A stretch of 64,000 nt of DNA from Fibrobacter sp. GTDB lineage: Bacteria > Fibrobacterota > Chitinivibrionia > Chitinivibrionales > Chitinispirillaceae. The position numbers and the translations under genes are program-made. Shown here piece after piece: positions 1 to 64,000 of this stretch. The notes under the pieces are model-generated. The model made no database searches, had not been told where the DNA came from, and was given only the letters and a program-made list of their open reading frames with translations. Every line of letters begins with the position of its first letter. Within the stretch, counting starts at the first letter, position 1. The stretch is taken from contig JAAYPC010000120.1 in assembly GCA_012519985.1 (NCBI GenBank), forward strand, positions 1-64,000, written 5' to 3'.

Positions 1-17
1 CAGGGCGTTCTTTGCCT

Positions 18-43
18 ACTTTCTTTGGCCCTGGAAAGAAAGG
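18..43. repeat. Inverted repeat near left edge
   Basis: Eight-base arms CTTTCTTT (19-26) and AAAGAAAG (35-42) enclose a short G/C-rich loop. The repeat lies about 160 bp beyond the 3' end of the regulator gene at 204. It has no good T-run on the minus strand, so it may be an intergenic repeat rather than a terminator. Nothing else recognisable is seen in 1-203. Confidence 0.35.
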
Positions 44-203
44 GGGCCGTCGAAGACATCCGGAAAGACAATTAAAGAAACCAGTTTAATATTTTTAGTA
101 ATCATAGAGAAAAAGCGAGAATAAGAGCGCAGCATTGGAACAGAAAAATTTTGGGTTAATAAATTAACTTCGAACAACCAGAATTGAATTAGAGCTTTCC
201 GGT

Positions 204-1562
204 CTAAAGCTGAATCCCAAGTTCCTTAAGCTTTCTGGAGAGATTTGGTTGAGCCAGTCCGATAGAACGGGCGGTTGCTGTTATATTTCCGTTATGCTGC
301 TCCAATGCTTTTTTTAAGAACTGCTTCTCAAATTCGATTTTGGCCTGACGGAAATCGCAAACCGGCTTAATTAAGCTATCCATTGATCCAGCGGCTGTAA
401 CTCCGGCACTCTCTGTATGCTGCTCATCAATATCAGTCCAATCAATTTCGGTTGAATCAGTATATACAGCAACCCTGGTTATCAGATGTTTCAGCTCACG
501 GATATTTCCCGGATAGTGAAGCTCGCAGAGCCGTTTCTGTGCTGATTCGGTAAAATTTTTCTTAATTCCAAGTTCCTGGCAGACGTTTTTCAGAAAATGC
601 CTGGCAAGGGGGATAATATCCTCAACTCTACTGTCCAGCCCTGGAACATTGAGCACAAAGGCACTTATCCGATACCACAGATCATGACGAAACAGCCCCT
701 GAGCGACAAGTGATTCCAGATCCTTATGAGTTGCACAAATCAAACGGACATCCACCTTTGTGGCATTGGTGGCTCCCAGACGTAAAAGCTCCCCTGTTTC
801 AATAACCCTGAGAAGTTTGGCCTGAACCTGAAGATCCATGTCTGCAATTTCATCAAGAAAGAGAGTCCCTCCATTTGCCTGTTCCAGACAACCAAGTCTT
901 TTTTTATCTGCGCCAGTAAAAGCGCCCCGTTCATGTCCAAACAGTTCATCTTCAGCCAGAGTAACCGGTAACGATGCTGCATTTGTAGCTATGAAAGGTC
1001 CCTGGGCCCTGTTTCCTTCAAAGTGAATATGTCTTGCCAGAAGATCCTTTCCGGAGCCGGAAGGTCCGATAATTACTACAGGTTCTCTGACATTTGAAAG
1101 CCTTGAAGCCCGCTCATATAACAGTTTCATGCATCCAGAAACTATCAAGGGACGGTCTTTCTGCCTTTCAAGTAACTCTTTCTTTAAAACAACCCCCTCC
1201 AGTGCATTACGTATGCTTGTTCTTACCTGCAGCAGACGAAGTGGTTTCTCCAGAAAATCATGTGCTCCAATTTTAAAGGCCTCTTTAGCCAGACTTACTG
1301 TTCCATACCCTGTGATCATTACAACCGGAATGTGAGGCGTTCTGACCTTAACTTTACGAAGAACTTCAATGCCATTATCGGTTCCCAGCTTGATATCCAG
1401 AATCAACAGATCAATACCATCGTTGATTCTTTGAAGAACCTGCTCTTCATTTTCAGCAAGGCTGACTTCAAATCCATCTTCAGTCAATATCTCCTTAAGA
1501 GACTCTCTTATCTCATGTTCATCGTCAGCTATCAGGATTTTCATGTTTTCGAATTTTTCCAT
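204..1562 (-). CDS. Sigma-54-dependent NtrC-family response regulator
   Basis: Three-domain enhancer-binding activator of sigma-54 RNA polymerase. A receiver spans about residues 7-120, with the acidic pair D13/D14, phospho-acceptor D56, T84 and K106. The AAA+ domain has Walker A GPSGSGKD (166-173), the sigma-54 contact loop GAFTGA (213-218) and Walker B GGTLFLDEIA (231-240). A Fis-type helix-turn-helix closes the C-terminus. The length of 452 aa is normal for the family. It lies 2 bp behind the kinase gene, its presumed partner, as the last gene of a five-gene operon that itself starts at a sigma-54-type promoter. The start could be M1 or M7. The family call is firm; the regulon is inferred. 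Confidence 0.93.
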   Translation of the reverse strand: MEKFENMKILIADDEHEIRESLKEILTEDGFEVSLAENEEQVLQRINDGIDLLILDIKLGTDNGIEVLRKVKVRTPHIPVVMITGYGTVSLAKEAFKIGAHDFLEKPLRLLQVRTSIRNALEGVVLKKELLERQKDRPLIVSGCMKLLYERASRLSNVREPVVIIGPSGSGKDLLARHIHFEGNRAQGPFIATNAASLPVTLAEDELFGHERGAFTGADKKRLGCLEQANGGTLFLDEIADMDLQVQAKLLRVIETGELLRLGATNATKVDVRLICATHKDLESLVAQGLFRHDLWYRISAFVLNVPGLDSRVEDIIPLARHFLKNVCQELGIKKNFTESAQKRLCELHYPGNIRELKHLITRVAVYTDSTEIDWTDIDEQHTESAGVTAAGSMDSLIKPVCDFRQAKIEFEKQFLKKALEQHNGNITATARSIGLAQPNLSRKLKELGIQL

Positions 1563-1564
1563 TT

Positions 1565-2767
1565 TCAGCCATTTCCCACAAAATTTTGTTCCTCTGGAAT
1601 CTCATTTGCGACAACGAGGTTTGGATCGTAAAGCATTATTATGGTAACTCCATGTTTATCTTGATCGGTGCTACTTTGCAGCCGGATCGAAATACCCATA
1701 GATTGCAGCATTCTTTTTACCACCGGTAATCCCAGTCCTGTTCCCCCTTTTTTGGAGGTAAAATATGGGATCCATACCCTTTCACACACCTCCTCAGGTA
1801 TACCCGAACCATTATCAATGAAACTGATCTGAACCTTATCAGAAACTTTCTCTACTATGATGCGGATTTTGGATGCGCCAGCTTCCAGACTGTTTTTCCA
1901 CAGATTCAGAAACACTCTGTACAGAAGATGTGGATCGGCAGTTATCTTTGCATCGCCTTCAATGCTTAAGTCAACGGTTCCCAGTTCCCTGAACAGTGGC
2001 TTGCATATCTCCTTGACTGAAACTTCAACACACTGCGGCTCCGGTTCTCTTGCAAAGCTCCTGAAATTATCAACCAGCTTCTCCAGACTTATTACCTGAG
2101 TACCGATACGATTTACAAATCTACTGAGCTCACTATTTTCTATCCGACAACCATCATCAATTTTTTCCTGTATTCTGTCCAGAGATAGCTGAATTGGAGT
2201 CAATGGGTTTTTTATTTCATGTGCCATGACTCTTGCGATATCTCGCCAGGCCGTTTCCATACCCTGAGTGTGAGCCTGCTCCCTTAATTTTATCAACTCC
2301 TCCTGCATGATATCCATCGATTTTTCCAGTTTCCCCAAGGCTCCGGCGGATCCGCCCGGTATGGAGGCTTTTATCCCTTTTCCAATCTGCTCGGCTGCCA
2401 GAGCCAGCCTGCGTAAAGGTCTGGTCAGTCTGCGCAAAGCATAAAAAGCCAGGACCAGCAGAGTAACAAATAAAACGAAAGACAGGATTATCATTGCAAT
2501 GCATTGTTCTTCAATTATAATAGGAATGAGGACCTGCCATTGACGGTTTCTCTGAATCGCTGATCCGATAACCGCTTTTACAGAATCGTTTTCTGTAGAA
2601 AGAAATCTGCGAAGCAAACCTTCTAAATCGCTATCCACACTCTGCTGCAGAGTGCTTTGCAATTTACTTATATAGATACTTTGCAATGGGAAAGCAAAGG
2701 CTATAAGAACTACTGCGGCCAGCAGCAATATTCGCCACTCTATTTCAAGTTTCTTAAACAGATTCAT
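1565..2767 (-). CDS. NtrY-like membrane sensor histidine kinase
   Basis: Inner-membrane histidine kinase of the NtrY type, 400 aa from the chosen start. Two membrane segments (about 12-30 and 85-112) frame a small periplasmic region, followed by a HAMP-like linker. The phospho-acceptor motif is HEIKNPLTP with H183. The ATPase domain shows N292, DNGSGIP (318-324) and GGTGLGL (341-347). The start at 2767 was preferred over an upstream codon at 2872, because it lies 16 bp after the previous stop with a GGAAAAG-like ribosome site, whereas the longer form would overlap that gene by about 90 bp. It should phosphorylate the adjacent NtrC-type regulator; its signal is unknown. Confidence 0.9.
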   Translation of the reverse strand: MNLFKKLEIEWRILLLAAVVLIAFAFPLQSIYISKLQSTLQQSVDSDLEGLLRRFLSTENDSVKAVIGSAIQRNRQWQVLIPIIIEEQCIAMIILSFVLFVTLLVLAFYALRRLTRPLRRLALAAEQIGKGIKASIPGGSAGALGKLEKSMDIMQEELIKLREQAHTQGMETAWRDIARVMAHEIKNPLTPIQLSLDRIQEKIDDGCRIENSELSRFVNRIGTQVISLEKLVDNFRSFAREPEPQCVEVSVKEICKPLFRELGTVDLSIEGDAKITADPHLLYRVFLNLWKNSLEAGASKIRIIVEKVSDKVQISFIDNGSGIPEEVCERVWIPYFTSKKGGTGLGLPVVKRMLQSMGISIRLQSSTDQDKHGVTIIMLYDPNLVVANEIPEEQNFVGNG

Positions 2768-2783
2768 GAGGCTTTTCCGGAAA

Positions 2784-3326
2784 TCACTTCTTTGCACTCC
2801 TTCGCTGAGAATCCACTTTGAGTTTTTCTTTCGGTGCAAATTGATAAAATATCTTCTGCTGTCCCCAGACACGGCTCATGTCAACGACCCGGTTGAGCTC
2901 TTTTGCCATACCGGGGAGAATCGTAACTTCTACCCTGCAAAGATTTGCATCCTTTGAGACAGAAAACTTCCATTTACAAAAGTCTCTGAGCGCCAGATGC
3001 ACCATTTTATATTTTTCCGAAACATTGACTGAAGTGGCATTGGAGTCAAGGAAATTATAGGTAAAGTTCACCATATCGAAGAGAAGAGTGCGGGTAAACT
3101 GAAGGGAATCAGACTTGTCGGAAAAACAAAGGATATTGAATCCCAGAGGGATTCCTGCATCTACCAACTGTTCCAGTTGCCGGTTCCAGGCAATATCAAA
3201 TTTACACAGAAACTGGTAAGATTGTGTTTCGTCTTTAAGAAATTCAACACCAATTCTTGCCGTTCCGGTTTCCGGTGATAGCCAATGGCTGATAAAAAGG
3301 ATTAATCCCAATAATCCATCTCGCAT
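2784..3326 (-). CDS. DUF4390-like exported protein
   Basis: Protein of 180 aa with a hydrophobic N-terminal segment ending near SHWLSP, probably a signal peptide. The body is soluble, with alternating beta-rich segments (FDIAWNRQLEQLVDAGIPLGF) and a basic C-terminal tail. Size, this segment and its place immediately upstream of an NtrY-type kinase resemble DUF4390 proteins, which are known as companions of NtrY-like kinases. The molecular function of that family is not established. A role in envelope sensing with the kinase is inference. Confidence 0.65.
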   Translation of the reverse strand: MRDGLLGLILFISHWLSPETGTARIGVEFLKDETQSYQFLCKFDIAWNRQLEQLVDAGIPLGFNILCFSDKSDSLQFTRTLLFDMVNFTYNFLDSNATSVNVSEKYKMVHLALRDFCKWKFSVSKDANLCRVEVTILPGMAKELNRVVDMSRVWGQQKIFYQFAPKEKLKVDSQRRSAKK

Positions 3327-3343
3327 TACTCTGTATATCCTGT

Positions 3344-4261
3344 TTAACCCAGATTACCCAGGACCACTCTCAAACGTAATCCTGGATTAACAGTAACAAA
3401 ACTGTTGACAGATCCACCGAAGCCATTAACAGAAAGCAGGAAATGACTATTAAGATCCATACCAAGATGCCACCAGGACAATAAAGAAATGGTCATCCCG
3501 GCACGTAACTCCAAACCGACCTGTCGCGCTTTCGCTTCAGCTTCATTATCAAGATCCTCATTCCAGGCAACACCACCGAAAACATCTGCATCCTGATAAG
3601 ATTTGGTGACTTTCATCAAACCGCCACCAAATACCCCACCAGTTATGATATTTAATTTTTTATGAACAAAGACCTTCTCCACCATTAAACCACCAAACCC
3701 GGTGCGTATCTTCAGGGTCATAAGGGAGTCGGAGGGAGTGACATCGCTTCCAAAAAAGCACTCTCCGGTCCAACCCCCAAATCCAACCCTGACTCCATTA
3801 CCCACCCCACCATATAGCCACGCTCCATTGACCAGAAGAGGCGAATAACTATGATTTGTCAGGTCCTGAAAAACAAACTGTCTCAATTGAGAATCATGGC
3901 TGACCAGTTTATAAATCGGTTCTGTTCTAAGACCCAGAATCATTGGTTGAATGATGACTCCGCCCCCATATCCCTGCACTCTGGCTTTTGAGATACTGCG
4001 TTCTAATGCTGCCTGGAACCTTTTAAACTTATTGACAGTCAGCATAATTGCATCGATGGTATCGATCTGAGGGCTTTTTTCTTCACCGCTTAACTGACTT
4101 GTTGATTCATTCAGAACGGTTGAATCGTTTTTCTGCTCAGATAAGCCGGTATCGGTTTCCATGGTTATGCTGCTGTCAACCAGTGTATCTGTTTGCGCCG
4201 AAACATTTCCAGAGAAGCTGAAAATTAGTAAAACCTGAATAAATGCAAGGATTCTCATCAA
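3344..4261 (-). CDS. Secreted or outer-membrane protein, paralogue of the next gene
   Basis: Protein of 305 aa with a clear signal peptide (cleavage near NVSA-Q), then a Ser/Thr/Asp/Glu-rich linker and a glycine- and aromatic-rich domain of alternating strands. The C-terminus (FVTVNPGLRLRVVLG) closely matches that of the neighbouring 4283-5077 product (FCTVNPGVRLRVIFG), so the two are tandem paralogues. A small beta-barrel or surface protein is likely. No named family was recognised. It is the second gene of the sigma-54 operon, 17 bp before the DUF4390 gene. Confidence 0.75.
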   Translation of the reverse strand: MMRILAFIQVLLIFSFSGNVSAQTDTLVDSSITMETDTGLSEQKNDSTVLNESTSQLSGEEKSPQIDTIDAIMLTVNKFKRFQAALERSISKARVQGYGGGVIIQPMILGLRTEPIYKLVSHDSQLRQFVFQDLTNHSYSPLLVNGAWLYGGVGNGVRVGFGGWTGECFFGSDVTPSDSLMTLKIRTGFGGLMVEKVFVHKKLNIITGGVFGGGLMKVTKSYQDADVFGGVAWNEDLDNEAEAKARQVGLELRAGMTISLLSWWHLGMDLNSHFLLSVNGFGGSVNSFVTVNPGLRLRVVLGNLG

Positions 4262-4282
4262 TTGCTCCTAATAATATTCCTC

Positions 4283-5077
4283 TTACACAGATGTACCGAA
4301 AATAACTCTGAGCCTTACTCCCGGGTTTACTGTACAGAAATTTCCACTGCGGTTACCAAATCCGGATGAAGAATACTGGATCAGAGCAGAAAAGTCCATT
4401 CCCACATGCATCCAGTTAGTAAATGAATAGGTAGCCCCGCCATTAATTCTGAACGCCCAATAAGTAGCCAATGCAAGCTTCAGCCTATCCTCTTTATCCT
4501 TGCGTATAACATCCATCGGATAGTCATCATCGTCGTCGTCAAAATAATCATCATCGATGTCTCTGAAGACATTGTCAGCCTGCTTAAATTCAGCAAGTGC
4601 CATCAGAACCCCTCCACCGATCATACTTCCAACGTATACGTTTACATTGGGATTAAGCAGAAAGCTTTTTTCTACCATAAATCCTGCATGCGAGAATCCG
4701 ATGTGAAGCTCGATAACCGAATCCAGATATGCTTTCCCGTAAAGTTGAGCTGAAACACTGTCTGCAGGGCTCCTCCACTCACTACTGAACTCCGTTTTGT
4801 ATCCTCCCCATATACCCATACCAGCCCTGAATCCGTTGCGTTTCTGTCCTACATATCCGGCCGTGCCAAAGCTGACAAAAGTATTATTGTGCAGATCAAA
4901 CTTTCTTCCATCGAATTCTTTGACAATCTTTTTTATCGGATCAAGATCCAGATGAACTGCACCCAATTCGACATATCCTGAACCAGAGATACGTTCCGGA
5001 TCATCCACTTTTACATCAGCAAACAAGCTGAAAAGCAAACCGGCATTCAAGACAATTGATACGATTTTTTTATACAT
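4283..5077 (-). CDS. Secreted or outer-membrane protein, first gene of the sigma-54 operon
   Basis: Protein of 264 aa with a signal peptide cleaved near LFSLFA-D. The rest is rich in glycine, aromatic residues and predicted strands. It contains an acidic run of about ten Asp/Tyr/Phe residues near residue 180, a possible metal-binding or surface loop. It is homologous to the adjacent 305-aa protein in its last 100 or so residues. ATG 5077 was chosen over GTG 5083 because AGGAGG at 5085-5090 is 7 nt from the ATG but only 1 nt from the GTG. No function is known. Confidence 0.78.
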   Translation of the reverse strand: MYKKIVSIVLNAGLLFSLFADVKVDDPERISGSGYVELGAVHLDLDPIKKIVKEFDGRKFDLHNNTFVSFGTAGYVGQKRNGFRAGMGIWGGYKTEFSSEWRSPADSVSAQLYGKAYLDSVIELHIGFSHAGFMVEKSFLLNPNVNVYVGSMIGGGVLMALAEFKQADNVFRDIDDDYFDDDDDDYPMDVIRKDKEDRLKLALATYWAFRINGGATYSFTNWMHVGMDFSALIQYSSSGFGNRSGNFCTVNPGVRLRVIFGTSV

Positions 5078-5123
5078 CTGCACACCTCCTGATTATTGTT
5101 TGAAAAAATAATGCAGAGGAATA

Positions 5124-5139
5124 TGCAATTAACATGCCA
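5124..5139 (-). promoter_or_regulatory. Sigma-54 (-24/-12) promoter
   Basis: On the minus strand this reads TGGCATGTTAATTGCA, matching the consensus TGGCAYR-N4-TTGCW at every defined position, with the GG and GC at the required spacing. Transcription would start near 5113, about 35 nt before ATG 5077. The operon it serves ends with a sigma-54 activator gene, which supports the call. Confidence 0.82.
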
Positions 5140-5149
5140 CCTCGTTCAC

Positions 5150-5212
5150 TTCAGAATATCTCTGAATCAGCCATAAAAATGGCTTGTTTATCAGGGGTAT
5201 GCATTATGCATA
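5150..5212. promoter_or_regulatory. Candidate activator sites upstream of the sigma-54 promoter
   Basis: Three short dyads lie just upstream of the -24/-12 element: TTCAGA-N5-TCTGAA (5150-5166), AGCCAT-N4-ATGGCT (5169-5184) and the 15-bp palindrome TATGCAT-T-ATGCATA (5198-5212). The last is centred about 90 bp from the predicted start site, a usual distance for an NtrC-type upstream activating sequence. Which dyad is bound is not known. Confidence 0.5.
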
Positions 5213-5286
5213 TATCTGTTTGATATGCTTTAATATAATATTGATATGAATCAGGGTGATTAACAATTGTATGATAGATAAGAAGA

Positions 5287-5308
5287 CATGGAGGATTACT
5301 CCTCCATG
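5287..5308 (-). terminator. Terminator of the aldolase gene
   Basis: Perfect 9-bp stem CATGGAGGA / TCCTCCATG with a 4-nt loop, beginning 3 nt after the stop codon of the minus-strand aldolase gene. On that strand it is followed by a pyrimidine-rich stretch (TCTTCTTATC). Confidence 0.6.
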
Positions 5309-5311
5309 CAA

Positions 5312-6283
5312 TTAAGCCAGGTTTTTGACCGCACTGATATCGACTTCTGGAGTGGTAAGCATGTCATAGAACTTCACAAAATCATCTTTGTCAGGAGAAT
5401 CTCTGAAAGCGATTGCAGCTCTGGGATGTTCGTTAAGAACACCTGTAATCATATATGGAATAATGTACCCCCACTCAATTTTCTTGGAAAGAGGGAGATA
5501 ATGCTCCTGGATCAACTTGAGCACAGGACGTAAGTTATACTTTGGGTTTTGAAGAAAACTGAGAAGCAGCTCTATACAGCAGTTTCCAGGTCCTCTTCCA
5601 ATCCCATATACCGAGCCATCCACAAAATTAGCTCCGTCGATTATCGCCTGAACCGTATTGGCAAATGCCAGTTGACGATTATTGTGAGTGTGTATCCCTA
5701 TGATTTTTCCGGGAAGAGCATTTCTATACTTGTTAACCAGGTGGGTGACATCCTCACTATACATGGCACCAAAAGAATCCACCACATAAACTACAGGCAC
5801 TGAAGTCTTGCTCAAATCGTTTAGACCTTCATCGAGTTCTCTTTCAGTGTTGGTGGAAACGGCCATGATGTTAAGGGTGGTTTCATATCCTTTATCCATG
5901 ACCATATCACAAAGAGCAACTCCCTTTGTGATGTCCTTTACGTAACAGGCCACACGAATCATTTGGAAAGGGGATTCATTCTGAGGAGCAATATCTTTCT
6001 CCTGCACTCTTCCGATATCGACCATGCAGGAGAGTTTTGATCCTGATTCGATTCCATCAACGATCCTTCTTACATCTTCATCTTCGCAGAAACGCCATTT
6101 CCCATAAACAGAAGGGTCAAATTGTTCCTTTGAAGCCTTGTAGCCCAGTTCGATATAATCGACCCCGGCCAAACTCAGCGCTCTATATGTCTCTCTCACA
6201 AATTCATCAGAGAATTGCCATCGATTGATTAAACCGCCATCACGAATAGAACAGTCCAGTACTTTAATTTCAGGACGAAACAT
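5312..6283 (-). CDS. HMGL/DmpG-type (DRE-TIM) aldolase-family protein
   Basis: Protein of 323 aa with the DRE-TIM metallolyase pattern: LDCSIRDGG at 9-17 (the usual LRDG metal/base motif), VVDSFGAMY at 167-175, the metal ligands H198-x-H200 in GIHTHNN, and GIGRGPGN near 227-234. The family includes 4-hydroxy-2-oxovalerate aldolase, HMG-CoA lyase and the isopropylmalate/citramalate synthases. There is no C-terminal LeuA regulatory domain, so cleavage or condensation of a small keto-acid is likely but the substrate cannot be named. It stands alone, with its own terminator, downstream of citrate synthase on the same strand. Confidence 0.8.
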   Translation of the reverse strand: MFRPEIKVLDCSIRDGGLINRWQFSDEFVRETYRALSLAGVDYIELGYKASKEQFDPSVYGKWRFCEDEDVRRIVDGIESGSKLSCMVDIGRVQEKDIAPQNESPFQMIRVACYVKDITKGVALCDMVMDKGYETTLNIMAVSTNTERELDEGLNDLSKTSVPVVYVVDSFGAMYSEDVTHLVNKYRNALPGKIIGIHTHNNRQLAFANTVQAIIDGANFVDGSVYGIGRGPGNCCIELLLSFLQNPKYNLRPVLKLIQEHYLPLSKKIEWGYIIPYMITGVLNEHPRAAIAFRDSPDKDDFVKFYDMLTTPEVDISAVKNLA

Positions 6284-6383
6284 TTAACCTCCAAAAAATC
6301 GGGATTGATTTCAAATTAAAATAGATAAAAACAAAAGAATAGAGAATAATCAATGAAAAAGGAAAGGAGCCAGTCGGAGAACG

Positions 6384-6426
6384 AAAAAAAGGAGCCCACT
6401 GAAGCAGATAAGTTTGCAAAGCGGGC
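6384..6426 (-). terminator. Terminator of citrate synthase gene
   Basis: On the minus strand GCCCGCT (6420-6426) pairs with AGTGGGC (6394-6400), with one G-T wobble, and is followed within 3 nt by a run of seven T (6384-6390). The hairpin begins about 25 bp after the gltA stop. The loop of about 19 nt is long, but the T-run is convincing. Confidence 0.6.
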
Positions 6427-6450
6427 ATATTCAATCAGATACTCCAGAGG

Positions 6451-7725
6451 TTAACGATTCTCGATAGGTACAAATTCACGAATTTCAGGCCCTATATAAA
6501 TCTGGCGGGGTCTGAAAATTTTGGTTTCATTCTGACTAGTCTCTTTCCACTGCGCAATCCATCCCGGTAATCTCCCAATGGCAAACATCACTGTGAGCAT
6601 ATTCACCGGAACCCCCATTGCCCGATACAAAATGCCGGTATAAAAATCCACATTCGGGTAAAGCTTTTTTGAGATGAAAAAATCATCCTTGAGTGCAACT
6701 TCTTCCAGTTCTTTGGCAATATCCAGAAGTGGATCGTTAATTTTGAGTTCAGTCAATAATCGATCGCATAAACGCTTGGCAATCTTGGCCCTGGGATCAT
6801 AACTCTTATATACAGAATGACCAAAACCAAATAATCTGAACCGGTTATCCCTGCTCTTAGCCGATTCCACATATTTAGCGATGGAGCCTCCTTTTTGGTA
6901 GATATCCTGCAACATCTCTATAACCGCCTGATTTGCGCCTCCATGCAAAGAGCCCCACAGAGCACAGATGCCAGCAGAAATAGCAGCGTAAAGGTTGCCC
7001 CGGGCGCTGGCTACCAGACGAACAGCGGTAGTAGAGCAGTTCTGCTCGTGATCTGCATGCAAAATAAGAAGCTTATCAAAGGTATCTACCAACACCGGAT
7101 TTAAATCGTAAGGTTTTACCGGCGATGAAAACATCATGTTGAGAAAATTTGCGGCATAGCAAAGATCCGCTCTGGGGTAGATTACCGGTTGGCCACGGGA
7201 TTTTTTGTAGGAAAAAGCGGCAATAGTCCTGACCTTTGAGATCAATCTGGCTGCAGTTATGTCGAAATTGGGGTCCCCTTCCATTATATGAGGATAAAAA
7301 CTGAACAGAGAAGTAACCATTGCCGAGAGAATGGCCATAGGATGAGAATTAGGAGGGAAACCGGTAAAAAAATGCTGCATATCTTCATGGATAAGAGAAT
7401 GTTCATTAAGATAGGCCCTGAAGGTATCCACTTCGATTCTGGTAGGAAGTTTTCCATGTACCAGAAGATAAGCAACTTCTACAAATGTACAGTTTTCAAC
7501 CAGATCTTCAATATCATACCCTCTGTAACGGAGAATCCCTTTCTGACCATCAACATAGGTTATACTGCTTCTGCACACAGCCGTGTTAGCCATTCCATTG
7601 TCGTATGTTACTAATCCGGCTTTTTCCCTGAGTTTGGAGACATCTATTCCGATGTGCCCTTCAGTAGAAGTGACAACAGGCAAATCTGCAGTTTTCTCTC
7701 CATAAATAATTCTGGCAACCTCCAT
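6451..7725 (-). CDS. gltA: Citrate synthase (Si-type)
   Basis: Condenses oxaloacetate and acetyl-CoA to citrate at the entry of the TCA cycle. The 424-aa length is typical of the bacterial hexameric type. Catalytic landmarks are visible: HADHEQN (223-229), GSLHGGANQ with H261, FGFGHSVYKSYDPRA with H303 and R312, and D360 in PNVDFYTG. Residue 304 is Ser where the family usually has Arg (GHRVYK), an unusual change beside the catalytic His. A terminator follows and a long divergent upstream region separates it from the pyruvate kinase side. Identity is secure. Confidence 0.95.
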   Translation of the reverse strand: MEVARIIYGEKTADLPVVTSTEGHIGIDVSKLREKAGLVTYDNGMANTAVCRSSITYVDGQKGILRYRGYDIEDLVENCTFVEVAYLLVHGKLPTRIEVDTFRAYLNEHSLIHEDMQHFFTGFPPNSHPMAILSAMVTSLFSFYPHIMEGDPNFDITAARLISKVRTIAAFSYKKSRGQPVIYPRADLCYAANFLNMMFSSPVKPYDLNPVLVDTFDKLLILHADHEQNCSTTAVRLVASARGNLYAAISAGICALWGSLHGGANQAVIEMLQDIYQKGGSIAKYVESAKSRDNRFRLFGFGHSVYKSYDPRAKIAKRLCDRLLTELKINDPLLDIAKELEEVALKDDFFISKKLYPNVDFYTGILYRAMGVPVNMLTVMFAIGRLPGWIAQWKETSQNETKIFRPRQIYIGPEIREFVPIENR

Positions 7726-7896
7726 TACATCTCCTTCAGATTAAAACCTATTCGTGTATAAAAAAAGGGGGCTGATATTCCTGGAGTGGAACTATCGACC
7801 CCTGCTTTAAACAACAATAATTCAAACATCGTGGAATTTCTAAAAAGCTAAGATACTTCTTTTTGCTTTATTCACCTTTGATTAAAGTTGTATTAA

Positions 7897-7923
7897 GCCG
7901 GCAACTGCTATGGGCCGGCAGTT
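7897..7923. repeat. Two overlapping, mutually exclusive stem-loops
   Basis: GCCGGC (7897-7902) can pair with GCCGGC (7914-7919), and AACTGC (7903-7908) with GCAGTT (7918-7923). The second arms overlap, so only one stem can form. On the minus strand this is about 170 bp upstream of the gltA start and could lie in its leader if transcription starts far out. Confidence 0.3.
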
Positions 7924-8172
7924 AAAATAAGCAATGGAAAATTGGATCACAATATTTGGCAATAAAAATAAATTTTATTCATAAGTTAATTATCTGGTAA
8001 TGTAAAATCTCTTTCTGGATAAGTTCGCTTTTTCCCGGTTTTTATGGATCTGCTTCCAATTTTTCAAGGGAAGTACGATCTTAAACCGGTACAATTCTTG
8101 CTTTTTTATCGGCTTCCTTCTTTTTTCTCTAAGGGTGTATTCTTCTTTGGGTTAATTAATCAATACATATTA

Positions 8173-8178
8173 TATAAT
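8173..8178 (+). promoter_or_regulatory. Candidate -10 box for the 65-aa gene and pyk
   Basis: A perfect TATAAT about 58 bp before ATG 8236. No good -35 hexamer is present at standard spacing, so the assignment is tentative. Confidence 0.35.
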
Positions 8179-8235
8179 GTTACTGATTTCAGGGGAAAGT
8201 TTTGCAGAATAATCTCAACTTCAAAGGAGCAAATC

Positions 8236-8433
8236 ATGTCTATACCCAAAATCGAATGGAAGATGGTTGAAGTGGATGGTGAGCAGTTGGAACAGGTTTT
8301 GACTGAACTCTCAGAGGCCGACTTCGAAATTTTCACCGCTCAGTTCACAGGAGAAAAATGGGGTGTAGTGGCCAGAAAATTTAAAAAGGAGAGTTCAGGT
8401 AAAAATCGCATGGGCTTTAGTGCTCCATGTTAA
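8236..8433 (+). CDS. Small DUF4177-like protein
   Basis: Protein of 65 aa. ATG 8236 is chosen because AAAGGAG stands 7-8 nt upstream; a reading frame open to 8044 has no such site. The pattern IEWKMVEVDGEQLEQVLTEL..FEIF....EKWGVVARKF resembles the small alpha/beta DUF4177 fold (KVV-x-LE-x-LN-x-GWE-x-VV-x-KR), though the usual Gly-Trp is missing. It ends 15 bp before pyruvate kinase on the same strand, so co-transcription is likely. Function unknown. Confidence 0.7.
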   Translation: MSIPKIEWKMVEVDGEQLEQVLTELSEADFEIFTAQFTGEKWGVVARKFKKESSGKNRMGFSAPC

Positions 8434-8448
8434 GCACAAGAGGTTTTT

Positions 8449-9879
8449 ATGCTTAAAAAAACAAAAATCATTGCCACCATCGGACCCTCAAGCAGTTCCC
8501 CTTCGGTTATTGCTGAACTTATTTCCAAGGGTGTAGATATATTCCGTCTTAATTTCTCTCATGGCACTCACCAGATATTACTGCAGGCGATTAAGGATAT
8601 CCGGCAGCAGCAGACTTTCCTGAATAAAGAAATAGGGATCCTGGCAGATCTTCAGGGGCCAAAGATCCGTACCGGAAGAACCATTGATGACAAGCCGGTA
8701 ACAATTCAAAAAGGAGCTATAGTAAGGCTCACCAGCGAAAAAATCATCTCCTCCGCAGATACCATTTCTATCGATTATCCAGGACTGGCAAAAGAGGTGG
8801 ATACGGGACAGTTGATAATGATCAATGATGGAGCTATTCGATTGAAAGTGGATAGAATCAGCAATATTGGAGAACTTTTCTGCACAGTAATTTCAGGGGG
8901 AAGCTACTCATCCCGCAAAGGAGTGAATCTTCCGGATGTCGATCTGGCTACTCCATCACTGACTGAAAAAGACAGAGCAGACCTGGATTTTATTCTTGAG
9001 CAGGATGTTCAGTTTATTGCCCTTTCTTTTGTCAGAAAAGCAGCCGATCTTGAGGAGCTCAAATCCATAGTCTCTTCAAGGAAGAAAGACATCAAAATAA
9101 TCGCCAAAATAGAAAAACCGGAAGCTGCAAGTAAGGCAGATGAGATTCTGGCTGCATGCGATGGAATAATGGTGGCCAGGGGTGATTTAGGGGTGGAGAC
9201 TGATCCAAGTGTTGTTCCCATTCTTCAGAAAAAACTTATTGAGAGTGCAGACAAGGCAGGAAAGGTTGTCATTGTTGCCACTCAGATGCTGGAATCTATG
9301 ATAAACAATCCTCTTCCAACAAGAGCTGAAGCCTCTGATGTGGCCAATGCAATTCTGGATAGAACCGATGCAATTATGCTTTCTGGAGAAACCGCAGTTG
9401 GTGCTTATCCAGTCAGGGCTGTTGAGATGATGGTTGAAATTGCACAAAAAGCAGAAAGCAGCGACTATATGCCCCGGGATCTGGTCGATCTTTCAAGAAT
9501 CGGAATTCATCCCCCCAGGGCAATATGTGATGCTGCGATATTGGCCAGCAGGGATATGGGAAAGATCCCTATCTGCATCTTTACCATCTCTGGAGATACT
9601 GCCCTTTACATCTCTAAAAAACGCAGTTTATCTCCATTGTTTGTTTTTTGCCCTGACCCTCAGGTAGTCAAGATTTTATCCTTAGGGTGGAATCTGAATC
9701 CTTTTTATCTTCCTTTCAGTACAGAAATTTCTTCTTTGATAAGTGGTGCAGAGCAGTTGTTGCTGGAAAAAGGGCATGTAAAGAAGGGAAATTTGATAGT
9801 GCTAGTTAGCGGGACAACTCCGGTAAAAGGTGAAACTAATTCATTAAGGATTAAAAGGGTAGGTGATGAGTACCGTTGA
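8449..9879 (+). CDS. pyk: Pyruvate kinase
   Basis: Final ATP-forming step of glycolysis, phosphoenolpyruvate to pyruvate. The 476-aa protein shows the N-terminal TKIIATIGPSS, the active-site barrel motif IIAKIEKPEA, GIMVARGDLGVE, ATQMLESM and the segment RAEASDVANAILDRTDAIML near residue 300. The C-terminal allosteric domain is present, and no extra PEP-utiliser domain is attached. AGAGG precedes ATG 8449. It probably shares a transcript with the 65-aa protein upstream. Confidence 0.96.
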   Translation: MLKKTKIIATIGPSSSSPSVIAELISKGVDIFRLNFSHGTHQILLQAIKDIRQQQTFLNKEIGILADLQGPKIRTGRTIDDKPVTIQKGAIVRLTSEKIISSADTISIDYPGLAKEVDTGQLIMINDGAIRLKVDRISNIGELFCTVISGGSYSSRKGVNLPDVDLATPSLTEKDRADLDFILEQDVQFIALSFVRKAADLEELKSIVSSRKKDIKIIAKIEKPEAASKADEILAACDGIMVARGDLGVETDPSVVPILQKKLIESADKAGKVVIVATQMLESMINNPLPTRAEASDVANAILDRTDAIMLSGETAVGAYPVRAVEMMVEIAQKAESSDYMPRDLVDLSRIGIHPPRAICDAAILASRDMGKIPICIFTISGDTALYISKKRSLSPLFVFCPDPQVVKILSLGWNLNPFYLPFSTEISSLISGAEQLLLEKGHVKKGNLIVLVSGTTPVKGETNSLRIKRVGDEYR

Positions 9880-9937
9880 GTTCATGCGGTGCGCCTTTTG
9901 CTCTTTTTTATAATGAACCTTCCTGCTGGAGAGATTT

Positions 9938-10378
9938 GTGGATAGTGTACAATCGGTTGTATTGCTGGTTGAAGATAATGAAAGTCATGCATTATTAACT
10001 ATACGGGGGCTTTCCCAACAAAATATAGACCATAAGATTATACACGTCACTGATGGTCAGGCTGCTTTAGACTATCTTTACAGAAGGGGGGTTTATACCA
10101 ATCGCAGGCTCAGTCCCAGACCCGATCTGGTGCTTTTGGATCTTCGGTTACCCAAGATAGATGGATTGGATGTATTACAGGAAATCAAAAATGATGAAGA
10201 TCTTCGGTCGATCCCGGTAGTAGTGCTGACCAGTTCTATGGCAGAACCGGACATTGTGCGAGCTTATATGTATCATGTGAATAGTTATCTGGTAAAGTCA
10301 CTCGATTACGATGAATTCAGACGCGAAATGAATGATGTTGCCAGATACTGGTTAACCTGGAACATCAATCCGTTATAA
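9938..10378 (+). CDS. Rcp1-type single-domain response regulator
   Basis: Stand-alone receiver of 146 aa starting at GTG 9938 behind GGAGAG. Acidic residues E12/D13, phospho-acceptor D68 in LLDLRLP, T98 and K120 are all present. The insert between helix 2 and strand 3 (DYLYRRGVYTN) and the C-terminal YWLTWN are typical of the Rcp1 subfamily, whose partners are PAS/phytochrome-like kinases. The next gene, 48 bp on, is such a kinase, so the two likely form a pair that works by protein contact rather than DNA binding. Confidence 0.88.
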   Translation: MDSVQSVVLLVEDNESHALLTIRGLSQQNIDHKIIHVTDGQAALDYLYRRGVYTNRRLSPRPDLVLLDLRLPKIDGLDVLQEIKNDEDLRSIPVVVLTSSMAEPDIVRAYMYHVNSYLVKSLDYDEFRREMNDVARYWLTWNINPL

Positions 10379-10426
10379 TTCACCTCTTGTAATTCCGCAA
10401 CTGGAATATTGAGGAGTTGTGCATGG

Positions 10427-12403
10427 ATGTTTCCAAAAAAGTCACCTTTTTTTCTTCTTTGGGTTCTTCCTCTTTTAGTAATCATCATTCTTCTTAGCAG
10501 TTCTTTCAGAATGTGGAAAGAGACCCAGGACCTTAGTTTTGATCTCTTACGAAGCGTCAGTAAAAATTATGCAGAACAGATAAAAACCCGTCTTGAGCTG
10601 TTTCTTTTTGAGCGAAGGAAAGATCTCAATCATCTGGCATCTTTAAAAGAGAAATATTCATTACCCCAGTTTCTGGACGTTTTCAAAACCGATGCATCCG
10701 GAATTGTCTCCCGAGATAAAAACTACCTGGCGATCAGTTACCTGGATTCCAGTGCAAACGTTCTTGTCAGTACGGACTTTGACACCATAAACGATTCCAT
10801 TTCGCCCATCAACAAACTCAATCTGGATAGTTTACTGGAAACGCTCTCTGCAGATACGGAGATGATTCTGACCACAGTTAACACTTCTGAAAACCGGTTG
10901 CTTTTATTTATGCTCAGACCGGTATTTTCAACTGCCGATAAACAGAATGTTTTCTCCGGAGCTGTGATAGCTTCCATGCAGGTTGAGAATCTACTTAAAG
11001 GCATCGTTACAGCTTCCATTCATAAGACTAATTATGTACAGATTTATATTGGGGACACTTTATTATACGAAAACGAGTTCAAACAAAGCAATCAGCAGGA
11101 TCAATTTTCCGAAGCAGCCAGATCCCAGGTAAGTTTTTATATAATGCAAAGAAAATTTCTTATTTCAGTATTTCCCCCTCTGAATGGATTACTGGACAAG
11201 TTAATCAGGCAAAACAATCTGCGGTTTATAACTAATGCAATTGCTTCAATCATTGCATCATGGCTTCTGGCACTTGCCCTTTTTGTGTCTTATCGTTTAA
11301 GAATTACCACTTCAGAGCTGGCCAGATCGGAGGAACGTTACAGGCATCTGGCTGAAAATGCATCCGATATGATCATCGAGCAAGCCATTCCCCAGGGGAC
11401 TTATGAATATGTGAGTCCCGCAGCAAAGCGTTTGACCGGTTATAATCCTTCCGATTTTTATAATACTCCTTTTCTGTTTGAAAAAATTCTGATTCCTGAA
11501 GACCAGGAGCGATACAGGATTCAGTGGCAAAACACCTTGGAAGGAAAAACTCCCCAGACCTCAGAGTTCAGCATTATCCACAAATCCGGTGAGCAGAGAT
11601 GGCTAAATCAGCGAAATTCTCTGATTTTAAAGAATGGCATAGTGGTCGCAGTAGAAGGAATTCTTACCGATGTCACAGAACAGAAAAAGGCAGCCCTCGA
11701 ACGGGAAATGCTTATTAGAGAACTGGAAACTAAAAACAGAGACCTGGAACGATTTACCTACATCATCTCTCATGAACTCAAAACGCCTCTGATTACTATT
11801 AAGGGCTTTTTGGGTTATCTGGAAGATGAGGCGTTTAAAGGAGATTTTTCAGGTCTTCACCAGGATATTCTCAGAATTCTGAGTGCTACCGAGACCATGA
11901 GTCACCTTTTAAATGATCTGGCGGTTTTGAATCGAATTGGTCACACTGCCACCGAAAAACGAAATGTCAAAATCAAAGATATTGTGCAAAAATGTATCGG
12001 ATATTTCTCCAGGCAGATTAAAGAGAAATCAATAAGGGTAATGATAAGTGAAAAATTGCCGGAAGTCAGAGCGTATCCTGGGGAACTTTTTGAACTTTAT
12101 AAAAATCTGTTGGATAATTCTATCAAGTTTACAGAAAATCAGAAGTCACCTGTTATAGAAATAGGAGTCAAACAGGTGGATAAAGAACAGGTGCTGTTTG
12201 TAAAAGATAACGGCAGGGGATTTGAAAGTAAATACAGTGACAGAATTTTTGGATTATTTAACAAACTGGATGCTGGAACGACAGGAACCGGGGCTGGACT
12301 TGCTATGGCTAAAAAAATCATTGAACACCATGGTGGATGGATAAGAGCAGAATCTGAAGGACCAGGCAAAGGTGCTACCATCTCTTTTACAATTCCTCAA
12401 TAG
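10427..12403 (+). CDS. PAS-domain membrane histidine kinase
   Basis: Sensor kinase of 658 aa. TM1 (about 8-26) and TM2 (268-290) bracket a periplasmic sensor of some 240 residues. One PAS/PAC domain (301-420) follows, then HisKA with H449 in ISHELKTPL, and a HATPase domain containing DNGRGF and GTGAGLAMAKKII. There is no HAMP domain. ATG 10427 was taken rather than TTG 10409, because GAGGAG (10411-10416) lies 10 nt upstream of the ATG and overlaps the TTG frame. It should pair with the Rcp1-type receiver just upstream. Confidence 0.9.
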   Translation: MFPKKSPFFLLWVLPLLVIIILLSSSFRMWKETQDLSFDLLRSVSKNYAEQIKTRLELFLFERRKDLNHLASLKEKYSLPQFLDVFKTDASGIVSRDKNYLAISYLDSSANVLVSTDFDTINDSISPINKLNLDSLLETLSADTEMILTTVNTSENRLLLFMLRPVFSTADKQNVFSGAVIASMQVENLLKGIVTASIHKTNYVQIYIGDTLLYENEFKQSNQQDQFSEAARSQVSFYIMQRKFLISVFPPLNGLLDKLIRQNNLRFITNAIASIIASWLLALALFVSYRLRITTSELARSEERYRHLAENASDMIIEQAIPQGTYEYVSPAAKRLTGYNPSDFYNTPFLFEKILIPEDQERYRIQWQNTLEGKTPQTSEFSIIHKSGEQRWLNQRNSLILKNGIVVAVEGILTDVTEQKKAALEREMLIRELETKNRDLERFTYIISHELKTPLITIKGFLGYLEDEAFKGDFSGLHQDILRILSATETMSHLLNDLAVLNRIGHTATEKRNVKIKDIVQKCIGYFSRQIKEKSIRVMISEKLPEVRAYPGELFELYKNLLDNSIKFTENQKSPVIEIGVKQVDKEQVLFVKDNGRGFESKYSDRIFGLFNKLDAGTTGTGAGLAMAKKIIEHHGGWIRAESEGPGKGATISFTIPQ

Positions 12404-12463
12404 AACCATTTATAATACTTTCTGAATCAGAAAAACTCACCCTTAGTCATAGCAAAAATAAAC

Positions 12464-12492
12464 TTGCTTTTAGTTTTGGTCCATGATAAAAT
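12464..12492 (+). promoter_or_regulatory. Candidate sigma-70 promoter of the CheX-like gene
   Basis: TTGCTT (12464-12469) and TAAAAT (12487-12492) are separated by 17 bp, about 30 bp before ATG 12522. Visual match only. Confidence 0.4.
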
Positions 12493-12521
12493 CTTAATTC
12501 ATCTAAAAAAAAGGAGAGTTC

Positions 12522-12995
12522 ATGGATGTAGCCTATATTAACCCATTTATCTTATCCACCATCGAAACCTTTAAAAAAATGCTCAATAACGATATAAAAC
12601 CTGGAAAGGTTGCCATAAAAAATGATGCTACTCATACCTACGATGTCTCTGGAGTAATAGGATTATCAGGTGAAGCACAGGGGTCGATCTGCCTTAGTTT
12701 TCCAAAAATTATCGCTCTTAGGGTGGTCTCGGCTTTTGTAGGAATGGAAATTAAAATAGTGGGTGCAGAAGTAGCCGATGCCATTGGAGAGTTAGCCAAC
12801 ATTATCGCAGGTAATGCAAAACAGCATCTGACTCAGTTTAATCTGTCGATTTCTCTTCCAAAGGTTATTATGGGGACTGGACACAAAATCGCTTCCCAAA
12901 GAGGTGTTCCCACCATCATTGTTCCTTTTTCCAGCAGCCTTGGTGAGTTTGTAATGGAAGTGTCCTTAAAAACGCCCGAAAGAAAAGATCACTAA
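12522..12995 (+). CDS. CheX-like chemotaxis phosphatase
   Basis: Protein of 157 aa of the CheC/CheX/FliY class, which dephosphorylates CheY-P. The single active-site helix has the E-x2-N signature in DAIGELANIIAGNAK (E90, N93), and the protein opens with NPFILSTIETFKKM as CheX proteins do. AAGGAG precedes the start. No other chemotaxis gene is in the window. It directly follows a receiver/kinase pair, so it may act on that Rcp1-type receiver rather than on a flagellar CheY; that is inference. Confidence 0.8.
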   Translation: MDVAYINPFILSTIETFKKMLNNDIKPGKVAIKNDATHTYDVSGVIGLSGEAQGSICLSFPKIIALRVVSAFVGMEIKIVGAEVADAIGELANIIAGNAKQHLTQFNLSISLPKVIMGTGHKIASQRGVPTIIVPFSSSLGEFVMEVSLKTPERKDH

Positions 12996-13123
12996 TTATA
13001 GGCTTAAAACTATCCTGTAACAGGAGATGACCTCTTATTCCAAAAATTTTTTCTAAAAATTGTCTTTACTATAAATTCACATTGGTGCTATATCTGGCCA
13101 ATGTTATTTTTGTGCCTCTATGT

Positions 13124-13144
13124 AAAACTGTAAGGTACAGTTTT
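13124..13144 (+). terminator. Hairpin between cheX-like gene and potA
   Basis: Perfect 9-bp stem AAAACTGTA-AGG-TACAGTTTT followed by GTTTACACTTTTTTAG. It lies about 130 bp after the CheX-like stop and 30 bp before potA. It may terminate upstream transcripts or sit in the pot leader. Confidence 0.4.
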
Positions 13145-13175
13145 GTTTACACTTTTTTAGAGGAGCAAAATTTCC

Positions 13176-14288
13176 GTGAATGGCAGCACGGTAAGGCTGG
13201 TGAACATAAGTAAGTCTTTCGGAGACTTCAATGTAATAAAGAATGTCTCTTTTAATATTAATAAAGGGGAATTTTTCTCCCTGCTGGGACCTTCTGGTTG
13301 CGGGAAGACCACTCTGCTTAGAATTATCGCAGGCTTTGAGGACCCAACCGGAGGAGCGGTTTATCTGGATGGGATTAATGTAGTCCCCAATCCTCCCCAT
13401 AAGCGTCATGTAAATACAGTATTTCAAAATTATGCACTGTTTCCCCATTTGACTGTTTTTGAAAATGTTGCATTCCCTTTGCGTTTAAAAAAAATTAGTG
13501 AGAGCCAGATCCGTAAAGATGTCGCCGAATATCTGGAACTTGTACGGTTGCCTGCCGAGATGTCTAAATTTCCGGCACAGCTTTCGGGGGGACAGAAACA
13601 GAGGGTTGCCATCGCCCGGGCTTTAATCAATAAACCCAAAGTCCTTCTGCTGGATGAACCTCTCTCTGCGCTCGATGCCAAACTGCGTCAACACATGCTC
13701 ATAGAACTGGATGCTATTCACGACAAGGTAGGAATAACCTTTATCTATGTTACGCATGATCAGCAGGAAGCGTTAAGTGTTTCTGACAGGGTTGCTGTTA
13801 TGAACCAGGGTTTGGTTCTTCAGATCGGATCACCTGTGGAAATTTATGAAGCACCTGCAGATAGCTTTGTAGCCAGATTCATTGGTGAAACCAATTACTT
13901 GCGAGGAAAAGTTGTTTCTCTGATCGATCAGGAAAATGCAGTTGCAGAGATGGAAGGGATTGGGAAAATAAATATTTACCTGGATAAAGCAGTAAAAGTG
14001 GGTGACTCGGTTCTATTAACGGTTCGCCCGGAAAAAATACATATAACTACTGAGAAGCCAACTCACTTTTCAGAAGGGTTTAATATCTTTGATGGCTTTG
14101 TTGATGAAATCATTTACACCGGTTTTCAAAGTAAATTTTTTATCAAAACGGCTGACAGCTTTACCTTCAAAGTATTCAAACAGCATGTCAAATTTTTTAC
14201 CGATGAAAGAAGCATTAACTGGAAAGATAAGGTATTTCTGTGGTGGAATCCTAAAGATGGTTTTATAGTGGAAGTAGAATCTGCATGA
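13176..14288 (+). CDS. potA: Spermidine/putrescine ABC transporter ATPase
   Basis: ATP-hydrolysing subunit of a polyamine importer. The 370-aa protein has Walker A GPSGCGKTT, ABC signature LSGGQKQRVAIARAL, Walker B VLLLDEPLSALD and the H-loop THD. A C-terminal TOBE-like regulatory domain (about 240-370) follows. The start is GTG with GAGGAG upstream. The stop overlaps the potB start as ATGA (14285-14288), so translation is coupled. The order potA-potB-potC-potD is the classic one. Confidence 0.93.
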   Translation: MNGSTVRLVNISKSFGDFNVIKNVSFNINKGEFFSLLGPSGCGKTTLLRIIAGFEDPTGGAVYLDGINVVPNPPHKRHVNTVFQNYALFPHLTVFENVAFPLRLKKISESQIRKDVAEYLELVRLPAEMSKFPAQLSGGQKQRVAIARALINKPKVLLLDEPLSALDAKLRQHMLIELDAIHDKVGITFIYVTHDQQEALSVSDRVAVMNQGLVLQIGSPVEIYEAPADSFVARFIGETNYLRGKVVSLIDQENAVAEMEGIGKINIYLDKAVKVGDSVLLTVRPEKIHITTEKPTHFSEGFNIFDGFVDEIIYTGFQSKFFIKTADSFTFKVFKQHVKFFTDERSINWKDKVFLWWNPKDGFIVEVESA

Positions 14289-15157
14289 GAAAAAATCCCG
14301 GTCCTTTTTATTCATCTCCGGTTGCCATCTGGATCAGCTCTTTTTTCCTAATCCCTCTGGGAATAATTTTTACCTATAGTTTTATGCGTAAGGGACTTTA
14401 TGGAGGAGTTGTTCCTGGGTTTTGCCTTGATGCTTACAGCGCACTCTCTAACATAACATTCCTTAAAATTACCGCCAGCACACTGTATATAGCCCTTTTC
14501 TCCACCCTGGCCATTATTGTACTGGCAATACCCTCAGCTTATTTCATGGCCAGAAGCAGACATAAATCGTTTTTCCTGTTTCTGGTAATAATTCCATTCT
14601 GGACCAATTTTCTGATCCGGATTTATGCCTGGATTGCTATTCTGGGAAATAACGGTTTTCTCAACAGTATGCTTATATCAAGCGGTTTGTTTTCCCATCA
14701 TGTCCAGTTTCTATACAATAAATATGCGGTCATTCTGGTTACCGCTTATACCTATTTGCCTTTTGCTATACTGCCCCTTTATTCCACCATTGAAAAATTC
14801 GATTTTTCTCTTCTGGAAGCTGCACAGGATCTTGGGGCCACTAAATGGCAAGCCTTACGCAAGGTTTTATTTCCCAATATCAGAGGTGGAATCACCACTG
14901 CTATTCTTTTTACCTTTATCCCAGCTTTTGGATCTTACGCCATTCCTCAGATTTTGGGTGGTAGCGACTCTCTAATGATTGGAAATGTTATTGCCAGGGA
15001 ATTGACAGTTACCCGAAACTGGCCACTGGCATCATCGATTTCTGTAGTGCTCACAATTCTTACCACTTTAGGTGTGGTGTTTTTTATGAAATTGAATCAG
15101 AATGCTTCTGGTTCTGTCAGAAGAATCGCGACGGCTGAAAAGGGAGTAAATGCATGA
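14285..15157 (+). CDS. potB: Polyamine ABC transporter permease PotB
   Basis: Inner-membrane permease of 290 aa with about six membrane helices. It has the binding-protein-dependent transport signature EAAQDLGATKWQALRKVLFP near residues 178-197, the EAA loop that docks on PotA. An ATGA overlap joins it to both potA and potC. It pairs with PotC to form the translocation pore. Confidence 0.92.
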   Translation: MRKNPGPFYSSPVAIWISSFFLIPLGIIFTYSFMRKGLYGGVVPGFCLDAYSALSNITFLKITASTLYIALFSTLAIIVLAIPSAYFMARSRHKSFFLFLVIIPFWTNFLIRIYAWIAILGNNGFLNSMLISSGLFSHHVQFLYNKYAVILVTAYTYLPFAILPLYSTIEKFDFSLLEAAQDLGATKWQALRKVLFPNIRGGITTAILFTFIPAFGSYAIPQILGGSDSLMIGNVIARELTVTRNWPLASSISVVLTILTTLGVVFFMKLNQNASGSVRRIATAEKGVNA

Positions 15158-15960
15158 CCAAAAAAGCAATTATATCTCCCTTCGTCTTTACTCTGGTGAT
15201 GATGTTTCTTTACATGCCGTTAATTATTCTGGTAATTTATTCCTTCAACGATTCGAAAACTATGGCCTGGAGTGGATTCTCTTTTCGCTGGTATCAGGAG
15301 CTGTTTACCAATTCCGGCTCATTGTGGAGATCCTTTGGCAACAGTGTTATAGTTGCCCTGGGCTCTGCGACCCTTTCCTCAGTGATTGGAACGCTGGGAG
15401 CAATTGGAATTTACTGGTATAATTTCAAATTTAAGAAAATTCTGCAAATTGCCACTTTCCTTCCGCTGATTTTACCGGAAATAATAATCGGAGTTTCACT
15501 TCTGATTTTTTTTGCCAAAGTTAATGATCTTCTGTCGCTTGTGGGAATCCATTTCCCACTGAGTCTTTTTACTGTTTTTCTGGCTCATACTACCTTTAAT
15601 CTTCCATTTGTACTTCTGATAGTGATGGCAAGGCTGGAAGAGTTTGATTTTACCATAATAGAAGCAGCTTACGACCTGGGAGCACGTGAGATTGACACCC
15701 TTTTCAAAGTGGTGCTCCCGATTGCATCACCAGGAATTATCTCCGGTTTTCTTATGGCAGTTACTCTTTCTCTGGAAGATTTCGTTATAACTTTCTTTGT
15801 AGCGGGCCCGGGCTCATCGACCTTGCCTCTGCATGTATATTCCATGATCCGCTTCGGTGTATCTCCGGTGATTAATGCCCTTTCTGTTTTAATAATAGCA
15901 GTAACCATACTTTTAGCTTTCTCAACTAAAAACATTTATAAGTATATTATTTCCAAATGA
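15154..15960 (+). CDS. potC: Polyamine ABC transporter permease PotC
   Basis: Second permease, 268 aa, about six membrane helices. The EAA loop reads EAAYDLGAREIDTLFKVVLP around residue 170. The start overlaps the potB stop by four bases. Its partner lipoprotein gene begins 22 bp downstream. Confidence 0.92.
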   Translation: MTKKAIISPFVFTLVMMFLYMPLIILVIYSFNDSKTMAWSGFSFRWYQELFTNSGSLWRSFGNSVIVALGSATLSSVIGTLGAIGIYWYNFKFKKILQIATFLPLILPEIIIGVSLLIFFAKVNDLLSLVGIHFPLSLFTVFLAHTTFNLPFVLLIVMARLEEFDFTIIEAAYDLGAREIDTLFKVVLPIASPGIISGFLMAVTLSLEDFVITFFVAGPGSSTLPLHVYSMIRFGVSPVINALSVLIIAVTILLAFSTKNIYKYIISK

Positions 15961-15982
15961 TCTCTTATTGAGGAGGAAGGAA

Positions 15983-17017
15983 ATGAAACGTTTGATAATT
16001 ACCTTGGCTGCATTATTGGCAGTTTTCTTTGTTACGGGTTGCGGATCGGGTAATAGTGCAAAGCAGAAGCTTTTCATTTATAACTGGACCTACTACATTC
16101 CCGATGAAGTGCTTAGGGAATTTGAGAAAAGGTTTAATGTGTCTGTCATCTATGATATGTATGCTTCAAACGAAGAGATGTTTGCGAAGCTAAAGGCAGG
16201 TGGAACCGGTTATGACCTGGTGTTTCCTTCTGGTGATTATGTATCCATAATGATAAGGGAAAACATGCTTGAGAAACTGGATAAGTCCAATTTGATCAAT
16301 TTTGCCAATCTGGATTCTTCGATTCTTCTCAAGATCAAATATGATCCTGGATGTCAATACAGTGTACCTTATAATATTGGCGTTGCCGGAGTTTCTGTTA
16401 ATAAGAAGAAAATACCGCAATTTGACAAAAGCTGGAAAATTTTTGAACGGAACGATCTCAGGGGAAGGCTCACACTGCTGGATGATATGCGGGAGGTACT
16501 GGGAGCAGCCTTGCGTACCTTAGGGTATTCAGTCAACTCGGTCAATCCTGAAGAACTTCAGAAGGCTAAAGAAGTAGTGATGAAATGGAAACCAAACATC
16601 GTTAAATTTGATGCCGAAGCTTTTGGAAAAGGGTTTGCTGCAGGCGAGTTCTGGTCTGTGCATGGATACGCTGAAAACGTACTTCTGGAAATAGACTCCT
16701 CCATGCGCCAGGATGTGGAGTTTTTTATTCCACAAGAGGGAAGTGCCATGTATATGGATAATATGGTTATATTAAAAACTGCCAAAAACAAAGAACTTGC
16801 TTATCAGTTTATAAACTTCATTCACGAACCTCAAATCTTTGCTAAAATTGTCGATTTCTTCATGCTCCCTTCGATCAATGTTCCTGCCAGAGATCTAAGG
16901 ACCAAAAAACCCAGCTACGAAATCGAAGATCTGAAAAATTCAGAATTTAAGGAAGACCTTGGGGAAAATCTGGAATTGTACAATAAAATCTGGCAGGAGA
17001 TTCGAGTCGGCAAATAA
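15983..17017 (+). CDS. potD: Polyamine-binding lipoprotein PotD
   Basis: Substrate-binding component of the importer, 344 aa. The N-terminus is a lipoprotein signal with lipobox FVTGC (Cys20), so it is membrane-anchored facing the periplasm. LFIYNWTYYIPDEVLREFEKRF and the later GTGYDLVFPSGDYV are typical of PotD/PotF. ATG 15983 was chosen over TTG 15968, because AGGAGGAAGG lies between them and serves the ATG. Spermidine versus putrescine preference cannot be read here. Confidence 0.92.
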   Translation: MKRLIITLAALLAVFFVTGCGSGNSAKQKLFIYNWTYYIPDEVLREFEKRFNVSVIYDMYASNEEMFAKLKAGGTGYDLVFPSGDYVSIMIRENMLEKLDKSNLINFANLDSSILLKIKYDPGCQYSVPYNIGVAGVSVNKKKIPQFDKSWKIFERNDLRGRLTLLDDMREVLGAALRTLGYSVNSVNPEELQKAKEVVMKWKPNIVKFDAEAFGKGFAAGEFWSVHGYAENVLLEIDSSMRQDVEFFIPQEGSAMYMDNMVILKTAKNKELAYQFINFIHEPQIFAKIVDFFMLPSINVPARDLRTKKPSYEIEDLKNSEFKEDLGENLELYNKIWQEIRVGK

Positions 17018-17102
17018 ACTCTGATTCTGCCTAATAACCTATTTGCTAATCCGGAAAGGGATTAAGCTACGAATAAGACCTGAAGGAACCCATTTATCTG
17101 TT

Positions 17103-17954
17103 ATGCTAACTCTTCAAAACCAGGAACTTCGGGTACAGATACTTGACCCGATATCAGATCGTCAGCGATTGGGTTCCCGATATTGCACCGGGGGTTATAT
17201 CTGGCAGATTTCAGATCGGATCTTAGGCGATCTTTTTTCCGGACCAATGTTTCCTGATCCTTTCCCCACTCAGTTTGATGGTCAGGGAGCTCCGGAAGTT
17301 TTTGAAACCGCCTTAGGACAGAATACTGCATCCATCAATGAAAATGTACTTGTGATTGGTGTAGGAGAGGTAGTACGTAGCAGTCCTGTGCATCCTTTCC
17401 ATGTTAGAGATAACCCGATTGTAAAAGAGTTTTGCACCTGGGAAATCGGGCAGATGGAAAATTCCATTTCCATGCACACTACTCATAAGTACAAAAAGCA
17501 TTCATTACAATTGTCCAGAATTATTTCATTAACCGGTAGAACAGTAACATCCAAATCGATCATAACTAACAGAGGGGAAGAGGCGCTTCCTCTTCGATGG
17601 TTTGCACATCCTTTTTTCCCCCTCTGTGATGATCTGGTTTGCTCCAGATTCTCCAGACATTTCGAGATACCGGATAATCCGGGATTTTTCCTGAACAAGG
17701 ATCAATATCTTACCATGAGAAAAGAGTATCCCTGGGAAAAAGGATTATACTGTCCTATTAAGATGGATAGCGCGGAACCGATTACAATCAGACAGCGACA
17801 TCCGTTATTATCTGAAATTGAAGTACAGCTCTTTTTTCCGGTTTCTTTCATGCCTGTTTGGGCAAACGCAAATACATTTTCCTTTGAGCCTTATCTGGAC
17901 ACGACCCTTGTTCCGAATTCTAAAAAACAATGGTCAATAGAGTTCAGATTTTAG
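17103..17954 (+). CDS. Galactose-mutarotase-fold (aldose 1-epimerase-like) protein
   Basis: Protein of about 283 aa. The opening LTLQNQELRVQILDP, the mid-protein conserved GQGAPEVFETALG, and many regular beta strands suggest the supersandwich fold of aldose epimerases. The N-R and H-F-F motifs (ITNRGEEALPLRWFAHPFF) resemble the sugar-binding face of that superfamily. Start uncertain: a frame from TTG 17043 would add 20 residues without a better ribosome site. It follows potD by 85 bp but has no evident link with polyamines. A carbohydrate role is inferred. Confidence 0.6.
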   Translation: MLTLQNQELRVQILDPISDRQRLGSRYCTGGYIWQISDRILGDLFSGPMFPDPFPTQFDGQGAPEVFETALGQNTASINENVLVIGVGEVVRSSPVHPFHVRDNPIVKEFCTWEIGQMENSISMHTTHKYKKHSLQLSRIISLTGRTVTSKSIITNRGEEALPLRWFAHPFFPLCDDLVCSRFSRHFEIPDNPGFFLNKDQYLTMRKEYPWEKGLYCPIKMDSAEPITIRQRHPLLSEIEVQLFFPVSFMPVWANANTFSFEPYLDTTLVPNSKKQWSIEFRF

Positions 17955-18116
17955 TATAGCTTCATTCGGGCTTTCCGATAACCCCTTTTTGAGCCATAAC
18001 CGATTATCCTGTAATGAATTAATTGACCTCACCATTATAGTGTAATATAATGTAGAAGAAATTTATTTAATATCCAATTCTCCAGGCTTTCGGATTTCCA
18101 AAGGTTTGCCTCTATA

Positions 18117-19616
18117 ATGCAAGCAATGGCAAAGATTCCTGAACGTTTTATCAGAGTATTATTATTAGCCTCAGTGTGCCTGGCAGGATATCTGTTAGCC
18201 TATAAAATTGTCAATGTTCCTGCACAACTGGAAATAGTAGTAGTCTTTGCAGCAGTTACATTTTTCCCGATCTTACGATTTCCTAAAGTTGGATTGTATC
18301 TGCTCTTTATTATTATGCCCCTGGTGCCTTTTTTTCGCCGCCTGTATTACCTTCATTATGCCAGACCCGCAGCAGACCCTCTTATAGTAGTTGGTGATAT
18401 TTTGATAGCAGTGATTACAGGTGGTCTTTATTTCGAGTTTATAAAACAAAAAGATGAACAGAAGAATGGTTCAAAAATAAATCGCTGGATCTTTTTCTAT
18501 TTTTTTTATCTGCTTTTACGGGTCTTTTTCTTAAATAGCTTACCTCTTGCAGAAGCATTAATGAAATACAGGTTCTATGGACCGACTGTCTTATTGTTTT
18601 TTGCCGGAATATTGTTTGGTAAAGACATTATTCTTCTGAAAAATATCTGGTACATCACCATTTTTTCCGGGATAATTGCTGCACTATATGGTGTTAAGCA
18701 GTTAATTATGGGGTATTTTGAATTCGAGAAACTCTGGTTTTCATCTATTTCTTTCACCACGCTTTTTATCAAAGGAATTGCCAGACCCTTTTCTTTTTTC
18801 CAGTCACCGGCGGCATTTGCAGATTTTATGCTTCTTGCTATGACCGGTGTCATCATCATAATCAACTCTACAAAAAAGTTTTCAAACAGATATCTGTTAA
18901 TTTTTATTCCTTTGTTTGTTTATGCTCTGCTCATCACATCGGTCCGATCAAATTGGATTGGTGCGCTTGTCATCCTGTTTTTATGGATATTTTTATCCAG
19001 TATTAATAATTTGCGATTGCGTTTTGGATTTATACTGTTTCTTGCTGCGTTATTTATATCATTACAGTTTGTAGAATCTTATCTGAACGATAAAAATGAA
19101 ATTCAGAACATTTCAACAGTTGTCAGTGGAAAAACTAATAATGAATACTTTGATCTTCTGGTAAAACAGCGAGCAGGAGCTTTATCAAATCCCTTCGACG
19201 AACACTCATTATTATCCAGATTGGCATTATGGAAATTTTTGCTGACAAGCTCTTTTGACCCTATTTTGGCTGTTTGGGGAAGAGGATTGGGAGTATTAAG
19301 TGCTGATTCACTTTATTTTACTTATCTGGCAGAGTTCGGTTATCCGGGCATGATATTTATAATAGTATTATCAATCGTATTGATTATGAAAGGCTTTTAC
19401 GTTTTGGACAACAGCAAGGATTCATCAGTAATTGCCATTGCCAAAGGTGTGACGATTATGAATGTTGCATTTGGAATAATTAATATTACCGGCACTCATA
19501 TTCATGGCTTTCCAGGAGATGTTTATTTCTGGTTCTGGAATGGTGTACTTATACATTTTTATAATGTTCTGAAAAATAAAAATCGTGATGTAAATGAAAA
19601 TACTATTGACTCTTGA
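18117..19616 (+). CDS. O-antigen polymerase/ligase-like membrane protein
   Basis: Integral membrane protein of 499 aa with about 11-12 hydrophobic helices and a large periplasmic loop around residues 325-400. It has the Wzy/WaaL family pattern: VRSNWIGALVILFLW, then RLALWKFLLTSSFDPILAVWGRGLG and the helix containing YLAEFGYPG. Such proteins polymerise or ligate O-antigen-type glycans at the periplasmic face. It overlaps the following glycosyltransferase gene by 23 bp, giving a three-gene polysaccharide unit. Polymerase or ligase cannot be decided by sight. Confidence 0.8.
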   Translation: MQAMAKIPERFIRVLLLASVCLAGYLLAYKIVNVPAQLEIVVVFAAVTFFPILRFPKVGLYLLFIIMPLVPFFRRLYYLHYARPAADPLIVVGDILIAVITGGLYFEFIKQKDEQKNGSKINRWIFFYFFYLLLRVFFLNSLPLAEALMKYRFYGPTVLLFFAGILFGKDIILLKNIWYITIFSGIIAALYGVKQLIMGYFEFEKLWFSSISFTTLFIKGIARPFSFFQSPAAFADFMLLAMTGVIIIINSTKKFSNRYLLIFIPLFVYALLITSVRSNWIGALVILFLWIFLSSINNLRLRFGFILFLAALFISLQFVESYLNDKNEIQNISTVVSGKTNNEYFDLLVKQRAGALSNPFDEHSLLSRLALWKFLLTSSFDPILAVWGRGLGVLSADSLYFTYLAEFGYPGMIFIIVLSIVLIMKGFYVLDNSKDSSVIAIAKGVTIMNVAFGIINITGTHIHGFPGDVYFWFWNGVLIHFYNVLKNKNRDVNENTIDS

Positions 19617-20655
19617 TTTTTTTCCTGAACAGGGTGGAATACAAAGATATCTGTTCAATTTGGTTAAATACAGTTATGATAAATCAGATCTTGTTCTGGT
19701 TGGCTCTTCAACTAAAACAGATAAAAAACCGACTGGATTACCCTGCGCAGTAGAATATTTTTCCAATCGATTTTCAAAAAAGAATAAAAAAGCAGCCCTT
19801 TTAAATTTGTTTGCTGCATTACTGATAAGCCTGATAAAATTCAAAAAGAACACCATAGTTGAAGCAGGTAACATCTATGCTGCAATTCCGGTTTTCCTGA
19901 TTTCATTGTTTTTGCCAGTCAAATACAGCGTATACTGTCATGGTAAAGAAATTATGCCTCTTGGTAAAAAGAGCTGGCAGGCATTTCTGTTCAGGTGCAT
20001 ATTAAAACGGGCCCAAAAGATCTCTTATATATCCAAACACACTGTTTCTTTTCTTTTGGCCTTAAATGTTGATCACAAACTGTGTTATCTGCCACCCAAA
20101 ATTGAAAATTCACTGCTTGCGGATATCAGTAATAAAAACCTGCACGATCCTATACATTTATTATCTGTAGGTAGATTGCAGCAGCACAAAGGACACGATT
20201 TTCTGCTGGATTTGATGACTGAACTACCTGTGAATAGAAAATGGAAACTAACAATAGTCGGATCAGGACCGCAATATCCTTTTTTAAAAGAAAGAATTGC
20301 AAATTACTCTCTGGAAGAAATGGTAAATTTAACCGACTCGATATCCGATAAATCGCTTCTGGAACTCTATGAAAGTGCCGACATATTTCTGTTTCCCTCC
20401 AGAGAAACTAAAGATAGCACCGAAGGTTTTGGAATCGTTCTTATAGAAGCAATGGCCCAGGGAGTAGCCATTGTGGCATCACAGGTCGGCGGGATTGCAG
20501 AAGTCCTGGATAATGGTAATTGTGGCCTTTTGGTTCCTCCTGATCAAAAACAACCTTGGATTGATGCTATAACAATGCTGATATCTGACCAGAAATTACG
20601 TACAAGACTGATCCAAAATGCCAGAGAAAGAGTTGAAGAACAGTATGTCTGGTAA
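19594..20655 (+). CDS. GT4-family glycosyltransferase
   Basis: Cytoplasmic sugar transferase of 353 aa with the GT-B fold. The N-terminal LTLDFFPEQGGIQRYL is the acceptor-side glycine loop, LLSVGRLQQHKGHDFL opens the donor domain, and the E-x7-E region reads STEGFGIVLIEAMAQG. The start lies inside the end of the polymerase gene and the stop overlaps the next transferase. It likely builds the repeat unit handled by the neighbouring polymerase; the sugar is unknown. Confidence 0.87.
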   Translation: MKILLTLDFFPEQGGIQRYLFNLVKYSYDKSDLVLVGSSTKTDKKPTGLPCAVEYFSNRFSKKNKKAALLNLFAALLISLIKFKKNTIVEAGNIYAAIPVFLISLFLPVKYSVYCHGKEIMPLGKKSWQAFLFRCILKRAQKISYISKHTVSFLLALNVDHKLCYLPPKIENSLLADISNKNLHDPIHLLSVGRLQQHKGHDFLLDLMTELPVNRKWKLTIVGSGPQYPFLKERIANYSLEEMVNLTDSISDKSLLELYESADIFLFPSRETKDSTEGFGIVLIEAMAQGVAIVASQVGGIAEVLDNGNCGLLVPPDQKQPWIDAITMLISDQKLRTRLIQNARERVEEQYVW

Positions 20656-21823
20656 AGAGCGAATCAAGATTTTATTTGTAACCCACTGGGCTCAAAGACT
20701 GGGAGGAGCAGAATTATCCTTACTGGATATAATGAAAGAGGCCTGTAAAAAAGCAGACATTTATCTGGTGACTTCAGAAGATGGAAAACTGGTGGAATCT
20801 GCAAAAAGTATGGGTATAAATTGCACAATTATTCCCTGTAAAAAAGAAATCGAAAACATACGGCGTGACAAGATGATTCTTGCTTTATTAAGAAACATCA
20901 GAATTCTTTTCTTCTATTTCCATTATGTCTATAAGTTTTACAGGCATATTACCTGTTTAAAACCGGATATTATACATGCAAACATACCCAAATCGCATAT
21001 TGCTCTCTGTTTGTCATCATGGTTATACAAGGATTGCACCTGTATATTTCACCTAAGAGAAATATTTAAAAAGCCGTCTTTTTCATCTGTTTTGTATCGA
21101 TTATTATTGCCGCGAAAAAATTTTATGGTTATTGCGATATCGGATGCAGTTAAAAGAAACCTCCCTGCCAGGATTAAAAAAAATACTGAGGTTCTTTATA
21201 ATGGAATAAGAATACCTGAGCAGGTCCCTCAAAAAAAGGTACAGAAGAAAGTAGCATTTCTTTATCTTGGAAGAATCGTTCCGTGGAAAGGTTGTCATTT
21301 GCTGATTGATGCCTTTAATCTGCTTTATCAGAAAGCGGGAGATCTCTGTGGTACACTTGATCTGGTCGGCGATACTCTTTACTGGGATCAGTCATACAGG
21401 GAAAGTTTGGCGGATAAGATTAACAAGTTAAACCTTGCAGAAAAAATCAGGCTCATGCCTCATACTTCAAATCCTCTGCAGGTGTTTTACTCCCATGATA
21501 TCCTATGCATGGCTTCTGACAACGAACCATTTGGAAGGGTTGCAATCGAGGCTATGAGCTGTGGGTTGCCAGTAATAAGTTTTGAATCCGGTGGTATTTG
21601 TGAAATTATTAAGCATGGAATTTCGGGGCTTTTGGTCGAGCAGAATAATATCGGTGCTTTTGCTGATGCAATGGAGATATTTATTCACAATCATAATATG
21701 ATTGAGTCCATGGGAAAATCCGGTTATTGCATCGTTAAGAATAATTTTGACAGAGAGAGGAATATTCCCAGAATAATCGATGAAATGATAAGTTCTATTA
21801 GAGTAAACCTGGAAAGAATCTGA
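20645..21823 (+). CDS. GT4-family glycosyltransferase
   Basis: Second GT-B transferase, 392 aa. ILFVTHWAQRLGGAELSLLDI marks the N-terminal domain, AFLYLGRIVPWKGCHLLIDAF the donor domain, and NEPFGRVAIEAMSCGLPVISF the E-x7-E motif. ATG 20645 overlaps the previous stop by 11 bp; an in-frame ATG at 20618 would overlap by 38. Its 3' end runs 26 bp into the convergent gene at 21798. Part of the same polysaccharide unit. Confidence 0.87.
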   Translation: MSGKERIKILFVTHWAQRLGGAELSLLDIMKEACKKADIYLVTSEDGKLVESAKSMGINCTIIPCKKEIENIRRDKMILALLRNIRILFFYFHYVYKFYRHITCLKPDIIHANIPKSHIALCLSSWLYKDCTCIFHLREIFKKPSFSSVLYRLLLPRKNFMVIAISDAVKRNLPARIKKNTEVLYNGIRIPEQVPQKKVQKKVAFLYLGRIVPWKGCHLLIDAFNLLYQKAGDLCGTLDLVGDTLYWDQSYRESLADKINKLNLAEKIRLMPHTSNPLQVFYSHDILCMASDNEPFGRVAIEAMSCGLPVISFESGGICEIIKHGISGLLVEQNNIGAFADAMEIFIHNHNMIESMGKSGYCIVKNNFDRERNIPRIIDEMISSIRVNLERI

Positions 21824-22472
21824 ATACCAAATAAACTGCTGTGCCAATAATTGATGCTAACACTACTGCCAGGAGGAGAATTTTTTTATAATTTCTCCAA
21901 GTTTTCTTTTCAGTTTGTAGAACTGTGCAGGAGGTTGTTGAATCGTGGTCTTCTCTGCATGGCTTTTGATGATGGGCGGCTATTTCACTGAGAACATGGA
22001 GTGACATAGCAATGGTTTCCTGCGAGATTATATCTTCCTGCTGAACATCCGAAAAATGATTATCAGCAGTTTTATTTAGCTGCACATTCTGAACCGATTC
22101 CTGTACTAAAGGTTTGTTTACCTGTAATTCTTCAGCAGCAATCATAATGGTTTCTGGTGGGAAATCCTCTCCCTGGTCTGAAACATTTACTTCAAAACTG
22201 GTCTGAGTCTCATCATGAGAACTTGCTGCAGGAAGCAATTGTTCATCATAATTCTGTACTGTATATGAGGGTTTTTTAAATGCTTCGTAAATGGATATCC
22301 ATTTACCAGAAACAAGAACATCACCGGCTTCCAGGTGTTGAATAAAAGAGCGCTCTTTCTGCACTTTTTCATTCAACGGTATCCATTGGCCTCTTACATC
22401 CAACACATACCCATTCTCTATTAAGGATTCGAAGTCTTTGATACTCTGTTTATCTATTATTCCAGTCTTCAT
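21798..22472 (-). CDS. Hypothetical tail-anchored membrane protein
   Basis: Protein of 224 aa, not recognised. The N-terminal 75 residues contain two similar short segments, NGYVLDVRGQWIPLNE and AGDVLVSGKWISIYEA, a repeated module of about 30 residues. A long Gln/Glu/Ser-rich low-complexity stretch follows, then a single C-terminal membrane helix (about 198-220) ending four residues later. It would therefore be a cytosolic protein anchored by its tail. It lies 14 bp downstream of the TPR gene and probably shares its transcript. Confidence 0.6.
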   Translation of the reverse strand: MKTGIIDKQSIKDFESLIENGYVLDVRGQWIPLNEKVQKERSFIQHLEAGDVLVSGKWISIYEAFKKPSYTVQNYDEQLLPAASSHDETQTSFEVNVSDQGEDFPPETIMIAAEELQVNKPLVQESVQNVQLNKTADNHFSDVQQEDIISQETIAMSLHVLSEIAAHHQKPCREDHDSTTSCTVLQTEKKTWRNYKKILLLAVVLASIIGTAVYLVFRFFPGLL

Positions 22473-22486
22473 AATATTCTGAAAAA

Positions 22487-23248
22487 TTAAAAGAAGTTAA
22501 GACTATCCGGATCCACCAGAAATATACCTTTTACAGGTTTCTGCTTAGGCTTGGAGGGAAGTTTGTTTATGGGTTTAACCTTAGAAACCGGGATCTGTTC
22601 CGAATCAGAGTTATTTTTCATTTGAGATACACTCTGATTGTTGATCTCTAAGACAACTGGTTTTTGAGAAATTGGTGGCGGTTGTAGTTTCATTTTGGAG
22701 AGTTGGTGACCAGTGGGCTTCAGAGCAGGATTCAAGCGAAAGAAGATTTCATATTCAGCCCGGGCTTGCTCATAGAGTCCCTTTTTCTTGTACAGATCGG
22801 AAGATAACTCGAAAGGGATTATATCATCCTTACTGTTAATTTTCAGTTCAGTCAAAACCTTGAGCGCTTCATCGTCATCGCCGATATAAACTTTTGACAA
22901 GGCTGTAAGAGCAAGCTTGATCCGGTTCTGCTCTGCTTTATATCTGGAATAGAAATAGTATGATGCAGAGGCTGACAACAGCATGGAAAAAACCGCAAGA
23001 ACAAGAGCGATAACTGCGACAGGATTTGCTGATCTTGATGATTTCTTAAACTCTTTAATCAGACCATTTGCTTTGATCTTCTGAATCTGCACCGCAGCAT
23101 AGCCGCATTCATTGGAATCGGGGAATTCTCTGATTAATATTTCGTAATACTTAATTGCTTCATCGATGCGCTTATCAATATAATGAAGCCTGTAAGCAGT
23201 TTCATAAATTTCCAGTGGAGAATTTTCAATCGATTGCTGATCTGCCAT
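22487..23248 (-). CDS. TPR-type membrane protein
   Basis: Protein of 253 aa. The N-terminal segment YETAYRLHYIDKRIDEAIKY with the following 20 residues looks like a TPR helix pair. One membrane helix spans about 75-97, and a second TPR-like pair lies near 125-160 (YKKKGLYEQARAEYEIFFRLNP). The C-terminus is Pro/Lys-rich and disordered. A scaffold between membrane and cytosol or periplasm is plausible. Gaps to its neighbours are 21 and 14 bp, suggesting an operon. Confidence 0.65.
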   Translation of the reverse strand: MADQQSIENSPLEIYETAYRLHYIDKRIDEAIKYYEILIREFPDSNECGYAAVQIQKIKANGLIKEFKKSSRSANPVAVIALVLAVFSMLLSASASYYFYSRYKAEQNRIKLALTALSKVYIGDDDEALKVLTELKINSKDDIIPFELSSDLYKKKGLYEQARAEYEIFFRLNPALKPTGHQLSKMKLQPPPISQKPVVLEINNQSVSQMKNNSDSEQIPVSKVKPINKLPSKPKQKPVKGIFLVDPDSLNFF

Positions 23249-23269
23249 GATTTACTCCCAGATTTGTGG

Positions 23270-23599
23270 TCAATAACCTCTTTTAGTGTTTTTTAAAAGC
23301 GCCTTTATCTGTTTATTGGTCATGGTTTTACCGGAAGTATCAGCAGGTGCATATCGATTACAGATAAACTTTTCATCACCGCCAAAAGAAACAACACCAG
23401 AAGCACCACCAGAGCGTTTCGCCTTGAATTCAGAGCAGTTTTGTTTCATCTTGCAATTAAAACAGGAACCATCCTTGTTGTTTCTCAGATGAGAATAGCC
23501 TTTCTTTTCCAGCATTTCATCTCTTTTATTAATCTCTTCGGCAGAAGCAAGGCTTCTGTTTTTGGCTACAAACCTTTCATGATCATACGAAAAACTCAT
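23270..23599 (-). CDS. Small cysteine-motif protein
   Basis: Protein of 109 aa with four cysteines: C-x2-C-x5-C in CFNCKMKQNC around residues 46-55 and a fourth in FICNRYAP near residue 80. This spacing suits a Zn or Fe-S site. The N-terminal half is charged and helical (EEINKRDEMLEKKGY). No named family was recognised. It is 98 bp downstream of the GIY-YIG gene and 21 bp upstream of the TPR gene. Confidence 0.65.
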   Translation of the reverse strand: MSFSYDHERFVAKNRSLASAEEINKRDEMLEKKGYSHLRNNKDGSCFNCKMKQNCSEFKAKRSGGASGVVSFGGDEKFICNRYAPADTSGKTMTNKQIKALLKNTKRGY

Positions 23600-23697
23600 G
23601 ATTCATCCTTTGTGCAAGTGAGCAGACAGAAGCTTTAGATTATGTATGCTTAAAATAATCAAAACCATTGAGAAATCTAAAACGAATTACGTTTTTT

Positions 23698-25110
23698 CTA
23701 ATTATTTAGTCTTAGATTCCAGTAAAATTTTATGGACTCGAGTATTTCAGAACCATCTCTGGTCTCATTTATCGGAACCATAAGCAATTGCTCCTTATTT
23801 CTATGAATCCAGTTACAGGCTAAACTCATTTCTACAGGGTCGGATGATTCTGTTGATTTTATATCCAGATTGAAAAAATCCTCCAGTTCAGCATTCAATT
23901 TTTCTGAATGTTTCAGATCAATCGATTTGATTTTAATTCTTTTGTTTCTGCAGAACCAGAATGTCATCAATAAATCAGTTCGGGTATGGGACATAACAAT
24001 TACACAATCCTCAATTTTAGCTATAGGATCTTTTCCTTGAGAGAGGTCTTTTTTAGAGTTGAGTTGTGGAGAGTGCTTCAGAACTAAACGGTGTTCAAAT
24101 AGCAGTGCCTCTAATTCAGATGCACACTGGTGTGTAATTAGAGAATGAGAATATTCCTGCAGATATTGAAGTTTGGCAGAGTTGGTGTTATTGTCTCTGA
24201 AAAAACTTATTATCTTGCGCTTGAGATTATCCGTTTTTCCGATATAAAGAAATTTACCGTTTTTATCTTTAAAGCCAAATACACCCCTGTCAGATGGAAG
24301 ATCGCAGATCTGATCATAGGAAAATTCCTTTCCAGAAATTAAGGACTTTCTGCTTTCCTTTAATAAATCATCCATATCTTCCCGGGAATAAATACCTCTT
24401 TCCAACAAAATCCGGACAAGCTCTCTGATACACTCTGCAAATACCTGGCTTTGTCTAAAAGCATTCTGGTCATTGCAGGTCTTCCCAAATAAGGCTTTAT
24501 AGCAGCAGTTCAGGTTTTCGGGATCATCTATTTCAATGCCTGCACATTGAAATAATTCACACATGTGAATGGAATCATCGGTTAAACTTACACCCAGAGC
24601 AGCAACTGTAGATTTCAGCAGATTATGATGAGAGGCACAAAGGTATACAGGAACTGTCAATCTCAGGTGACTCACAGCATCGAGCAGGTTCTGCTGCCAT
24701 CCGGAAGCGGAAAAAGGATGATCATAGATCGACCTGAGTTCTTTCCTCCCTATTGTTTGTAAAAAATCATCATCTACAGTCCATTCGCCATAGAGGTGCT
24801 GTGGTTCAGGGAAAATTTTCCAGAGAGAAACATAATGGATATACCGGTTTTTCGTTCCAGTATCACCAATGATAAATGTAGCGGTTAATGGTAATTGTTC
24901 GAGAGATTTACAGGAAGAGGAGTTGTCTTTTATATGCCACCGCCCGTCATCATCCATATAAACCCTTTTGTTCTTAGAAAGAATGGAACTTATGGTAAGA
25001 TGGGCAAAAGAGGATTGAGTGTCCTTGAATTTGAGAAACTCTTTAGCAAGCTCCAGCGAAGAAACCCCATCAGGATGTTGTTCAAGATGTTTGATTATTT
25101 GCTCCAGCAT
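23698..25110 (-). CDS. GIY-YIG nuclease-domain protein with degenerate DnaQ-like domain
   Basis: Protein of 470 aa. Residues 1-62 look like a winged helix. Residues about 78-240 follow the layout of a DnaQ-type 3'-5' exonuclease, but the active-site positions do not fit: IGDTGTKN replaces DxETTG, and ASHHNLLKS replaces the HN-x-FD motif. Residues 274-352 form a GIY-YIG domain (GVFGF...LYIGKTDNLKRKI, with SELEALLFEH carrying the expected Glu). This is the architecture of the DnaQ-UvrC/Cho-like fusion proteins, with the exonuclease part apparently inactive. DNA repair or DNA-end processing is inferred. Confidence 0.72.
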   Translation of the reverse strand: MLEQIIKHLEQHPDGVSSLELAKEFLKFKDTQSSFAHLTISSILSKNKRVYMDDDGRWHIKDNSSSCKSLEQLPLTATFIIGDTGTKNRYIHYVSLWKIFPEPQHLYGEWTVDDDFLQTIGRKELRSIYDHPFSASGWQQNLLDAVSHLRLTVPVYLCASHHNLLKSTVAALGVSLTDDSIHMCELFQCAGIEIDDPENLNCCYKALFGKTCNDQNAFRQSQVFAECIRELVRILLERGIYSREDMDDLLKESRKSLISGKEFSYDQICDLPSDRGVFGFKDKNGKFLYIGKTDNLKRKIISFFRDNNTNSAKLQYLQEYSHSLITHQCASELEALLFEHRLVLKHSPQLNSKKDLSQGKDPIAKIEDCVIVMSHTRTDLLMTFWFCRNKRIKIKSIDLKHSEKLNAELEDFFNLDIKSTESSDPVEMSLACNWIHRNKEQLLMVPINETRDGSEILESIKFYWNLRLNN

Positions 25111-25782
25111 GCAGATTTCTCCCTCAATCTTTGTTAAATCTAATCCAGTGCATACCCAATAAAGTGCGGCTCCGTGATTAAAATATCTGGAAATTTTCTA
25201 CAACCTAAAGTGGGCCTTCGCCCCTTTTTTAAAGGCTACTATGCAATTAATCCCCAAAGAATCAGCCGAATCAGGTATAAATTACTTGGTGCACAGATTT
25301 TTTTGCAGCTAATTTTTCTCAACCCGGATATTGTTAAGTCTCATGATAAGGAAAATAAAACCGGAATTTTATAGTGACTTCTGGCCGGTATTATATGGGT
25401 CAAGTATAAAAGTGAGTGTATAAAACAAAGAAGTCATGGAGTGTAAGGCAGCTCTTTTCTGATACATGACACGCGTAACATTACATTTAGTACCGTTATG
25501 AGGTACACCCGGCAGGTGTTGCATAATGAAACTGTCAGGTGTTATCTTGATAGAAACGAGAACAGCCGTCATCCGGATGAAAATTTTTTTGATTTTTCTT
25601 ATTACAAACTGACATTTTTTATTTTTTTTCCTTGCGGAAAGATTTTTAATTGTTTATTTTATAAACGTCAATCTTTAGCACCTCTCCTCACACACCATCA
25701 ATATTTCTCAGTTGTTAGGAAGATCTTTCTGCGAAAACTTGTTTTTTAACTTAACATTACTATGAGAGGAGTAAGCGTCGTT
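25111..25782. other. Gene-poor region of about 670 bp
   Basis: Very AT-rich with long T runs. No convincing coding sequence. A small hairpin GGGC-CTTC-GCCC (25212-25223), flanked by AAAG/CTTT and followed by T residues, could terminate a plus-strand transcript, though no gene precedes it. A weak 8-bp inverted repeat TGACTTCT/AGAAGTCA lies at 25375-25436. The right end must hold the promoter of the double-HTH gene. Confidence 0.5.
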
Positions 25783-26085
25783 ATGGCAAGAATTTCCAAA
25801 GCTCAACTGTTAAAACTGCAAAAGAAATTTAAAACAGATGCAGCAATCGGCGAGCAGTTCGGAATCACAAGGCAGGCTGTTCATCAGCTTCGTAAAAAGT
25901 ATGGGATTGAATCCTCATTGGCTAAAAATCCTGAACGCAATGCTGAAATCGTAAGACTTTATGATAACGGGACTTCTGGTACAGCATTGGCAAAAAAATA
26001 CAAACTTTCCATTTCTCAGACCTATCGTATCATTAACGAAGCTAAGAAAGTAGTGAAAAAATCTGCCAAAAAGAAAAAGAAATAA
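25783..26085 (+). CDS. Double helix-turn-helix DNA-binding protein with lysine tail
   Basis: Protein of 100 aa. Two consecutive helix-turn-helix units are visible: AAIGEQFGITRQAVHQLRKKYG (first half) and TALAKKYKLSISQTYRIINEAKK (second half), both of the resolvase/Trp-repressor-like HTH kind. The last 15 residues are almost all Lys/Ala/Val, like a histone-H1 tail. ATG 25783 is taken because AGAGGAG lies about 12 nt upstream and the MARISK start fits; an upstream ATG at 25762 overlaps that site. A strong terminator follows. Likely a monocistronic DNA-binding or nucleoid protein. Confidence 0.72.
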   Translation: MARISKAQLLKLQKKFKTDAAIGEQFGITRQAVHQLRKKYGIESSLAKNPERNAEIVRLYDNGTSGTALAKKYKLSISQTYRIINEAKKVVKKSAKKKKK

Positions 26086-26107
26086 CTTTCGACAATGGCA
26101 CCGTTTT

Positions 26108-26150
26108 AAAGGATTCATGGTAACCACCATGAATCCTTTTTTTATTTTTG
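26108..26150 (+). terminator. Strong intrinsic terminator
   Basis: Perfect stem AAAGGATTCATGGT / ACCATGAATCCTTT built from 26108-26121 and 26126-26139, with loop AACC, running into TTTTTTTATTTTT. It lies 22 bp after the double-HTH gene. Confidence 0.9.
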
Positions 26151-26183
26151 CTTAATAACTGTTGCAAGCTGTAGTTTTATACA

Positions 26184-27815
26184 ATGACCCACAAAGAAAA
26201 TGTCTCTGTTTCAAAGAATAATAACCCGATTCCTTCAGAAAAGAATTCCGACCCTAAATTAGGTAAAACGATTTCCATTGCTACTACCATAATGATGGGG
26301 TCAGTTTTTTTAAGTAGAATTACCGGCCTGCTTCGCGAACAGGTCATGGCACATTTTGGCGGTACCGGTTTGGGAATCGATGCGTACGTATCAGCATTCA
26401 TTATCCCTGAACTGCTCAACCATTTTCTGGCCGGAGGCTTTCTATCTGTTACTTTTATCCCGATTTTCCAGCGCTACACTATTAAAGGTGAACATGACAG
26501 AGGATGGAAATCCTTTTCCAATCTGTTTTGCATTGGGACACTCTTCTTTCTGATTCTCATACCCTTAAGCATGATTTTTACCCCTGATATTCTTAAAATT
26601 ACTGGTATCAGTCCCCAGGCTAAACCACAATATTTTGAAACTACAGTTCGTTTGACACGAATCGTACTTCCTGCACAACTCTTTTTTTACTGGGGCGCAT
26701 TTTTCTCCGCTGTGCAGATGGCAGAGAAACGCTTCTTTATTCCTGCAATTGCACCACTGTGCTATAACGGAGGTATAATCCTGGGAGGTATAATCCTGGG
26801 TCCTCGCATCGGTATAGATGGTTTTGCATGGGGAGTACTCTTTGGAGCCTTTCTGGCCAACATCTTGGTTCAACTACCAGGTGCATTAAAAATCGGGCTA
26901 AAATTCTATCCCAGATTCGATTTTTCTGATCCTGATCTTATGGAATATGTTAAAAAAAGCGTCCCACTTGTTCTGGGCTTGGGCATGACCTTTTCCAATG
27001 AAATCTTTTTCAGGTTCTTTTCCGCATCTCTATCCGTAGGCACTGTGGCCAGTGTAAATTATGCCCTGCGGGTAATGATGATGGTGGTTGCCATGTTCGG
27101 GCAGGCTTCTGGTGCCGCATTCTTTCCTTTCCTTTCTAACCTTGCTTTGGAAAAAAAATTCGACCAGATGAACAATATTCTTAATTCGGTTTTGAATAAA
27201 ATCGCCGTTTTTCTGCTTCCGATTTCAGGTATCATGATCATTCTTTCACAACAGATAATTGCCATTATCTATCAGCGCGGACATTTCGACTATCAGTCCA
27301 CACTGCAAACCGCATCTGTCTTCTCAGTCTATCTTCTGGGTGCATTCGGATTTTCAGCATCCATGATAATTTCCCGCCCCTTCTATGCAATGCAGAATAC
27401 TGTCCTGCCAATGGTGGTTAACACATTAATAGCATTGCTAAGCATACCCCTTTATGTTCTTTTCAGTCGCAGGATGGGAGGGCCTGGAATCGCCTTTGCC
27501 ACAACTCTGGCTGTTACATCTCAGTTTATTGTTCTCTATGTAATATGGAACTGCAGATATGCCAAATGGAATACTGTGGCTAAGCTTGTTTTTTCTATAA
27601 GCAAAATACTTCTGATAACCTCTCTGGGATGCGCTATAGGGTATCTGCTCAAACAATGGAGCCTGGGAATAAACATACCAAATCTTCTTTTAAAAAATCT
27701 GACCGTATGCTTTATCTGCGCAGTTCCATCATTTCTGCTAATAATCATTTGTTACGAACTGACCGGAATTCAGAGATTCGCCGATATGATCAGTAAAATT
27801 ATGAAACGGTCTTGA
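26184..27815 (+). CDS. murJ: Lipid II flippase MurJ (MviN family)
   Basis: Inner-membrane flippase that moves the peptidoglycan precursor lipid II outward. The 543-aa protein has about 14 hydrophobic helices and the family opening SVFLSRITGLLREQVMAHFGG plus FLAGGFLSVTFIPIF. The first 30 residues are a polar extension rich in Asn/Lys/Ser. The Shine-Dalgarno match is weak, so the start may be off by a few codons. It is convergent with gpmA. Confidence 0.93.
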   Translation: MTHKENVSVSKNNNPIPSEKNSDPKLGKTISIATTIMMGSVFLSRITGLLREQVMAHFGGTGLGIDAYVSAFIIPELLNHFLAGGFLSVTFIPIFQRYTIKGEHDRGWKSFSNLFCIGTLFFLILIPLSMIFTPDILKITGISPQAKPQYFETTVRLTRIVLPAQLFFYWGAFFSAVQMAEKRFFIPAIAPLCYNGGIILGGIILGPRIGIDGFAWGVLFGAFLANILVQLPGALKIGLKFYPRFDFSDPDLMEYVKKSVPLVLGLGMTFSNEIFFRFFSASLSVGTVASVNYALRVMMMVVAMFGQASGAAFFPFLSNLALEKKFDQMNNILNSVLNKIAVFLLPISGIMIILSQQIIAIIYQRGHFDYQSTLQTASVFSVYLLGAFGFSASMIISRPFYAMQNTVLPMVVNTLIALLSIPLYVLFSRRMGGPGIAFATTLAVTSQFIVLYVIWNCRYAKWNTVAKLVFSISKILLITSLGCAIGYLLKQWSLGINIPNLLLKNLTVCFICAVPSFLLIIICYELTGIQRFADMISKIMKRS

Positions 27816-27826
27816 GAAAATCATTC

Positions 27827-27841
27827 GACCGTACTACGGTC
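27827..27841. terminator. Short hairpin between convergent murJ and gpmA
   Basis: GACCGTA-C-TACGGTC forms a compact stem in the 33-bp gap between the two convergent stops. No long T-run on either side, so efficiency is doubtful. Confidence 0.3.
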
Positions 27842-27848
27842 CACTGCT

Positions 27849-28592
27849 CTAGGCTTTCCCCTGCTTCTTAACCGCTTCCTCAGCTTTACGTATCTCTTCG
27901 GGATCCCCCAGGTAATAATGTTTCGCAGCATTCAGTTTATCATCAAGTTCGTAAACCAGAGGAATACCTGTAGGTATGTTTAAATTGACTATGTCATCGT
28001 CGGAAATCTTGTCCAGATATTTTACCAGAGCTCTTAAGCTGTTTCCATGTGCGGCTATTATAACTTTTTTCCCTGAAAGTATTACCGGTGCGATGGTTTC
28101 ATGCCAGTATGGAAGAAACCTCTCTACTGTGTCTTTGAGACATTCGGTCATAGGAAGCTCATTGTCCCTCAGATCGCTATAGCGGGGATCTGATGCAGGA
28201 GATCTGGGATCATCCTTACTTAATGCAGGAGGCTGGATATCATAGCTTCTTCGCCAGATGTGGACCTGTTGCTCACCATATTTGCGGGCTGTTTCTGCCT
28301 TGTTCAATCCCTGTAAAGCACCATAATGCCGTTCATTGAGACGCCATGAGCGCTGAACCGGAATCCACATCAGATCCATGTAGTCTAGAACAATCCATAA
28401 GGTTCTGATTGCTCTTTTTAATACAGATGTAAATGCCATATCGAAAGTATAATTTTTATCCTTTAGAATGATACCCGCCTTTCTGGCTTCCTGTACCCCT
28501 CTTTCGGATAAGTCTACATCGGTCCACCCGGTAAAACGATTTTCCTTGTTCCAACTACTTTCACCATGTCTGAGCAGTACCAGTTTATACAT
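27849..28592 (-). CDS. gpmA: 2,3-bisphosphoglycerate-dependent phosphoglycerate mutase
   Basis: Interconverts 3- and 2-phosphoglycerate in glycolysis. The 247-aa protein starts [29 protein letters not shown] with the catalytic His in RHG, has [12 protein letters not shown], and the second catalytic His in [10 protein letters not shown]. Length and motifs are those of the dPGM family. The gene is monocistronic and divergent from rubrerythrin. Confidence 0.96.
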
Positions 28593-28724
28593 AGCTACTC
28601 CACTTTTTCAGGTTAATGATTTACTGCTGTTTGATGGCCGCAAAAAACGGACCAAAGAAGAAGTACCCAGACAAACTGAGAATTTCTTATAAAAAAGAAG
28701 TGCTTTTTAAAGAGACATAAAAGA

Positions 28725-28743
28725 TATTGTGAGATTCACAATA
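28725..28743. promoter_or_regulatory. Operator-like dyad upstream of rubrerythrin
   Basis: Perfect dyad TATTGTGA-GAT-TCACAATA, located about 30 bp upstream of a TACAAT box (28771-28776) and about 100 bp before the rubrerythrin ATG. The half-site resembles Rex and CRP half-sites, but the spacer is 3 bp rather than 6, so neither is claimed. Confidence 0.5.
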
Positions 28744-28845
28744 AATCAAAAACCGAAGCGAAATAAAGGCTACAATCACTTTTAAGATTATAAGCTGCAT
28801 TTATAACAAAACTTTTTCCTATACCCTTTTAAAGGAGGCAAATAT

Positions 28846-29421
28846 ATGGGAAGTATTAAAGGAACTAAAACAGAACAAAACCTCTTAAAAGCTTTCGCTG
28901 GTGAATCACAGGCTCGAAACCGTTACACCTATGCTGCATCAGTAGCAAAAAAAGAGGGATACGAACAGATCGCTGCAATTTTTCAGGAAACTGCAGATCA
29001 GGAAAAACAGCATGCAAAACGATTTTTCCGTTTCCTGGAAGGCGGAATGGTAGAAATAACTGCGGCTTATCCTGCTGGAAAAATCGACACCACTATAGAA
29101 AATCTGAAAGCTGCAGCAGCCGGCGAGCATGAAGAGTACACAGTACTTTATCCAGAGTTTGCACGTATAGCAAAAGAGGAGGGTTTCCCTCAGGTTGCTG
29201 CACAATTCAATCTGGTTTCCAAGGCTGAAGCTCACCATGAGCAGCGCTACAGAATGCTTCTTGAAAACCTGGAAAAAACCGAAGTTTTCAAGAAAGCACA
29301 GCCTGTAACCTGGATTTGCCGTGAGTGTGGTTATGTTCATCAAGGTACAGATGCACCTAAGACATGTCCGTGCTGTGATCATCCTCAGGCTTTCTTCCAG
29401 GTCTTAACCGATATTTACTGA
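28846..29421 (+). CDS. rbr: Rubrerythrin
   Basis: Non-haem di-iron peroxidase that detoxifies hydrogen peroxide in anaerobes. The 191-aa protein has the four-helix ferritin-like domain with repeated E-x-x-H motifs (ADQEKQHAKRF, SKAEAHHEQRY) and a C-terminal rubredoxin-type FeS4 domain CRECGYVHQG...CPCCDHP. AAAGGAGG precedes the ATG. A dyad upstream suggests regulated expression. Confidence 0.95.
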   Translation: MGSIKGTKTEQNLLKAFAGESQARNRYTYAASVAKKEGYEQIAAIFQETADQEKQHAKRFFRFLEGGMVEITAAYPAGKIDTTIENLKAAAAGEHEEYTVLYPEFARIAKEEGFPQVAAQFNLVSKAEAHHEQRYRMLLENLEKTEVFKKAQPVTWICRECGYVHQGTDAPKTCPCCDHPQAFFQVLTDIY

Positions 29422-29431
29422 TAATTCTCTT

Positions 29432-29459
29432 TCAGGATACGATTTTTATCGTGTCCTGA
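29432..29459 (+). terminator. Candidate terminator of rubrerythrin
   Basis: TCAGGATACGA (29432-29442) pairs with TCGTGTCCTGA (29449-29459), 11 bp with one G-T wobble, 10 bp after the stop. A T-rich loop but no downstream T-run. Confidence 0.45.
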
Positions 29460-29637
29460 TTCCCACACCCTAAATCTTCATAACAAAAACCTTTCCGAAT
29501 ACCCTGAAAATAATCCTGCCTGGATCAGTCGCTATACTTTTAAAAAAATGGTTGTGCATTATCTAACAAACGGGTCAAGAAATGTCTGGCCATATTTTCT
29601 CAATACAAATGATTGGTTTTTGGTTATATTATAACTA

Positions 29638-30213
29638 TTGCAGCAGAAAAAGATTTTTCATCCGGAGCTCTCTTTGGAACTGACAAATACAGAAACTGTA
29701 CTTCTAGGCTTACTTTCCGAAGGTCCCATGACCCCCCACCAGTTACAACAGGAAATTCAATACAGGGACATGAATTTCTGGACCGAAATTTCCACATCTT
29801 CAATTCCCGAACTGTTGGTAAAACTGGAAAAGCAGGGTCTGGTTTTTCAAAGCAACAGAAGCAACGATAATAATTTCCTTAAAGCGACCTACTCTTTAAG
29901 TGAAAATGGGAAAAACATTTTTACAAGAAAAATTGAAAAAATTCTTAGCAATGTTGAACATTTAAGATGGCAGATCGATATTGGAACCTATAATTGTAAC
30001 CTGCTACCCCCCAAAAAAGTAAAGGATGCTCTCTGCTTGTACAGAACTCAATTAAAAGAAAAAATCGATGGTTATAAAGATCTGCTAAAATTCCTGCAAC
30101 TTTCAAAATGTCCCTTTCACAGACTGGCGATCGCATCCAGACCCATCTTTCTTCTGGAGGCCGAGTTAAAATGGGTAGATTCTTTTATTGAACAACTCTC
30201 TCTTCCGCAATAG
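29638..30213 (+). CDS. PadR-family transcriptional regulator
   Basis: Protein of 191 aa. The N-terminal winged helix reads TNTETVLLGLLSEGPMTPHQLQQEI with the following recognition segment ISTSSIPELLVKLEKQGLV, the PadR layout, and then a C-terminal helical domain of the Vir-like dimerisation type. The likely start is TTG at 29638, but no clear ribosome site was seen. No obvious target gene adjoins it. PadR proteins usually repress an efflux or stress gene in response to small molecules. Confidence 0.72.
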   Translation: MQQKKIFHPELSLELTNTETVLLGLLSEGPMTPHQLQQEIQYRDMNFWTEISTSSIPELLVKLEKQGLVFQSNRSNDNNFLKATYSLSENGKNIFTRKIEKILSNVEHLRWQIDIGTYNCNLLPPKKVKDALCLYRTQLKEKIDGYKDLLKFLQLSKCPFHRLAIASRPIFLLEAELKWVDSFIEQLSLPQ

Positions 30214-30240
30214 TAGGTCCACTTTTTAAACCAACTTGTA

Positions 30241-30415
30241 ACTACTCAGGTATCTGATGGCAAAAACGCTTATAATATCGAATATGGGAAAATAGGAATT
30301 AATATCAAAACAATATCTAATCAGAAGTAATCTGAATAGAATATCTAAACAAAGAACCGGAAATGTTATAACTGCTTATGGGCTTATCTGGTTAACGTTT
30401 CAATACCTGAGTAGT
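30241..30415. mobile_element. Possible MITE or IS remnant
   Basis: Perfect 13-bp inverted repeats ACTACTCAGGTAT (30241-30253) and ATACCTGAGTAGT (30403-30415) bound a 175-bp non-coding AT-rich segment in the gap between two convergent genes. No clear target duplication was found and no transposase is present. Other copies were not seen in this window. Confidence 0.4.
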
Positions 30416-30440
30416 ATCACCAACTTTAATCAATAATAAT

Positions 30441-32252
30441 TTACTCAGTTATCAGGTTTGAATCATGAATGAAAACCATGATCGAATCGCCAGTCTGCAA
30501 GCCATTGTTATCTGTAATATTGACCTTCACCATTCTGTACTCATTAGGTGATGTAAAAAAGGTATACCTGAATACTTCCGAGAAGCTGCTTTCACTGCAG
30601 CTTATGGTATAAGTAAAAGATTCATCCCAACCGATTGTCACCATGTTCAATGTTCCATCATAATCGATTGCTTCTAACAACAGCATTGCAGGTTGAGCGA
30701 TCCGTACTGTATCCAGAAACTTTAACGAAACAATACTGGGAAATCCTCTGCTTATTTCCAGAGTATCTTGCATGATAAATGGTTCTGACCAATGGCCCGA
30801 ACTGTCTTTTACTTGCGCATGCAAAGTGATATTCCCGTAAAAGCACGAATCTGTGGTAATTATCAGATTACTCTGATCAGAAATAAAAACTATCGAATCA
30901 CCAACCGGATTATTCAGTTTGATTTTGAAGGAATCGATCATTCCGCCTGGATTATCCTCAGCCCTTATTCTGACCATGAATGGTTTCCCGGTATAAATTT
31001 TCTGATCAGTTGTAACTACATCATATATCACAGGCAAACCCTGCTCTATTGGAAAACTGTTCTTGTAAACATTACTGAAAAAGCCAACTGTGTCTGAGCA
31101 GCAGACCCACAAATGAAGACTATCTCCCGTAAAAGAAGAGGTTATCTCAGGTGTTCCTCTGACTGTATCCCACTGAAAGCCTCCATCAAAACTCCAGTAA
31201 AAATTTTTACAGGTACTTCCCCAGGCAGTTAATCCCGCATGAACCGAAAGGGTAACTTGTTGTCTGTCGTAAATTACTGAGGGAACCGTTGTTACTCCAG
31301 AGATAATCGTTTTTCGGAAGTCCGGCTCAATGGTCAAATAATGGTTATGTTCATAAGTAATCCCTTCCGAATTTGTATACAATATTTTTACCGGAAAGAT
31401 CCCTGGGCTGTCAGCTAAACCGATGTTTACGTTGAACAAATCATTATGGGTAATCAGATAAATTGAGGGTATAACTGCAGTATCAGTACGACTTTCTATT
31501 TTTAAAGTTCCGGAATCCCCCTGGCACGAATCGAAGGCCAGTGACAAAATAACAGTATCCCCAATAGTTAACGGATGAAGCGGTCCGGCAACCCTCATCT
31601 TCATCTGGAATTGTCGGCTAAAAACTGTACAGGGTGGAGTGGAAAACCAATAGCCCTGCCAATCGGATAAGCTGGCCGAAATTATTAAATCCTCAGAAGA
31701 ATAAACTGGAATAGCACATGTATCTTTGATAGAAAGGGTATCAATAGCAATTGTATCCAGAAACCAGATGACATTTTTAATCTGTTCTGAAGAAAATCGA
31801 TCTTCTGATAATAAAAAAGATTTTAAGGTATCTGGGCTGAAAACTACCCTGATGTATTCAATTCTGACAGGTTCACTGGCTGAAAGAACTATTCGAAAAG
31901 TATCGCAATACTCATTTTTACGTAAACCGGTAATCAGAATATTACCTGAAAATGGCCTGGTGAAATAAAACCCCAAAGAATCATTAGATTTTCTACTTTG
32001 GAAAAACAAAGGGTCCACTACTCCGGGCGGATCAGTATAAAAGCCGAAATCGACGTAGGAATCGGTACCCGAGGTAAAATGGAAAACATAAGGGGTAAAT
32101 GGATAAAGAGTATCTTTATTGATTTGAAGGCCGAAACTGTAATCCCCGTTATATGCTCTGTCGAAAGGAGAATATGGAAGATCCGAACAGGAGATTAAAA
32201 GAATGCCGGTTATCAGAAAGAATTCTGAAAAGTCTTTGAAGATTTTTTCCAT
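30441..32252 (-). CDS. Large surface lipoprotein with Ig-like repeats
   Basis: Protein of 603 aa. The N-terminus has a signal with lipobox LLISC (Cys22), giving a lipid-anchored exported protein. The body is dominated by beta-strand-rich repeats of about 90 residues with DS/DT-G motifs (IKLNNPVGDSIVFISDQSN and similar), resembling Ig-like or cadherin-like modules of bacterial surface proteins. No enzymatic motif was seen. It begins 23 bp downstream of the next gene on the same strand, so the two are probably co-transcribed. Confidence 0.68.
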   Translation of the reverse strand: MEKIFKDFSEFFLITGILLISCSDLPYSPFDRAYNGDYSFGLQINKDTLYPFTPYVFHFTSGTDSYVDFGFYTDPPGVVDPLFFQSRKSNDSLGFYFTRPFSGNILITGLRKNEYCDTFRIVLSASEPVRIEYIRVVFSPDTLKSFLLSEDRFSSEQIKNVIWFLDTIAIDTLSIKDTCAIPVYSSEDLIISASLSDWQGYWFSTPPCTVFSRQFQMKMRVAGPLHPLTIGDTVILSLAFDSCQGDSGTLKIESRTDTAVIPSIYLITHNDLFNVNIGLADSPGIFPVKILYTNSEGITYEHNHYLTIEPDFRKTIISGVTTVPSVIYDRQQVTLSVHAGLTAWGSTCKNFYWSFDGGFQWDTVRGTPEITSSFTGDSLHLWVCCSDTVGFFSNVYKNSFPIEQGLPVIYDVVTTDQKIYTGKPFMVRIRAEDNPGGMIDSFKIKLNNPVGDSIVFISDQSNLIITTDSCFYGNITLHAQVKDSSGHWSEPFIMQDTLEISRGFPSIVSLKFLDTVRIAQPAMLLLEAIDYDGTLNMVTIGWDESFTYTISCSESSFSEVFRYTFFTSPNEYRMVKVNITDNNGLQTGDSIMVFIHDSNLITE

Positions 32253-32275
32253 AGTTTTTGTTCTTTCAAATCGAT

Positions 32276-33106
32276 TCAGAATAAAAATGAGATCCCTGCA
32301 CCTGTTATCCCTGTAGCCAGCACAGCACCACCTGTATACTGAAGCACTCTGCTTTTATAGAACAATTTGCGGCAATAATCGGCTCCAGAAGGGTCTCTTT
32401 GGGCATTGTAAAGATCTGTGGTTCTGTTGACCATAACCGAACTTATCACAAGAAGCAAACCTCCGCATAAGCCAACAGCTCCGCAACCAGTACGAAATAC
32501 TGCTTTTTTTCTTCTTTTTTCAGGACTAATACCATCATGTTCTTTACCTTCAAACCTATGATCACTCAGATCACTATTATATGGTTTCCAGGTTATGCTA
32601 AATGGAATATTTGGTTTAACATCAATAAGTTTTGTCTCCCGGCAGAGGCTGGAATACCCAATATCATCAAAGATGACATTGCTCAAATTGATTATTGAAT
32701 TTTTGGATTTTACCTGAATACCAAATGTGCAGTGACTGATTCTAGTGTAGGCAAACTCTGCTGATTTGGCCTCGCTGGTAATTTCCAGACCATTCCAGTC
32801 GAATGCTTCAGCACTGGTGTGCTCTTCTGTTTTTTCCATTGCCTTGATCGAGGTTAAAAGAATCGGTTCAGACAAATTGCCTATACATGAAAGCTCACCC
32901 GAAACCCTGAGCCCGCAAAACTGTTCAAAGTATAATCTGCATCCTGGCCAAATAGTCAATTTCTCGTTTTCCATCACCAGAATCGTTTCAGTAACAATGT
33001 AATCTCCTTTGAAAAGACTACCTTTCATCCGGCCACCAATGCATTCCGCTGATTCGGTTGAGATTAATGCAAAAAAAAGAATCACAAAAAGAGTAAAGTA
33101 ATTCAT
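32276..33106 (-). CDS. Exported beta-helix-like protein with C-terminal membrane segments
   Basis: Protein of 276 aa from ATG 33106, which begins a clear signal peptide (FTLFVILFFALISTESA). The frame is open to 33250 but has no better start. The middle resembles a right-handed beta-helix (short repeated strands such as LRVSGELSCIGNLSEPILLTSI, then FDWNGLEITSEAK). Two hydrophobic helices lie near the C-terminus. It belongs with the adjacent lipoprotein as a surface module; function unknown. Confidence 0.62.
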   Translation of the reverse strand: MNYFTLFVILFFALISTESAECIGGRMKGSLFKGDYIVTETILVMENEKLTIWPGCRLYFEQFCGLRVSGELSCIGNLSEPILLTSIKAMEKTEEHTSAEAFDWNGLEITSEAKSAEFAYTRISHCTFGIQVKSKNSIINLSNVIFDDIGYSSLCRETKLIDVKPNIPFSITWKPYNSDLSDHRFEGKEHDGISPEKRRKKAVFRTGCGAVGLCGGLLLVISSVMVNRTTDLYNAQRDPSGADYCRKLFYKSRVLQYTGGAVLATGITGAGISFLF

Positions 33107-33250
33107 TATTAAATCTCTGAATTTGAATAGTTTAAGCCTATAAATTTGAACAAAAACCTTAGTGCAAAAACCAGGAGAAATCTTAAAATCAGGAAAGCTG
33201 TTACGATTCCACAGGGAAGTAACTACAAGAGCCCTGTTTATGAAAAGCAC

Positions 33251-33592
33251 TTATTCAGAAATTGAGAGATAACGGTCTGCATGTTTTTTAGTCGTATATA
33301 CAGAAAACAATGAGATCAGAATCAACACCCCAAGAATTGTAGATTCCCTGTTTAACAAAGCAATAGCCAACACCGAGGTGATCAAACTGAGTACTGCAAG
33401 AAGTAAACTGCCTTTCATTATTTGCAGACCAAAGAACTTATTTATATCGTACCATGCAGCTCTGTTATCAAGAATTCTCTTTTCTTTGAATCCTACCAGG
33501 TAATTTGGCGGAATTAACCTGTAATAAAGAGGTAAAGCCAAAACAAGAGTCATCATGGAAAGAAAAAGGTATTTTGATGAGAAATCCAGCAT
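33251..33592 (-). CDS. SdpI-family small membrane protein
   Basis: Protein of 113 aa with about three membrane helices. The segment LIPPNYLVGFKEKRILDNRAAWYDINKFFG matches the SdpI/YhfL pattern (IPPNxxxGFRxxRTLxNxxxWYxxNRxxG). In Bacillus SdpI gives immunity to the SdpC toxin, but most family members have no known role. No toxin gene was recognised nearby. Confidence 0.75.
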   Translation of the reverse strand: MLDFSSKYLFLSMMTLVLALPLYYRLIPPNYLVGFKEKRILDNRAAWYDINKFFGLQIMKGSLLLAVLSLITSVLAIALLNRESTILGVLILISLFSVYTTKKHADRYLSISE

Positions 33593-33772
33593 AATTACCC
33601 TCCTTAAAAGAGGTCCCTACTAAACATCTCTATAAGTTTAGTGGGAAGAATCTGAACGCAAGCTCATTTTTTTGACATTTTAACAATTCAATAGATAAAA
33701 AACAAGATAAAACCTGTTTTTTACCAGTAGCATGCAATAAAAATGCCAGATGCTTTCCTCATCAGCCCTCTC

Positions 33773-34867
33773 TTAGCTTCTTTCTCCCTCATAAAACGCT
33801 ACCGCTCTGATTCCAAACTTCCGTTCAATAAGCCTTGCCTCCTTTTCAGCTAAACAAAAACAGATGAGCTGCCCGGAAGAAAACAGAGAAAGATCCAGGT
33901 CGCCTGGATACCGATATTCATCTTCATCAGGCCACCAGGTTGATTTTCCATACGTTTGTTTCAACCATCTTTCACCATCAGTGCCCTTCCGGTAATTTTT
34001 CTGATATTTCACCGGTCGGATTCCGTATTTAAAAGCTACACTTTTTTCGATCCCGATGCCGTATGGTTCAAATGACATCTCATTATACCGCAACCTCCAC
34101 CTCATCAATGAGGAAAATTCCAGAGGTGAATGACCGGTAAATGACACCACTTTCACATTGTGAGCCATGTGTCTTGAAGAAGCCTTTATTGTTTTGGTGC
34201 TGATAATATTTTGCAAAGTAAGAAAAGCGTTTCGGGGATATACATTACAGACACTAACCGCAGCATAATAACTCTGCAAACGCTCTGTGGGCCAGGCATA
34301 GGAGCTGGAACGGGTCCAGTGAATAACATACTCCCCTTTTATTGATTTAACAGATTCACTGATCCCCTCTCTCCTGATTACATACTTTAGCTGCGATGAA
34401 CGATGCTCATATGGTATCTGAAACCTCCTGTCAACAATCGGATTTTTACCTTTACAGGACTCCAGAAGCTTTGCCATTTCACCACCGCTTCTTATGGAAA
34501 CAGGGAGCAGAAGATCTGCATTCTCCACAATAAAGCGATCCCGTAACGATAGTAATTTCTTTCTTGATTCATTTATAAGAGGTATAAAGATTGAATTACA
34601 AATGTAACAATCAAACTGGCTTTTGATCCATAAATACCGGAGTATGAAATGATGCATATCCGGTGCACAAATCACTATAATCTGATTTACCCGATATTTT
34701 ATGCACCAGTATAAAACCATCTCAAAGGTCTGTATCCCTTCAGAAGTCAGAACTGTATAACCTCTTTCACCAAGCCATCGTACCGCTTGCTGAGTAGCCC
34801 TTACCCAGGATGTACTTGCATTTGGCTGCATTGGTTGTCTGGAGATTAAAACTGCCGCAGTAGGCAT
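33773..34867 (-). CDS. Putative SLOG/DprA-like plus AbiGi/DUF2971-like fusion protein
   Basis: Protein of 364 aa. Residues 1-150 have a Rossmann layout: TAAVLISRQ, then ERGYTVLTSEG, then a helix and QIIVICAPD, then RDRFIVENADLLLPVSIRSGGEMAKLL, which resembles the DprA/SLOG end motif (RN-x-IA-x-AD...SG). Residues about 180-364 contain YVIHWTRSS, VVSFTGHS, YGIGIEKSVAFKYGIRPVKY and WPDEDEYR, the order seen in AbiGi and DUF2971 proteins, which are linked to abortive infection. The domain calls are mine from motifs, not from a search. Monocistronic. Confidence 0.5.
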   Translation of the reverse strand: MPTAAVLISRQPMQPNASTSWVRATQQAVRWLGERGYTVLTSEGIQTFEMVLYWCIKYRVNQIIVICAPDMHHFILRYLWIKSQFDCYICNSIFIPLINESRKKLLSLRDRFIVENADLLLPVSIRSGGEMAKLLESCKGKNPIVDRRFQIPYEHRSSQLKYVIRREGISESVKSIKGEYVIHWTRSSSYAWPTERLQSYYAAVSVCNVYPRNAFLTLQNIISTKTIKASSRHMAHNVKVVSFTGHSPLEFSSLMRWRLRYNEMSFEPYGIGIEKSVAFKYGIRPVKYQKNYRKGTDGERWLKQTYGKSTWWPDEDEYRYPGDLDLSLFSSGQLICFCLAEKEARLIERKFGIRAVAFYEGERS

Positions 34868-34949
34868 TTTTTGGGAGCTCCTATACAGAATTTTTTCTTT
34901 TGCTTAAATGAAAGACGAAACTGATATAGCAGCTTTTGTGCCAAAGAAA

Positions 34950-35042
34950 AACTGTGATTAGTTTGATTTATATAAATGATTTATATAATCTGAATAAATG
35001 TGATTGAAGGTTATTTAAATGAATATCATTCTAATCACAGTT
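34950..35042. repeat. Spaced inverted repeat upstream of the SLOG-like gene
   Basis: Perfect 12-bp arms AACTGTGATTAG (34950-34961) and CTAATCACAGTT (35031-35042) bound a very AT-rich 69-bp stretch. It could be a second mini-element or a regulatory site of the 33773 gene, whose start lies about 80 bp downstream on the minus strand. Confidence 0.4.
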
Positions 35043-35143
35043 AAGCCCTTCATAGCCGTAAGGCCCGCCCCCCTCTTCATCCTCAATACACCTGTTAAGC
35101 CACAGAAACAGGTCATGGATGAATAAGGTGGCAGCTACTCCTC

Positions 35144-36121
35144 TTATAGACGATTCTCATTTTCTATTTTTCTTATATCCAGGTAAGGACCAACAGAGAA
35201 ATGCATTTTAGTGAAGAATTGTAAAGGCAACTGAACTTTCATATCGGGATTATACGGTAAAGAAAAACCTGTGATAATGGTGAGATTGTTTGAAGCGCTC
35301 AATTTGATCGCAGGTGAAAATTCCGGATATAAAACATTTATGTAATCTCCACCATACTTAAAAAAGGATTGGTAGGTAATATTAATATCGGTTAAAAAAG
35401 AAAATGTCTTGTTTATAGGCCATTCAATAGTAGCGCCACCTTCATAAAAAATTCTGTAAGAACTTACAGATCCTGATTCGGGTTCCCAGGTATAAGTATC
35501 ATAAGTACTATCAGTAAACAAAAACCAATGTTCATGTTTAGTTTTGATTAAGCCATAGTATGTCACATCCGCTTTCGAGTAACCAACTATGATTTTTGGA
35601 TGAATTGCAAAATCATCTCTGATTATACTGAAAGTAGGCCCAAACTTGAAATCCCAATAATCTACACTGTTGCCTCTCCCATATTGTGCTTCTGCCAACA
35701 ACCTGATCTTAAAAGTTTTTAAAGGTCTTTGTATGTAAAGCGGAATTAATGAAAGTTGAAAATTCGCCTTCCATTGAGTTGTATTTATTTTAACATTATC
35801 GCCAGGAAAAGGAATGTTATTCACAAGTGTATCATTACAGTCAGGGTCTGATGCACAATCATAATCGAATTTCCCATCAGCAGATACAAATTCAGTATGC
35901 TTCCCCTGGGTAATTGATGCTGTTTTTTTTCTGGAATAAGCTCCAGAGACTTCTATATCCATCCATCCATTGTATTTTTGACTCGTAGTTATTGTAGGAA
36001 CTTTTCGGTTCGTAAAAACTGATGCATTCTGTAAATAGTATTCATTACAGCCAGTAAGAAATAAAAATGTGGTAAGAAAGAAATATCTGGCAATACGATT
36101 TCTTGAGTTAAAGTATGTCAT
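35144..36121 (-). CDS. Outer-membrane-like lipoprotein
   Basis: Protein of 325 aa from ATG 36121, with AGGAAGAG just upstream. Lipobox FLTGC at about residue 25 marks a lipoprotein. The rest is rich in aromatic and glycine residues and regularly alternating strands (FSLIPLYIQRPLKTFKIRLLAE and others), with KFGPTFSIIRDD and a final strand ending in Phe-rich sequence, as in small beta-barrels. No family named. It is divergent from the trp operon. Confidence 0.62.
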   Translation of the reverse strand: MTYFNSRNRIARYFFLTTFLFLTGCNEYYLQNASVFTNRKVPTITTSQKYNGWMDIEVSGAYSRKKTASITQGKHTEFVSADGKFDYDCASDPDCNDTLVNNIPFPGDNVKINTTQWKANFQLSLIPLYIQRPLKTFKIRLLAEAQYGRGNSVDYWDFKFGPTFSIIRDDFAIHPKIIVGYSKADVTYYGLIKTKHEHWFLFTDSTYDTYTWEPESGSVSSYRIFYEGGATIEWPINKTFSFLTDINITYQSFFKYGGDYINVLYPEFSPAIKLSASNNLTIITGFSLPYNPDMKVQLPLQFFTKMHFSVGPYLDIRKIENENRL

Positions 36122-36697
36122 TTTTCTCTTCCTTGCAAGCAATTGAAGGGTACTGTGAAATCTGTTGAATTATCCCCGTATTATTCGGAAACTATTGAAG
36201 CTGTACCTAAAATAAATCATGCCAGATATTTAATTACCAGTCTGATTCTTCGTATTGCCTGGTAAGTGCCAATGAGATTAATTTGAAATGTTTTTAGTAT
36301 GAAAATTAAAACTGCATTGCTTGAAAGCAATACCTCGCCATCTTGGCCTGTTATAGAGCTTTATGCGAGTCACTTCAAACAAATAGATATAATATAAACG
36401 ATGCTTTGCACCGGATATCATACATTTAAAGAACGACTGTAACAATCGTCTTCAATCAGGTATTAAAAGACTTAATTGGCTGTCAGCCATGATATCTAAA
36501 TCTAGAAATATCACTGATTTCCGCTTTTATTATATTTAAATCCTTAATTTATGCTATCTGCTTCCAATTTTAGCAGTTATATTGAGAACCATATATAAAA
36601 AGCAGAAAATATGGCCGTCGAATTAAAAATAAGGTAAAATTTTTAATCCGCTGACTATGTTTCTCCATTAATTACCCTTTAACCAGGAAAAACGATT
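36122..36697. other. Divergent gap before the trp operon
   Basis: About 575 bp with no gene. Several small hairpins (for example ATTGCTT-GA-AAGCAAT near 36310-36335) are present, but no run of Trp codons, T-box or attenuator was recognised. A weak promoter, TTGAGA (36582) with GAAAAT (36605) at 17-bp spacing, may serve trpE. The left side holds the lipoprotein promoter. Confidence 0.45.
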
Positions 36698-38191
36698 GTG
36701 ATTACCCCATCATTAGATGAAGTAAAACGGTTGGCTTCCAATTTTAATGTAATACCAGTTTTTAAAACGGTTTTGGCGGACACAGAAACTCCGGTATCGG
36801 TTTGGATGAAGCTTTTCAAGGACTGCAAATACAGTTTTCTTCTGGAGAGTGTTACCGGCGGTGATTCTGTGGCCAGGTATTCTTTCTTAGGTGGAGATCC
36901 TTTTATGACATTCAGGGCCAACCGCAAAATCTGGGAAATAAATGGCCCTAATCCACAAAATGGTTCGGATAAACCGGTGGATGCCCTTAGATCGTTGTTT
37001 TCCCGATTTAAACATGCCCCAATCCCCGGGGTACCCAGATTAAGTGGAGGTGCGGTAGGCTATTTTTCCTATGATTCCATTAGATTATGGGAGAGCATTC
37101 CGGATAAAAACCCCAAAGATGATCCCCTGGATGATATCTTCTTTGCTTTTTACAAAGATCTGATCGCTTTTGATAACAGAGAGCACAGGCTCGTTCTTAT
37201 CAGTAACATAATGCTGGAGAAGGATACCGATATTGAAAAAGCCTACAATGATGCTTTGAATTCTATTGAACAGATGAATAACCGTATGAAAAGTACACTC
37301 TTTTCACCCGAGGTTTCTGTCCGTTCTTACAAAGAAGCTGTTTCCAACTTTAAAAAAGAGGAATTTGAGAAAGCGGTCGAGCGGTGTAAAGAGTACATTA
37401 AAGCCGGCGATATATTCCAGGTTGTCCTTTCACAGCGTTTCTCTATTGCAGTTGATGCAGATCCTTTTGATTTATACAGAATTTTAAGGGTAGTCAACCC
37501 TTCTCCTTATATGTTCTTTTTATCTCTTGGGCAAAACTACGTTATCGGAGCTTCACCGGAAATGCTTACCCGGATTGAAAACGGCATTGTAGAGGTTAGG
37601 CCTATAGCTGGAACCCGCAGAAGAGGTGAGAGTTATGAGGAAGATGAACTTCTGATAAAAGAACTGAAGGCAGATCCAAAGGAGATTGCCGAGCATGTAA
37701 TGCTGGTCGATCTGGGAAGAAACGATGTAGGAAGAGTCTGCGAATATGGGTCGGTGCATGTTTCAGATATGATGCATATAGAAAAATATTCCCATGTTAT
37801 ACATCTGGTAAGTAACGTACAGGGTAAACTGAGACCCGATCTGGATGTATTCGATGCTCTTTACTCCTGTTTTCCTGCAGGAACTCTCTCAGGAGCTCCA
37901 AAAATAAGAGCAATGGAGATTATCGATGAACTGGAACCGGTAAAACGGGGTCTTTACGGGGGAGCTCTGGGTTATATCGATTTCAGCGGAAATATGGATA
38001 CTTGTATCGTTATCCGCACCATCGTCTACCATGAGGGAAAAGCAATAATCCAGGCCGGAGCCGGAATCGTGGCCGATTCTGTTCCTTCACACGAGTATAA
38101 TGAAACAGTACAGAAAGCCACAGCACCCTTTAATGCCATAAAGAATGCGGCGATTATTGCAGGTAATGAACTTGTTGCGGAGGTTGTATGA
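36698..38191 (+). CDS. trpE: Anthranilate synthase component I
   Basis: Converts chorismate to anthranilate using ammonia from TrpG, the first tryptophan step. The 497-aa protein carries the LLES tryptophan-feedback motif ([17 protein letters not shown]) and the C-terminal catalytic signature [43 protein letters not shown]. The start is GTG. Its stop overlaps the trpG start by four bases. Confidence 0.93.
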
Positions 38192-38784
38192 TTCTGGTAA
38201 TTGATAACTACGATTCATTTACTTTTAACCTGGTGCAGTATCTGGGAGAGATCTGCTGTGAGAAAATTGAGGTATATCGAAATGATAAAATCACTGTAGA
38301 ACAGATAAGAGAAGCTGATCCTTTGGCAATACTTATCTCTCCAGGCCCCTGTACCCCTATAGAAGCAGGCATTTCAGTGGATGTGATAAAGGAACTGGGT
38401 CCAAAAATCCCTGTTCTTGGTGTGTGTCTGGGACATCAGTCCATTGGGTTTGCATTCAATGGTAATGTAATCCGTGCACCTTATCTCATGCATGGAAAAG
38501 TCTCTCAGATCTATCACAAACAGCAGGGTGTATTCAAGGGACTTCCCATTCCTTTCACTGCAACCCGCTATCACAGTCTCATTATTGAGAGATCTTCCTT
38601 ACCGGATTGTCTGGAGATTACTGCAGAAACCGATGATGGAATTATCATGGGGGTAAGCCATAAAGAATACCCGATTTTTGGAGTTCAGTTTCATCCTGAA
38701 TCCATATTGACTGAAGGTGGCAGAATAATATTGAGTAATTTTTTAGATATCGCCGGAGTAACAACCTTTGCCGCCACTTACTAG
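38188..38784 (+). CDS. trpG: Anthranilate synthase component II (glutamine amidotransferase)
   Basis: Glutaminase subunit, 198 aa, that feeds ammonia to TrpE. The catalytic Cys lies in [11 protein letters not shown], and His-Glu in [13 protein letters not shown] overlap with trpE. It may also serve p-aminobenzoate synthesis, since such proteins can be shared. Confidence 0.92.
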
Positions 38785-38808
38785 CCTTAAGCAAGTGAAG
38801 GAAATGCC

Positions 38809-39591
38809 ATGCCTACAATTCTAGACACTATTATAGAGCATAAGCGCAATGAAGTGGGAATGTTAAGAAAACAGAAACATGCGCTTGAACCTTCCTGCAG
38901 TAAGCACCGATCCTTTGCAGAAGCGCTTTCGGTTCCAGGAGCCTTGTCCATCATTGCGGAAGTCAAAAAGGGATCTCCTTCCAAAGGGATCATCTGCCAG
39001 AATTTTGACCCGGTGCAAATAGCCACTTCATATCAGAATGGCGGAGCTGCAGCCATCTCTGTGCTTACAGATGAAAAGTTTTTCTTCGGATGCACAGATT
39101 ACCTGATAAAGGTCAGAAATGCAGTATCTATTCCGGTCTTGCGTAAAGATTTCATTATAGATATCTTACAGGTGGAACAGACCGCATCCATGGGAGCCGA
39201 TGCCATGCTTCTGATTGCTGCTGCAATGGATGATTACCAGATGAAAGATCTGTATCAGGCGGCTTTATCTTTAAATATCGAGCCTTTGATCGAAATTCAC
39301 TCTGCCGAAGAACTGGACAGAGTAATGAAACTGGAGCCCCGGATCATCGGTATCAACAACCGTAATCTTAAAACATTCAAAACCGATTTTTCGGTTACTC
39401 TTGAACTGGTCAAGTACATTCCACCTGAAATAGTTACTGTCTCAGAAAGCGGAATCGGTGATGGTTCACAGGCCAGAATTCTCAAAGATGCAGGAGTAAA
39501 AGCATTGCTGGTTGGTGAATCGCTGGTGAAACTTGATGATCCCTCCAGTCTTATAATGGAACTGAGATGTTCCGAGGGATCAAAGGTATGA
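38809..39591 (+). CDS. trpC: Indole-3-glycerol phosphate synthase
   Basis: Closes the indole ring from CdRP. The 260-aa TIM barrel has the family motif IIAEVKKGSPSKGII, a catalytic Lys in VLRKDFIID and VGINNRNLKTF. It begins 24 bp after trpG. trpF follows by overlap. Confidence 0.94.
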   Translation: MPTILDTIIEHKRNEVGMLRKQKHALEPSCSKHRSFAEALSVPGALSIIAEVKKGSPSKGIICQNFDPVQIATSYQNGGAAAISVLTDEKFFFGCTDYLIKVRNAVSIPVLRKDFIIDILQVEQTASMGADAMLLIAAAMDDYQMKDLYQAALSLNIEPLIEIHSAEELDRVMKLEPRIIGINNRNLKTFKTDFSVTLELVKYIPPEIVTVSESGIGDGSQARILKDAGVKALLVGESLVKLDDPSSLIMELRCSEGSKV

Positions 39592-40217
39592 GTACCAGAA
39601 TAAAGATCTGTGGAATTACCAGACTGGAGGATGCCAAAGTAGCTGCAAATCTGGGAGTTGATGCCCTGGGTTTCATTTTCCACCCCAAAAGCCCCAGATT
39701 TATTCTGCCTGAACATGCCAGAGATATTATCATGCAATTACCTCCCATGATTAACAGAGTAGGTGTCTTTGTTAATGAAACAAGAGAAACAATAATGCAG
39801 ATCGCCTCGCAATGTGGAATCGACACAGTTCAGCTTCATGGCAATGAGACACCCCAGTTCTGCGACACAATTCCCTTGCCGGTAATAAAATCTTTTTCTA
39901 TCCGTCCGGATTCCGACATTTCAAAACTGAAAGAGTATAACACACAGGGAATTCTTCTTGATACCTGGTCACCAGGGATGCATGGTGGCTCCGGAGTCAC
40001 TTTCGACTGGAATATTGCCAGAAAAGCCTGTTCGATGTTTAACAACATAATACTTGCGGGTGGCCTGGGCCCTGCGAATCTGGAAGATGCGCTACGGATG
40101 GTTGATCCGTTTGCAGTCGATATCAACAGCGGTGTGGAAATTATGCCCGGGGTTAAAAACCCTCACAAGATACGCAATGTGGTTAAGATCGTGAAGAGCT
40201 GGAAAAATAATCCCTGA
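39588..40217 (+). CDS. trpF: Phosphoribosylanthranilate isomerase
   Basis: Isomerises PRA to CdRP, the step before TrpC. The 209-aa barrel starts with IKICGITRLEDAK carrying the catalytic Cys, and has the QLHGNETPQFC segment and VDINSGVE near the end with the catalytic Asp. ATG 39588 overlaps the trpC stop as ATGA; an in-frame ATG at 39567 would give a 25-bp overlap. Confidence 0.92.
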   Translation: MSTRIKICGITRLEDAKVAANLGVDALGFIFHPKSPRFILPEHARDIIMQLPPMINRVGVFVNETRETIMQIASQCGIDTVQLHGNETPQFCDTIPLPVIKSFSIRPDSDISKLKEYNTQGILLDTWSPGMHGGSGVTFDWNIARKACSMFNNIILAGGLGPANLEDALRMVDPFAVDINSGVEIMPGVKNPHKIRNVVKIVKSWKNNP

Positions 40218-40332
40218 AACTTGCAGTTTGTAATATTTGAAAGCTTAAACCGTATTTTTTATTACTGCTTGAATGTAATGGTCGCATCTGAGAGTTCCTC
40301 CTCTTTAACATTCTGGAATATTCGGTACGTAC

Positions 40333-41481
40333 ATGAAATCTGCCTCACAGTTATCAATTTACATTCATATTCCCTTTTGTGTTTCAAAATGCAGATACTG
40401 CGATTTTTATTCCACAAAGTATGACAGCTCTCTGGCAGAGCTTTATATCGATGCATTGGCAGTGGAATGGGATCTTGTTTGCAGAGAGAAACAGCTAACC
40501 GAACCTCAAATAGTAACTATCTATTTTGGTGGAGGGACTCCATCACTGCTTCCCTTAAAGCAATGGCAGAAAATAGGCAGATCACTGCTTTCCCGATTTA
40601 ATCGGGATTCTCTGATCGAGTTTTCTGTTGAATGTAATCCTGATTCTTTCAGTGCAGAACTGGCGTCTCTCCTTTTACAGTTAGGAGTGAACCGGGTTAC
40701 ATTCGGGATTCAATCGCTTTGCGACAAAGAATTAAGGGCAGCAGGAAGGGTACATAATGTTCAAACTGCTCTAAATGTACTGCACCAGCAATACCTCAAA
40801 AATTTCCGCTCCGTTGGCGTTGACCTGATCTACGGTCTTCCCGGACAATCGATCGATTCTCTATCAATGACTCTTCAAAATCTCACCGCTTCTGAATATG
40901 TAAATCACTGCAGTGCCTATGAACTGACCATCGCAGAGAGCACAGCATTTGGACGGCATCGCAGGATATTTCCCTTTCCCGATGAGGATTCCGTTTATGA
41001 AATGACTACTGTGGTCATAGACTATCTTCTGCAGGAAGGCTTTGAGCAGTATGAAATTTCCAATTTCGCCAGGAAGAATCATCGCAGTCTTCACAATGAA
41101 ACCTATTGGGATCACCGAAATTACATAGGTTTGGGCTGTGCTGCCCACTCTTATCTGCATCCCTACAGATGGGCTAATGTTTCAGATTTTGGGGTATACC
41201 TTGAAAAAATTTCCGGAAACAAACTGCCCAGAAGCTTTTCTGAATTTATTGATACAGAAACCCTGGCCAAAGAGATGCTTTTTCTTGGATTGCGCCGAAG
41301 CGATGGCATAGATACCGAAGTCTTTGAAAAGAGGACCGGTAAAGAATTCAGTGCCCTTGTGGATATGAAAAAAATAGAGGCATTTATCTCCAAGGGATGG
41401 CTTCAATACAGAAATTCCAGATACCTGGTAACTCCATCAGGACTGCTTTTTGCGGATACAATGGCAAGGGAACTATTTTAA
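40333..41481 (+). CDS. hemW: HemW-like radical SAM protein
   Basis: Radical SAM protein of 382 aa of the oxygen-independent coproporphyrinogen oxidase-like group; HemW members are haem chaperones rather than oxidases. The cluster motif is CVSKCRYC (Cys16, Cys20, Cys23), followed by YFGGGTPSLL and the family's GVNRVTFGIQSLCDKEL. It lacks the extra N-terminal part of true HemN. It starts 115 bp after trpF. Confidence 0.87.
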   Translation: MKSASQLSIYIHIPFCVSKCRYCDFYSTKYDSSLAELYIDALAVEWDLVCREKQLTEPQIVTIYFGGGTPSLLPLKQWQKIGRSLLSRFNRDSLIEFSVECNPDSFSAELASLLLQLGVNRVTFGIQSLCDKELRAAGRVHNVQTALNVLHQQYLKNFRSVGVDLIYGLPGQSIDSLSMTLQNLTASEYVNHCSAYELTIAESTAFGRHRRIFPFPDEDSVYEMTTVVIDYLLQEGFEQYEISNFARKNHRSLHNETYWDHRNYIGLGCAAHSYLHPYRWANVSDFGVYLEKISGNKLPRSFSEFIDTETLAKEMLFLGLRRSDGIDTEVFEKRTGKEFSALVDMKKIEAFISKGWLQYRNSRYLVTPSGLLFADTMARELF

Positions 41482-41600
41482 CTTGTTGTAAAAGATCAAA
41501 TGAATTGGAGATAAGCAGGTTTTTATTTCTTTGGGGCTAAATTCAGGCCTGATTAAGGTATAGATATTGCGGTGTTCGAAGGAGGGGGGGGAAATAATAA

Positions 41601-41695
41601 AATATCGAATAACGAATTTCGAATTTCGAAGTAAACAGAGAAAAAATCAGAATACGAATATTGAATAACGAATTACGAAGTAACAGAGAAAAAAA
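41601..41695. repeat. Two degenerate copies of an intergenic repeat
   Basis: Two runs of about 45 bp share the order AAT-ACGAAT-ACGAA-TTCGAAGTAA-CAGAGAAAAAA. Copy one is near 41601-41646, copy two near 41651-41695. Similar CGAATAACGAATTTCGAA repeats are common between genes in various bacteria. They lie directly before the sir2 start. Confidence 0.6.
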
Positions 41696-41701
41696 CAATA
41701 A

Positions 41702-42442
41702 ATGGAATTGATAACCAGGTTCCTTAAAGAAAGCAGATATTGTGTTGCTTTAACCGGTGCAGGGATTTCGACTCTGTCGGGGATCCGGGATTTCAGGGGT
41801 AAAGATGGGATATATAATTCCGGGTTGAATGAAGATTATGATCCGGATCTGATCTTTGATCTCGATTATTTCAGACAGGACCCTTCTCTTTATTATAAAG
41901 CCAGCAGAGATTTCATTTATAATCTGCATACCAAGCAACCCAGCATTGTTCATTTGGAGCTTGCGCGACTGGAATCGATGGGCATCATAAAAGCGGTAAT
42001 CACTCAGAATATCGATATGCTTCATAGCAAAGCAGGATCAAAGAATGTAATCGAGCTGCATGGTTCCCCTATGGTTCATCGGTGCATGAGTTGTGATAAA
42101 GTTTTCAGCTACGATCATATTTGCGATATAGTACAGTCCGGAGAGATTCAAAAATGTGACAGGTGCCAGGGAGTTATTAAGCCGGATATAATTTTTTTCG
42201 GTGAGATGCTTGATGCCGAAAAGCTGAATAAAGCTGTACAGGAGGCATCCAAAGCTGATCTGATTCTGGTACTGGGTTCCAGCCTTGTAGTACAACCTGC
42301 AGCATCTTTGCCTTTATACACCAGAGAGCATGGTTCTCTGGTAATAGTTAATGATATGCCTACCCCATTGGATGAAATAGCCGAGGCCCGTTATAATGAT
42401 CTGGAGAGGGTTTTTACGGTGTTGAGGGAAAAAATCCGCTGA
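41702..42442 (+). CDS. Sir2-family NAD-dependent protein deacylase
   Basis: Removes acyl groups from lysine using NAD+. The 246-aa protein has the NAD-binding GAGISTLSGIRDFRG, TQNIDMLHSKAG, the catalytic His in ELHGS, and four zinc cysteines in two CxxC pairs (MSCDKVF..., KCDRCQG). Length is that of a typical bacterial sirtuin. Monocistronic, preceded by the intergenic repeat; start ATG 41702 has only an A-rich leader. Confidence 0.92.
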   Translation: MELITRFLKESRYCVALTGAGISTLSGIRDFRGKDGIYNSGLNEDYDPDLIFDLDYFRQDPSLYYKASRDFIYNLHTKQPSIVHLELARLESMGIIKAVITQNIDMLHSKAGSKNVIELHGSPMVHRCMSCDKVFSYDHICDIVQSGEIQKCDRCQGVIKPDIIFFGEMLDAEKLNKAVQEASKADLILVLGSSLVVQPAASLPLYTREHGSLVIVNDMPTPLDEIAEARYNDLERVFTVLREKIR

Positions 42443-42579
42443 ATTCAGAAAATGGCCTGATTTATTTTTTTCATTGTTAAAGATAGCAGTCCGCAACAAC
42501 GCAATTTTTGCGTTTAAACCCTCTGCTCGTGCCAATTCTTTGTGGCAGTTTCATATCTAAATTAACCGGAGGTGTTTTG

Positions 42580-44355
42580 ATGAACGTCTTATGGATTTTG
42601 GTCCTCAGCACAGTGTTTTTATTCCTGGGATATAGGTTCTATTCTCGTTATATATCCAGAATTCTGGGAGAAGATCCAAAAAGAGTGACTCCTTCGGTTC
42701 AGTATAATGATGGATTGGATTATGTGCCTACCAGGGGTGGGGTCGTTTTTGCACACCATTTTGCTTCCATTGCAGGGGCGGGCCCGATTTTGGGACCTAC
42801 TCTGGCGATAATGTATGGGGTGGCTCCTGTATGGGCCTGGGTTATTATTGGAGGGATATTTTTCGGGGCTGTGCACGATTACACCGCTCTTTTTGTATCG
42901 ATAAGAGAAAAAGGAAGGTCAATCGCTGAGATTGCGCGTAAAACTCTGGGAGATTCCGGGTTTGCACTGATGATTGCTTTTACCATATTGATGGTGATTC
43001 TGGTGACTTCTTCATTTCTGGTAGCATCGGCAACTTCTCTAACATCACTGGTTCCTCTTGAGCAACTTCGTCTTCCTGCCGATCAGAAAATCCTTCATAC
43101 TGTTATAAAGAATGGAATAAGTAATGGGAAAATCGGCGGAATAGCATCGACTTCGGTGATTTTTATCACCCTGTTTGCCCCGCTGATGGGTTTTCTTTGT
43201 TACAAGAAAAACACCTCTATGAAATTGATTTATCCCTTGGCCATTTTAATTTGTTTTTTATCAATTTTGGTGGGATTAAAAGTTCCTATAAGCCTTGATG
43301 TAAAAGTGTGGATGATCGCACTGGGAATTTATACTCTGTTTGCATCCGGTGTTCCAGTATGGTTATTGCTTCAGCCAAGAGATTTTATCAACGTGTTTAT
43401 TCTCTATGGAGGGATACTGTTTTTGATTTGTGGATCGATTGGAGCAGGCCTGTCGGGTGTTGAGGTGAATGCACCGGTTATGAATATCGCCGAAGGTTCA
43501 GCGAAGATAGGTTTAATATGGCCTTTCCTCTTTATAACTGTAGCCTGCGGTGCCATATCTGGTTTTCATGCCCTGGTAGCAGGAGGTACAGTATCCAAAC
43601 AGGTGAAAAATGAAAAATCAGCCCGTTCCATAGGTTTTGGAGGTATGCTTCTGGAATCGTTACTTGCTGTGGGAGTTATTATAGCTTTGAGCTCAGGTAT
43701 ACCTTTCAGCGATTATATAGGTATAGTATTTCCCGCGCAGGGTAATTCCAATCCCATACTCGCTTTCAGTCTTGCCTTCAGCGGTCTTCTGTACAAAGGT
43801 CTACACGTTCCGATGGTTTACGGAACAGTGTTCGGCATTTTAATGGTAGAGGGTTTTGTGGCAACAACACTGGACACGGCAGTGAGAATAAACCGTTATC
43901 TTTTTGAGGAACTCTGGTCTATCATTTTTAAAAATCCTCCCAAATGGATAAGATCCTATCTTTTCAATTCACTGCTATCTGTAGGCCTTATGCTTTTCTT
44001 TGCATTCACCAATGCCTTTACGGTTATATGGCCCATATTTGGTACTGCCAATCAGCTTCTGGCAGCTCTAACGCTGGTTACCCTTGCTGCATGGCTTGCC
44101 ACCAATCGTAAGAAAAACGGTTTTATTCTGGCTCCGGCATTCTTTATGATTGTTACCACACTATTCTCAATGGCTTTTCTGCTCAAGAAGTATCTTGCCA
44201 ACAATAACTGGTTACTTATGACAGTGGACATTCTGATGATTGCTCTCACACTGGCTTTAATAGTGGTGGCAATTAAATCCAGGAAAAAGATTACACCATC
44301 TAAAACCGATAAAACGAAACCAAAGTTTCCAGAGTATCAGAAAGCTACAGTCTGA
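42580..44355 (+). CDS. cstA: Carbon starvation protein A, peptide/pyruvate transporter family
   Basis: Inner-membrane transporter of 591 aa with many hydrophobic helices. The CstA signature is visible early (DYVPTRGGVVFAHHFASIAGAGPILGP). ATG 42580 behind CCGGAGGTG (42567-42573) is clearly the start; the frame runs on to 42508 without a site. CstA proteins import peptides or pyruvate under starvation. No starvation-specific promoter was identified. Confidence 0.93.
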   Translation: MNVLWILVLSTVFLFLGYRFYSRYISRILGEDPKRVTPSVQYNDGLDYVPTRGGVVFAHHFASIAGAGPILGPTLAIMYGVAPVWAWVIIGGIFFGAVHDYTALFVSIREKGRSIAEIARKTLGDSGFALMIAFTILMVILVTSSFLVASATSLTSLVPLEQLRLPADQKILHTVIKNGISNGKIGGIASTSVIFITLFAPLMGFLCYKKNTSMKLIYPLAILICFLSILVGLKVPISLDVKVWMIALGIYTLFASGVPVWLLLQPRDFINVFILYGGILFLICGSIGAGLSGVEVNAPVMNIAEGSAKIGLIWPFLFITVACGAISGFHALVAGGTVSKQVKNEKSARSIGFGGMLLESLLAVGVIIALSSGIPFSDYIGIVFPAQGNSNPILAFSLAFSGLLYKGLHVPMVYGTVFGILMVEGFVATTLDTAVRINRYLFEELWSIIFKNPPKWIRSYLFNSLLSVGLMLFFAFTNAFTVIWPIFGTANQLLAALTLVTLAAWLATNRKKNGFILAPAFFMIVTTLFSMAFLLKKYLANNNWLLMTVDILMIALTLALIVVAIKSRKKITPSKTDKTKPKFPEYQKATV

Positions 44356-44371
44356 ATCTGAAAGTTTTGAG

Positions 44372-44398
44372 CTCGTTTCCAGGTTTTCAGGAAACGAG
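44372..44398 (+). terminator. Candidate terminator of cstA
   Basis: CTCGTTTCC (44372-44380) pairs with GGAAACGAG (44390-44398), a perfect 9-bp stem starting about 17 bp after the stop. The T-run after it is poor. Confidence 0.45.
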
Positions 44399-44651
44399 TT
44401 CATGCCTGAATTCCTTTAACCTCTATTCTTCAGAATATCTTGGCCCGCCTCACAACCTGAAATGACCTGCAAAAGTCCTCTCTTTGATAAGGGAATAGTC
44501 TTTGCTGTCTATCTGTCAGTTAACTTTGCAGAGTAGCAGGAGTAAATTGTTGCGGTAGCTGGGAGGTTAAAACTGCGGTTAGAATGGTGAATAAATTATC
44601 TTTAAAAAGATACAATTTTGGGTTCTTCGGTTTAGTATATGTGGAGGTAAT

Positions 44652-45413
44652 TTGAGACCAGTTTTTCTGTTTATGATAATTGCATGCCTGATAACAATAT
44701 CCAGTGCTGCTCAAAAAGGTTCCCGGGCAGTTACTCAGACCTTAAAAACCGAAGGCTATTTGAAAAAATGCATACCGGTCTCTATTAACATTCAGGGTTT
44801 TATGGATGAAAATAGTGGGATGTGCAATAAAGTGATTCTGTTTTTCGAGGATTCCAGGGATCAGGTGATTATTACCACCATGGAGGATTATAGTGCAAAG
44901 GACTCGAAACACGGAGCAAAAAAGATGGTTTTCAGGGAGCCTGCGGAAAGTGCTTATTTACTCTCTCAGTTTGAGGCTCAGCAGATAAGTAAGGTTTGCA
45001 GGACGCTTGTAAAGGTGCTGGAAGCATTTGATGAATCTCTGGAAAAAGGAAAATGGGATAGGTGTCAGGGTCTGGATTCTTATCTTTTAAGATTTTTGAA
45101 GGGATTTAATTTTCTGATCAGTTGTGCATCAAATAACACAGTCAGTCTGATTCCGGCTAAACACTGCCCGGATTCCATTTATGGTATTGCAGTTGATTTG
45201 CCAAAATTGGAAGCCCGGATTAATCACTGGAAAACCGATGCCCAGAGCAGGACCAAACTGCATACAGTGCTAAAAGAGCTTCTGTATCAGTGCAGAATCT
45301 GGCAGAGAGATCTTTCGCAACAGAATCAAAATCAGGATATTATGATAAACGAGAGATTTATTAAAGCGATGAATATTTTCATTAAGATATACCTTGAAGA
45401 CAATTACAAATAA
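44652..45413 (+). CDS. Hypothetical exported protein
   Basis: Protein of 253 aa from TTG 44652, which has GGAGG nine bases upstream. A signal peptide is likely (FLFMIIACLITISSAA-Q). The remainder is helical with five cysteines spread along it, among them CIPV, MCNK, VCRT, RCQG and SCAS. No family was recognised. It lies between cstA and the PAS protein, both on the same strand. Confidence 0.62.
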   Translation: MRPVFLFMIIACLITISSAAQKGSRAVTQTLKTEGYLKKCIPVSINIQGFMDENSGMCNKVILFFEDSRDQVIITTMEDYSAKDSKHGAKKMVFREPAESAYLLSQFEAQQISKVCRTLVKVLEAFDESLEKGKWDRCQGLDSYLLRFLKGFNFLISCASNNTVSLIPAKHCPDSIYGIAVDLPKLEARINHWKTDAQSRTKLHTVLKELLYQCRIWQRDLSQQNQNQDIMINERFIKAMNIFIKIYLEDNYK

Positions 45414-45838
45414 GCTCCAGAAAGAGGTTTTAGGTACTGTGAATCCCTGCTTTGGGAACCAATCTTTTAGTCTTTTAAAAGTCGACTACATAATAATATG
45501 GCCAGCTTATTTCTTCTTATTAGAACTTCCGTTTTCACCCCTCCGGTCTCAGCTACATTTTCATCTTTTTAAGCAAATGAGTCATCCTTTTAGCCAAATG
45601 AGCCATCTTTTTAGGCAAATAAGACTCAATCTAAGGTGCCAGAAAGTGAATCCGGGTTGCCAGACTAAAAATTTCCCCTTAAAGGTCAAAAATGAGAAAA
45701 TCATCGATTTAACCTTCACTGGTTGTTCCATTCCCCGATAATTCTAAACCAGCCAAGAGTTGGTCCCATAATTGCCTTTTTCCCAATTGGACCCCGACCA
45801 TATCAGTTTTCCTGAAATATCCAAAAAGTATAACGGAA
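45414..45838. other. Intergenic region with a short tandem repeat
   Basis: About 425 bp. It contains three imperfect 21-bp units (see next entry). An ORF through this region is not credible because it starts at TTG inside the previous gene and owes its length to the repeat. The start of the PAS gene has no obvious ribosome site other than an A/G-rich stretch. Confidence 0.55.
45562..45624. repeat. 21-bp tandem repeat, three copies
   Basis: Units CATCTTTTTAAGCAAATGAG-T, CATCCTTTTAGCCAAATGAG-C and CATCTTTTTAGGCAAATAAG-A follow without gaps. Differences are point changes only, so the array is old or slowly diverging. Copy number may vary between strains. Confidence 0.75.
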
Positions 45839-47680
45839 ATGAAAAAACATTCGACTCTGACCGATAGCCGTTTTTTCTGGGAAAGATTGCTTCTGTTCGC
45901 GACAGGAGCAGTTCTGAATGGAGTTGCGTGTCTTTTTTTCTATCATTCAAGGCTGCTTTGTTTTCTACTTGTAGAGTTTTTTTTGATAATTCTTATCTGC
46001 TTATTATCGGTTACGGTCAGAAGCTTAATAAAAAGAAGAGCAACACAATTTATTGTTATGTCAAAAAGAGTTTCAGATCTGGAAATTATTCTGGAAAATA
46101 TTCCATCAGTGGTAATTGGATTGGACAAGAACGGTGGAATTACCTTCGCTAACAAAGCAGCAGAAAAGATACTGGAGAACAGTGAAGCAGAGGTTCTTAA
46201 GAAGAATCTGAACGAATTTGTAAGATCCACCGATGAATCAGACAAGCAATTGTCAGGGCTTGTAAAAAGTATCAGATCTATAAAGGAACCAGTTTATTTC
46301 AATGATAGAAAAATAGAATCCATATCTTCAAAAAACTACTTGATAAGCGGTTTTATCTGTCCTGTGCATTACAGTGGGTCTACCAATGCATTACTGATTT
46401 TTAATGATGAAACAGAAAGAAAGTTGAAAGAATATGATTTATTTATTAACTCTGATAAGTTAAAAAGGCGTTATGAAGTTTTACGAAAAACACTTTCAGT
46501 ATTACCTTTAGGGGTGCTGGTTACCGACCCAGAGACATCAGAGGTTATTTATGCCAATAAAATGTTCAGGGAAATTCACGATATTCCACCAGATGTTCCG
46601 GTTTCCAGGAGCACTCTTTTTAAACTGATGTCTTCTAGCCTATCCTACCGTCAATACTTGATCAATTCGCATAGCAGCACACATATAACCTCAGATGCAG
46701 ATAGCAGTTGGTCAACTAACAGCTTTTTTACCAGAAATGGAGAGAGTCGTACAATCCGACTTAACAGCCGCCAAAGTCCCGAATCAAAAATAAAGATAAT
46801 CTCTGTTATCGAAGAGAAGGGGCGGGATCATAATAAAAAATTCTTCAATAAGCTCAAAGAAGATTACGAATGTGTTTTAGAAAGAAGTGTTGATGGTATA
46901 GTGATCGTTGACAATTTGGGAAAAGTTGTCTGCTGGAACGCTGAAATGGTTCATTTAACCGGAATAGACTATTCAGATGCACTAAACAGACCGGTCTGGG
47001 AGATTGATTCTAAGATCATAAGAAGTGAAAAAGAAATAAACCCTCACGACATGGTTTTTGATTTTTTAAAATCGGTCAAAAAGTTTTCATCATTTTCCGC
47101 GAAAAAACAGGAGCAAAAAACAGAAATAAAAAGAATTATAAATCTATGCAGTAAAGAGGTTTCACTGGTAAAAATTTTTCATAATTTTTATACGGTTGAT
47201 AATTGCGTGAGAGTATGCAGGATATACCGGAACATGAGCCAGCTTTTGGATGTTCAGAGACAATTAATCAATCAAAAGGCTTTCATATCGAATCTGCTGA
47301 CAGTTTCTGTAAATTTGCTCTATATCTATGATTTGTCAGAAAGAAGACTTATTTTTATCAGCAGTTCCCTAAAAAGAAACGATGCTGGTTCGATGGTTTA
47401 TTTTGATAAAGGATTACCGGAAATATCATCTGTTCATCCTGATGATATCGATTCGTTTCTGCATTATCAGAAAAATCTGAAAATGAGAAAAAACAATGAG
47501 TTGAGTCATATTCTATATAGAGCAGATTGTTGCAATGGTCAATGGAAATGGGTTTTGCGTCGTGATATGATTTATTCCAGAAACAAAGATGGTTCTGTAA
47601 AGCAGGTGCTGGGTTCAATTACCAATATTACCATGCCGGAAAAAATGGAAAATTCAATTAAGAGTTCAGAAGCAAGTTAG
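45839..47680 (+). CDS. Membrane protein with four PAS domains and no output domain
   Basis: Protein of 613 aa. Two membrane helices (about 18-36 and 40-62) are followed by four PAS-like domains opening near EIILENIPSVVIGLDKNGG, RKTLSVLPLGVLVTDPET, VLERSVDGIVIVDNLGK and NLLYIYDLSERRLIF. The chain ends after the last PAC segment (GSITNITMP) with no HisKA, GGDEF or other effector. It may be a true regulator that signals by contact, or a kinase gene truncated at its 3' end. The next gene is a CheY-like receiver. Confidence 0.75.
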   Translation: MKKHSTLTDSRFFWERLLLFATGAVLNGVACLFFYHSRLLCFLLVEFFLIILICLLSVTVRSLIKRRATQFIVMSKRVSDLEIILENIPSVVIGLDKNGGITFANKAAEKILENSEAEVLKKNLNEFVRSTDESDKQLSGLVKSIRSIKEPVYFNDRKIESISSKNYLISGFICPVHYSGSTNALLIFNDETERKLKEYDLFINSDKLKRRYEVLRKTLSVLPLGVLVTDPETSEVIYANKMFREIHDIPPDVPVSRSTLFKLMSSSLSYRQYLINSHSSTHITSDADSSWSTNSFFTRNGESRTIRLNSRQSPESKIKIISVIEEKGRDHNKKFFNKLKEDYECVLERSVDGIVIVDNLGKVVCWNAEMVHLTGIDYSDALNRPVWEIDSKIIRSEKEINPHDMVFDFLKSVKKFSSFSAKKQEQKTEIKRIINLCSKEVSLVKIFHNFYTVDNCVRVCRIYRNMSQLLDVQRQLINQKAFISNLLTVSVNLLYIYDLSERRLIFISSSLKRNDAGSMVYFDKGLPEISSVHPDDIDSFLHYQKNLKMRKNNELSHILYRADCCNGQWKWVLRRDMIYSRNKDGSVKQVLGSITNITMPEKMENSIKSSEAS

Positions 47681-47760
47681 CAAAGAAAAACAGTCGAAAT
47701 TTACAAAACACAGAAATCATCGGTAAAAAAAATTCTGTAAATCCAATAAAGGATTTAAGC

Positions 47761-48135
47761 ATGGCTGTAAAGGTAGTAGTCATTGAAGATGAGGAATTTC
47801 TTACCGAGCTTATCAGGGTTAATCTGAGGCTTCGAGGAATAGATGTCACTACCGCAGAATATGGAGAGGATGGATATGCCAAGGTTCTTGAAATAAAACC
47901 GGATTTAATTCTGCTGGATGCCAGGCTTCCCGACATTGATGGCTGGGAGATTTGCAAACGAATTAAAAGCAATGATGAAATCAATATGATTCCAGTGGTA
48001 TTTGTTACGGCTGCAGCGCAGGAAAGTGACAGGTTGAGAGCAAAAGAGGCTGGAGCAGACGGGTTTCTGGCAAAACCTTTTCAGATTACAGAATTGTTGA
48101 ATACCATAAAGAAATATTCGGTTTCATCCGGGTGA
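47761..48135 (+). CDS. CheY-like single-domain response regulator
   Basis: Receiver of 124 aa with the acidic pocket (E9, D10, E11), D53 in LLDARLPD, T83 and K105 in LAKPF, so fully phosphorylatable. It begins 80 bp after the PAS protein and is likely its partner through an unlinked kinase. No DNA-binding domain. Confidence 0.88.
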   Translation: MAVKVVVIEDEEFLTELIRVNLRLRGIDVTTAEYGEDGYAKVLEIKPDLILLDARLPDIDGWEICKRIKSNDEINMIPVVFVTAAAQESDRLRAKEAGADGFLAKPFQITELLNTIKKYSVSSG

Positions 48136-48152
48136 AGAGTATGTGTAGTGAG

Positions 48153-48185
48153 TAGTGTCTGTCCGGAAACTACGGACAGACACTA
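48153..48185. terminator. Bidirectional terminator between receiver and PPi-PFK genes
   Basis: Perfect 13-bp stem TAGTGTCTGTCCG / CGGACAGACACTA with a 7-nt loop, between the two convergent stops, and followed by A/T-rich sequence including TTTTTT. Confidence 0.75.
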
Positions 48186-48229
48186 TATAAAGAAAATATT
48201 TTTTAATTAAACCTGGGATATCTGCTATG

Positions 48230-49891
48230 TTAAATCGCAGTGTGTTCCAGTGTGATTGTTTCGCTGGCCAGATCACAGACTTCACTGGGCCCAAAGTACT
48301 GGATGGGACCAGGATAAAGGTATTCATCATTGATAGCCCAATTGTCGCGATTAGCTGCGAAGTACTGGAATGGTTTCTGGTTCAGCTCCACCAGAGCCTT
48401 TTTAATCACCGGTTTATTTTTACCGTGACGTCGTTCCAGGTTCATCATCATGGTAAGTGGAATCCCGCCTGCTATCCACTGGTCTGCAGACTTGGTGAGA
48501 TTGCGCACAGAAGAGATGTAACCGGTTTTTCCTGAGCCAATCAAAGCTGAAGCGGTGTATCCGAGGCTATAGCAGTAATCGGCGTCGAAATTGGATGGAG
48601 CTGCGCAGCGGCCTTCATAACCCAGAAAATGGTTTTGAGTAGAGAATTTCCCTTTGAATTCGCCTTTTGCTTTCCATTCACGAAGCAGGTCTCCAACCAG
48701 ATCGATAAGCAGTTTTTCGGTTTCGATCTTTGATACCTGAACATTTCCATGGGGATCACGATCGGCCAGTAGCTGCATTTGTATGGTCTTAGGAAGAATG
48801 GAGAAGGCTTTTGAAGAATCCGAAGAGAGTTTGCTGTTAACAAACTGAAACTTGTCATCATCGCCAAGCGAGTCAAAATATGCAGCATTGTCAGCCAGAA
48901 TATCATTAAGCTCACTGATGAGTTTTTTCATTTCAGGGATAAATTCAATAAGACCTTCGGGAACCAAAAGAGTGCCGAAATCTTTGCCGGCATCGGATCT
49001 TTTTTTCACCAAAGTTGCAATGTCATTTACTATTTCCCGCAGAGTGGTTTGTTTTTGGGCTATCTCTTCGGAAATTATGGTGTAGTTGACATGGGTTTTA
49101 AGGGCGCATTCCAAAGCAATGTGAGAGGCGCTTCGCCCCATCAGTTTGATAAAATGCCAATACTTCTTAGCCGAATTTGCATCACGCTGGATATTGCCGA
49201 TGATTTCGGAGTAGACTTTGGTAGCGGTATCAAAGCCGAAAGAAGTCTCGATCCATTCGTTTTTGAGATCTCCATCGATTGTTTTAGGACATCCAATCAC
49301 TAAAATACCGCTGTTTTTTTTCATACAATATTCAGCCAGCATACAGGCATTGGTGTTGGAGTCATCGCCACCGATAATTACCACTGCAGAAATGCCCAGG
49401 GATTTGCAGTTTGCAATAACCTTATCAAACTGCTCTTCCTTTTCCAGTTTTGTACGACCGGAACCGATGATATCGAAGCCACCGGTATTGCGGTATTCAT
49501 CGATGATTTTGTCATCAAATTTTACATACTTATTATCTATCAGGCCGCTGGGACCACCAAGAAATCCAAAAAGTTCGTTATCGGAATTCATGTTTTTGAG
49601 CCCATCATAGAGGCCTGCGATTACGTTGTGACCACCGGGAGCCTGACCACCGGAGAGAATGACACCGGCTTTTATGGCAGGTTTTTTCTGATCCGATTCT
49701 GATTCGAATGTAACTACAGGCAGCCCATAGGTGTTAGGAAAAAGAGCCTTGATCTCGAACTGATCAGCAACAGACTGAGTAGGTCCTCCAATAGTCGCTT
49801 TGACATTACTTCCAAACTGGGCCAGCACTTTTGGAAGTTTGGGTTTATAGGCAGCACGTGCTGCTTGAAGAGGAGAAATTGGTTTTGACAT
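48230..49891 (-). CDS. pfp: Diphosphate-fructose-6-phosphate 1-phosphotransferase
   Basis: PPi-dependent phosphofructokinase, a reversible glycolytic step that saves ATP. The 553-aa length is that of the long plant/spirochaete-type clade. GGDDSN (174-179) carries the Asp that selects pyrophosphate over ATP, and PKTIDGDLK (202-210) is the substrate loop. A family II pyrophosphatase gene in the same window suggests active pyrophosphate handling. The family call is firm. Confidence 0.92.
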   Translation of the reverse strand: MSKPISPLQAARAAYKPKLPKVLAQFGSNVKATIGGPTQSVADQFEIKALFPNTYGLPVVTFESESDQKKPAIKAGVILSGGQAPGGHNVIAGLYDGLKNMNSDNELFGFLGGPSGLIDNKYVKFDDKIIDEYRNTGGFDIIGSGRTKLEKEEQFDKVIANCKSLGISAVVIIGGDDSNTNACMLAEYCMKKNSGILVIGCPKTIDGDLKNEWIETSFGFDTATKVYSEIIGNIQRDANSAKKYWHFIKLMGRSASHIALECALKTHVNYTIISEEIAQKQTTLREIVNDIATLVKKRSDAGKDFGTLLVPEGLIEFIPEMKKLISELNDILADNAAYFDSLGDDDKFQFVNSKLSSDSSKAFSILPKTIQMQLLADRDPHGNVQVSKIETEKLLIDLVGDLLREWKAKGEFKGKFSTQNHFLGYEGRCAAPSNFDADYCYSLGYTASALIGSGKTGYISSVRNLTKSADQWIAGGIPLTMMMNLERRHGKNKPVIKKALVELNQKPFQYFAANRDNWAINDEYLYPGPIQYFGPSEVCDLASETITLEHTAI

Positions 49892-50147
49892 TTTTAGGCC
49901 ATCCTTTTTGGCTGATAGTTAATAATTCTGAAGATTTTTCGATTAAAACATAGGAAAATAATTAATAATCATTACCTGGGCAGAAGTTAATAACAGGATT
50001 TTAAGCTAGAAATTATCTCTTCGTTGATTTTTTTAAGAACAGATGGGTTAGAAAGAAAATGGTCTTTGATTTGGTATTTAAATGTATTTTCACTGGTTAT
50101 CTATGGGAAACTGAACTTATTAAAATATCAGGAGAATCGGATAAAGG

Positions 50148-51575
50148 ATGTTTTACATAACTACTACACTTCCTTATGCTAATTCTGTGCCACACGTGGG
50201 ACATGCAATTGAGTTTTTTCAGGCAGATGCATACGCCCGGTACTTCAGAAAAAAACTGGGTGAAAAGAAGGTCTTTTTTAATGTTGGCGTAGACGAGCAT
50301 GGCTTGAAGGTTTTTACTACTGCCAGAGAGCATGATAAGAGTGTAAAGCAGTATCTGGATGAGCTGGTGCCCAAGTGGAAGGAGTTCTGTGAAAAGTTTC
50401 GCATCAGTAATGATTATTTCTATCGTACCTCTGATCCCGATCACCATCAGGGGGCACAGCGGGTTTGGAAACGCTGCCTGGAGAAAGGTGATATTTACAA
50501 GAAGTACTATGAAGGTTATTACTGTGTGGGTTGCGAGGCTTTTCTTCTGGAGCGGGATCTTGTGGATGGTAAATGTCCCAACCATGGAGCAGCTCCGGTT
50601 CGTCAATCGGAAGAAAATTACTTTTTCAGATTATCAAAATATTCCGGAGCCATACTGGAATACCTGCAGAACAACCCCGATTTTCTGAAACCTGAAGCAA
50701 AGATGCAGGAGTTGACAAATTTTGTAAAGAACATGGAAGATATCAGTATTTCCCGTTCCAGAACCAATCTTCCCTGGGGAATAGAGGTTCCTGATGATCC
50801 GGAACATACCATGTACGTATGGTTTGATGCATTGACCAATTATATCAGGGTCCTGGGTTTTGACAATGATATGGAACGTTTCAACAACTGGTGGCCTGGA
50901 GTTCAGATCTGCGGACCGGACAACTTAAGGTTTCAGGGAGCAATATGGCAGGGAATGCTGGCTTCGCTTGGCCTGCCCTTTACCAAAAAGTTGCTTGTTC
51001 ATGGCACTATTCTGGGACCCGATGGACAGAAGATGTCCAAGTCTATGGGAAATGTGGTTTCTCCGCTGGAGCAATATGAAAAATACGGATCCGATGTTTG
51101 TCGTTTCTATATGTTAGGAGTACTGAGACCTTATTCGGACTGCAGTTATCGGGAGGAAGACCTTAAGGATGCTTACAATGCACAACTGGCCAATAATTAT
51201 GGTAATCTTTTAAATCGGGTCATTCACCTGGGTAACATAAAAGAGATCGATCTGTTCGATAAATCCAGTATTTCTGCCGAGTTCAATGAAATTGTGGGAG
51301 GTTACAGGGATCAGATAGAGAAAGCTTACGAGAGTTTCGAAATCCATGATGCTGTCAGGTTGATTGGAGAGCTGGTCTCTCTGGGTAATCAGCATATTCA
51401 TGAGAAAGAACCATGGAGACAGAAGCCCGAACTGGCAAAAATCACTCTTAATAATGTTTCTGCATTGGTCCAGATGGCCACCGAATTTTATGAACCGATA
51501 ATACCAGATGGGGCGCAAAAGGCAATGGAAGCATTGCGCAAGAAAGAAAAGATCATCTTGTATCCCAGAATCTGA
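50148..51575 (+). CDS. metG: Methionyl-tRNA synthetase
   Basis: Charges tRNA-Met. The 475-aa short form has HVGHA (the HIGH motif), a single zinc knuckle CVGC...C, and KMSKS in GQKMSKSMGN near residue 300. It lacks the C-terminal EMAP/tRNA-binding domain of long MetG. The gene runs 18 bp before the hisC-like gene, so the two may be co-transcribed. Confidence 0.95.
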   Translation: MFYITTTLPYANSVPHVGHAIEFFQADAYARYFRKKLGEKKVFFNVGVDEHGLKVFTTAREHDKSVKQYLDELVPKWKEFCEKFRISNDYFYRTSDPDHHQGAQRVWKRCLEKGDIYKKYYEGYYCVGCEAFLLERDLVDGKCPNHGAAPVRQSEENYFFRLSKYSGAILEYLQNNPDFLKPEAKMQELTNFVKNMEDISISRSRTNLPWGIEVPDDPEHTMYVWFDALTNYIRVLGFDNDMERFNNWWPGVQICGPDNLRFQGAIWQGMLASLGLPFTKKLLVHGTILGPDGQKMSKSMGNVVSPLEQYEKYGSDVCRFYMLGVLRPYSDCSYREEDLKDAYNAQLANNYGNLLNRVIHLGNIKEIDLFDKSSISAEFNEIVGGYRDQIEKAYESFEIHDAVRLIGELVSLGNQHIHEKEPWRQKPELAKITLNNVSALVQMATEFYEPIIPDGAQKAMEALRKKEKIILYPRI

Positions 51576-51593
51576 ATTTATTATGGAGAAAAA

Positions 51594-52661
51594 ATGAGCA
51601 GATATTGGAATAGTACAATTAAAAATCTGAAGCCTTATGTTCCTGGAGAACAGCCTAAAGACAAACGATATATCAAGTTAAATACAAATGAAAATCCCTA
51701 TCCGCCATCACCCAGAGTCATCGAGACAATAAAAACTGCAGCTAATGAAGATTTACGACTCTACCCTGACCCCAACGGAGACGAATTACGTAAAGTTATA
51801 GCCAGCTATTATGGGATTGATACAGAGCAGGTTTTTGTGGGGAATGGCTCTGATGAAATTCTGGGATTTACTTTCGGAGCTTTTTTCGATGCTGATAATC
51901 CGATTCTGTTTCCGGATATAACTTACAGTTTTTATCCGGTTTATGCAAATCTCTTTCATCTGAATTATAAGACAATACCGTTAGATGAGTCATTTGCAAT
52001 TTGCGAGGAGCAGTATCTGATTGAGAATGGAGGGATTATTATTCCCAATCCAAACGCTCCCACATCCAGGTATCTCTCTCATCAGCAGATCCTAAAAATG
52101 GCAGAGTATAATTGCAAATGTGGCAAGCTGGTTGTAATCGATGAGGCTTATGTTGATTTTGGCGGTGAATCGGTTGCTAAATATATCCGGGATTATCCAA
52201 ATTTACTGGTAATTCAGACTCTATCCAAAGCAAGATCTCTGGCTGGAATGAGAATCGGTTTCGCGCTGGGAAGTGAAGAGATTATGCAGGGGCTTAACCG
52301 GATTAAAAATTCGTTTAACTCCTATACTCTGGATAGATTGGCGCTGGTAGCGGCCAAAGAAGCTTTCTTGGACAAGCAATATTTTGAGGAAGTGACAAAG
52401 AAAGTAATAAATACCCGGGAATGGGTTGTAAGCAGGTTAAGAGCAGCAGATTGTACAGTGATGGAATCCAGAGCTAATTTCATATTCATGAGTCATCCTG
52501 CTGTAACAGCAGAAGAATTATTCGGAAAACTAAGGGAACGTGGAATACTGGTACGATACTTCAATCTTCCCAGAATAAATAACTTTTTACGAGTGAGCAT
52601 TGGAACTGATGAACAGATGAAAATGTTTTGTGAAGCAGTAGAAGAAATTGGAAATATGTAA
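51594..52661 (+). CDS. hisC: Histidinol-phosphate aminotransferase-like PLP enzyme
   Basis: Fold-type I aminotransferase of 355 aa. IKLNTNENPYPPSP opens the family, and the PLP Lys lies in QTLSKARSLAGMRIGFALG near residue 212. D in VVIDEAYVDF contacts the ring nitrogen. No other his gene is nearby, so the enzyme could also act on aromatic amino acids; the gene symbol is provisional. It follows metG by 18 bp. Confidence 0.82.
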   Translation: MSRYWNSTIKNLKPYVPGEQPKDKRYIKLNTNENPYPPSPRVIETIKTAANEDLRLYPDPNGDELRKVIASYYGIDTEQVFVGNGSDEILGFTFGAFFDADNPILFPDITYSFYPVYANLFHLNYKTIPLDESFAICEEQYLIENGGIIIPNPNAPTSRYLSHQQILKMAEYNCKCGKLVVIDEAYVDFGGESVAKYIRDYPNLLVIQTLSKARSLAGMRIGFALGSEEIMQGLNRIKNSFNSYTLDRLALVAAKEAFLDKQYFEEVTKKVINTREWVVSRLRAADCTVMESRANFIFMSHPAVTAEELFGKLRERGILVRYFNLPRINNFLRVSIGTDEQMKMFCEAVEEIGNM

Positions 52662-52748
52662 GTTCTGCAAACAAATCAGACGATCTGTTTTTCCGCAAAC
52701 GACAAACCTTAAATACAAAGTGTAATCCTGTATATCAAAGAGGAGTTG

Positions 52749-54101
52749 ATGGATCAGTTAGAACTCAATCCAATTTACATTGCCGGACATTTGAATCCTG
52801 ACATAGATTCCATTGCATCTGCGATGGGATATGCCTGGTTGTTGCACGAGCGGGATGGCAAAAATGCCATAGCTGTAAGGACCGGTTCATTGACCGCTCA
52901 GACCTCATGGTTATTGCAGACATTGGGGCTGGAACCACCGATGCTATTAAATGACGCATCTCCCAGGTTTAATCGCATAGCAAGACCTCTTCCGCCAATA
53001 TTGCCAGACCGGCCTTTACATGAAGCACTTTCCATTATTTCATCGTATTCGATAGGTGTTCCAATTGTAGGCTCCGACAATGTTCCGCTGGGATTAGTTA
53101 CCGGGGGAAGTGTCTTTAAGCTGCTTTCAAATCAGATCAGAACCCTGGTTGATTTTGAGAAAGTATCGGTAGCCACTCTTTTGTCTATTAAATGCAGAGA
53201 ATCCATGGATCCTGAAGTTCCGAGATTTCCTTTATCGATGCGGGTAAGTGATGCCAGAAGGAAGGTTTTAAATGAGGAGCGTAATGATTTTATTGTTACC
53301 AGGGATGATGGGACATATTTTGGGGTTTGCAGATCACCCGATGTGCTGACACCGCCAAAAATGCAACTGATTCTGGTGGATCACAATGAAGTTTCACAGT
53401 CGATCAGGGCACTAGAAGAAGCAGAACTGATAGAGGTGATTGATCATCACAGGGTTGGGACACAATCCACAATAACCCCTATACCTTTTTATATCGATTG
53501 TGTTGGAAGCACATCGACTCTGATTAGTGAAAGGATAATAGCTTCGGGATTAATGCCACCACCTGCCATTGTAGCATTACTTCTGGCTGGAGTGATCTCA
53601 GATACATTGCTTCTTGCATCTCCGACCACCACTAAAAGGGATCATATAATTGTGGAACGTTTGATGGAGCTGGTAAGAAAAAGTGGAATTTTACCTTATA
53701 AGGATCATAAGGAATTTGGAGATGCTTTATTCTCAGTAAGTTCAAGCCTGTCGGTTTTGTCCCCTGACAAGATAGTAACCACCGATCTGAAGCTATACAA
53801 TATGAATGAAAAGCAATTTGGTTTAGCACAGATTGAAGTGGGAAATCTTAATGAGCTTGGTCCCAGGGTAAAGGAAATTTCAGAAGCATTGGAAGAGTTA
53901 TGTGAATCAAAGGGATTAGAGTTTGCGGTACTAATGGTAACCGATGTGGTCAGGGCCAACAGCAGGTTGGTAGTAGCGGGGAATCAGGCATTATTGAAAG
54001 ATCTTCCGTATACGCCATTAGCTGACCATACAATGGATGCTACCGGTATAGTCAGTCGTAAAAAGCAGTTGCTGCCAGTGATTTTGGGATTTCTGGAATA
54101 A
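52749..54101 (+). CDS. ppaC: Manganese-dependent inorganic pyrophosphatase with CBS domains
   Basis: Family II (DHH) pyrophosphatase, 450 aa. The catalytic metal motifs are GHLNPDIDS near the start and DHHRVG in the second half. Between them are two CBS-like segments (GVPIVGSDNVPLGLVTG and the following one ending in FGVCRSPDVLTPP) but no room for a DRTGG domain. CBS pyrophosphatases are tuned by adenine nucleotides. ATG 52749 fits the AGGAG three bases upstream better than TTG 52746. Confidence 0.85.
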   Translation: MDQLELNPIYIAGHLNPDIDSIASAMGYAWLLHERDGKNAIAVRTGSLTAQTSWLLQTLGLEPPMLLNDASPRFNRIARPLPPILPDRPLHEALSIISSYSIGVPIVGSDNVPLGLVTGGSVFKLLSNQIRTLVDFEKVSVATLLSIKCRESMDPEVPRFPLSMRVSDARRKVLNEERNDFIVTRDDGTYFGVCRSPDVLTPPKMQLILVDHNEVSQSIRALEEAELIEVIDHHRVGTQSTITPIPFYIDCVGSTSTLISERIIASGLMPPPAIVALLLAGVISDTLLLASPTTTKRDHIIVERLMELVRKSGILPYKDHKEFGDALFSVSSSLSVLSPDKIVTTDLKLYNMNEKQFGLAQIEVGNLNELGPRVKEISEALEELCESKGLEFAVLMVTDVVRANSRLVVAGNQALLKDLPYTPLADHTMDATGIVSRKKQLLPVILGFLE

Positions 54102-54273
54102 TACTTATTTAACATCCAATATTGAACTATAACCAACGCAGAGATTTGCAGTAGCATGAATCCTTGCGTTTTTTTATGCCTTGAGCTTGATTTTCTGAAC
54201 TCTGCTAGAAAGTCTTGCTGGTCGTTTATTTGCAGGTCTTCAATTACAGTGACTTTAAAAAGAGTTTCTGTAT

Positions 54274-55413
54274 ATGAAGAAAAACCGGCTTCTGGAATTG
54301 GATGCATTACGAGGAATAGCTGCTCTGGCCGTTGTAGTGTATCACTACTTTTACCGATATAATGAATTGCACAACCGGCCAGATGATATCCTCAACTGGG
54401 TGTATTTTGGAAAATACGGAGCACAATTCTTTTTTATTATTAGCGGGTTTGTTATATACTGGACATTGAGTAGAGTGGATAAACCCCTGGATTTTCTGAT
54501 ATCCAGGTTTTCAAGGTTATACCCGGTATATTGGGTAGCAGTTATAATCACCTTTTCTATTGTGGCAATTACAGGACTCCCTGGAAAAGAGGTATCAATC
54601 TATGAGGCGTTATGCAACCTGTTGATGTTTCATGAATATTTCAAGATACCCCACGTGGACGGGGTTTACTGGACATTGACAGTAGAGCTGACATTTTACT
54701 TCTGGATTTTCATACTTTATCTGAGCAGACAATTGAAATGGGCAGAATACTGGATGTTACCGGTTTTAATGGTGGCAGTCCTGCAATCGACCGGTTTTTT
54801 CAAATTACCTGAGATAGTAAATAAAATTTTTATTACTTATCATATAAGTTTTTTCATTGCAGGGATCTCTTTTTATAAGATTATCAATAAAACTTCGGAC
54901 AGATTCACGATTCCTCTGATTTTAATCTCGCTTGTTTCAACCGCATTTATAATATCTTTCAAGCATTTTCTGGTTTTTTCATTTTTTTATACCGGTTTTT
55001 ATCTGGCAATATCTGGTAGATTGAGATTTTTATCCTTTAAGCCATTCGTTTTTTTGGGAGGCATCTCCTACTCATTATATTTAATACATCAAAATGTCGG
55101 ATTTGTGATTTTAAACAAATTTTCCGAAAACCAATTACCTACAGCACCAGGTGCTTTTCTATCGATTGTTCTTTGTGTTATAGCTGCTTCTTTATTAAAC
55201 AGGTATGTAGAAAAGCCGGCACTCTCAGCGATAAGAGAGTTTTACAGAAGCAATCGGAGAATGAAGCAGATTGCAGATATGTTCGCTTTTAACAGGCAAA
55301 ACGTATCATCTGTTTTGGTTTCTGACAAGCAAACTCATGGGAAGATCGGCCGGACTCAGGAGCTCTCCTCTTCTTCTGCGGGTCAGGAGCAATCTAAATC
55401 CGATTCAGAGTAA
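54274..55413 (+). CDS. OafA/YrhL-type acyltransferase 3 membrane protein
   Basis: Integral membrane acyltransferase of 379 aa. LLELDALRGIAALAVVVYHYF gives the catalytic His, and VDGVYWTLTVELTFYFW contains the conserved Trp/Glu region. About ten hydrophobic helices follow, then a polar C-terminal tail. Such proteins add acetyl or other acyl groups to surface glycans, here perhaps those of the 18-22 kb cluster. Confidence 0.88.
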   Translation: MKKNRLLELDALRGIAALAVVVYHYFYRYNELHNRPDDILNWVYFGKYGAQFFFIISGFVIYWTLSRVDKPLDFLISRFSRLYPVYWVAVIITFSIVAITGLPGKEVSIYEALCNLLMFHEYFKIPHVDGVYWTLTVELTFYFWIFILYLSRQLKWAEYWMLPVLMVAVLQSTGFFKLPEIVNKIFITYHISFFIAGISFYKIINKTSDRFTIPLILISLVSTAFIISFKHFLVFSFFYTGFYLAISGRLRFLSFKPFVFLGGISYSLYLIHQNVGFVILNKFSENQLPTAPGAFLSIVLCVIAASLLNRYVEKPALSAIREFYRSNRRMKQIADMFAFNRQNVSSVLVSDKQTHGKIGRTQELSSSSAGQEQSKSDSE

Positions 55414-55441
55414 AAGGCCAAAGGAAAAATCTAGTTCGAAT

Positions 55442-55481
55442 CTGATAAAAAGTCGTTTGTTAAAAAACAACTTTTTATCAG
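55442..55481. terminator. Bidirectional hairpin terminator
   Basis: CTGATAAAAAGT (55442-55453) pairs perfectly with ACTTTTTATCAG (55470-55481), with four inner pairs after one mismatch. It lies between the acyltransferase stop and the convergent 86-aa gene. Confidence 0.7.
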
Positions 55482-55498
55482 AAATTTTCTCTTCAGCT

Positions 55499-55759
55499 TT
55501 ATTTTCCTTCCATGTTCATTTTCCTGATATTGAGATTGTTGATATCCAAAGTATCGATCTTCATGCTTTTTATCATTAATTTGGCAATCATCAGTTTGCC
55601 GATAAAAAATATGCCCAGAGCAGTCAATCCGGCAAAAAAGGAGCCGCTTGCCCTGAGTCTGGTCAATAAAGCATTTACTCTAAGAATGTTAACTGATCGA
55701 ACCGGTTGATGATGCAGAGGGAAACCTTTCTTGCATTTCCAGTGTTCCATAAATCTCAT
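55499..55759 (-). CDS. Small single-span membrane protein
   Basis: Protein of 86 aa with an excellent ribosome site on the minus strand (GGGAGGTGAATA before the ATG), which makes it credible despite its length. One membrane helix spans about 38-58. The C-terminus has a repeated L-x2 pattern (IDTLDINNLNIRKMNME). No family recognised. It is probably a monocistronic gene between two terminators. Confidence 0.65.
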   Translation of the reverse strand: MRFMEHWKCKKGFPLHHQPVRSVNILRVNALLTRLRASGSFFAGLTALGIFFIGKLMIAKLMIKSMKIDTLDINNLNIRKMNMEGK

Positions 55760-56056
55760 TATTCACCTCCCCCTGGGACAGGATAAAAAAAAAGGTCGTA
55801 TTTAGTTGAACCATACATTAAGATTTCGAATTGATCTGATACAACGTGAACATTTTAAGGTGTTTCAAAGTAGATCAACCGTTTCTCAAATAAAACAGAT
55901 TTTGGTCGAAGTTCAAGTCATTTAAACTGTAAAAGAACATCAATTATATTTAATTTTAGGTTTAACAACCGGAGAGTAATCGAGTGGCATACTACTTGCA
56001 GCACAGAAGCCAAAAAATTAAAATAACGAGAAAAAATATCACAGGAGTTGATTAAT

Positions 56057-56752
56057 ATGATAATGTTTGATCCGATGTATCTGGTTTTTGCCTTGCCTGG
56101 ATTAGTGCTGGCACTGTTTGCTTCATGGTATACCAAATCAACCTTTAAAAAATTTTCCAATTGGCAGTCACCTAATGGTCTCACTGGTGCACAGGCAGCT
56201 CATCAGATGCTCTCTTCTGCAGGAATTAATGATGTGAAAATCGAACAGGTTTCAGGTTTTCTCTCCGACCATTATGATCCCACTTCCAGGGTACTGCGAC
56301 TGTCTCCTTCGGTTTACAGCGAAAACAGTCTTTCAGCAGTTGGTGTGGCTTGTCATGAAGCTGGTCATGCAATCCAACATGCCAGAAGTTATGCGTGGCT
56401 CCATTTGAGGACAGCAATGGTTCCTCTTACCAATATCTCAAGCTGGTTTTCTTATATTGTTATTACTTTGGGATTTCTGCTTTCTTCAAGCTCACTTGTA
56501 GGTTTGGGGGCAATTCTTTTCAGTGGAGCAGTGGTTTTTTCGTTGATCACATTGCCTGTGGAATGGGATGCCAGCAGAAGAGCTAAACTTGCTATGGCTC
56601 AGGCAGGACTTTTACCTAGTAAAGATGCTCACAATGCAGGTAAAGTACTTGATGCTGCTTTTTTAACGTATGTTGCTGCGGCTGCCAGTTCCATTCTGAC
56701 TCTGCTTTATTATCTTTTCAGGGCAGGTCTTCTGGGCCGAGGTGACGATTAA
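56057..56752 (+). CDS. YugP-like zinc metallopeptidase
   Basis: Membrane-bound metallopeptidase of 231 aa. The zinc motif HEAGHAIQHA lies near residue 105 of the chosen frame, followed by several membrane helices (about 125-165 and 205-225). ATG 56057 was preferred over TTG 56048, because CAGGAG (56042-56047) is 9 bases upstream. Substrate is unknown. Confidence 0.85.
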   Translation: MIMFDPMYLVFALPGLVLALFASWYTKSTFKKFSNWQSPNGLTGAQAAHQMLSSAGINDVKIEQVSGFLSDHYDPTSRVLRLSPSVYSENSLSAVGVACHEAGHAIQHARSYAWLHLRTAMVPLTNISSWFSYIVITLGFLLSSSSLVGLGAILFSGAVVFSLITLPVEWDASRRAKLAMAQAGLLPSKDAHNAGKVLDAAFLTYVAAAASSILTLLYYLFRAGLLGRGDD

Positions 56753-56765
56753 ATCCAATTGAATC

Positions 56766-56794
56766 AAGCCTTGCCTAAAGAAAAGGTAAGGCTT
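56766..56794 (+). terminator. Terminator of the metallopeptidase gene
   Basis: AAGCCTTGCCT (56766-56776) pairs with AGGTAAGGCTT (56784-56794), 11 bp with one wobble and an A-rich loop, 13 bp after the stop. Confidence 0.6.
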
Positions 56795-56934
56795 TCAGAT
56801 CCATTCCGCAAGCATATCTTATAAGGTCTTTCTGTTTCCAAAAGCGGATTACCGGTCATTTATTTGCAGGATATTTCTGGTAGATATTGCACTACTGAGT
56901 ACAACCGAAGATTATCTGCTTTTGGGGAATTCAA

Positions 56935-57189
56935 TTGATATACATAAAGAAGCTTCTGGACCGTATCCGCTGGGATTTCTCTTTCTCACAGGCGTACTTT
57001 GAGCTTGAATATGAAGACAGAGTAAATGGATTGGTAAGAGTTGCGCTTGATCAGATTGTTTCAATTGATTCGCAGTCTTTCATTATGAAAGATCAGTATT
57101 TTGGGAAAATAACAATTCCTCTTCACCGAATAAAAGGGGTGTACCGTAATGGAGAACTCATCTGGGGAAGAAGACCAAAAGAGGAATGA
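56935..57189 (+). CDS. Stand-alone DUF504 (MJ1316) domain protein
   Basis: Protein of 84 aa from TTG 56935 behind GGGGAA. The pattern LLDRIRWDF...ITIPLHRIKGVYRNGELIWGRR fits the MJ1316 RNA-end recognition domain (DUF504), where the usual form is R-I-x-WD...IPYHRI..I..-G-E-V-I-W. The domain is best known from archaea and from proteins linked to RNA 2',3'-cyclic phosphate ends. No RNA ligase gene was seen nearby. Function inferred from the family only. Confidence 0.75.
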   Translation: MIYIKKLLDRIRWDFSFSQAYFELEYEDRVNGLVRVALDQIVSIDSQSFIMKDQYFGKITIPLHRIKGVYRNGELIWGRRPKEE

Positions 57190-57624
57190 ACAGTGTTCCC
57201 ATATGAACAGAACAATTCTCCCGCACTAATTCCCACCTGATGCAACAAGCTATAATTTATCCTGAGCAATTACTGAACTGTTCACAATAAAACTTAAAGG
57301 ATTAATCAAAGTAATCAATGAGCAGATAATGAAAATTTCACAATCAGAATACTTTTCCTAATAGTATAGTTACTCAGAATAACACATGAGCATCTCTTCC
57401 GTATGAAAATGAATACCGGAACAGGTTAAGAAAGATCTTAAAGTAAAAAATATTCCTGAAAAATGTTTATTTTATTGATATTATATTAGTTATATACTAT
57501 CACTACTTCGCTTGAGTTTTTGAATTCCTGGAAACTGCTGCAAGAGAGCCTTTACAGAGGTTCTAGTTTGCAGATTGTAGTTTCCGAATACTGAAAAATG
57601 TTGCTTAAATTTCAGGGGGAATCT
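57190..57624. other. AT-rich gap before the receiver gene
   Basis: About 435 bp without a gene. Small dyads (CTGCAA/TTGCAG at 57537-57575) and several AT tracts are present, none convincing. It should contain the promoter of the receiver gene. Confidence 0.5.
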
Positions 57625-57996
57625 GTGGGTTTTCAGGACACAAAGAGAATAGTTATAGTAGATGATACGGAGTCTGTTGCATTTGTTATAAAGAGTTTTC
57701 TTGAGGATGAGGGATTCAGGGTATCGGCACATGAAGATCCACAGGATGCATTAAGTGATATAGGAAGCAATGGAGCAGATCTGATAATAACTGATTATAC
57801 CATGCCGGGCATGAATGGCATCGAGCTGGTGAAAAGAGTAAAGAAATACAATCCCCGAACAGATGCCATAATCATAACTGCTGATCCCTTAAGAATTTCC
57901 GGAAACGAAGATCGTTTTGAGGTTATCGAGAAAACCCAGGGATTTATTAAAAAGATTATTGCTTCTGTTTACAAAACCTTTAAAATGACCCCTTGA
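57625..57996 (+). CDS. Single-domain response regulator with altered lysine motif
   Basis: Receiver of 123 aa from GTG 57625, which has AGGGGGAAT six bases upstream; an ATG at 57598 lies further out without a site. D13/D14, D57 in ITDYTMPG and T85 are present. The conserved Lys is K103, followed by Thr rather than the usual Pro, and the loop after strand 4 is irregular, so switching may differ. No kinase adjoins it. Confidence 0.78.
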   Translation: MGFQDTKRIVIVDDTESVAFVIKSFLEDEGFRVSAHEDPQDALSDIGSNGADLIITDYTMPGMNGIELVKRVKKYNPRTDAIIITADPLRISGNEDRFEVIEKTQGFIKKIIASVYKTFKMTP

Positions 57997-58051
57997 GTTA
58001 TTTCACACCAAAAATCGGATGATTAACGTCAAACAATCTTCCACAATTTGG

Positions 58052-58483
58052 TTAAATTTTTCTGATTTCCTCATTTCTAAGGAGTTTATACCCGTTTTTT
58101 GAAAACAGCTCAATTGCTGCATCAGTATCCTCAAACCTCATGAACAAGATTGCTTTATTGGATGTCTGCTCTACAAAGGAATAAGTATACTCAATATTGA
58201 TATTGTGCTTGTCACAAAGACTCATAAGGTCATAAAAAAGGCCCTCACGGTCTTCAATTTGCACAGCGATTACTGGGTTTTGCTTCACCATAAAACCGGC
58301 GGTTTTTAGTACTTCGCATGCTTTTTCCGGTTGGTTCACTATCATCCTTAAAATTCCAAAATCGGAAGTATCCGCAACAGTCAAAGCCCTTATGTTGATT
58401 TTATTATCCCTGAGCACTTTTGCCACACTAGCCAGTCTGCCTGCCTTATTTTCCAGAAAAATGGAAATCTGCTGTACTTTCAT
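58052..58483 (-). CDS. Tandem ACT-domain protein
   Basis: Protein of 143 aa made of two ACT domains (about 3-70 and 71-140). ISIFLENKAGRLASVAKVL is the first ligand loop. Small ACT proteins next to a phenylacetate-CoA ligase are a known arrangement, often in operons for aryl-pyruvate metabolism; they probably sense an amino acid. It lies 9 bp after the ligase gene on the same strand. Confidence 0.85.
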   Translation of the reverse strand: MKVQQISIFLENKAGRLASVAKVLRDNKINIRALTVADTSDFGILRMIVNQPEKACEVLKTAGFMVKQNPVIAVQIEDREGLFYDLMSLCDKHNINIEYTYSFVEQTSNKAILFMRFEDTDAAIELFSKNGYKLLRNEEIRKI

Positions 58484-58492
58484 TAGCCCTCC

Positions 58493-59791
58493 TCAAATGT
58501 TTCTCACATCGATTACTCTTTTAGCTTTTCCCTCACTGCGTTCAATGCTCTTTGGCTCGACCAGTTTCACTTTACTATGAACCAGAAGCTCCTCTTTAAG
58601 AGCATGCTCTATCTCCTTCTCCTTATTCTCAATATAGCGGATCTCATCCGAGAACAGTGTTTCGTTCATCTCAACCCTCACCTCAAGAGAATCAAGTGCT
58701 CCCTTTCGGTCTACCAGGATCTGGTAATGTGGTTCAACCCCATCGATTTTGAGTAAAACCTGTTCAACCTGAGATGGAAAAAGATTGACTCCCCTTACTA
58801 TCAGCATGTCATCGGTTCGACCCATGATCCTGTGCATCCGTACCGAAGTTCTCCCACAACGACATTTCTCCCGATTTAAATAGGTAATATCTCTTGTACG
58901 GTAGCGGATAACCGGTGTACCCTCTTTAGTAAGGGTAGTAAAAACCAGTTCACCCTCTTTACCATCCTCAAGCTGTTGTCCGGTTACCGGATCAATTATC
59001 TCCGGATAAAAATGATCTTCAAAAATGTGCAACATATCCTGACATTCGCACTCAGCAGCAACCCCTGGGCCTATAATTTCTGTAAGCCCATAGATATCGA
59101 TAGCCTTGAGGTGCAGTTTGCTTTCAATCTCCTTACGCATGTTTTCACTCCAGGGTTCAGCCCCGAAAAAACCTGCTTTTATGGGAAATTTGGAAAAATC
59201 CAAACCAAGCTCTCTTGCCGCTTCAGCTAAATAGAGGCTGTATGAAGGGGTACAGGTTAAAACCGATGAACCGAAATCTTTCATTACCGATAACTGTCTT
59301 TTGGTATTACCACCAGAGATGGGAATAACCGTTGCACCGATTTTTCTGGCTCCATAGTGAACCCCAAAACCACCAGTGAAAAGCCCATAGCCATAAGCAT
59401 TGTGAACAATATCGCTTTTGGTGGTATCACCCATTGACAATGTTCTGGCCATAACCTCAGACCAGATTTCAATATCTTTTTGTGTATATGCATCCACCAC
59501 CGGTTTTCCTGTTGTCCCCGATGAAGCATGAATCTCAACAATTTCGCTCATATCCGTTGCAAGTAACCCATAAGGGTACACATCTCGCATATCAGTTTTG
59601 GTTATAAAAGGAAGTTTTTGAATATCTTCCAATGATTTGATATCCGAAGGTTTAATTCCTTTTTTATCCATCTGTTCTTTATAAAAAGGAACACGGTTAT
59701 ATACCCTCAGGACCAGTTCTTTGAGATTCTGCAACTGAAATTTACGCAATTCGTTAGTTGGCATAGTCTCGAATTGTTCATTCCATATCAT
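58493..59791 (-). CDS. paaK: Phenylacetate-CoA ligase
   Basis: AMP-forming acyl-CoA ligase of 432 aa. The P-loop reads [13 protein letters not shown] (88-100), and [15 protein letters not shown] and the C-terminal [22 protein letters not shown] are diagnostic of the PaaK family. Activates phenylacetate or a related aryl acid. In anaerobes such genes often serve aryl-acid products of indolepyruvate oxidoreductases; no such gene is in the window. Confidence 0.92.
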
Positions 59792-59925
59792 TTTAATTAC
59801 TCCGATCTATTAACCCTGAACATGCCGACTTGTCGCAATTATCCGTATTTGTTTAAACGGTTCTTTCGCTATGTGGCCAGTTGAATAACATAATTTATGG
59901 AATAGTGGGGTTGACATAGCTTTAG

Positions 59926-60582
59926 CTATTTTGAGGAGAGAAAGAAAAAAGTATAAACAAGTGAAATCAACTCAGAATAAACCGTTTTAACTCCTTCGCT
60001 ACTTTTCCACCATCTATCGCAATCATAATCTTCATTTTCCACAGAAATTTGCCCTACTTTGATCCCTGGTTCTAATACCTTTTTAAACACCAATGCAGAG
60101 CGTCTGGTATGCGCTCCAAGAGATAGCAAATCGATTTTTTTAACCGATATTTCTGAACTATCCAGCCACTCTTTCAAGGCAACTGCCGATTGATAAGTTC
60201 TATCTCTTCTGACACTTTCGGCAGGAACTGCCACAGTTAACGATTCAGCAATCCCCAATTTCTGGAAACTATACCTGGCAAGATGAGCATAAGTTTCAAA
60301 CTGAAGCAGATATGATCCCTGATCCAGAGGACCTCCGGTAGAAACAAGTAATTGGTAATTTCCTTCAGAAAATATTCTGGCAGCTTCCTCTATAGCATAA
60401 TCGGGTTGCCATCCTTCTACAACAAGCAGTTCACCCCCTACTGGGGCAGATTTTGCCAGATAGGGATGAATACTAATCAGAACAATCAGAAGAATGGTTG
60501 ATAAGTTAAACCCAATCAGTATCCAACCAGTAATTGTCGGGACATAAAAAGTCGATTTTTTAAAAAGCGCAGGTAATTTCAT
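59926..60582 (-). CDS. YdcF/DUF218-like membrane protein
   Basis: Protein of 218 aa with one N-terminal membrane helix (about 15-38), then a DUF218-type domain: GGELLVVEGWQPDYAIEEAARIF, LLVSTGGPLDQG and a later SLGAHTRRSALVFKKVL. The family includes YdcF and SanA, envelope proteins of poorly known biochemical role. Monocistronic. Confidence 0.72.
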   Translation of the reverse strand: MKLPALFKKSTFYVPTITGWILIGFNLSTILLIVLISIHPYLAKSAPVGGELLVVEGWQPDYAIEEAARIFSEGNYQLLVSTGGPLDQGSYLLQFETYAHLARYSFQKLGIAESLTVAVPAESVRRDRTYQSAVALKEWLDSSEISVKKIDLLSLGAHTRRSALVFKKVLEPGIKVGQISVENEDYDCDRWWKSSEGVKTVYSELISLVYTFFFLSSK

Positions 60583-60810
60583 ATAGTTTTAATTAGCATC
60601 GTGCCCCCGATGGACAAATCTAGTATTATTTTAATTCTTTTTTTCGGGTGCACTTATTCCCTGAAAGACTCAGACACTCTGAATTTTTAGAGAAAAATAT
60701 TTAATGTCCCAATCTTCGGTATCTCAATAAACTGAAGGTTCAAAATAAGGTTGCATCACCGAAAAATCAAGAAAATCATTCATTATTTACAGATGTTTAA
60801 AGGAACTGCT

Positions 60811-61341
60811 ATGAAAAAAACGGTTGTTATCTATAAAAGTACTTCCGGTTTCACTAAAAAATATGCAGAATGGATTGCACAATCTCTCAATTGTGACCTA
60901 TTGAATCGTAAGCAGGCTAACCTCAAAAAAATCCTTGATTACGATATTATTATCTATGGTGGAAGTCTTCACGCAGTTGGTATAAGCGGAGTAGATATAA
61001 TCAGTAAAAATCTCCCCAGTCTAAAAGAAAAAACAATCGTGATATTTGCAACAGGTGCTTCTCCTGCCCGTCCCGAAATACCTTCGGTAGTATTAAACAG
61101 GAATTTTACCTCCGATCAACAGAAACAGATAACATTTTTTTATCTGCGAGGGGGCTTCGATTTTAACAAACTTGATCTTGTAAATAAAGCTTTAATGACT
61201 TTAATGAAATGGAAAATCAAATCCAAGAAAGAATGGGATTCTGATGACAAAGGCATGATGGCGGCATTTTCGAATCCGATTGATTTTACCGATAAGGATA
61301 ATTTAAAGGAGCTGCTGGAATTCGTTCGCTCAAAACAATAG
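60811..61341 (+). CDS. Flavodoxin-fold (HemG-like) protein
   Basis: Protein of 176 aa from ATG 60811 behind AAAGGA. KKTVVIYKSTSGFTKKYAEWIA is the phosphate-binding loop for FMN (T/S-x-S-G-x-T), with YGGSLHAVGISG following. Size and the 'YKSTSGFT' form resemble the flavodoxin domain of protoporphyrinogen oxidase HemG-like proteins. Electron transfer is likely, but the partner is unknown. Confidence 0.78.
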   Translation: MKKTVVIYKSTSGFTKKYAEWIAQSLNCDLLNRKQANLKKILDYDIIIYGGSLHAVGISGVDIISKNLPSLKEKTIVIFATGASPARPEIPSVVLNRNFTSDQQKQITFFYLRGGFDFNKLDLVNKALMTLMKWKIKSKKEWDSDDKGMMAAFSNPIDFTDKDNLKELLEFVRSKQ

Positions 61342-61433
61342 ATTCTGCAGATACAATAATTTGTATAAAGCTGTTCAATAAGATATACTCTTTATAACCG
61401 TCAGAAATTAAACCAGTTAACGAACGGCTGAAA

Positions 61434-62105
61434 ATGAAAAATATATCTGTTTTCCTGATAATTATTTTCTTGAGCTTTTCGGGTAAAGCCGAAGACTCAC
61501 AGGATTGTCGGTTTTTATCATTATATTCCGGGAAGGTCCTCCTTATTCCACTCGACAGCATACACGTAAACAAAACATCAGAATTGAGCGGCGAATTCAG
61601 CGATTCCTTTTTTTGCCTTGCAGCCAATCAACTGCTTTTGAATTCGCTGTCTCAAAGGCTCACACCTGTGTTAAATGAAAATGTTGAGTCTTCTTCAATA
61701 AGAAGTAAAGTTCTTTCTAATGATGCAGATATGGACAGCTTGACCGTTTTAATTCGGGAAATTGTCAGAAAAAGCGGTTCTGATTTTATGGTAATCCCCC
61801 ATTGCTGCAGTCTGTGGCAGGAGATAAAAACCCAGAAAGCCTGGCGAGATGGTCGGGGAGGCCCCAGCTATGAGCGACCGGTAAAAAACACCGCCATTGC
61901 CAGGATTCAGATGAAAGTCTGGGATAAGGATGGAAAACTGATTTGTGAACTTAACGGTACTGGTAAAAATACCAAACCAATGTTTTACTCTTTTTTCAAA
62001 AAACGGATCAAATTAAAAGAGATAGTTAGTTATTCCCGCAAACCATTTGCAAATCCCCTGATCCGTGCTTTAAACAAGGCAGCCAAAGATCTGACAGTAA
62101 ATTAG
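61434..62105 (+). CDS. Hypothetical exported protein
   Basis: Protein of 223 aa with a signal peptide (cleavage near GKA-EDS). The central part has CCSLWQEIKTQKAWRDGRGGPSYE, and the C-terminus is strongly basic. No family was recognised, though a layout of a signal peptide followed by an alpha/beta domain resembles periplasmic TolB-like or lipoprotein-type proteins. Convergent with galE. Confidence 0.6.
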   Translation: MKNISVFLIIIFLSFSGKAEDSQDCRFLSLYSGKVLLIPLDSIHVNKTSELSGEFSDSFFCLAANQLLLNSLSQRLTPVLNENVESSSIRSKVLSNDADMDSLTVLIREIVRKSGSDFMVIPHCCSLWQEIKTQKAWRDGRGGPSYERPVKNTAIARIQMKVWDKDGKLICELNGTGKNTKPMFYSFFKKRIKLKEIVSYSRKPFANPLIRALNKAAKDLTVN

Positions 62106-62136
62106 TTCCCCTTAAGCTTGAGGGAAATGTTTTTTA
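62106..62136 (+). terminator. Hairpin after the exported protein gene
   Basis: TTCCC...GGGAA around a central AAGCTT palindrome, followed by ATG-TTTTTT. It overlaps the 3' end of the convergent galE gene. Confidence 0.5.
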
Positions 62137-63092
62137 TAAACTCTCCAGGTACTGCTTATCAGAGTATCGACATCGCTGTGGTTGGCTTTCCAGCCAAGAA
62201 TCCTGTGCGCTTCCTTTGATGATGCCACCATTTTTGCTGCATCCCCTGCGCGACGAGCTGCGATCTGAACAGGAATCGCTTTTCCGGTGATTTCACGAGC
62301 TTTCTGCACCATCTCTTTTACACTGATTCCGTTCTGGCTTCCCAGGTTTACCGTGATACTGCTGTCATTTTCCGTTATATACTCCAGCGATTTAACATGA
62401 GCATCCGCAAGGTCGTTAACATGTACATAGTCACGTATACAGGTACCGTCTTCTGTCTCATAATCATCCCCAAAAATCGATAGCTGCGTACGAATACCGA
62501 CTGCAGTTTCCATAACCACAGGAAGCAGATTCTCGGGGTTTCGCTCTAATCCGTGTATTCTCTGATCGATGTCATAGCCGGCAGCGTTAAAATAACGCAA
62601 AGCAGCATACCTCAATCCCTTCAGCCTGTCATACCATTGGAGAAATCTCTCAATCTCCAGTTTTGTAAAACCATAATAGTTTTGCGGCTCCACAGGATGC
62701 GACTCATCTACCGGGAGATATTTTGGTTCACCATATATTGCAGCGGAAGAGGAGAAGACCATTTTCTTAACTCCACAATCCATGGCAGCATTTAGCAGGT
62801 TGATAGTCCCGTTTATATTATTCATTGAATACTTCTCGGGGCTAATCATCGATTCGCCTGCAGCTTTAAAGGCAGCCAGATGAATAAAAGCATCTATACC
62901 ACCCTTTAAAGCCTGTCGAATCTGCTCATAATTCATGATATCACCATGAATAAAGGCTGCTTCTTTAAAAAGATTTTCCCGTGCACCACTGGATAGATTG
63001 TCAAAAACAGTAACCTTATGGCCCCTGTCTAATAACGCCCTTACCACGTGGCTACCTATATATCCGGCTCCTCCAACTGCCAATACGTGCAT
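62112..63092 (-). CDS. galE: UDP-glucose 4-epimerase
   Basis: Interconverts UDP-glucose and UDP-galactose for surface glycans. The 326-aa SDR-type enzyme has GGAGYIGSHV at the start, the catalytic Ser region VFSSSAAIYG, and YxxxK in YYGFTKLEIE. It lies 15 bp downstream of the S1-like gene and may share its transcript. Confidence 0.94.
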   Translation of the reverse strand: MHVLAVGGAGYIGSHVVRALLDRGHKVTVFDNLSSGARENLFKEAAFIHGDIMNYEQIRQALKGGIDAFIHLAAFKAAGESMISPEKYSMNNINGTINLLNAAMDCGVKKMVFSSSAAIYGEPKYLPVDESHPVEPQNYYGFTKLEIERFLQWYDRLKGLRYAALRYFNAAGYDIDQRIHGLERNPENLLPVVMETAVGIRTQLSIFGDDYETEDGTCIRDYVHVNDLADAHVKSLEYITENDSSITVNLGSQNGISVKEMVQKAREITGKAIPVQIAARRAGDAAKMVASSKEAHRILGWKANHSDVDTLISSTWRVYKKHFPQA

Positions 63093-63107
63093 TACTTTAA
63101 TTCTCCA

Positions 63108-64000
63108 TTATTTCCTGTTTTTTAATGCAGCCAATAACGCTTCACCAAATTCACTGGACGCTTCAGTTTTCTCAGCAGATGTCTTACCCTGCTTTTTAAT
63201 GAATTCACTGACTTCCTGCTGATCCTGTTTTGCCTCTTTTATTCCATAGGATAAAGAAATGCGACGGTTTTCGGTATCCACCGATTCTATTATTACCTTA
63301 ACCGAATCTCCTTCATTTAATGAATTCTTCTTATCAGAAGAGATGTTGGCAAAAACAAGAAGTCCAGTCACCCCTTCTGCCAGATCAATAAAGTAACCGT
63401 ACCTTGATTTTTTTGCCACAGTTCCGGTAATCTCCGACCCCACAGGGAAACGGTAATCTGCATCACGCCAGGGATCATTTGAAACATCCTTGAGGCTGAG
63501 AGAAATAGATTTCTTTTTCTCATCTATACCCAGGATATTCACCTGTACCTGATTGCCTTCCTGAACAACTTCAGATGGATGATGGACTCTTTTAATCCAT
63601 GACATCTCAGAAACATGAACCATTCCTTCGACACCGGGGATGAGTTCAACAAATGCACCAAAATTGGTAATACGTGTGACCTTACCCTGAACCGATTGAC
63701 CTACAGAAAACTTTTCAGAAACGCTATCCCAGGGATTATCAAATACCTGCTTGATGGAAAGGGAAATCTTGGAATTTCTAACCTGTTGTTTTTTCTCCAC
63801 TTTCAGAACGATTACCTCTACATCCTGACCTACCTTGAAGGATTCATCCAGTTTCTCTGCTCTTTCCCAGGAAACCTCAGAAATATGCACCAGGCCTTCC
63901 AGACCACCTAAGTCTACAAAAAGCCCAAATTCTGTGATCTTGGAGATTTTTCCCTGAATAACCTTCTTTTGTTCGGCAAATTTTTCCAGTTCTTCCAGTT
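63108..64000 (-). CDS. rpsA: Ribosomal protein S1-like, 3' part (runs off the right edge)
   Basis: The C-terminal part, with three S1 RNA-binding repeats visible: GKISKITEFGLFVDLGGLEG, GKVTRITNFGAFVELIPGVE and GTVAKKSRYGYFIDLAEGVT. Each continues into a conserved SWE/SLS segment. The frame is open through 64000, so the gene is truncated by the window; an internal GTG at 63890 is not a start. Binding of mRNA for translation initiation is the role of S1. The number of repeats in the full protein cannot be seen. Confidence 0.88.
   Translation of the reverse strand, partial: LEELEKFAEQKKVIQGKISKITEFGLFVDLGGLEGLVHISEVSWERAEKLDESFKVGQDVEVIVLKVEKKQQVRNSKISLSIKQVFDNPWDSVSEKFSVGQSVQGKVTRITNFGAFVELIPGVEGMVHVSEMSWIKRVHHPSEVVQEGNQVQVNILGIDEKKKSISLSLKDVSNDPWRDADYRFPVGSEITGTVAKKSRYGYFIDLAEGVTGLLVFANISSDKKNSLNEGDSVKVIIESVDTENRRISLSYGIKEAKQDQQEVSEFIKKQGKTSAEKTEASSEFGEALLAALKNRK

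Follow-up and report, generated by a model that had tools for sequence, protein, structure and literature searches.

NtrYX two-component systems are among the closest described counterparts of the operon reported here, which lies on the minus strand of a 64,000-nucleotide stretch of Fibrobacter sp. DNA (the window; assembly GCA_012519985.1, contig JAAYPC010000120.1, positions 1 to 64,000). With the NtrYX systems of Brucella, Rhodobacter, and Sinorhizobium NtrX it shares the order of kinase and regulator, the domain plan, and a site at its own operon. Regulation of their own operon by sigma-54 activators is already known. A link to the cell envelope (PMC7240162) and a palindromic site with a CANxTG core (PMC9223101) are further features in common. 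Predictions of sigma-54 promoters in front of ntrY-ntrX have been made for other systems (PMC12316311). Some published NtrX sites overlie transcription starts, and repression has been proposed for them (PMC9223101). The regulator described here, by comparison, keeps the GAFTGA motif, and its operon combines a sigma-54 promoter with sites located at enhancer distance. Further differences are a longer site (ATATCA-N3-TGATAT), outer-membrane barrel genes at the head of the operon, and an NtrX score of the regulator far below the curated cut-off (337 versus 600).

A second comparison is offered by Bordetella, where PlrP, a DUF4390 protein encoded next to the kinase, is reported to act as third component of PlrSR, a system of the NtrYX type (PMC13001219). 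In the operon from Fibrobacter sp., a small, exported-looking protein from a group with weak DUF4390 matches (p3) is likewise encoded immediately before the NtrY-like kinase. However, the relation between p3 and DUF4390 is weak, and barrel genes are found upstream instead of rsmB. Because the periplasmic loop of the kinase is short (about 60 residues, from the sequence), the PDC-domain contact proposed for PlrP would not apply unchanged here. The barrels resemble OmpA, OmpX, Ail, and OmpW in having a predicted 8-stranded barrel with a signal helix; they differ from them in the lack of a sequence family match (about 10% identity) and in their arrangement as tandem paralogues inside a regulator operon. 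The open-licence literature searched contained no description of a three-part system of the NtrYX-like kind that has barrel genes in its operon together with a defined 15-bp site and a TonB regulon. On the comparative evidence presented below, it is very probable that the operon's own regulator binds ATATCA-N3-TGATAT and thereby switches on sigma-54-dependent transcription of the operon that encodes it as well as, in relatives, of a TonB/outer-membrane regulon.

Gene Content and Conservation of the Operon

The genes of the operon are, in order of transcription, as follows.

4283-5077, minus strand: barrel 1 (b1), signal helix and predicted 8-stranded outer-membrane beta-barrel; ATG 5077 preferred over GTG 5083 as start
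3344-4261, minus strand: barrel 2 (b2), a paralogue of b1 with 30% identity
2784-3326, minus strand: p3, a small protein with an N-terminal helix and a mostly beta fold, weakly related to DUF4390 (PlrP-type)
1565-2767, minus strand: NtrY-like histidine kinase with HAMP, HisKA, and HATPase_c domains
204-1562, minus strand: NtrX/NtrC-like response regulator with receiver, AAA+ domain with GAFTGA, and Fis-type HTH

The structural model of barrel 1 (pLDDT 86) consists of a signal helix and an 8-stranded barrel, and its best solved matches in the PDB were OmpA, Ail, OmpX, and OmpW (E 3e-7). Barrel 1 is thus predicted to combine the OmpA/OmpX fold, eight strands, and a signal sequence, as is characteristic of small outer-membrane barrels. 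The initial annotation had spoken of envelope proteins, a label that the confident fold prediction for barrel 1 supports. For p3 the evidence is less uniform. Seven of 15 orthologues match PF14334 (DUF4390) weakly (E up to 0.1, best 0.0024), while p3 of the window has no PF14334 match. Alignment of p3 by hhalign with three external proteins of the same gene position gave no support for DUF4390, and a comparison of its fold with the PDB returned no informative match. The assignment of p3 as a DUF4390 relative is tentative. Comparison with relatives places the probable start of the kinase at ATG 2767.

The operon was described initially as ending with an NtrC-type activator, and the gene at 204-1562 indeed encodes Sigma54_activat and HTH_8 domains together with GAFTGA. 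With its receiver, its GAFTGA-bearing AAA+ domain, and its Fis-type HTH, the protein has the architecture of the NtrC class. It was not classed as NtrX or NtrC proper because it falls below both curated cut-offs, with 337.4 bits against NtrX NF051870 (cut-off 600) and 360.1 bits against NtrC TIGR01818 (cut-off 558.6).

Relatives of barrel 1 were found in 16 of the 61 genomes searched, the window genome counted, and p3 in 15 of 168 genomes of the phylum. Regulator orthologues, with 46-67% identity, are present in 17 of the 61 genomes, namely all 16 with barrel 1 and one more (G010), where the contig stops inside the kinase gene. Fourteen relatives retain the genes in the sequence barrel(s)-p3-kinase-regulator, and the operon as a whole is conserved in 15-16 genomes of the phylum. 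Searches of named genomes gave no match for barrel 1 and only distant activators of other phyla for the regulator.

A Sigma-54 Promoter in Front of the Operon

Two elements are relevant to the start of transcription.

5124-5139, minus strand: sigma-54 -24/-12 promoter element TGGCATGTTAATTGCA, full consensus match
5286-5309, minus strand: terminator-like hairpin after the same-strand HMGL-like gene

An exact -24/-12 consensus had been claimed for the minus strand, and this was confirmed by the TGGCAY-N5-TTGCW element at 5124-5139. Its placement upstream of the first gene also held, at a distance slightly greater than the 35 nt or so that had been given: the element lies 40 nt from GTG 5083 and 46 nt from ATG 5077. 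The latter start codon is preceded by AGGAGG at 5085-5090. The transcript would be expected to start at about 5110-5114.

Chance remains to be weighed, as a single 16-bp motif can arise without function and host-specific sigma-70 promoters may escape a scan; transcription of the operon would then depend on a sigma-70-type promoter or on read-through out of the preceding gene. The -24/-12 score of the promoter region was reached in none of 400 dinucleotide shuffles (p 0.0025). In genome-wide scans by pattern, strict TGGCAY-N5-TTGCW occurred 28 times, compared with two occurrences of the reversed-pattern control, and many of the 28 copies sit shortly 5' of open reading frames. Across the window and its relatives, each of the 15 loci for which upstream DNA is available has a -24/-12-like element ahead of the first gene (combined p 3e-15). 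Eight of these elements, that of the window included, are perfect or nearly perfect; in the remaining loci GGCA of the -24 box is kept and the C of the -12 box varies. Four relatives have a weak element (15.7 of 19.7), which in three of these is individually not significant. A transcript start elsewhere with a sigma-70 box had been named initially as one finding that would speak against the promoter; the minus strand was scanned for sigma-70-like sites between 5083 and 5330, and none was found. No known RNA element was detected within 4900-5700. The hairpin at 5286-5309 suggests that the operon begins in the gap after the HMGL-like gene, and it is read as no more than suggestive because the scan overall gave no more such hairpins than shuffled sequence. 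A chance match is therefore very improbable, and we conclude that TGGCATGTTAATTGCA is a genuine -24/-12 element. The genome encodes sigma-54 (rpoN; PF04552, E 8e-60, G000:C322) and about 16 sigma-54 activators.

The less strict pattern TGGCA-N6-TTGCW has three exact matches in the window, of which TGGCATGTTAATTGCA is one. Another, at 55985-56000 (plus strand), lies about 50 bp before a 234-aa gene that by eye resembles YugP-type membrane zinc peptidases, and the third, at 33733-33748 (minus strand), about 140 bp before a 113-aa membrane-protein ORF. Elsewhere in the genome, two sigma-54-like promoters (L001:160-302 on G000:C4, and L004 on G000:C41) have in common an upstream block of about 65 bp, TTCGTTTAGATATTTTC..CAGATTACTTCTGATT.GATATTGTTTTGATATT. 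This block is possibly an enhancer for another activator or part of a duplicated promoter. As judged by eye, one of the two promoters is located ahead of a lipoprotein resembling M48 peptidases, the other ahead of a polysaccharide pyruvyl transferase-like gene.

A Conserved Palindrome as Candidate Enhancer

The region upstream of the -24 box contains the following inverted repeats.

5150-5166 and 5169-5184, no strand: two dyads, the one at 5169-5184 not conserved on comparison
5198-5212, no strand: palindrome TATGCATTATGCATA, 7-bp perfect arms around one base, not conserved
5212-5226, minus strand: proximal palindrome copy ATATCAAACAGATAT, one mismatch to ATATCA-N3-TGATAT, 87 bp before the -24 T
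5233-5247, minus strand: distal palindrome copy ATATCAATATTATAT, one mismatch, 108 bp before the -24 T

The three dyads at 5150-5166, 5169-5184, and 5198-5212 had been noted before and are present. They had also been proposed as binding sites of the activator, the 15-bp palindrome included. In favour of this, all three lie close to one another on the upstream side of the -24 box; three dyads at such spacing are uncommon, occurring in about 1% of 60-bp stretches. Palindromes with arms of at least 7 and a gap of at most 1 number 18 in the 64 kb. The comparison with relatives covered two of the three dyads (5198-5212 and 5169-5184), and neither was found within three mismatches in any of 14 relatives. 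A genome search for the palindrome, which had been suggested along with the proposal, returned TATGCATTATGCATA as a single exact copy, with near-matches barely exceeding the control (11 versus 7). The dyads are therefore very unlikely to be the activator sites, and the palindrome at 5198-5212 is probably not the one. It was dropped as a candidate regulon box on the same grounds of absence in relatives and single occurrence.

De novo enumeration led to a different site. For each of the 15 loci, every palindrome with 6-bp arms and a spacing of 0-8 was listed within the 200 bp that precede the -24 box; in loci with weak promoters the best-scoring position was taken as the -24 position, and the search was anchored there. 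ATATCA-N3-TGATAT ranked first, with a score of 34.5 compared with at most 11 in 12 shuffle rounds. It was found with at most one mismatch in 13 of the 15 loci and with at most two in all of them, always 67-121 bp before the -24 T. The promoter is thus accompanied by candidate activator sites at enhancer distance. The two copies in the window are 21 bp apart and almost wholly outside the interval first proposed, the proximal copy overlapping the palindrome at 5198-5212 by a single base. Since the remainder of the upstream regions shows no clear alignment between relatives and window, conservation of the palindrome does not reflect simple shared ancestry. An IHF site did not fit, as judged from the sequence, with the palindrome centre varying and both arms kept. 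These ATATCA-N3-TGATAT copies, just upstream of the dyads, are the likely enhancer.

Proposed Assignment of the Palindrome to the Operon's Regulator

With about 16 activators in the genome and a link between regulator and site that is drawn from sequence comparison, another activator that co-occurs by chance could own the palindrome. In that case the promoter would depend on sigma-54, but the palindrome would serve another factor, either an activator or a repressor, and the regulator encoded in the operon would act elsewhere. One argument against this comes from a relative (G027) in which the operon is split, with the barrels on one contig and kinase and regulator on another. Both halves bear the palindrome and a sigma-54-like promoter, so that the site recurs on the regulator half. 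The site of the regulator half is divergent in orientation and also faces a perfect -24/-12 element before a gene with CarboxypepD_reg and Plug domains. These domains are typical of TonB receptors. On G027:C69 (L387:2600-2860), a single enhancer-like site is located between two oppositely facing sigma-54-like promoters.

Across genomes, the pairing of site and promoter also goes along with the presence of the regulator. Of 28 other exact sites in genomes that carry the operon, 5 have a strong -24/-12 element at 50-135 bp. The same pairing was seen at 0 of 21 sites in genomes without the operon and at 0.8% of random positions (p 3e-6). Four of the five paired sites precede ExbB-TonB or TonB-receptor genes. 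Furthermore, regulator orthologues share a conserved recognition helix, AQ[PS]NLSRK, which was not seen in the other activators read in the window genome. Published NtrX sites have CANxTG in common (PMC9223101), and the core TCAnnnTGA of the palindrome contains and thus fits this motif. Binding by a different factor is therefore improbable. The split operon, the association of site-promoter pairing with operon presence, and the conserved helix are the reasons for assigning the palindrome to the operon's regulator, which would bind it and act as an activator. The initial suggestion of a sigma-54 promoter driving two envelope proteins under autoregulation is strongly supported by this comparison, through the conserved promoter, the enhancer-like site at the proper distance, and the split operon of G027, and also by the confidently predicted barrel fold. 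That suggestion holds in its main lines, with its enhancer placed wrongly.

TonB Genes with the Conserved Site in Relatives

In three relatives (G024, G017, and G041), site and promoter lie ahead of an operon of the ExbB type whose large TonB-dependent receptor carries an N-terminal TonB_C domain. The gene order in G024, by Pfam, is ExbB, ExbD, ExbD, TonB, unknown, receptor. In L205:4181-7039, L206:2433-5249, and L207:3359-6178, where each ExbB-type operon has the conserved site, the TonB C-terminal domain was observed fused near the receptor N terminus, before the plug. Slightly degenerate versions of site and promoter precede ExbB genes in G004 and G027. In G032, one site is followed by the gene for a CarboxypepD_reg and Plug domain protein, and a second site by that for a DUF4097 protein.

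In the window genome, neither a second convincing site-plus-promoter pair nor an ExbB gene with the site was found. The three single ExbB genes retrieved from it are without the GGxxMW signature of the regulated ExbB genes. The regulon of the window genome may comprise the operon alone, or the remaining sites may be more degenerate.

Proposed Circuit and Its Significance

In the circuit that we propose, an envelope signal would be sensed by the NtrY-like kinase, perhaps together with the DUF4390-like p3, and the NtrX/NtrC-like regulator would then be phosphorylated. Regulator dimers on the palindrome copies at 5212-5226 and 5233-5247 would assemble into an AAA+ ring, which would loop over about 90-110 bp and remodel the sigma-54 polymerase at 5124-5139. 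The output would be both outer-membrane barrels and p3, together with the kinase and further regulator, resulting in positive feedback. In relatives, the same arrangement of site and promoter would drive TonB-ExbBD-receptor operons as well. As the outputs are outer-membrane barrels and TonB transport, a reasonable guess at the signal is the state of the outer membrane or a transported nutrient.

More broadly, and with somewhat less than even confidence, the data could reflect an undescribed phylum-level sigma-54 regulon, in which a three-part NtrYX/PlrP-like sensor system, encoded together with outer-membrane barrels, would use ATATCA-N3-TGATAT to turn on its own expression and, in many members, that of TonB-ExbBD-receptor operons. 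The barrels might then contribute to the signal besides being an output.

For envelope control, the circuit offers a binding site that can be tested, together with a regulator and target genes, and the site is predicted so precisely that a single purified protein would suffice to check it. It would tie NtrYX-type signalling to sigma-54 activation and TonB-dependent transport. Studies of the DUF4390 third component have dealt with proteobacteria, and the circuit tentatively extends its range beyond them.
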